Notes under the pieces: model-generated | Told to the model about the DNA's origin: nothing | The model's input: only the letters and a program-made list of their open reading frames with translations | Databases searched by the model: none | Position numbers and translations under genes: made by a program | Source: Defluviicoccus sp. | Lineage (GTDB): Bacteria; Pseudomonadota; Alphaproteobacteria; MPNO01 | NCBI GenBank assembly: GCA_028820945.1 | Contig: JAPPHW010000205.1 | Location: forward strand, 1 to 7,608 | Length of the DNA stretch: 7,608 nucleotides | Direction: 5' to 3' | In this document: positions 1-7,608 of the stretch, piece by piece | Position numbering within the stretch: the stretch's first letter is position 1 | Layout: each line of letters opens with the position of its first letter

Positions 1-1123
1 CCGGAGAGCCGGTTCCGTTGGTCACGTTGGCGAACGCGATCGTGTCCTCGAACATGCGCGCCGGCGCGCCCTTGAGCCGGAACGCGTAGGTGTAGACCTC
101 GGTCCTGTCGACCGCGACCGGGTGGACCACGCGGAGCTGGCGGAACTGGCTCATGAAGGAAAGGTTGGGCCAGACGTTCGAGTTCCAGCGCATCACCTCC
201 ATGACGCGCCTCGTCTCCTCCGTTCCCTTCTTCGCTTCGAGCGCCGCGACATATTCGGCGAAAGCCGGATCGCCGCTCGCCGCGACCAGCTTCTCGTCGT
301 CGTGATAATCGCCGAGGAACGCATGCCCGCCCGGATAGGTCCATATCCCCACCCGTTCGCGCCAGAACTCGGGCGGCGCGCCGTTCTGGCGCATCTGGCG
401 GACGGCGATTTCGCCCGCGCCGGTGGTGTGCGCGGTGTCGTCCTGCGCCCTGGCCGCGTCGATCGAGGAGCGGTGGACGAAAATCGGATGCGCCGCGTCG
501 CACAGATTCTCCAGATAGAGCTTCCAGTTGCCGTCATAGGCATGCCTGAACACCCCGCCCGCGACCTCGATCTCGTCGTCCGGCGACCGGTCGACCATGT
601 CGTCGAAGGAGGTCGTCATGTAGCCGAGGAAATCGGCGAGCGGCGGGCCGTCCCCGGCAAGCGAGGCGAAGACGAACCCGCGATAGCTGTCGACGCGCGG
701 CGCCGCGACCATCGCCGTCCCCGGGTCGTCGGGGTCGAAATGCGCCGGGTAGCCATGCCGGAGCGGCACGTGGACCAGTCTTCCGTCGGTAGCGTAGGTC
801 CAGCCGTGATAGCAGCACTCGAACCGCTTCGCGTTGCCGCTCTCCTTCGCCACCACCATCGCGCCCCGGTGGGCGCACTGGTTGTGGATCACGCGGATCG
901 AGCCGTCTTCGTGGCGCACCATCACCATCGGCCGTCGGCCGATCCGGGTCCTGACGAAATCTCCCGGCGCCCTTACCTGGCTCTCGTGCCCGACATAGAT
1001 CCAGGCGTGCCCGAAGATGCGCTCCATTTCGATTTCGAAGATCGCCGGGTCGGCATAGACCCGGCGATGCACCCGCCCGGGCCGGATCAGCCCGGCGATC
1101 TCCTCACTGGTCGGTTCCGGCAT
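1..1123 (-). CDS. Rieske non-heme iron ring-hydroxylating oxygenase, large (alpha) subunit, benzoate/anthranilate-dioxygenase-like; 3' end cut by window edge
   Basis: This frame is open from ATG 1121-1123 to the left edge: 374 codons with no stop. The start follows a strong Shine-Dalgarno, GGGAGGAG (complement of 1127-1134), three bases from the ATG. The Rieske [2Fe-2S] ligands are Cys83-x-His85 and Cys103-x2-His106, within CAHRG and CCYHGW. The catalytic domain has NWKLYLEN followed by Asp209-x2-His212-x4-His217: the bridging Asp and two histidine ligands of the mononuclear iron. The stretch WPNLSFMSQFRQLRVVHP resembles the BenA/AntA family. The third iron ligand, an Asp, is expected just beyond the last visible residues (NGTGSPG), so it cannot be checked. 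The family takes electrons from a reductase or ferredoxin and adds O2 to aromatic substrates in the cytoplasm; no partner is in view. It lies 28 bp downstream of another Rieske gene on the same strand, so the two are probably cotranscribed. Family is secure; substrate is unknown. Confidence 0.93.
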   Translation of the reverse strand, partial: MPEPTSEEIAGLIRPGRVHRRVYADPAIFEIEMERIFGHAWIYVGHESQVRAPGDFVRTRIGRRPMVMVRHEDGSIRVIHNQCAHRGAMVVAKESGNAKRFECCYHGWTYATDGRLVHVPLRHGYPAHFDPDDPGTAMVAAPRVDSYRGFVFASLAGDGPPLADFLGYMTTSFDDMVDRSPDDEIEVAGGVFRHAYDGNWKLYLENLCDAAHPIFVHRSSIDAARAQDDTAHTTGAGEIAVRQMRQNGAPPEFWRERVGIWTYPGGHAFLGDYHDDEKLVAASGDPAFAEYVAALEAKKGTEETRRVMEVMRWNSNVWPNLSFMSQFRQLRVVHPVAVDRTEVYTYAFRLKGAPARMFEDTIAFANVTNGTGSP

Positions 1124-1151
1124 CGACTCCTCCCTGCCCGGCGCCCCGCGA

Positions 1152-2372
1152 CTATTCCGCCCCGATTTCCACAAGACTGTCATACGCTATTCGGGAGAGA
1201 TCGATCACGGCGCCGGGCTCCTCGATATCGCGCAGCACCCCCTTGGGATCCCTGCCGGCCTCGACATCGCCGATTCCCCGTTCGATCAGACGGCGCAGCA
1301 GGATCACGCCTTCATCGGATGTCGCCAGGCGCTCCGTCGCGCGGTCGAAGACCGGGCCCTGGCTCGCGATGGCGACGAAATCCTGTTCGCGGTGCACGCG
1401 GATGGAATTCGTGACATCGAACGTCACGCCGTCCGGCAGGTCCGGCAGGCGGCCCTCGATCTCGGGCGTGAAACAGGCGGCGAACACCAGCGTGTTGCGA
1501 TCGTCGACCGGCGTCCGCCAATTGGCCGAGAAGCGGGGCCATCCGATTCGACCGCCGGGCCATGGCTGCGGCAGGCGGTGCATGGTCGGCATGACGTAGT
1601 AGGAAGCGCGCCGGTTGCCGCGCTCCGGGCGATCCGCGGACGATTTGATGCCGAGCGCCTCCTCCTCCCATACGATCCGGGGCATCTCGTCGCCCCAGAT
1701 GTCGCGCCGTTCTCCGCCCGCCCCGCCATGGAGGATCGTCGTGTGGACCTGATCGACCGAATTTTCGCATATCTGGAGCCAGTTCACCGGCCACAAACCG
1801 TAGTTCTCCACCGTTCGGACGCCATCGGTGCGGGCAAACACGTCGAAGCGCGGCAAGACGGGCGGTTCGTCCCGCCCCATATAGGCCCACAGCAGACCGC
1901 CCATCTCGCGGAGCGGGTATGCGGTGTGACGCACCTTTTCGGGGAAATTGCCGAGAGCGGGTTCCGCCGGCATTTCGAGGCAGCGCCCTTCGATGTCGAA
2001 CAGCCAGCCATGATAGCAGCAGGAGATGCCGCGTTCCTCGATCCGGCCATGCTCCAGGGACGTGCCGCGGTGGGGGCAGTGGAGGCCGATCAGACCCGGC
2101 CGCCCCGCGCCATCCCGGAAAAGGACGAGGTCTTCCCCCAGAATGCGCACCCGCATCGGCGCGCCCTTGAAGTTGCCGAGGCGCTCGCCCCAGCTTTCGG
2201 CCGTGCCGCGCTCGCCTTCGAAGCGCACCGTGCGGCTGCATTGCCAGAGGGTCGAGATTCCGTCCCACCGGTCGGATACGGCGATGGGATGCCAGAAGCG
2301 GCGCAGCCACTCTCCCGCGGGCGTGCCGGGCCCGACGCGGGTCAGGCGCTCGTTCCGTTCGGCGGATAGCAT
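1152..2372 (-). CDS. Rieske non-heme iron oxygenase, large subunit, phthalate 4,5-dioxygenase-like
   Basis: Complete 406-residue protein, normal length for the phthalate-dioxygenase/O-demethylase type, whose oxygenase is usually homomeric. The Rieske centre is Cys99-x-His101-x16-Cys118-x2-His121 (CPHRG, CCYHGW). The mononuclear iron motif is NWLQICENSVDQVH plus His215, giving Asp207, His210 and His215. A later EQD (Asp331) followed by ASQGP-x-DR matches the conserved tract of this type and is the likely third iron ligand. The N-terminal GTPAGEWLRRFWHP is also typical of the group. It probably hydroxylates, or oxidatively demethylates, an aromatic compound, using electrons from a separate reductase that is not in view. 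ATG 2370-2372 is preceded by AGGGAGG with a rather long gap of about 11 bases. It is the first gene of a minus-strand operon with the BenA-like gene, and divergent from the TRAP transporter. Substrate cannot be read from sequence. Confidence 0.94.
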   Translation of the reverse strand: MLSAERNERLTRVGPGTPAGEWLRRFWHPIAVSDRWDGISTLWQCSRTVRFEGERGTAESWGERLGNFKGAPMRVRILGEDLVLFRDGAGRPGLIGLHCPHRGTSLEHGRIEERGISCCYHGWLFDIEGRCLEMPAEPALGNFPEKVRHTAYPLREMGGLLWAYMGRDEPPVLPRFDVFARTDGVRTVENYGLWPVNWLQICENSVDQVHTTILHGGAGGERRDIWGDEMPRIVWEEEALGIKSSADRPERGNRRASYYVMPTMHRLPQPWPGGRIGWPRFSANWRTPVDDRNTLVFAACFTPEIEGRLPDLPDGVTFDVTNSIRVHREQDFVAIASQGPVFDRATERLATSDEGVILLRRLIERGIGDVEAGRDPKGVLRDIEEPGAVIDLSRIAYDSLVEIGAE

Positions 2373-2412
2373 CGAAACACGGGCCTCCCTGGCCTCGCGG
2401 CACGTCTATTCA

Positions 2413-2441
2413 AGGCAAGTCCTTCGCGTGTGCCGGGTCAA
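2413..2441 (-). promoter_or_regulatory. Possible sigma70-type promoter for the Rieske operon
   Basis: On the minus strand, TTGACC (complement of 2436-2441) is a good -35 element. Seventeen bases later comes TTGCCT (complement of 2413-2418), a poor -10. An inverted repeat GCCGG-N9-CCGGC (2432-2450) overlaps the -35 and could be an operator. The position, about 40-70 bp before the start codon, is right, but the -10 is weak. Confidence 0.22.
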
Positions 2442-2478
2442 CCGTCCGGCTAAGATACTCTCCCGGGACAAAGCCTCG

Positions 2479-2492
2479 CGCAATGGCTTGCG
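2479..2492. promoter_or_regulatory. Candidate operator: inverted repeat CGCAA-N4-TTGCG in the divergent intergenic region
   Basis: A perfect 5-bp inverted repeat (2479-2483 and 2488-2492) lies midway in the 189-bp gap between the divergent Rieske and TRAP operons. This is where a shared transcription factor would be expected to bind. No regulator gene is in the window. A repeat this short can arise by chance in GC-rich DNA. Confidence 0.22.
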
Positions 2493-2561
2493 GTTTTCCG
2501 GGCCCCATTGTCGGAGTAGCATCGAGCTCCGTCACGCCTCGCAGCCCCGAAGGAAACCGCG

Positions 2562-3551
2562 ATGAACAGACATGGAACGAGAATCGCCGCCGCCGCGCTG
2601 GCGCTACTGGCTCTCGCCGGTCCCGCCGCCGCTCAGGACGCCATCCGGATCGGCACGTCCAGCGTCGGGAGCGTCTTTTACACCGTTGCCATAGGCGCAT
2701 CCGAGATCATCACAAAGCACGCAAAGATCAACGCGACGGCCGAGCCCGTCGGCGGATCGTCCGCGAATATTCGCGGCCTCGCCGCCGAGCGGATCGAGTT
2801 CGCGCTCGCCAACTCGTTCGCGGCGTTCACCGGGTATTACGGCACGCATAATTTCAAGAAGCCGGTCGATGTCCGGCTGGTCGTGCAGGGACAGGCGAGC
2901 TACCGCTGGATGCTGGTCCGCAAGGGTTCGGGCGTCACCAAGCTCTCCGATCTCAAGGGAAAGACCATCGTCGCCAAGCGCCGCGCGCTACCCGAGATCG
3001 AACTCGTCTGGAAGGCGATGCAGAAGATCTCCGGGGTGACGGACGTAAAGGCGGTCGCCACCACCAACTCGCCCCAGGCCTACAAAGCGTTCCGTGCCGG
3101 CAGCATCGCCGCCGGCGTGATGCCGTTCAGCCGGCGTGCGGCCGCGGTCGCGAAGCCGATGCAGGACGGGGTAATCGATTTTCTCTATTTGTCGAAGGCC
3201 GACCGCGACGCCATGCTCGAGCATCTGCCGCCCATGATGTGGGCCGGCAAGTTTCCCAAGGGCACCTACAAGGGGCAATCCAAGGACGTCCACCTTGTCG
3301 GCCTGAACACCTATTTCCTGACCCGGCCGGGGGTGTCCGACGACACCGTTTACAAGGTTGCGAAGGCGATACTGGAGAACACCGAGGAGTTCGGCACCTA
3401 TCACAAGGCCGCCCTGCAGTGGAACCTCGACCGTGCGCTCAAGAACGTGCCGCTTCCCTTCCATGACGGCGCGATCGCCTATTTCAAGGAGAAGGGCCTC
3501 TGGACGGCGGCGCTCGAGGCCAATCAAAAGAAGCTGCTCGCGCGCAAGTAG
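2562..3551 (+). CDS. TAXI-family TRAP transporter substrate-binding protein
   Basis: A 329-residue periplasmic binding protein that captures the ligand and delivers it to the permease encoded next. Residues 1-24 form a signal peptide: basic MNRHGTR, an Ala/Leu-rich core, and a PAAA|QD cleavage site. The mature protein opens with IRIGTSSVGSVFYTVAIGAS, the characteristic TAXI N-terminal strand, glycine loop and YxxA helix. GGSSANIRGLAAERIEFALAN follows, matching the family's SV.N...l..g...ia..q block. TAXI proteins are known or proposed to bind carboxylates such as glutamate or other organic acids. The ligand here is unknown; the divergent Rieske oxygenases make an aromatic acid an attractive guess. 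ATG 2562 has GAAGGA (2549-2554) seven bases upstream. Length is typical. The permease gene starts 78 bp after the TAG stop. Confidence 0.93.
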   Translation: MNRHGTRIAAAALALLALAGPAAAQDAIRIGTSSVGSVFYTVAIGASEIITKHAKINATAEPVGGSSANIRGLAAERIEFALANSFAAFTGYYGTHNFKKPVDVRLVVQGQASYRWMLVRKGSGVTKLSDLKGKTIVAKRRALPEIELVWKAMQKISGVTDVKAVATTNSPQAYKAFRAGSIAAGVMPFSRRAAAVAKPMQDGVIDFLYLSKADRDAMLEHLPPMMWAGKFPKGTYKGQSKDVHLVGLNTYFLTRPGVSDDTVYKVAKAILENTEEFGTYHKAALQWNLDRALKNVPLPFHDGAIAYFKEKGLWTAALEANQKKLLARK

Positions 3552-3552
3552 A

Positions 3553-3575
3553 GCCCGGCCGTCGACGGCGCGGGC
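3553..3575 (+). promoter_or_regulatory. GC-only hairpin just after the binding-protein stop codon
   Basis: Bases 3553-3561 pair with 3566-3569 and 3571-3575, with G3570 bulged and loop TCGA (3562-3565). The centre is the perfect palindrome GCCGTCGACGGC (3558-3569). It begins two bases after the TAG and has no T tract, so it is a poor intrinsic terminator. In transport operons such hairpins often protect the 3' end of the binding-protein message, so the binding protein is made in excess over the permease. That role is inferred here from position and structure only. Confidence 0.45.
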
Positions 3576-3629
3576 CCGGCCCGACGCTTCGATCCGACGC
3601 CGTTTCCCCCGGCACGGCGCATACCGGCC

Positions 3630-5531
3630 ATGAGCCGCCGCATCGGCATCTTGACCTGGCTCGCCACGGCGATCGCGATCTACCATCTCGTCGTCGTGGC
3701 CCAGGGCCCTACCTGGTTCGGCATCTTCCTGCCGACCCAGCTTCACAAGGCGGTCAGCATCTCCTGCGCGATGATCCTGATCTTTCTGCTGCTGCCGGCG
3801 GGCGGGCGAAAGCACGGCGAGGACACGCAGGCCGAGTCCCGATTTCGGCGCGTTCCCTGGTACGACTGGCTTCTGCTCGCCTCCGGCCTGATCGGGGCCG
3901 GATTCGTCATCGTCGACCACGAAGCGATCCTCGACTACGGCGAATACGGCTTTCTCGACGGCAAGGGTATCGTCCTGGGCGCGATGCTCGCCGTTCCCGT
4001 GCTGGAAGCGGTGCGGCGGACCACCGGGTGGGTATTGCCCGCGATCATCCTGTTTTTCGTCCTGGTGACCATCTTCCAGCAATACCTGCCGGGGCTGCTC
4101 TACGGCCGCGGCTATCCGCTCGACCGCATGCTCTACTCCGCGTATGTCAGCGAGGCCGGCATTTTCGGCCTCCCGCTCGGCATCGCGGCGAATATCGTGA
4201 TCGTGTTCCTGATCTTCGGCGCCCTCATGGAAGGCGCCGGCGCGAGCCGCTGGTTCATGGATATCGCTCTCGCGCTGACGGGCTGGTCGCGCGGCGGGCC
4301 CGCCAAGGCCGCCGTGGTCGCGAGCGCGATGTTCGGCTCGATCTCGGGATCGCCGTCCGGAAATTCGGCGACGACGGGCGTGTTCACGATCCCGCTGATG
4401 AAGAACATCGGCTATACGCCCGCCTTCGCCGCGGCCGTCGAGGCCGTCGCATCCACCGGCGGGATAATCCTGCCGCCGGTAATGGGCGCGATCGCTTTCA
4501 TCATGGCGGAATGGATCGAGACGACCTACACGGAGATCGTGATCGCCGCCGCGGCGCCCGCCGCGCTCTATTTCCTCATCGTCTTCGTTTCCGTTCACCT
4601 CCAGGCGCGGGCTCAGGGCATCGCCGCGCTCCCCCGCACCGACCTTCCGCCGCTCTGGCGGACGCTCCGGCGCGGCTGGTACTACCTGATTCCGATCGGG
4701 GCCCCGATCTATTTCCTCGTCGTGAAGTCGCTGCCGCCGGGGATGGCCGCGATCTACAGCTGCGCATTCGTCATCGCCGTGAGCTTTTTCGCCAGGGACC
4801 GCGGCCATTGGCTCACGCCCGCGCGGATCATGAGATCGTTCGAGGACGGCGTGACCCGGTGGATCACCATCGCCGCGATAACCTCGGCGGTGGGCATCAT
4901 GATCGGCGCCCTGGAGCTCTCCGGCGTCGGTATCAAGTTCTCGCGCTTCATCGTCGATCTCGCCGGCGGCGATCTGATCCTGACGCTTCTCTTCGTGGGC
5001 ATCGTCAGCCTGATCGTCGGGATGGGGCTCGACGCGACGCCGGCCTATATCACGCTCGCGACGCTGATGGCGCCGGCCCTGGTCCGCCTCGGCGTGCCGG
5101 ACATCGCCGCTCATCTCTACGTCATCTACTGGGGGCTCGCCTCATTCTTCACGCCGCCAACCTGTATCGCGGTATTCGTCACTTCCGGGATCGCCGGAAG
5201 CCGCGTCTGGTTGACCGGCTGGGAGGCCGTGCGGCTGGGCATCGCGGCATTCCTGATCCCCTTCGCATTCGTCCTGAACCACGGGCTCCTGATGCGGGGC
5301 AGCGTCGAGAGCATCCTGCTGGCGATCGTCACCGCCGTCATGGGCGCGACCGCGCTGTCGGCCGCGATCCGCGGCTTCGCCCTCTCCGCCCTCAACCCGG
5401 CGCAGCGGGTGGCGATCTTCGCGGGCGGCCTGCTTCTGATCGGGCCGGGGCTCTACTATCCCCTGATAGGTCTCGCGCTGTGCGCCGCCGCGATCCTGCC
5501 GCAGGCCCTCCGCGCGGCCCGGCGCCGATGA
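3630..5531 (+). CDS. TRAP transporter fused permease (4TM/12TM, DctQM-type) of the TAXI class
   Basis: A 633-residue inner-membrane protein with roughly 16 or more hydrophobic segments. The N-terminal third (about 1-130) is the small-subunit-like part. The rest is the DctM-like large subunit that moves substrate with Na+ or H+ co-transport. Family signatures include GSISGSPSGNSATTGVF (236-252), IPLMKNIGYTPAFAAAVEA (254-272), STGGIILPPVMGAIAFIMAE (275-294), GMGLDATPAYITLATLMAPA (464-483), and FFTPPTC followed by SGIAGS (506-524). Length fits fused TAXI permeases. It pairs with the upstream binding protein. ATG 3630 has no recognisable Shine-Dalgarno, consistent with lower permease synthesis or translational coupling; the exact start is therefore less certain. 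The protein ends in a basic RAARRR tail at TGA 5529-5531. Substrate is not predictable from sequence. Confidence 0.94.
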   Translation: MSRRIGILTWLATAIAIYHLVVVAQGPTWFGIFLPTQLHKAVSISCAMILIFLLLPAGGRKHGEDTQAESRFRRVPWYDWLLLASGLIGAGFVIVDHEAILDYGEYGFLDGKGIVLGAMLAVPVLEAVRRTTGWVLPAIILFFVLVTIFQQYLPGLLYGRGYPLDRMLYSAYVSEAGIFGLPLGIAANIVIVFLIFGALMEGAGASRWFMDIALALTGWSRGGPAKAAVVASAMFGSISGSPSGNSATTGVFTIPLMKNIGYTPAFAAAVEAVASTGGIILPPVMGAIAFIMAEWIETTYTEIVIAAAAPAALYFLIVFVSVHLQARAQGIAALPRTDLPPLWRTLRRGWYYLIPIGAPIYFLVVKSLPPGMAAIYSCAFVIAVSFFARDRGHWLTPARIMRSFEDGVTRWITIAAITSAVGIMIGALELSGVGIKFSRFIVDLAGGDLILTLLFVGIVSLIVGMGLDATPAYITLATLMAPALVRLGVPDIAAHLYVIYWGLASFFTPPTCIAVFVTSGIAGSRVWLTGWEAVRLGIAAFLIPFAFVLNHGLLMRGSVESILLAIVTAVMGATALSAAIRGFALSALNPAQRVAIFAGGLLLIGPGLYYPLIGLALCAAAILPQALRAARRR

Positions 5532-5675
5532 TCTCGCGGCGATGCGGCGGCGCCCCGGAACTCCGTTGCGTTGGACGCGACGCCCGGCCCGTGCCACGCT
5601 TGCGCATCCGCCATCGAGTTGCCGAGCTCGAAGGCGGGCGAGGCGAATACTGCCCGATTATCGAGCGGTTGCACT

Positions 5676-5679
5676 GGAG
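5676..5679 (+). promoter_or_regulatory. Ribosome binding site deciding the start of the AhpD-like selenoprotein
   Basis: GGAG lies 4 bases before ATG 5684 and 10 bases before the in-frame ATG 5690. Either could be used, and they differ by only two residues. A third in-frame ATG at 5528 overlaps the permease stop as ATGA, but it has no Shine-Dalgarno and would add 52 Arg-rich residues unlike the family. The site therefore favours 5684 or 5690. Confidence 0.6.
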
Positions 5680-5683
5680 AACC

Positions 5684-6796
5684 ATGAAAATGACCCTCTA
5701 CGAGGATTCTCGATACAAGGTACGGGAGGATCTCGACGCGGTTCACGCCGAACAGCTGGATCGGCTGGCCGACCCCGGCACCTGGGGCACCGGCGCCCAG
5801 CGGCTGGCGATCGCAAGAGAGGTTCGTCAGGCGTGTTACGACGCGGGTACGCAGGAAGAACCGGAAGACACCGGCCCGCTGAGTAATGTCGAACTGCCGG
5901 AGTCGGTATGCGCAACGGTCCGGAAATTGGCCGTCGCGCCCAAGGACTTCATCGAGGACTCTTACGAAGAGGCCAGGAACGGCGGTCTGAGCGACGAGGA
6001 ATATGTCGAGGTCGTCGGCATCGTGTCGCGCCTGACCGACATGGACGTATTCGCCCGCGGCATCGGAGTTCCGCTGCGTCCTCTGCCCGCCGCGCGCGAG
6101 GGCCGGCCGTCGCGGGTCCGCCCCCGGGTCGCCAGGAAGGAAATGGCCTGGGTGCCGACCGTTCCGAACCTCCCCGAGGGCGGCGAGGAGGCCGCGGAGA
6201 TTTACGGCCCGGACTATCGGCCCTACATCATCCGCTCCCTCAGCCTGGTGCCGGACGAGATGCGGCGGCATCTCCAGCTGGAAGAAGTGCAATACCTGCC
6301 GATGAAGAATGTGTTCGTCACGGATTATCAACACCATGAGGGGTTCACCCGCGCCCAGGTCGAGCTGATCGCGGGCCGGGTGTCCGCCCTCAACGAGTGC
6401 TTTTACTGAACGGCGGGCCACGCCTGGTTCCTCCGTGAGAGTGGACGCAATACCGGCCTCGACGTCGATTTGGCGGCGCTGTTCGACCCGGATCGGGACA
6501 GCGGGGTCCCCGGCGGCGGGGAAATCCTGGCCTTCGCCGATGCCGTCATCGGTCCCGACCGGGTCGCGCTGGACCGGGCGCGGCGGAATCTCGCCGATTC
6601 GCTGGGGCCGGCGGCGGTGCCGGCCGCGGCGGCCATCGCCGCGACCTTCACCAAGAACGATCGCATCGCCAACGGCACCGGCATTCCCTCCGAGCTGAAG
6701 ATGCTGCGGAATTCCAGGGAAATCCGGGCGGAATTCGGGATAAACGACTACCGGTCGTCGGCGAACACGTTCAGGCACTATCCCGACGAGCGGTAG
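5684..6796 (+). CDS. Two-domain carboxymuconolactone decarboxylase/AhpD-like selenoprotein; in-frame TGA 6407-6409 read as selenocysteine (CxxU)
   Basis: Read through the TGA, this is a 370-residue protein; stopped there, it would be 241 residues. The family fold carries AhpD-type disulfide peroxidase chemistry. The second domain (about 175-290) has a PYIIRSLSLVP helix, then FTRAQVELIAGRVSALNE leading to Cys239-Phe-Tyr-Sec242-Thr-Ala-Gly-His246. This is the AhpD pattern E-C-x2-C-x3-H with the second Cys replaced by TGA. After the TGA, residues 243-370 continue as family-like sequence, including a helical segment and NDRIANGTGIP (324-334), and end at TAG 6794-6796. The first domain (about 70-130) repeats the fold, but its site is degenerate: Met120, Phe123 and Ile127 replace Cys, Sec and His. 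A SECIS-like hairpin follows the TGA. Likely a cytoplasmic thiol/selenol redox enzyme; substrate unknown. The alternatives are a nonsense mutation or a sequencing error at that Cys. Start is ATG 5684 (or 5690). Confidence 0.85.
6407..6409 (+). other. Selenocysteine codon (in-frame TGA), residue 242
   Basis: The TGA occupies the position of the resolving/attacking second cysteine of the AhpD CxxC motif (Cys239-F-Y-TGA-T-A-G-His246). TGA differs from the Cys codons TGC and TGT at one base. Coding potential and homology-like content continue in the same frame for 128 sense codons downstream. A nonsense mutation could fall anywhere; falling exactly at the redox cysteine is what a Sec-for-Cys replacement predicts. 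Confidence 0.85.
6427..6446 (+). promoter_or_regulatory. Candidate bacterial SECIS element (bSECIS) in the selenoprotein mRNA
   Basis: GUUC (6427-6430) pairs with GGAC (6443-6446), including one G-U pair. CUC (6431-6433) pairs with GAG (6439-6441). U6442 is bulged between the two helices. The apical loop is CGUGA (6434-6438), with G as its second base, and it begins 24 nt after the TGA. This meets the usual bacterial criteria: a short upper stem, a small loop with G in the first two positions, and 16-37 nt from the Sec codon. A bulged U is also present in the E. coli fdhF element, though there on the 5' side. SelB would bind it to deliver Sec-tRNA. Folded by eye only. Confidence 0.65.
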
Positions 6797-6803
6797 GTCG
6801 CCA

Positions 6804-6890
6804 CCCTCTCCCGGCCCCTCCCGCAAGCGGGAGGGGAGAAGCTATCGAGAAGCCGCCGAGCGACTCTCCATCTCTCCAGCGGGGAGAGGG
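6804..6890. repeat. Palindromic intergenic repeat between convergent genes; possible bidirectional terminator
   Basis: A perfect 10-bp hairpin, CCCCTCCCGC (6815-6824) with GCGGGAGGGG (6827-6836) around AA, is followed by a smaller one, CTCTCC (6872-6877) with GGAGAG (6883-6888). Outer arms CCCTCTCCC (6804-6812) and GGGAGAGGG (6882-6890) also pair perfectly across the whole element. C/T-rich and G/A-rich palindromes of this look are common dispersed intergenic repeats in GC-rich alphaproteobacteria. It fills most of the 122-bp gap between the selenoprotein stop and the stop of the converging gene, so it could end transcription from both sides, although T tracts are absent. Confidence 0.6.
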
Positions 6891-6918
6891 CCGGGGTGAG
6901 CGGAGCGCCTCCCGCGCG

Positions 6919-7497
6919 CTACTTCTCGATATAGCCGAGCGTGATCGGGTGCCCCTTTCGTTGTTCTTCCGCCGCCCCGGTGTGTTTTCCGGAGTTCCAG
7001 CCAACCGGGCGCAGCACGCGCTCGGCGAAGTCGATCGATTCCTGGTCGGTGACCGTCGCGATGGTGTCGTTCCAGCGGTTCAGGAAGCCGCCGACCGCGA
7101 TCACCGCCAATATCTCGATGATCTGGTCGTTCGAATAGTGCTTCCGCAGTTCGGCGTAATTCTCCGGTTCGACGACGTTCGGCGAGACGCCCGCCGCGAA
7201 GGCCAGATCGAGCGCCGCCCGCTCGGCATCCGAAAACTCGGGCGAGGTCCGATAGCTCCAGAGCGCCTGGATTTTCTCATCCGCGACTCCGAGCTTGTGG
7301 AGGTGGTAGGAGCCATGGGACTGACAATGCAGGCATCCGCTTGCCAGGCTCGCGGCGGTGAATATCAGCTGTTTGAGCCCCCCATCGATACCGCGGCTCG
7401 GAAAGACGAGCCTCAAGAGATCGTTCACCTTCTCCCGCAATTCGGGCCAATGGTGCATCTCGAGGTTTTGCCGGTCTTCGTATTCTGTCGCTGCCAC
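6919..7497 (-). CDS. Carboxymuconolactone decarboxylase/AhpD-like family protein (Cys type)
   Basis: A 192-residue protein containing one CMD/AhpD domain. The active-site motif is SGCLHCQSHGSYHLHKLG, with Cys55-x-His57-Cys58 and His61. This is the redox CxHC centre of peroxidase-like members and is fully cysteine-based. The preceding helix LKQLIFTAASLASG and the later SNDQIIEILAVIAVGGFLNRWNDTI are typical of the family. A reaction on peroxides or an alkyl hydroperoxide is plausible; the substrate is not known. The start is GTG 7495-7497, chosen because GGGAGG (complement of 7504-7509) lies six bases upstream. No ATG occurs in frame until Met14. It converges on the selenoprotein gene but belongs to a different, single-domain subfamily, so it is not a recent duplicate of it. 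Confidence 0.9.
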   Translation of the reverse strand: MAATEYEDRQNLEMHHWPELREKVNDLLRLVFPSRGIDGGLKQLIFTAASLASGCLHCQSHGSYHLHKLGVADEKIQALWSYRTSPEFSDAERAALDLAFAAGVSPNVVEPENYAELRKHYSNDQIIEILAVIAVGGFLNRWNDTIATVTDQESIDFAERVLRPVGWNSGKHTGAAEEQRKGHPITLGYIEK

Positions 7498-7503
7498 AAG
7501 TTT

Positions 7504-7509
7504 CCTCCC
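7504..7509 (-). promoter_or_regulatory. Strong Shine-Dalgarno fixing a GTG start
   Basis: GGGAGG on the minus strand is followed by AAACTT and then GTG 7495-7497. The ideal six-base spacing supports the GTG over the later in-frame ATG. Upstream (7510-7608) I see no gene and no convincing promoter, only two copies of the CGATCG core (in 7513-7520 and 7541-7548). Confidence 0.75.
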
Positions 7510-7608
7510 GGGACCGATCGTCGGCGGTGAGTCCAGTGTGCCGATCGGGTAGTTTATCCTAAATCCGGCGGTTGAAGGTGGTCTGGATTCGCAGCGGCCC
7601 TTGTAGAC

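Follow-up and report, generated by a model that had tools for sequence, protein, structure and literature searches.

The 7,608-nt stretch of Defluviicoccus sp. DNA analysed here, referred to as the window, carries a new member of the catalogued selenoprotein family NF041238, in which an in-frame TGA very likely encodes selenocysteine (Sec) and completes a predicted CxxU active site; the protein is predicted to have two AhpD-like domains, with this site in domain 2 (see the table below). The translated gene scored 374.8 bits against NF041238 (AhpD_rel_CFYUT, the NCBIfam 'alkylhydroperoxidase-related (seleno)protein'; cut-off 175) over profile positions 1–356 of 357, and CFY-TGA-T at 6398–6412 fits the CFYU(T) motif of the family. 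The cut-off was reached in none of 14 control genomes. With Cys substituted for Sec, residues 218–254 matched PF02627 (carboxymuconolactone decarboxylase) at 26.8 bits with a gathering threshold of 23. The scores against TIGR01926 (peroxidase-related enzyme, 40.0 bits) and TIGR00778 (AhpD core domain, 25.0 bits) were below the curated cut-offs of 81.8 and 27.8.

Table 1 of a 2026 review (PMC13188914) equates NF041238 with 'hypothetical protein 1' from the Sargasso Sea selenoproteome, for which the 2005 paper reported CXXU together with a predicted SECIS in four sequences (PMC1088965); the available part of PMC9312934 lists an entry of that name without a domain. Literature searches for the accession NF041238 returned the 2026 review alone, and no paper on a tandem, sestrin-like architecture of the family was found among the matches listed. 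A search on selenoproteins in sponge symbionts gave no relevant paper by title among the matches listed. The earlier note had supposed that a two-domain form with Sec in domain 2 might be little described; the long form proved to be standard for the family and catalogued. New in the present analysis are a predicted tandem shape like that of sestrin, a domain-1 CxxC that is missing from the window's branch, nearly frozen codons at the predicted SECIS, and a broad survey that yielded no cysteine form.

Table. Features of the window (residue numbers counted from ATG 5684, except in the CDS row)
Feature	Position	Strand	Remarks
Two Rieske-type oxygenase proteins	2–1183 and 1152–2372	-	
TAXI binding protein and fused TRAP permease	within 1–5531	+	beside the Rieske-type genes
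Shine-Dalgarno-like GGAGA	5676–5680	+	9 nt before ATG 5690; read from the sequence, putative function
AhpD-related selenoprotein CDS	5690–6796	+	368 aa, predicted Sec at 240; stop TAG 6794–6796
Domain 1, predicted AhpD-like	5690–6094, end approximate	+	predicted model, profile comparison, TIGR01926 stretch at residues 75–114
Domain 2, AhpD-like, with CxxU	6140–6718	+	
Glu227 codon, predicted relay glutamate	6362–6364	+	12 residues before Cys239; E in 114/114
Cys239 codon, first position of CxxU	6398–6400	+	C in 114/114 aligned sequences
Tyr241 codon, predicted relay tyrosine	6404–6406	+	Y in 105/114, F in 9/114
In-frame TGA, predicted Sec, second position of CxxU	6407–6409	+	TGA conserved in aligned relatives
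His246 codon, predicted relay histidine	6419–6421	+	H in 114/114 aligned sequences
Apical hairpin of predicted bacterial SECIS	6427–6446	+	codon freezing and pairing; weak energy
CMD/AhpD-type protein, 192 aa	6919–7497	-	ordinary CxxC (SGCLHCQSH); convergent to selenoprotein gene

Translation from ATG 5684 gave a 370-aa frame with the TGA as codon 242; ...NECFY stands before it and TAGHAWFLRESG after it, and 128 sense codons separate it from the TAG, as the earlier note had described. The residue numbering of that note is kept here. ATG 5690 is the likelier start, because GGAGA lies 9 nt upstream of it and the 239-residue predicted proteins of relatives start there. These predicted proteins ended in CFY or CFF in all 26 cases examined (taken from among the matches listed, out of 652 matches), which bears out the expectation that standard annotation truncates the gene. 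Gene calling thus cuts inside the active site in each of the 26 entries, so databases miss a third of each NF041238 protein together with the predicted catalytic residue. The same behaviour would follow if the TGA were a real stop, leaving a 241-residue protein or a pseudogene and a separate or dead downstream frame, and a 108-codon ORF does begin at TTG 6470 beyond the TGA. The conservation of the TGA and of the sequence after it makes this explanation very improbable.

Contigs were scanned for relatives with alignment-derived search patterns that exclude the TGA column, giving 240 relative-encoding stretches, and the best 80 of the 240 loci were kept. TGA, never TAA or TAG, occupied the aligned column in 85 of 85 genes (84 copies from the 80 loci plus the window gene), with 118–166 open codons after it; homologues with an in-frame TGA had been named by the earlier note as a confirmation of its proposal. 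In loci L083–L121, TGA was present in 41 of 41 copies, some of which are the same genes as in the earlier set. The downstream frame was shown to be under protein-level constraint: when relatives were compared pairwise with the window gene, 11 of the 12 comparisons gave a dN/dS of 0.13–0.40 after the TGA, similar to the 0.12–0.32 before it, and the twelfth was saturated. The NF041238 model also matched the two pieces separately, with 239.8 bits for the upstream 241 aa and 110.5 bits for the downstream 128 aa. Furthermore, termination at the TGA would break off the AhpD motif and remove the invariant His246. It is hardly credible that the TGA is decoded otherwise, whether by simple read-through or by a code in which TGA means Trp throughout the genome. 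A TGA=Trp code leaves the frame open by construction, but TGA is also an ordinary stop, used by the TRAP gene next to it and by 27 of the 85 members of the family. In addition, Cys occupies this position in distant AhpD proteins, among them 6k40, and Sec machinery is present in relatives.

This machinery was assessed in the genomes of 25 relatives, reached through 25 of the 80 loci picked for spread. Matches over the curated cut-offs were found for selB, tRNA-Sec (selC) and selA in 24 genomes each and for selD in 22. The exceptions were G009 for selA and selB, G022 for tRNA-Sec, and G004, G006 and G009 for selD (genome completeness not given). In G001, which holds the locus nearest to the window, selA, selB, selC and selD were all over the cut-offs, and one 4.6-kb stretch takes in its matches to selA and selB along with a tRNA-Sec whose anticodon is TCA. 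Among the 14 control genomes, selB passed in two, selA in one, selD in two and tRNA-Sec in five, making tRNA-Sec the least selective marker. SelD matches in eight of the 25 relatives (G007, G008, G013, G014, G017, G018, G020 and G021) contained one internal TGA, which suggests that SelD is probably itself a selenoprotein there. Twelve other SelD matches sit in stop-free open frames of about 730–780 aa and, from this length, may be fusions.

Six codons soon after the TGA were shown to be almost invariant in their nucleotides. Where two of the 41 alphaproteobacterial sequences share an amino acid, they used the same codon in 45% of cases gene-wide and in 99% at codons +7 to +12, with 55% in the best six-codon window away from the TGA. 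The corresponding values in the 44 other sequences were 44% gene-wide, 79–80% near the TGA and 58% in the best window elsewhere. Counted from the T of TGA, CTC at positions 25–27 and G at 29 were present in 85 of 85 genes. The predicted hairpin has the stem GUUCCUC/GAG-U-GGAC with a bulged U and the loop CGUGA (6434–6438), 24 nt after the TGA. The bacterial SECIS model, as given in the available text of PMC13188914, has a loop of 3–9 nt, a stem of 4–16 bp, a spacing of 16–37 nt, a G in the first two loop positions and a minimum free energy of ≤ −7.5 kcal/mol. The window hairpin agrees with that description in its 5-nt loop, its 7 bp with one bulge, a G in the second position and the 24-nt spacing; its minimum free energy was −4.3 kcal/mol for the 20-nt hairpin and −13.7 for 44 nt from the TGA, a further hairpin included.

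Minimum-free-energy folding was rejected as evidence for a SECIS, the window being ordinary compared to both shuffles and synonymous recodings. The 20-nt hairpin was equalled by 51 of 200 shuffles and by 6,597 of 20,000 recodings (560 of the 20,000 recodings kept all seven pairs), and longer folds after the TGA (44, 60 and 77 nt) were no better than shuffles. The L046 and L022 hairpins were better than all but 2 of 200 shuffles. Since the energy is ordinary, the case for a SECIS relies on codon freezing and on pairing across relatives. The form with the bulged U on the 3′ side paired best in 36 of the 41 alphaproteobacterial genes, the other five (L022, L024, L027, L031 and L038) pairing best without a bulge. 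Over all 85 genes the best form was bulged in 37, plain in 41 and tied in 7, and the better form kept all seven pairs in 66. More cells were paired than in any of 500 shuffles, both in the alphaproteobacterial set and in the 44 others. The covariation support is thin: one pair changed on both sides in the alphaproteobacterial set (matched by 195 of 500 shuffles) and two pairs in the 44 others (322 of 500), where nine cells changed on both sides, a number reached by none of the 500 shuffles. An Rfam scan of the window gave no match. The idea that SelD of these hosts uses a common SECIS core was also considered and rejected, as the SelD genes of four alphaproteobacterial relatives are without the CUCCG core and share only CCGU (four of eight stretches were used; the TGA context of the L126 stretch is unlike SelD).

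The earlier note had further expected homologues with Cys aligned to the TGA, and here the outcome was negative. Four surveys of 1,285 genomes gave 107 NF041238 matches over the cut-off, in 62 genomes; every one contained exactly one internal TGA and no stop-free match was seen. Divided by survey, they came to 52 of 52 matches in 27 of 385 genomes (class of G001), 1 of 1 in 1 of 369 (class of G022), 6 of 6 in 4 of 296 (phylum of G020, with one match passing only with its in-frame neighbours) and 48 of 48 in 30 of 235 (phylum of G023). The best 5 candidates per genome were scored for the two classes, 6 for the phylum of G020 and 8 for that of G023, which may have left additional copies unscored. 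Where the TGA lies within the gene was read for the copies in the loci analysed rather than for each of the 107. When all candidates were scored in the 25 relatives, 7 of which (G001, G011, G016, G018, G020, G022 and G023) are common to the surveys, 64 of 65 rows over the cut-off had one TGA; the remaining row is the N-terminal piece (profile 1–148) of a split copy. At the protein level, none of 3,515 candidates scored in a search with window residues 236–370, and the C-terminal part of a paralogue gave three matches, two of them with unrelated Pfam domains. Below the family cut-off there were many stop-free AhpD-type matches covering the C-terminal half of the profile. For 'hypothetical protein 1', the table of the 2005 paper gives Cys homologues numbering 7 and 5, by a method that required such homologues (PMC1088965), whereas none was found over the cut-off here; the former may be sub-cut-off AhpD-type relatives. 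As the test for Cys homologues failed at the level of the family, the case for a CxxU AhpD-type selenoprotein, as proposed in the earlier note, is supported by TGA conservation instead. In the phyla of G020 and G023, AhpD-type frames of ~190–400 aa with one internal TGA also occurred below the cut-off (for example G945:C246, G886:C1 and G1165:C4), and these may be further single-domain CxxU selenoproteins.

The chain is predicted to fold as a tandem AhpD protein with sestrin architecture. The predicted model contains two AhpD-like domains in one chain, as in sestrin, and matched human Sestrin2 (5dj4, 5t0n and 5cuf) over its whole length at 8% identity; Foldseek gave no PDB match at E ≤ 0.001. 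In a profile comparison, domain 1 matched domain 2 with a probability of only 54–61%. A CxxC in domain 1 was found in none of the 42 sequences of the window's branch, among them L038, which is without that stretch. Loss in this branch, rather than gain elsewhere, is the preferred explanation because the domain-1 and domain-2 motifs align in the profile comparison; on a quick, midpoint-rooted tree the domain-1 CxxC needs three changes and could be either ancestral and lost or gained.

In AhpD, the second Cys of the motif is the attacking residue. Glu227, Cys239, Tyr241, Sec242 and His246 are predicted to form the AhpD relay, with offsets of −12, 0, +2, +3 and +7 that equal the spacing in PA0269 (Glu36, Cys48, Tyr50, Cys51 and His55), for which weak peroxidase activity and a Glu-Cys-Tyr-Cys-His relay are described in the available text of PMC3141380. 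Sestrin2, which has the first Cys only, reduces cumene hydroperoxide (PMC4674687). By analogy with these two proteins, Sec242 is predicted to be the attacker in place of the second Cys. In the mechanism we propose, SelB bound to the hairpin would deliver Sec-tRNA to the TGA, and Sec242 would attack a hydroperoxide (or a disulfide) to give a selenenic acid. Cys239 would resolve this to a selenenylsulfide, to be reduced by a thiol reductant. Because the CxxC found in domain 1 elsewhere in NF041238 is missing in the window's branch, that domain would serve a structural or regulatory role. The available text of the cited literature reports no enzyme activity for NF041238.

Two other functions were considered for the selenoprotein. 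Deiodinases provide a precedent for selenol attack on a halogen, and the protein might mainly carry out reductive dehalogenation of small molecules by such an attack, as its relative Bmp8 does; the latter is a single-domain protein and we consider this function unlikely. A role mainly as a redox-dependent sensor or partner-binding protein, sestrin-like and not a bulk detoxifying enzyme, would agree with the whole-length match to Sestrin2, with one domain lacking the redox motif in the window's branch, as described for Sestrin2 (PMC4674687), and with the copy number of 2–5 per genome in the seven nearest relatives. It has a somewhat better, still low, probability: the redox domain kept is the second, as opposed to the first in sestrin, the DDYDY motif is absent from the window translation, and there is no known partner.

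The copy numbers in these seven genomes (G001–G006 and G010) indicate that NF041238 is a multi-copy family in which the window gene represents one branch. Three Dehalococcoidia loci (L066, L073 and L074) each have two tandem NF041238-like genes, both with an in-frame TGA, and a Myxococcota locus (L075) has two in divergent orientation. One paralogue, at G006:C47:79640-80743, gave two profile matches that overlap instead of one, pointing to a frameshift or an assembly error.

The nearest locus, L001 from Defluviicoccus sp. isolate p16x60bins.37, has the gene order of the window with a 93% match of the selenoprotein gene; its two Rieske proteins, TAXI binding protein and TRAP permease are 97–99% identical and its CMD protein 96%. 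Flanks of up to 6 kb were compared in the close loci. The CMD gene adjoins the selenoprotein gene in the seven closest loci (L001–L006 and L015; 93–96% identity), and its product, at 63.9 bits, does not reach the cut-off of 310 for NF053654, which models a YciW-related (seleno)protein. The whole 1–5531 block is present in L001. In the remaining six close loci it is represented by a single Rieske gene (92%), in L015; the block may be unrelated to the selenoprotein gene. A conserved operon partner was rejected: in the seven closest loci the convergent CMD gene is the only one of the window's neighbours that stays adjacent. A tRNA scan of the window gave no match.

According to the available text of the 2026 review, nearly all selenoproteins have cysteine homologues (PMC13188914). 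Tentatively, as a possible rather than a probable reading, NF041238 could be a Sec-only branch of the tandem-AhpD (sestrin) fold that originated with a CxxC in domain 1 and a CxxU in domain 2 as two unequal redox centres. The window's alphaproteobacterial branch would have shed the domain-1 centre and kept Sec without exception, and the reaction would need selenium, with no Cys form as the result. If true, this would be an exception to the rule that cysteine versions exist for nearly every selenoprotein and are far more common. As a family with a single internal TGA in every surveyed match over the cut-off, NF041238 is well suited for finding out which reaction depends on selenium.

Compared to known systems, the window protein belongs to the same family as NF041238 / 'hypothetical protein 1', with the CFYUT motif, the CxxU and the in-frame TGA, and differs in that its branch is without the domain-1 CxxC found in 65 of 72 other members compared. 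The peroxidase-related AhpD proteins (TIGR01926; 6k40, 3c1l, 2prr and 2oyo) resemble domain 2 in fold and sequence, but have a single domain of ~190 aa and Cys where the window protein has the predicted Sec. The debrominase Bmp8 (6ohi and 6ohj) likewise differs in having one domain. YciW and the Corynebacterium ureicelerivorans alkyl hydroperoxidase, likened here by the description in the available text of PMC11429811 only, have two AhpD-like domains per chain and are described with cysteine; in the Corynebacterium protein the cysteines are kept only in the C-terminal domain. The same source gives a DDYDY-type hinge motif in the second domain as the criterion for sestrins. In Sestrin2 the first domain contains the active Cys125, with Leu in place of the second Cys (PMC4674687), whereas the CxxU of the window protein is in the second domain. 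The predicted tandem AhpD shape would offer a bacterial, redox-active comparison for sestrins.
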